From positions 1-10,173 of the forward strand of contig CALMPB010000488.1 in the NCBI GenBank assembly GCA_937871985.1: DNA of 10,173 nucleotides, read 5' to 3'. This DNA comes from an uncultured Burkholderiaceae bacterium. Lineage in GTDB: Bacteria > Pseudomonadota > Gammaproteobacteria > Burkholderiales > Burkholderiaceae. Of this stretch, positions 1 to 10,173 are shown piece after piece; within the stretch, counting starts at the first letter, position 1; the number at the start of each line of letters is the position of its first letter. Position numbers and translations under genes: made by a program. The notes beneath the pieces were generated by a model. The model was not told the origin of the DNA. It worked only from the letters and a program-made list of their open reading frames with translations, and ran no database searches.

Positions 1-1070
1 TACATGATGTCGTCAAGCACTTCCAGCGACGGCAGCTTGCGCGAAATGGGGCCGCGGAACGCCAGGATGGCGCCGACGATAATGGCGCCCAGCCCGAAAT
101 ACAGCATCCAGGTGAGTGAGACTTCCCGCGAGCCGAAAATAAAGGGCTCGGCGCACAACACCGCGCCCAGCACGAAAAGCGGAATCAGCCTGGCGCGAGA
201 CTTGGTTTCCCCGTGTTCCTTGATGAGGTAGGCAAAGCCCACCATGGCCGACAGGGAGAAGGTGCCGTAGCCGATGAAGTTGGCCGGCACGTGGATTTTC
301 ATCCACCAGCTTTTCAAGGCCGGCACCAGGGGCTGGATTTGGTAGGCATCGCGCGTGAACGAATACCACAGCAGGAACACGACGGCCGAAGTCACCACCA
401 TCAGCACGAAGCCGCCCAATGCGCGCGTGGCGTAGCGCCGCTCGTAATACAAATAGAACAAAGCCGTGATCAGGGAAAACAGCACGAAGACTTCGTACAG
501 GTTGCTGACGGGAATGTGGCCGATATCCGGCCCGAGCAAGTGGCCTTCGCGCCAGCGCACCAGCAGGCCGGTCACGCCGGCGTATACCGCGCCCCAGGTC
601 AGGAATGTGCCCATCCAGGCCGCCGTCTTGCTGACGAAGCCGACCCAATAGCAGATGGTTGCCAGCGCAAACAGCGCACACATCCACAAAATCGCCGACT
701 GGGACGAGAACAGATACTTGAGGAAGAAGACGCTTTCGGCCCGGGTGATATCGCCCTGGGTCAACCCATGGCCATTGCTGTAAAGCCAGATGGCGAACAG
801 CGCGCTCAGGCCGCTGGCCACCATCAGCACGCGCAGGGGCCGCCATAGCCACGCCGCCCAGCTGAAACCCACGACGGCGCCGCACAGGATTAGCTTCTCG
901 TAGTAATCCATATAGCTGCCATAGTTGGACAGCGCATAACCGGCTCCAACGGCAAGAATCAGGAAAAACAGGATATCCGTCCAGTCGGGCTTGCCCCGCT
1001 GGCCGCGCGAATCTCCGCTCGAAACCATGGGGTCCTGCCACGCGGGCGTGTTGAGAGTGGTGTCGGACAT
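1..1070 (-). CDS. ccsB: System II cytochrome c biogenesis protein CcsB/ResC (CcsA family), 3' end cut by window
   Basis: This is the polytopic subunit of the System II (Ccs) machine, which moves heme across the inner membrane and, with ResB, attaches it to apocytochrome c in the periplasm. I translated it by hand: ATG at 1068-1070, 356 complete codons, open to the window edge (MSDTTLNTPAWQDPM...). The N-terminus is soluble for about 28 residues. Several hydrophobic segments follow, around residues 32-48, 60-75, 80-95, 115-140, 150-170, 190-210 and 215-235. Family-like stretches include GPDIGHIPVSNLYEVFVLF and WMKIHVPANFIGYGTFSLSA; the His in the second is a candidate conserved heme-ligand histidine. 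The tryptophan-rich WWD heme-handling motif and the last helices would lie beyond position 1, so they cannot be checked. The gene starts 11 bp after the resB stop, with GAGG about 7 nt before the ATG, so it is translated as part of the resB operon. A 342-residue open frame overlapping it on the same strand is a shadow. Naming varies in this family (ccsA, ccsB, resC). Confidence 0.93.
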   Translation of the reverse strand, partial: MSDTTLNTPAWQDPMVSSGDSRGQRGKPDWTDILFFLILAVGAGYALSNYGSYMDYYEKLILCGAVVGFSWAAWLWRPLRVLMVASGLSALFAIWLYSNGHGLTQGDITRAESVFFLKYLFSSQSAILWMCALFALATICYWVGFVSKTAAWMGTFLTWGAVYAGVTGLLVRWREGHLLGPDIGHIPVSNLYEVFVLFSLITALFYLYYERRYATRALGGFVLMVVTSAVVFLLWYSFTRDAYQIQPLVPALKSWWMKIHVPANFIGYGTFSLSAMVGFAYLIKEHGETKSRARLIPLFVLGAVLCAEPFIFGSREVSLTWMLYFGLGAIIVGAILAFRGPISRKLPSLEVLDDIM

Positions 1071-1081
1071 GCTAAACCTCG

Positions 1082-3175
1082 TTACGTAGACAGGCGCTTG
1101 AAAGCGTCTTTGAAGCGCTCGAATTCACGATTGAAATCCAGGGTGCGTCGTTGAGATGTCATGGCAGCCAGCAATTCGCTGCCTTGCCCTTGCGGCCTGA
1201 TCCAGACCCAGATGCGGCGATCTCGTATGTAGAACATCGAGAATACGCCTAATACCAAAAATATGCAGCCCAGGTACACGATGTTCTTGCCGGGGCTGCG
1301 GGCCACCTGGAACACGCTGGCCTGCACCTGCTGGAAATTCTTCAGCGACAAAAACACCGGCGCCGGGTAATCGGGCAAATTGGCCAGGGCCAGCAAAGCG
1401 GTCTGAGTCCAGTGCATGGCCGCCTGCTGGGCCTGCGGGTTGCTGCGATCCACCGGCGCCATGCCGTTCCTGGCCCGATTGATATCGCGCAGCTCGGCCA
1501 GCGACAGTTGAATCATCGGCACGGCGAATCCAAGCACTTTCTCGCGCTCGGCGGTGGGAACCTTGACGACGATTTCATTGAAGCCGCCCCGCGCGAACGA
1601 TTCCAGCGCGCCCTCGGCCGCCTTTTGCAGCAAAGGGCGCTGCGCGGCATCGTTGGCATTGGCCTGGGCGAACCGCTCGGCGGCCTGAGCGCGCATGCCG
1701 GGGTCGTTCAGGGCCGCGCGCAAGCTCATGAACTCGGCCACGGAATGGTTGGCGTCGGCGGGAATGCGCATGTACCGATAGGGCTCGGCGGCGGACTGGC
1801 GCACGCCGGCCAGAAAGACCTCGCTGCCGTCCAGTTGCATGGGCAGCATGTAATTGGTGAACTCGTATGCCTGGCCATTGCTGTCGACCACACGGTACTG
1901 GACGCTGGGGCCGACGTTGCGCAGATGTTCGTTCTTGGCGCCGGCGGCGCTGCCCGTCACGGCCGCCACCTGCTGCAGCACATCCTTGGCCTGGGGCTCT
2001 TTGCCGTTGTCGAGGTTTTCGACGTTGATGACCCGCAAGCCCGTCAAATCGACGCTCACGTTCGAGATGCCCGCGGCGGCCGGCAGCTTGGCGGCCTGCC
2101 CGACCACGCCCTCGACATTGAAGGTCTGTTCGCCGGATCCGCGCAGCGGGTAGCCCAGCAATTCCAGCTTGCTGCCGCCGTCGTCGAAACTGGACTGATA
2201 AACCGTTATGCCCTTGTAGCGCAAGGGCTCGTTGACCTCGATGACCTTGTTGAAGGTTTTGCCCGTTTCATGGTCGATGACCTCGACGTCGCTCTTGAAG
2301 CTGCTGGGCATGCCGGTCGAATAGTAATCGACGTCGAATTTGTTCAGCTTGATGGAGAACGGCAGGGGCTGAACCAGCACGCCGTTTTCAAGGCTGACGA
2401 TGGCATTGCCGCTGACGCTGCCGTCCGGCACCAGCATATTGGCGCGGAAGCTGGGATTGCCGGCTGAAAGGCGACCCGACTCGGGAACGTCGGCAATCAT
2501 CATGTTCTGGGTAATGGGGTGCTTGTCGCCCAGCCACACTTGCAGGCGCAGCAGCAGTTCGCTGTCCAGCAAGCCGCCCACGCAAATGATCACGATGGCG
2601 GCGTGGGCAAAAATATAGCCCAGGCGATTGGCGCCGCCCTTCTTGGCCGCCAGCAGCACGCCTTCCTCGTCCTCGCGCCGCTTCCATTTGTAGCCATGGC
2701 TGCGCAGCCATGGCTCGATGCGGCCCGAGGCCTCCTGGGGCGCAAGCGGACTGGCCAGCTCGACACGATGATGAAAGGCCCGCAGGCTGCCGCCGCGCAC
2801 GTATTCGCGAAAAGAGCGCGCGTCGCGGATCATCTTGGGGGCGTTGCGCAGCAGGCAAATGGAGGTCGAAACCACCAAAAAACCCATGATCAGCAAAAAC
2901 CACCAGCTGTTGTAGATGTGCCAGATGGAAAACTTGTCGAACAAGGCAAACCAGAACGGCCCGAATCTGTCGACATAGGTGCTGGGCGCCTGATTCTGCT
3001 GCAGCACCGTGCCGATAAGACTGGCCACGCAAATGAACATGAGCAGGCTGACCGCGAACCGCATGGATCCCAGCAGTTCGAGCAGATCGGAACCCCAACG
3101 ACGAAGGACGGAAGTTTGATTCACAATTTCATTCGCAAAAAAATAGGGGCGCCATGATCGGCTCCCCCATTGCAT
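1082..3175 (-). CDS. resB: ResB (Ccs1) family cytochrome c biogenesis protein
   Basis: This 697-residue ResB/Ccs1 family protein (PF05140) is the partner of CcsB in the heme ligation complex. It presents apocytochrome and/or heme at the periplasmic face of the inner membrane. Four membrane segments are visible: about 36-58 (LGSMRFAVSLLMFICVAS), 91-109 (WWFLLIMGFLVVSTSICLL), 185-203 (LGYIFAHAAIVIICVGGL) and 632-650 (IVYLGCIFLVLGVFSMFY). Segment 3 contains His191, the position where the family carries a conserved histidine. A periplasmic domain of about 430 residues lies between segments 3 and 4, and a basic cytoplasmic tail ends the protein. The order and length fit betaproteobacterial ResB. 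The gene lies 44 bp after the cytochrome c4 stop and 11 bp before ccsB, all on one strand, so I infer one operon. No clear Shine-Dalgarno precedes the ATG at 3175, so the exact start is less certain than the identity. Confidence 0.94.
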   Translation of the reverse strand: MQWGSRSWRPYFFANEIVNQTSVLRRWGSDLLELLGSMRFAVSLLMFICVASLIGTVLQQNQAPSTYVDRFGPFWFALFDKFSIWHIYNSWWFLLIMGFLVVSTSICLLRNAPKMIRDARSFREYVRGGSLRAFHHRVELASPLAPQEASGRIEPWLRSHGYKWKRREDEEGVLLAAKKGGANRLGYIFAHAAIVIICVGGLLDSELLLRLQVWLGDKHPITQNMMIADVPESGRLSAGNPSFRANMLVPDGSVSGNAIVSLENGVLVQPLPFSIKLNKFDVDYYSTGMPSSFKSDVEVIDHETGKTFNKVIEVNEPLRYKGITVYQSSFDDGGSKLELLGYPLRGSGEQTFNVEGVVGQAAKLPAAAGISNVSVDLTGLRVINVENLDNGKEPQAKDVLQQVAAVTGSAAGAKNEHLRNVGPSVQYRVVDSNGQAYEFTNYMLPMQLDGSEVFLAGVRQSAAEPYRYMRIPADANHSVAEFMSLRAALNDPGMRAQAAERFAQANANDAAQRPLLQKAAEGALESFARGGFNEIVVKVPTAEREKVLGFAVPMIQLSLAELRDINRARNGMAPVDRSNPQAQQAAMHWTQTALLALANLPDYPAPVFLSLKNFQQVQASVFQVARSPGKNIVYLGCIFLVLGVFSMFYIRDRRIWVWIRPQGQGSELLAAMTSQRRTLDFNREFERFKDAFKRLST
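2692..2715. repeat. 24-bp perfect palindrome inside resB
   Basis: A perfect self-complementary 24-mer with GCCATGGC in each half lies in the resB coding sequence, over the codons for EPWLRSHG (about residues 154-161). The left half is AGCCATGGCTGC. It could form a hairpin in resB mRNA or be a protein site. It may equally be a by-product of codon choice. Confidence 0.6.
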
Positions 3176-3219
3176 AACGTGTAGTGGCGCAGGGTGAGCC
3201 CGCGCGCTGATTTATATTT

Positions 3220-3921
3220 TTAACGCAAGCCTGCTGCGTAATCGGCAACCGCGGCGATTTCGGAGTCGGACATGCGGTCGGCAATGTCATGCATCATTTC
3301 GCCGTTTGCGCGATCGCCGCTGCGGAACAGCTTGAGCTGCTCAGCGATATAGCTGGGGAACTGGCCGGCCAGGCGCGGGAATTCGCCGGGCAAGCCCGCG
3401 CCGTTGGCCGAGTGACAGGCCGCGCAGGCCGGGACGCGGCGCTCGTCGATGCCGCCGCGCCAGATTTTCTGGCCAAGCTGCATGGTGGCTTCGTTGGTGG
3501 CGGTGGCGGCTTTGTCGTAATCGAGCTTTTGTTGCGACAAATACAGCGCAATGTTTTGCATGTCTTCAGGCGTAAGCTGGGAGGCGAACGTGGTCATGAC
3601 GGTGTTCGCGCCGTTTACGCCACGGCGCAGCGGCGGCTGCTTGCCGTCTTTGGAGCGGAAATCGCCCAGTTGCTTGGCCAGGTATTCGTGCGGCTGGGCA
3701 GCCAGATTGGGGTTGGTGGGAATGGTGCTGTTGCCGGCCGCGCCGTGACAGCTTGCACAGGCCAGGATGCCTCGCGCCGCATCGCCGTTGACGAACAATT
3801 GCTCGCCTTTTTTTGCATCGGGCTTGGCCGGGGCGGCATCGGCCGCGTAGCTGACGCTGGCCAATGAGGAACCAAGCAGCAAACTGCTGGCAACGAAGAT
3901 ACTGGAAAGCACACGCTTCAT
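3220..3921 (-). CDS. Di-heme cytochrome c4 (periplasmic)
   Basis: A 233-residue di-heme class I cytochrome that carries electrons in the periplasm, typically toward terminal oxidases. A Sec signal peptide is clear: MKR, a hydrophobic core, then likely cleavage after SYA (residue 26). Two cytochrome c domains follow, each with a CXXCH heme site: C55-H59 (CASCH) and C166-H170 (CAACH). Likely axial methionines are Met109 in the first domain (VMTTFASQLTPED) and Met209 or Met210 in the second (GEMMHDIADRMSDSEI). The repeated 'P.LAGQ...Y...QL..FR.G.R' pattern is typical of cytochrome c4. GAGG lies about 5-8 nt before the ATG. It is the first gene of the operon with resB and ccsB, the proteins that attach its hemes. 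The symbol is left blank because naming differs between genera (cycA, cc4). Confidence 0.93.
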   Translation of the reverse strand: MKRVLSSIFVASSLLLGSSLASVSYAADAAPAKPDAKKGEQLFVNGDAARGILACASCHGAAGNSTIPTNPNLAAQPHEYLAKQLGDFRSKDGKQPPLRRGVNGANTVMTTFASQLTPEDMQNIALYLSQQKLDYDKAATATNEATMQLGQKIWRGGIDERRVPACAACHSANGAGLPGEFPRLAGQFPSYIAEQLKLFRSGDRANGEMMHDIADRMSDSEIAAVADYAAGLR

Positions 3922-4066
3922 GAAAACCTCGACCGATCGTTATTCTTAATGGCGGGCAGTCCAAAGCCAGGGATGCCGCCGACACCCGCCTTCCGCCTGC
4001 GGCCCAGCCTGCCGGGGGCCTGCTGATAGGGCGCAATTAAAAGGCTGCTACAGTTTCAAACCTCTA

Positions 4067-4072
4067 ATTATA
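4067..4072 (-). promoter_or_regulatory. Candidate -10 box for the cytochrome c4-resB-ccsB operon
   Basis: Read on the minus strand this is a perfect TATAAT, in the only AT-rich patch between the divergent cytochrome c4 and engB genes. No good -35 sits at the expected spacing (TGGGTC at 17 bp), so an activator may help. The start would fall near 4060, giving a leader of about 140 nt. On the plus strand the overlapping TACAAT (4071-4076) could be the -10 of engB-hemB, with a leader of about 37 nt, so the two divergent promoters may share the same bases. Confidence 0.4.
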
Positions 4073-4119
4073 CAATAGGGGCTAGATTCGACCCACAATA
4101 ACCCCACCTGGTACTCCCT

Positions 4120-5756
<1,637 letters not shown>

Positions 5757-5790
5757 TTTTTTGAGTTCTTGAGTTTTTTGGGTTCTTAAG
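5757..5790. repeat. Two tandem 17-bp T-rich units between hemB and the structured repeat
   Basis: Two adjacent 17-bp units, TTTTTTGAGTTCTTGAG and TTTTTTGGGTTCTTAAG, differ at two positions and begin directly after the hemB stop codon. The second unit aligns with the single copy of the same sequence at the left edge of the element near 9763. The element boundary therefore includes this T-rich motif, and it has been duplicated here. Confidence 0.75.
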
Positions 5791-6050
5791 CGGCCGTGGC
5801 GTGCCTGCACCGGCGCGCTCAGGTCGCTGCGGCCCCGGCTGCGCCGGGGCTTCCCATTTTGAGACGGCTTTTCAGGCGCTCGCATAACTCACGCGAACGG
5901 ACACCCCCCGGGTGTCCGTAGACGCCGCGCTCGAACAGATGCTCGCTTGCCTCCTGAAAAGCCGTCTCAAAATGGCTTGCTCCAACTTCGCTTACCGGCG
6001 CAGGCACGCCACGGCCTCATGGTTGCGATTAGTGACGGAACACCTTCGCA
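5774..6050 (-). repeat. Structured palindromic repeat element, copy A (after hemB)
   Basis: This copy aligns to the one at 9763-10037 with a constant offset of 3988 and no gaps over 5791-6034, at about 203 of 244 identical bases. The stems are: outer 5792-5813 with 5995-6016 (21 of 22 pairs); side hairpin 5832-5839 with 5843-5850; inner 5854-5876 with 5953-5975 (23 of 23 pairs); junction 5891-5895 with 5926-5930; apical hairpin 5897-5906 with 5910-5919 around a CCC loop. The strand is set to minus because the A-C mismatches would be G-U pairs in a minus-strand RNA. A block of about 21 bases on the right side (5974-5994, through GGCTTGCTCCAACTTCGC) is unpaired in this fold from 5976 on, yet identical in both copies. 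I see no convincing gene in it. I do not recognise the family. It could be a structured RNA or a non-autonomous mobile repeat, and its hairpins may also end the hemB transcript. Confidence 0.85.
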
Positions 6051-6153
6051 GAAACGATCGCTTGCCCCAGAAAACGGTCACCACCACGGTCAGCGCCAAT
6101 TTCACTTGGATTGGCAAATCGGCTGTTCAATGCCACACATACCAAATCCCTTA

Positions 6154-6169
6154 TGATCAATTTTGATCA
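6154..6169. promoter_or_regulatory. Inverted repeat, candidate operator upstream of the TetR gene
   Basis: TGATCAA-TT-TTGATCA is a perfect 7-bp inverted repeat with a 2-bp spacer. It lies just upstream of the putative promoter and about 80 bp before the TetR start codon. Its size and place fit a site for a dimeric regulator, possibly TetR autoregulation. That is an inference. Confidence 0.45.
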
Positions 6170-6189
6170 CGCTATATTATTAGAGCGAC

Positions 6190-6201
6190 TATAGCTATAA
6201 T
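6190..6201 (+). promoter_or_regulatory. Candidate -10 region of the TetR gene with overlapping palindrome
   Basis: TATAAT at 6196-6201 is a perfect -10 and overlaps the 10-bp palindrome TATAGCTATA (6190-6199). The -35 at 17 bp spacing (TATATT) is poor. Transcription would start near 6208, leaving a leader of about 40 nt. A protein bound to the palindrome would block the -10. Confidence 0.4.
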
Positions 6202-6248
6202 CGCAGGCATTCGTTCAATGTCCGCGGCCAGATTCCGCCTGATACTTT

Positions 6249-6959
6249 ATGCCAGCATCCACTCCCTCCCCGCAAACCGCTACGGCCGAGACCGGAGCTC
6301 CTGTTGCGAAGCTTGGGCTGCGCGCGCGCGGCAAGCTGGAAAAACGCCGCCGCATCAAGCAGTCGGCGCGCGAGGTCTTTCTTGAGAAGGGCTACGACGC
6401 CGCCACCACCCGCGAGATTGCGGAACGGGCCGAGGTGGCGATAGGCACGCTCTTTGTGTATGCCAAGGACAAGCGCGACCTGTTGATGATGATCATCAAC
6501 GACGACCTGGATCGGGTGAATGCGGAATTAAGCGAAGAGCTCGGCCATGCCCGGGACGACGCGCCGCTTATCGACCAGCTCACCAACTTCTTCGGCAGGC
6601 GTTACCGGTATTGGGCGGGCGAACCACGGCTGGCCCGCCCGGCCGTGCAGGCGACGTTCGATTTTCTTTCCACCTCGACCAGCCAGGGACCGGAAACAGC
6701 GCGCTTTTACGCGCGGCGCAGCCAGATCGTCGAACTGCTGTTGTCCATCATCGTGAGCAAGCAGAAGGCGGGCAAGATCGGCGCCCAGAACAGCGCCGAC
6801 GATATCGCCGCGCTGTTCATGACCATCTACCTGACCGAAGTGCGCCGCTGGCTCAACGACGACAATCCGCAAGCCGACATCGGCATTGCCCGCCTGCGCA
6901 AGCTGATGGCGCTGGCCCTGTGCGGCGTGGCGCCGGCGCCGGGCGAGGCGGATATTTAA
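6249..6959 (+). CDS. TetR/AcrR family transcriptional regulator
   Basis: A 236-residue regulator with an N-terminal TetR DNA-binding domain and a helical ligand-binding/dimerisation domain. The helix-turn-helix is at about residues 33-80: RRRIKQSAREVFLEKGY, then AATTREIAERAEVAIGTLFVYAKDKRDLL, the usual 'T...IA..A.V..GT.F.Y...K..L' pattern. About 25 low-complexity residues (Ala, Thr, Pro rich) precede it. The C-terminal half has no motif that reveals a ligand. The ATG at 6249 has no strong Shine-Dalgarno. The gene converges with the monooxygenase-transporter operon and ends 9 bp from the transporter stop, so it does not share a promoter region with it. Control of that operon is likely by proximity but unproven. 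It may also repress itself through the palindromes upstream. Confidence 0.9.
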   Translation: MPASTPSPQTATAETGAPVAKLGLRARGKLEKRRRIKQSAREVFLEKGYDAATTREIAERAEVAIGTLFVYAKDKRDLLMMIINDDLDRVNAELSEELGHARDDAPLIDQLTNFFGRRYRYWAGEPRLARPAVQATFDFLSTSTSQGPETARFYARRSQIVELLLSIIVSKQKAGKIGAQNSADDIAALFMTIYLTEVRRWLNDDNPQADIGIARLRKLMALALCGVAPAPGEADI

Positions 6960-6968
6960 GAGTCTGGC

Positions 6969-8339
6969 TCAATGCGCACCGGCCACCACGGCCAGGTTCT
7001 CGCCGCGTTCAATGGCTTTGTCGCGCAGGCGCAGCAGCATGAACGAAGCGGCGCAGCCGATCAGCATGGGAATCGCGCCGTATAGAAAAATATAGGGCAG
7101 CGGCAGCTTCAAGGCGATGAGGATTCCGCCGACGACCGGCCCCAGTATCGATCCCACCCGCCCCACGCCCAGCGCCCAGCCCACGCCGGTGGAACGGATG
7201 AAGGTGGGATAAGAGCTGCCGGCCAGGGCATTCAGCCCGAACTGCGTACCCACGACGAACAGGCCCGCCGCGAACACGACGATTTCCAGCATGTGCGCGC
7301 CGCTGCTGACCTGGCCGATGGACGCGATCGTCACCGCCGCCAGGCCGAAAAAGCCGACCAGTGGTTTCAGGCTGCCGCGATCCAACAAGCGGCTGATGAT
7401 GATCCCGCCTACCGCGCCACCCAGTTGAAACAAGGAGGTGACGATGACGGCACGCTGCAAGGGTACGCCCGTGCTCGAGATGACCGTCGGCAGCCAGCTG
7501 GCAATGAAATGCAGTGTGATCAGGTTCACGATGAAGCATGTCCACAGCAGCACGGTGAAAGCCGCCCTGTTTTCCGTGAACAGATGCGTGAGAGGCATGC
7601 CGGCGCGCACTTGCTCGTGCACCACCAGCTCGCTCTCGGCGGTGATGCCGGCATTGGGAAACCATTTCTGCATCAACGCCCTTGCCTGCGCGCTGGCGCC
7701 TTTGCGCAAAATCTGGAAGCGCACGGACTCGGGCAGGAAGAACTGGCACAGCGCGGCCACGACCAGCGGCGCGCAGCCGCCCAGGACGAACACCGACGTC
7801 CAGCCGAAACGCGGAATCAGCGCGGCCGCTGCCGCACCGCCCAGCGCCGCGCCGATGGTGTAACCCAGGAACATGATGGTGATCATCGTCGCCCGATGCT
7901 TCTTGGGCGAGTATTCGCTGGTCAGCGCAATGGCGTTGGGCACGGCGCAGCCCAGCCCGATTCCGGCAATGAAGCGCAGCACGATCAGGCTGGTCAGCCC
8001 CGTGGACATCGCGGTCAGCAAGGTGAAGATGCCGAAGAACACCGCGCCCGCCAGCACCGTGCGCTTGCGCCCCAGGCGATCGCCCAGCGAGCCGCCCAGG
8101 GAGGCGCCGAACATCATGCCCACCAGGCCGGCGCTGAACGCAGCGCCGAACGACGCGCGGCTGACGCCCCAGACCTTGATCAGCGTCGGAGCGACGTAAC
8201 CGATGGCCTGCAGGTCGAACCCGTCCACCACCATGATCAGAAACGCCCAGAACAGCAGGTTGACGTGGAATTTCGTAATCCTGGATGTATCGATCAGTTC
8301 CGTCACATCGATGCTTCCGGGTCTTGTCGTTGTACTCAT
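6969..8339 (-). CDS. MFS transporter, aromatic acid:H+ symporter (AAHS) family
   Basis: A 456-residue inner-membrane transporter with the 12-helix layout of the major facilitator superfamily. The first helix ends in DGFD (residues 39-42, in VVDGFDLQAIGYVAP), the hallmark of the AAHS group (PcaK, BenK, MhpT types). The loop between helices 2 and 3 has GDRLGRKR (86-93), and PESVRF (203-208) follows helix 6, also typical. It probably imports an aromatic acid with protons. A strong ribosome site (AAGGAGGAGAC) sits directly before the ATG at 8339, and only 17 bp separate it from the upstream monooxygenase stop, so the two form an operon. That pairing suggests the transporter brings in the substrate that the enzyme hydroxylates. 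The exact substrate cannot be read from the sequence. Confidence 0.93.
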   Translation of the reverse strand: MSTTTRPGSIDVTELIDTSRITKFHVNLLFWAFLIMVVDGFDLQAIGYVAPTLIKVWGVSRASFGAAFSAGLVGMMFGASLGGSLGDRLGRKRTVLAGAVFFGIFTLLTAMSTGLTSLIVLRFIAGIGLGCAVPNAIALTSEYSPKKHRATMITIMFLGYTIGAALGGAAAAALIPRFGWTSVFVLGGCAPLVVAALCQFFLPESVRFQILRKGASAQARALMQKWFPNAGITAESELVVHEQVRAGMPLTHLFTENRAAFTVLLWTCFIVNLITLHFIASWLPTVISSTGVPLQRAVIVTSLFQLGGAVGGIIISRLLDRGSLKPLVGFFGLAAVTIASIGQVSSGAHMLEIVVFAAGLFVVGTQFGLNALAGSSYPTFIRSTGVGWALGVGRVGSILGPVVGGILIALKLPLPYIFLYGAIPMLIGCAASFMLLRLRDKAIERGENLAVVAGAH

Positions 8340-8356
8340 GTCTCCTCCTTGCGGTT

Positions 8357-9562
8357 TTACTGTATTTGCCGCGCGCGCTGAACGCTGGCTATCATCGATG
8401 AATTAAGCAGATAGGCTCTCGCCTTGTCCTTGTCCGCGGCGGTTCTGCGCATTTCATCCAGCCGCTCCTGCCGTATGGCGGGATCGCGCTCTTCAAGCAG
8501 GCGCTTGTTGCGGATCGTGATCGCCTGGACGTACTCGATATTGGTCTGCCTGCGCTGGCGCACATAAAGGTCAAGGCAGTCCTGCGATTCCTCGCCGCCC
8601 AATAAGGCGACCAGCTTCTCGGCCAGGTTCACCGCATCGTGGATGCCGCTGTTCAGACCCATGCCGCCCAGGGGGTTGTTGGCGTGCGCGGCGTCCCCGG
8701 CCAGCAGCACGCGCTGTTCGCGAAAGGTGGACGCCACACGCTGATGAACCCGATAGACGCTGCGATAGGCAATTTCGTAATCCTGGTCGGGATTCAGAAA
8801 GCCCTGGATCCGGCTTTGGACGAACTGGTCGGAAAGAATCTCGTCTTCGGACATGTCCGGCTGCGTCGGAAAGGCGATGCGCCATATGCCGGGAGGGCCG
8901 TTGTGCGGCTGGACGAAGATGGCGCACCATTCGTCGGGATCGGCAACATAGGCATTGCCGGTAAAGCCCTGTTCGCGCAGGTCGTAGGGCGTGGCGAACA
9001 CCAGGAAGCGTTCGGGCCAGGTAAAGCCTTCGAACTCGGCATTCATGGTCTTGCGCACGATGCTGTGCGCGCCGTCGGCGCCAACCAGGTACGAGGCGCG
9101 TATTTCCTCGGGACCCGAGGGCGTCTCGACACTGATCGATACGCCCTCGGCATCCTGCGTGAAGCCGGTGCAGCGGTGGGAGAACAGCACCCGGGCATTG
9201 GGAAGATCGGCCAGCGTGTCGTGAACGATTTGCGACAGTTTGTGCTGTTCGCAATGCAGGCGAAAGGGATGCGGGGTTTCGTCGCTGATCAGGCCGAGAT
9301 CGAACTGCGCGACGACGCCGGTGCGGCGATCGCGGATCTGCCATTCGGGAACTTTGATGCCTTTTTCCAGCAGGGGGCCGCTGACGCCCAGGGCGTCCAG
9401 CATTTCAACGGTGGGGGGATGAAAGGTTCCGGCCCTGAGATCGCGGGGGATCGACTGCTCCGACTCAAGCACGATCACCTCGACACCCTGGCGCGCCAAC
9501 GCCAGGGCCGCCACCAGACCAACCGGCCCTCCTCCTGCTACTACAACGGGGTTTGTTTCCAT
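8357..9562 (-). CDS. Class A FAD-dependent aromatic monooxygenase (FAD_binding_3, PF01494)
   Basis: From the chosen start the protein has 401 residues and is cytosolic, probably hydroxylating an aromatic ring with FAD, NAD(P)H and O2. The three flavoprotein hydroxylase marks are present: GGGPVG (10-15) with the acidic end of the Rossmann strand at VIVLE, the DG motif LVGADGAHSIVRK (159-171), and the GD motif LLAGDAAHANNPLGGMGLNSG (286-306). Two in-frame upstream starts exist: ATG at 9607 (416 residues) and TTG at 9634 (425 residues). I chose ATG 9562 because it gives the normal family N-terminus (METNPVVVAGGG). The 15 codons before it are AT-rich and encode an acidic tail unlike the family, and the 9607 ATG falls inside a good -10 box. 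The stop lies 17 bp before the transporter gene. The C-terminal 60 residues are helical and charged (KRLLEERDPAIRQERLDEM). The substrate is unknown; an aromatic acid is inferred from the AAHS partner. Confidence 0.9.
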   Translation of the reverse strand: METNPVVVAGGGPVGLVAALALARQGVEVIVLESEQSIPRDLRAGTFHPPTVEMLDALGVSGPLLEKGIKVPEWQIRDRRTGVVAQFDLGLISDETPHPFRLHCEQHKLSQIVHDTLADLPNARVLFSHRCTGFTQDAEGVSISVETPSGPEEIRASYLVGADGAHSIVRKTMNAEFEGFTWPERFLVFATPYDLREQGFTGNAYVADPDEWCAIFVQPHNGPPGIWRIAFPTQPDMSEDEILSDQFVQSRIQGFLNPDQDYEIAYRSVYRVHQRVASTFREQRVLLAGDAAHANNPLGGMGLNSGIHDAVNLAEKLVALLGGEESQDCLDLYVRQRRQTNIEYVQAITIRNKRLLEERDPAIRQERLDEMRRTAADKDKARAYLLNSSMIASVQRARQIQ

Positions 9563-9605
9563 CTCTTCATCCAAATTTATATCAAACTCATTTTTGAATT
9601 CGCTC

Positions 9606-9634
9606 ATTATTATTCTCTGGATTTTGGAAGTCAA
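9606..9634 (-). promoter_or_regulatory. Candidate sigma-70 promoter for the monooxygenase-transporter operon
   Basis: On the minus strand TTGACT (9634-9629; 5 of 6 to consensus) is followed after 17 bp by AATAAT (9611-9606; 5 of 6). Transcription would start near 9599, giving a leader of about 37 nt to the ATG at 9562, with GGATGAAGAG just before it. This is the best-formed promoter in the window. Confidence 0.55.
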
Positions 9635-9649
9635 TGAAATTTTGAGCGC

Positions 9650-9663
9650 GTTATGGAAATAAC
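9650..9663. promoter_or_regulatory. Inverted repeat upstream of the monooxygenase promoter
   Basis: GTTAT-GGAA-ATAAC is a 5-bp inverted repeat with a 4-bp spacer, centred about 58 bp before the predicted transcription start. That is a plausible place for an activator. It does not resemble the palindromes upstream of the TetR gene, so a shared regulator is not supported by sequence match. Confidence 0.3.
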
Positions 9664-9762
9664 TGATTTGCAGCGGGAAAAGGCTCGGGCTCAGGCTGTT
9701 CAGACTTACCGGGGGACTTGGTGATGGATTTTTGGGAAGCAGGGGAATAAGAGTGAGAGGTG

Positions 9763-10037
9763 TTTTTGAGTTCTTGATCGGCCGTGGCGTACCTGCACCG
9801 GCGCGCTCAGGTCGCTGCGGCCCCGGCTACGCCGGGGCTTCCCATGCCGACAACCGTTTTCGGGCGCTCACAGAACTCGGACGAACGGCCAGCCCCCGGC
9901 TGGCCGTAAACGCCGTCCTCAAACAGCTGTTCGCTTGCACCCCGAAAACGGCCGCCGCCATGGCTTGCTCCAACTTCGCTTACCGGCACAGGCACGCCAC
10001 GGCCTCATGATTGCGATTAGTGGGAAACACCCTCGCA
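9763..10037 (-). repeat. Structured palindromic repeat element, copy B (upstream of the monooxygenase)
   Basis: This copy has the same orientation and geometry as the one after hemB, shifted by exactly 3988 bp. The stems are: outer 9780-9801 with 9983-10004 (19 of 22 pairs; the three mismatches are A-C); side hairpin 9820-9827 with 9831-9838; inner 9842-9864 with 9941-9963 (19 of 23 pairs; three A-C and one C-C mismatch); junction 9879-9883 with 9914-9918 (5 of 5); apical hairpin 9885-9894 with 9898-9907, loop CCC (10 of 10). The left edge carries one T-rich motif, TTTTTGAGTTCTTGAT. The right edge drifts from copy A after about 10037. No coding region is credible here: the short open frames crossing it differ from those in copy A and follow the palindrome. 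Confidence 0.85.
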
Positions 10038-10173
10038 ACAAGTTGCGTTCTAACAAGTGGGCTGAGGCCTACTTTTGTGGGGTCGGCATTAGTGAAAGTG
10101 ATCCGAACGCACTATGCCAAAGCGGCTTCAAATTGTAGACACCAACAGGGGTGGGAGGGCGGGGGAGGTTTTG
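10038..10173. other. Non-coding sequence at the window end
   Basis: No credible gene, tRNA or repeat is visible in these 136 bases after repeat copy B. The last 35 bases are G-rich (for example GGGGTGGGAGGGCGGGGGAGG). What follows lies outside the window. Confidence 0.5.

Follow-up and report, generated by a model that had tools for sequence, protein, structure and literature searches.

A dispersed Burkholderiaceae repeat family with a covarying multi-stem fold, probably formed by one strand

Introduction

What keeps the stems of a long palindromic repeat paired when its copies change in sequence? The question is raised by a window (the whole 10,173-nt stretch of DNA analysed here, from an uncultured Burkholderiaceae bacterium) that encodes a cytochrome c assembly protein, ResB, a cytochrome c, an engB-like GTPase, HemB, a TetR-type regulator, an MFS transporter and an FAD mono-oxygenase, and that carries two copies of a repeat, both overlapped by open reading frames. 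Judged by ResB, the closest of 39 loci returned belong to Eoetvoesiella caeni (83%) and an unclassified Burkholderiaceae MAG (80%).

Bacteria commonly carry structured interspersed repeats. ERIC and MITE-like palindromes, for example, are imperfect, 100-250 bp long, and scattered through intergenic DNA. A family of the size reported here that has no Rfam entry and combines paired changes with a defined folding strand and a set orientation to gene ends would be new unless it is the full form of BRE or Bor-1, and its hundreds of natural variants bear on how selection for a shape can act at many sites simultaneously and on what protein recognises that shape.

Results

Copy 1 of the unit common to both copies occupies positions 5775-6034 (direct repeat families D1 and D2), and copy 2 lies in direct orientation 3988 nt farther on, at 9763-10022; the covariance model matched 5807-6002 and 9795-9990, respectively. 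Both are annotated on the minus strand, taken as the folded strand. The outer stem of copy 1 pairs 5792-5813 (5' arm on the plus strand) with 5995-6016 (3' arm; inverted repeat I7), and its outer pairs covary across copies. Inside it are a side hairpin at 5832-5850, identified from sequence and folds, with a GC stem (5832-5839/5843-5850) and a triloop at 5840-5842 (GCA on the minus strand), and an inner stem pairing 5854-5876 (5' arm on the plus strand) with 5953-5975 (3' arm; inverted repeat I2). The inner stem encloses a junction helix at 5892-5929, whose columns covary, around an apical hairpin at 5897-5919 (5897-5906/5910-5919). In copy 2, the outer stem is at 9780-9801/9983-10004 (I16, 86% paired on the plus strand), the inner stem at 9842-9864/9941-9963 (I17, 83% on the plus strand), and the apical hairpin at 9885-9894/9898-9907.

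The copies differ at 41 positions in 229 nt. The initial annotation had put the number of fully compensated pairs at about 11, and our recount gave the same figure (7 + 2 + 2 = 11), with every pair still Watson-Crick. All seven double-changed pairs assigned to the inner stem were found again; this stem is Watson-Crick at 23 of 23 pairs in copy 1 and at 19 of 23 in copy 2, where four pairs are broken on the plus strand (one C.C and three A.C, the latter being G.U on the minus strand). The apical hairpin is perfectly paired in each copy (10 of 10) with two double changes, as claimed, and the two junction changes are likewise real: 5892-5929 goes from C-G to G-C, and 5893-5928 from G-C to A-T. 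The outer stem shows no double change and three one-sided changes between the copies (26 positions compared; 22 and 19 Watson-Crick). When the inner-arm substitutions were redrawn at random 20,000 times, none of the draws reached seven double changes (mean 1.4). The minus strand folded far better than its shuffles, with z-scores of -12.5 for copy 1 and -9.5 for copy 2.

Several other features adjoin copy 1 or its counterpart site. Just ahead of copy 1, at 5755-5788, a 17-nt T-rich unit (TTTTTTGRGTTCTTRAG) is doubled head to tail. Downstream of hemB in the MAG FW106-10_bin.30 (L001), a short relic related to the element is present at the counterpart of the copy 1 site (~7339-7440). The 420 nt downstream of hemB in several relatives (L003, L004, L005, L010, L034, and L035) hold other large palindromic elements whose sequence is unlike that of the window repeat, and these may be sister families of it.

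Covariation was then evaluated across the family. On a model alignment (A5; 105 distinct rows, 196 columns), a tree-aware test found 52 of 75 pairs significant (E < 0.05), compared with one of 18,646 non-pairs, and this sole exception adjoins a helix. The null was obtained with a custom script, not R-scape, by replaying substitutions on a FastTree tree in 150 simulations, and the within-genome copies are related to one another. Because A5 is fitted to the structure model, the test was repeated on a sequence-only MAFFT alignment (126 rows), in which 24 of 29,646 pairs were significant and 23 of these 24 were canonical; most of them are inner-stem pairs, and a few come from the junction, apical and side helices. 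The significant covariation that the initial annotation had anticipated across many copies was present on A5, with the outer stem absent from the MAFFT-alignment result. The recount and the covariation across many copies together rule out chance or an artefact of comparing two copies.

Sequence comparison across 15 aligned copies showed conserved loops and stems that differ widely yet remain mostly complementary. Divergence in paired compared with unpaired columns was 0.168 vs 0.087 in E. caeni, 0.051 vs 0.012 in Pollutimonas bauzanensis (G003), and 0.080 vs 0.078 in genome G054. The earlier proposal of selection for a multi-stem structure is supported, the fold being kept well beyond the two window copies, with the correction that the loops are conserved in sequence too. 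Apical hairpins are swapped as whole blocks among otherwise similar copies, and templated copying, or whole-hairpin exchange between copies, may add to the covariation pattern.

The initial annotation worked on the strand as read, and the mismatches left in the stems point to the other one. Helices were located separately in each copy, with every non-Watson-Crick pair penalised equally, in 127 copies (of 130 matches, L169_1412 was omitted, leaving 129 for position counts, and L113 and L146 were too short for helices). On the plus strand, inner stems contained 87 A.C and 12 G.T mismatches, and 54 C.T and 3 A.G, while the corresponding counts in outer stems were 68 and 15, and 37 and 2. Summed over both stems, A.C outnumbered G.T by 155 to 27 (115 to 27 with repeated contexts removed), and C.T outnumbered A.G by 91 to 5. 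A.C and C.T on the plus strand are G.U and G.A on the minus strand, and single-stranded folds tolerate G.U and G.A. Of 31 sources (the window plus 30 genomes), 24 had more A.C than G.T, one had more G.T, and six were tied. Predicted stability also favored the minus strand (-158.5 vs -144.5 kcal/mol for copy 1; -155.6 vs -120.3 kcal/mol for copy 2). With pairs taken from the model alignment instead, the asymmetry was weak or absent (A.C to G.T, 44:37 in G054 and 10:12 in G003); we trusted the per-copy helices over these values because the model holds pairs that need not form in the G054 and G003 families. The strand required to fold is, on these sequence grounds, probably the minus strand of the window.

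The same mismatches bear on whether the fold needs selection on a folded strand at all, since a DNA palindrome could be tidied by hairpin-templated correction. The near-perfect stems (94% and 96% Watson-Crick), seen even in recent copies, and the exchange of whole apical hairpins between copies would suit this account. Correction of this kind does not fit the asymmetry of mismatches between strands or the conservation of the loops; unpaired columns do favor G>A over C>T, in keeping with the direction of the mismatch asymmetry, but only 1.7-fold, which is too little for the mismatch ratio. We consider the tidied palindrome very improbable. Gene conversion of one arm onto the other, which the initial annotation had named as an outcome that would undermine its claim, would not predict the strand asymmetry of the leftover mismatches either. 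We are highly confident that the window repeats represent a real, strand-specific, structured repeat family.

To describe the spread of the family, we combined several searches, of which those covering more than 40 genomes scored 8-12 candidates per genome (12 in the 200-genome survey), so their counts are lower bounds. A DNA search found matches in 8 of 20 relatives, and covariance model R1 matched 69 of 200 genomes sampled from the family at E <= 0.001. A deeper search of four genomes returned 11, 14, 27, and 34 matches (one of the 11 being a reverse-strand match over another copy). Model R2 matched 9 of 13 named genomes: Paralcaligenes ureilyticus (57, partials included), Candidimonas sp. 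SYP-B2681 (29), Pusillimonas sp. MFBS29 (24), Pollutimonas bauzanensis (14), P. subterranea (13), P. nitritireducens (10), P. harenae (6), Parapusillimonas granuli (5), and Castellaniella sp. S9 (1); it had no match in Achromobacter aloeverae, Achromobacter sp. HZ34, Bordetella sp. LUAb4, or Sheuella amnicola. Farther out, R2 matched at least 34 of 300 genomes of the order and 12 of 274 of the class, mostly with far lower scores. The CGAGTT of the conserved internal loop was kept in 22 of 24 distant loci inspected, and the exact loop pattern occurred in 5 of 398 genomes from the phylum, the reversed control giving none among the matches listed. Several distant loci have a different outer stem in common, after which comes a hairpin of the GGTTACTTTC...GAAAGTAAC type. 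Five distant relatives (L195, L197, L203, L221, and L224) continue straight into a conserved long hairpin with GGTTACTTTC-like and GAAAGTAAC-like arms.

Within genomes, copies can be nearly identical. At least 27 copies in G054 (40 of 80 candidates scored) are 93-100% identical over 241-277 nt, 26 of them matching the query copy at 93-98% over 241-273 nt, and copy pairs in G003 are 92-98% identical. Similarity falls off in the flanks of 30 G054 copies, where weak mosaic motifs are kept, and some copies have flanking genes in common across genomes. Partial copies also exist, as forms lacking the inner hairpin and as end fragments. The near-identical copies, block-swapped hairpins, common flanking genes and flipped orientation at one locus indicate that copies move or are exchanged and that some sites are old or preferred. 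The element is dispersed and looks mobile, with a length of about 245-270 nt.

Individual loci provided further detail. The same convergent genes flank the element in related genomes in which it points in opposite directions (L075 and L081 vs L080 and L085). Short forms in L184, L185, and L186 join element positions ~15-72 to 178-260, without the inner hairpin. Some G054 5' flanks (e.g., L129, L135, and L139) contain repeated units of ~28 nt (GGCCTGYGATCGYCCAAAAAA) before the minus-strand 5' end, and in P. bauzanensis, a 39-nt unit composed of the element end and flank is repeated in tandem, about nine times (L098, 1069-1460).

The position of the element relative to genes, which were called with a custom open reading frame rule, is also constrained. 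Of 119 copies that have a gene within 400 nt beyond the minus-strand 3' end, 101 have this end facing the 3' end of a convergent gene, at a median distance of 82 nt, and the remaining 18 break the rule. Copy 1 follows it, its minus-strand 3' end facing the 3' end of hemB (4740-5756, plus strand; Pfam ALAD), while copy 2 breaks it, the FAD mono-oxygenase gene starting there. Past the minus-strand 5' end, the gene was co-oriented in 62 cases and opposite in 33. Terminator-like hairpins lie between the anchor gene and the element in 18 of 91 cases, compared with 3.0 expected (other side, 3 of 50 compared with 1.0). Co-orientation with replication in G054 (25 of 33, P 0.005) is inseparable from gene orientation. 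Among close pairs, 26 of 27 were inverted in one way (+,-), their minus-strand 5' ends pointing toward one another; the 26 comprise 11 in the first sets and at least 18 found by eye among the matches listed, with three in common. The L169 and L082 pairs come from the first sets, and the odd pair is one in L082 whose weaker second copy is oriented like its neighbor.

These positions raise the possibility that the element is a transcription barrier or mRNA-end protector, spread and kept for blocking read-through or antisense transcription. For 46 of 129 copies, the neighbors on the two sides are convergent and no more than 400 nt away, and this, together with the facing gene 3' ends, is what a barrier would produce; the available part of Silby et al. 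2009 (PMC2718517) describes a comparable tail-repeat-tail bias of Pseudomonas repeats. The same source attributes that bias to least harm. Moreover, the copies inspected have no T-run past the folded strand, and a simple barrier would work without conserved internal loops and on either strand. We consider this explanation distinctly unlikely.

A small RNA family is a second possibility: a minus-strand transcript, antisense to the neighbor's 3' end and acting with a protein or on the mRNA, with each copy selected. The tolerance of G.U and G.A is compatible with this, as is the purine content of the unpaired positions on the minus strand (72% in the genomes counted), as are the 30 of 129 copies, copy 1 included, that are antisense to both neighbors. 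The accessible portion of Hot et al. 2011 (PMC3110155) describes a 70-nt transcript, bprJ, antisense to both neighbors, at one copy of the betaproteobacterial repeat BRE, although the two repeats are compared here by description only. We saw no common promoter in the G054 or E. caeni flanks inspected, and a crude scan detected no minus-strand promoter-like site near copy 1. On balance, we regard a small RNA family as rather doubtful.

Whether the element belongs to a described family was examined with Rfam 15, the check proposed with the initial annotation, which gave no match to the window at E <= 1. Four loci (L040, L042, L049, and L059) gave three sub-gathering matches, none within the element, and 13 distant loci gave five, none at the element; this rules out a known RNA family. 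One of the described RNA-guided or retro elements (IscB omega RNA, or HEARO; a retron; a group II intron; or an IS200/IS605 or IS91 derivative) would share the element's length and long outer stem, and could leave end fragments and internally deleted copies. In addition, the GAAC at the minus-strand 3' end resembles what we take to be IS91 targets. The Rfam result argues against such an element, and Y1, Y2 and reverse-transcriptase enzymes are not common to the carriers tested. Y1_Tnp (PF01797) was absent from the five heaviest or nearest carriers (G001, G002, G003, G037, and G054), and was present in 12 of 69 element-positive compared with 34 of 131 element-negative genomes. RVT_1 (PF00078) was found in 5 of 8 carriers and was absent from G001, G002, and G022, and Y2_Tnp (PF04986) in 1 of 8, its 14 control genomes giving no match. 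The IscB domain RRXRR (PF14239) was found in none of five carriers, the controls being likewise silent. There is little chance, in our view, that the element belongs to one of these systems.

Other candidates were rejected. Plasmid records (three query sequences) and phage records (two query sequences) contained no matches, so carriage by plasmids or phages is not favored; one viral contig matched by pattern. Recurrent neighbor genes were also discounted: with 81 of 104 neighbor open reading frames scanned, the commonest Pfam family occurred in four members (best 25 of 125 families).

Discussion

We found no description of the 250-nt fold in open-licence PMC full text; the nearest repeats, BRE and Bor-1, are known to us by description. 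In the excerpted text of PMC3110155, BRE is a betaproteobacterial repeat of 75-91 bp, often in tandem (VNTR). The window element is like it in being an intergenic chromosomal repeat of Alcaligenaceae and other betaproteobacteria with mobile-element features, but is ~250 nt long, with a same-orientation tandem seen once (L082), sizes being compared from the description only. Bor-1 of Bordetella, as presented in part of PMC2267715, is a structured intergenic stem-loop of 93-117 nt with 128-196 matches per genome. Our element is also a structured intergenic stem-loop family, but its ~250 nt exceed the Bor-1 length given there, and the Bordetella genome without R2 matches (sp. LUAb4) may not be a genome of that paper. 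REP/REPIN and other Pseudomonas repeats, as far as the available text of PMC2718517 describes them, share many intergenic hairpin copies, a tail-to-tail bias and, in REPIN, a similar arrangement of inverted pairs. The fold of the window element is much larger, and its main carriers are without a Y1 transposase. It also differs from ERIC and MITE-like palindromes in having stems free in sequence with paired changes, a specific folded strand and a fixed gene orientation; neither a partner transposase nor a target duplication is established for it. Near its ends, the outer stem forms an inverted repeat of 19-48 pairs, but unlike a shared terminal repeat its sequence differs between copies. Specialists would find the family new unless it is simply the full form of BRE or Bor-1, both known here by description only.

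We propose that the element is a non-autonomous mobile element whose minus strand, folded either as RNA or as single-stranded DNA, would be the part recognised, and put this at about an even chance. A protein would recognise that strand by its multi-helix shape and conserved loops, and this recognition would keep the stems paired; some enzyme might use the same recognition in trans to spread the element. The fixed orientation would come either from a preference for targets that goes beyond gene terminators or from selection against the alternatives. The proposal draws on the covariation, strand asymmetry, dispersal, gene and close-pair orientation, and terminator-like hairpins. It is weakened because Y1_Tnp, RVT_1, and Y2_Tnp are not common to the carriers checked, because no insertion event or target duplication was shown and the flanks keep weak mosaic motifs, and because flanking genes common across genomes also fit old, kept copies or site preference. 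The exceptions to the orientation rule, copy 2 among them, and the near-even model-alignment ratios in G054 and G003 weaken it further.

The nature of the folded molecule can be weighed in part. In the side hairpin, 79 of 113 triloops have the form GNA, and 75 of 113 are closed by C-G, as C(GNA)G, a loop reported in the accessible part of PMC4686876 to be extraordinarily stable in DNA. These triloops favor single-stranded DNA, as do the lack of a common promoter in the flanks inspected and the copies antisense to both neighbors. RNA is favored by the tolerance of G.U and G.A and the purine-rich unpaired positions, both of which single-stranded DNA would permit too. More speculatively, a mobility system not yet described could act on the element, recognising one ~250-nt folded strand, possibly single-stranded DNA, by its shape and loop sequence. 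It would place copies at the 3' ends of chromosomal genes, always in one orientation, and no known HUH or reverse-transcriptase enzyme would take part; we offer this extended form tentatively, as a rather doubtful possibility.

An autonomous copy was considered and rejected: the 1.26-kb insertion in L182 (527-1789) looks IS3-type. From its transposase-like translation, we take this insertion, and a matching piece in L183, to be an IS3-type element. The IS3-like insertion is at the same loop position of the element in these two copies of one genome (near 2345 in L183).
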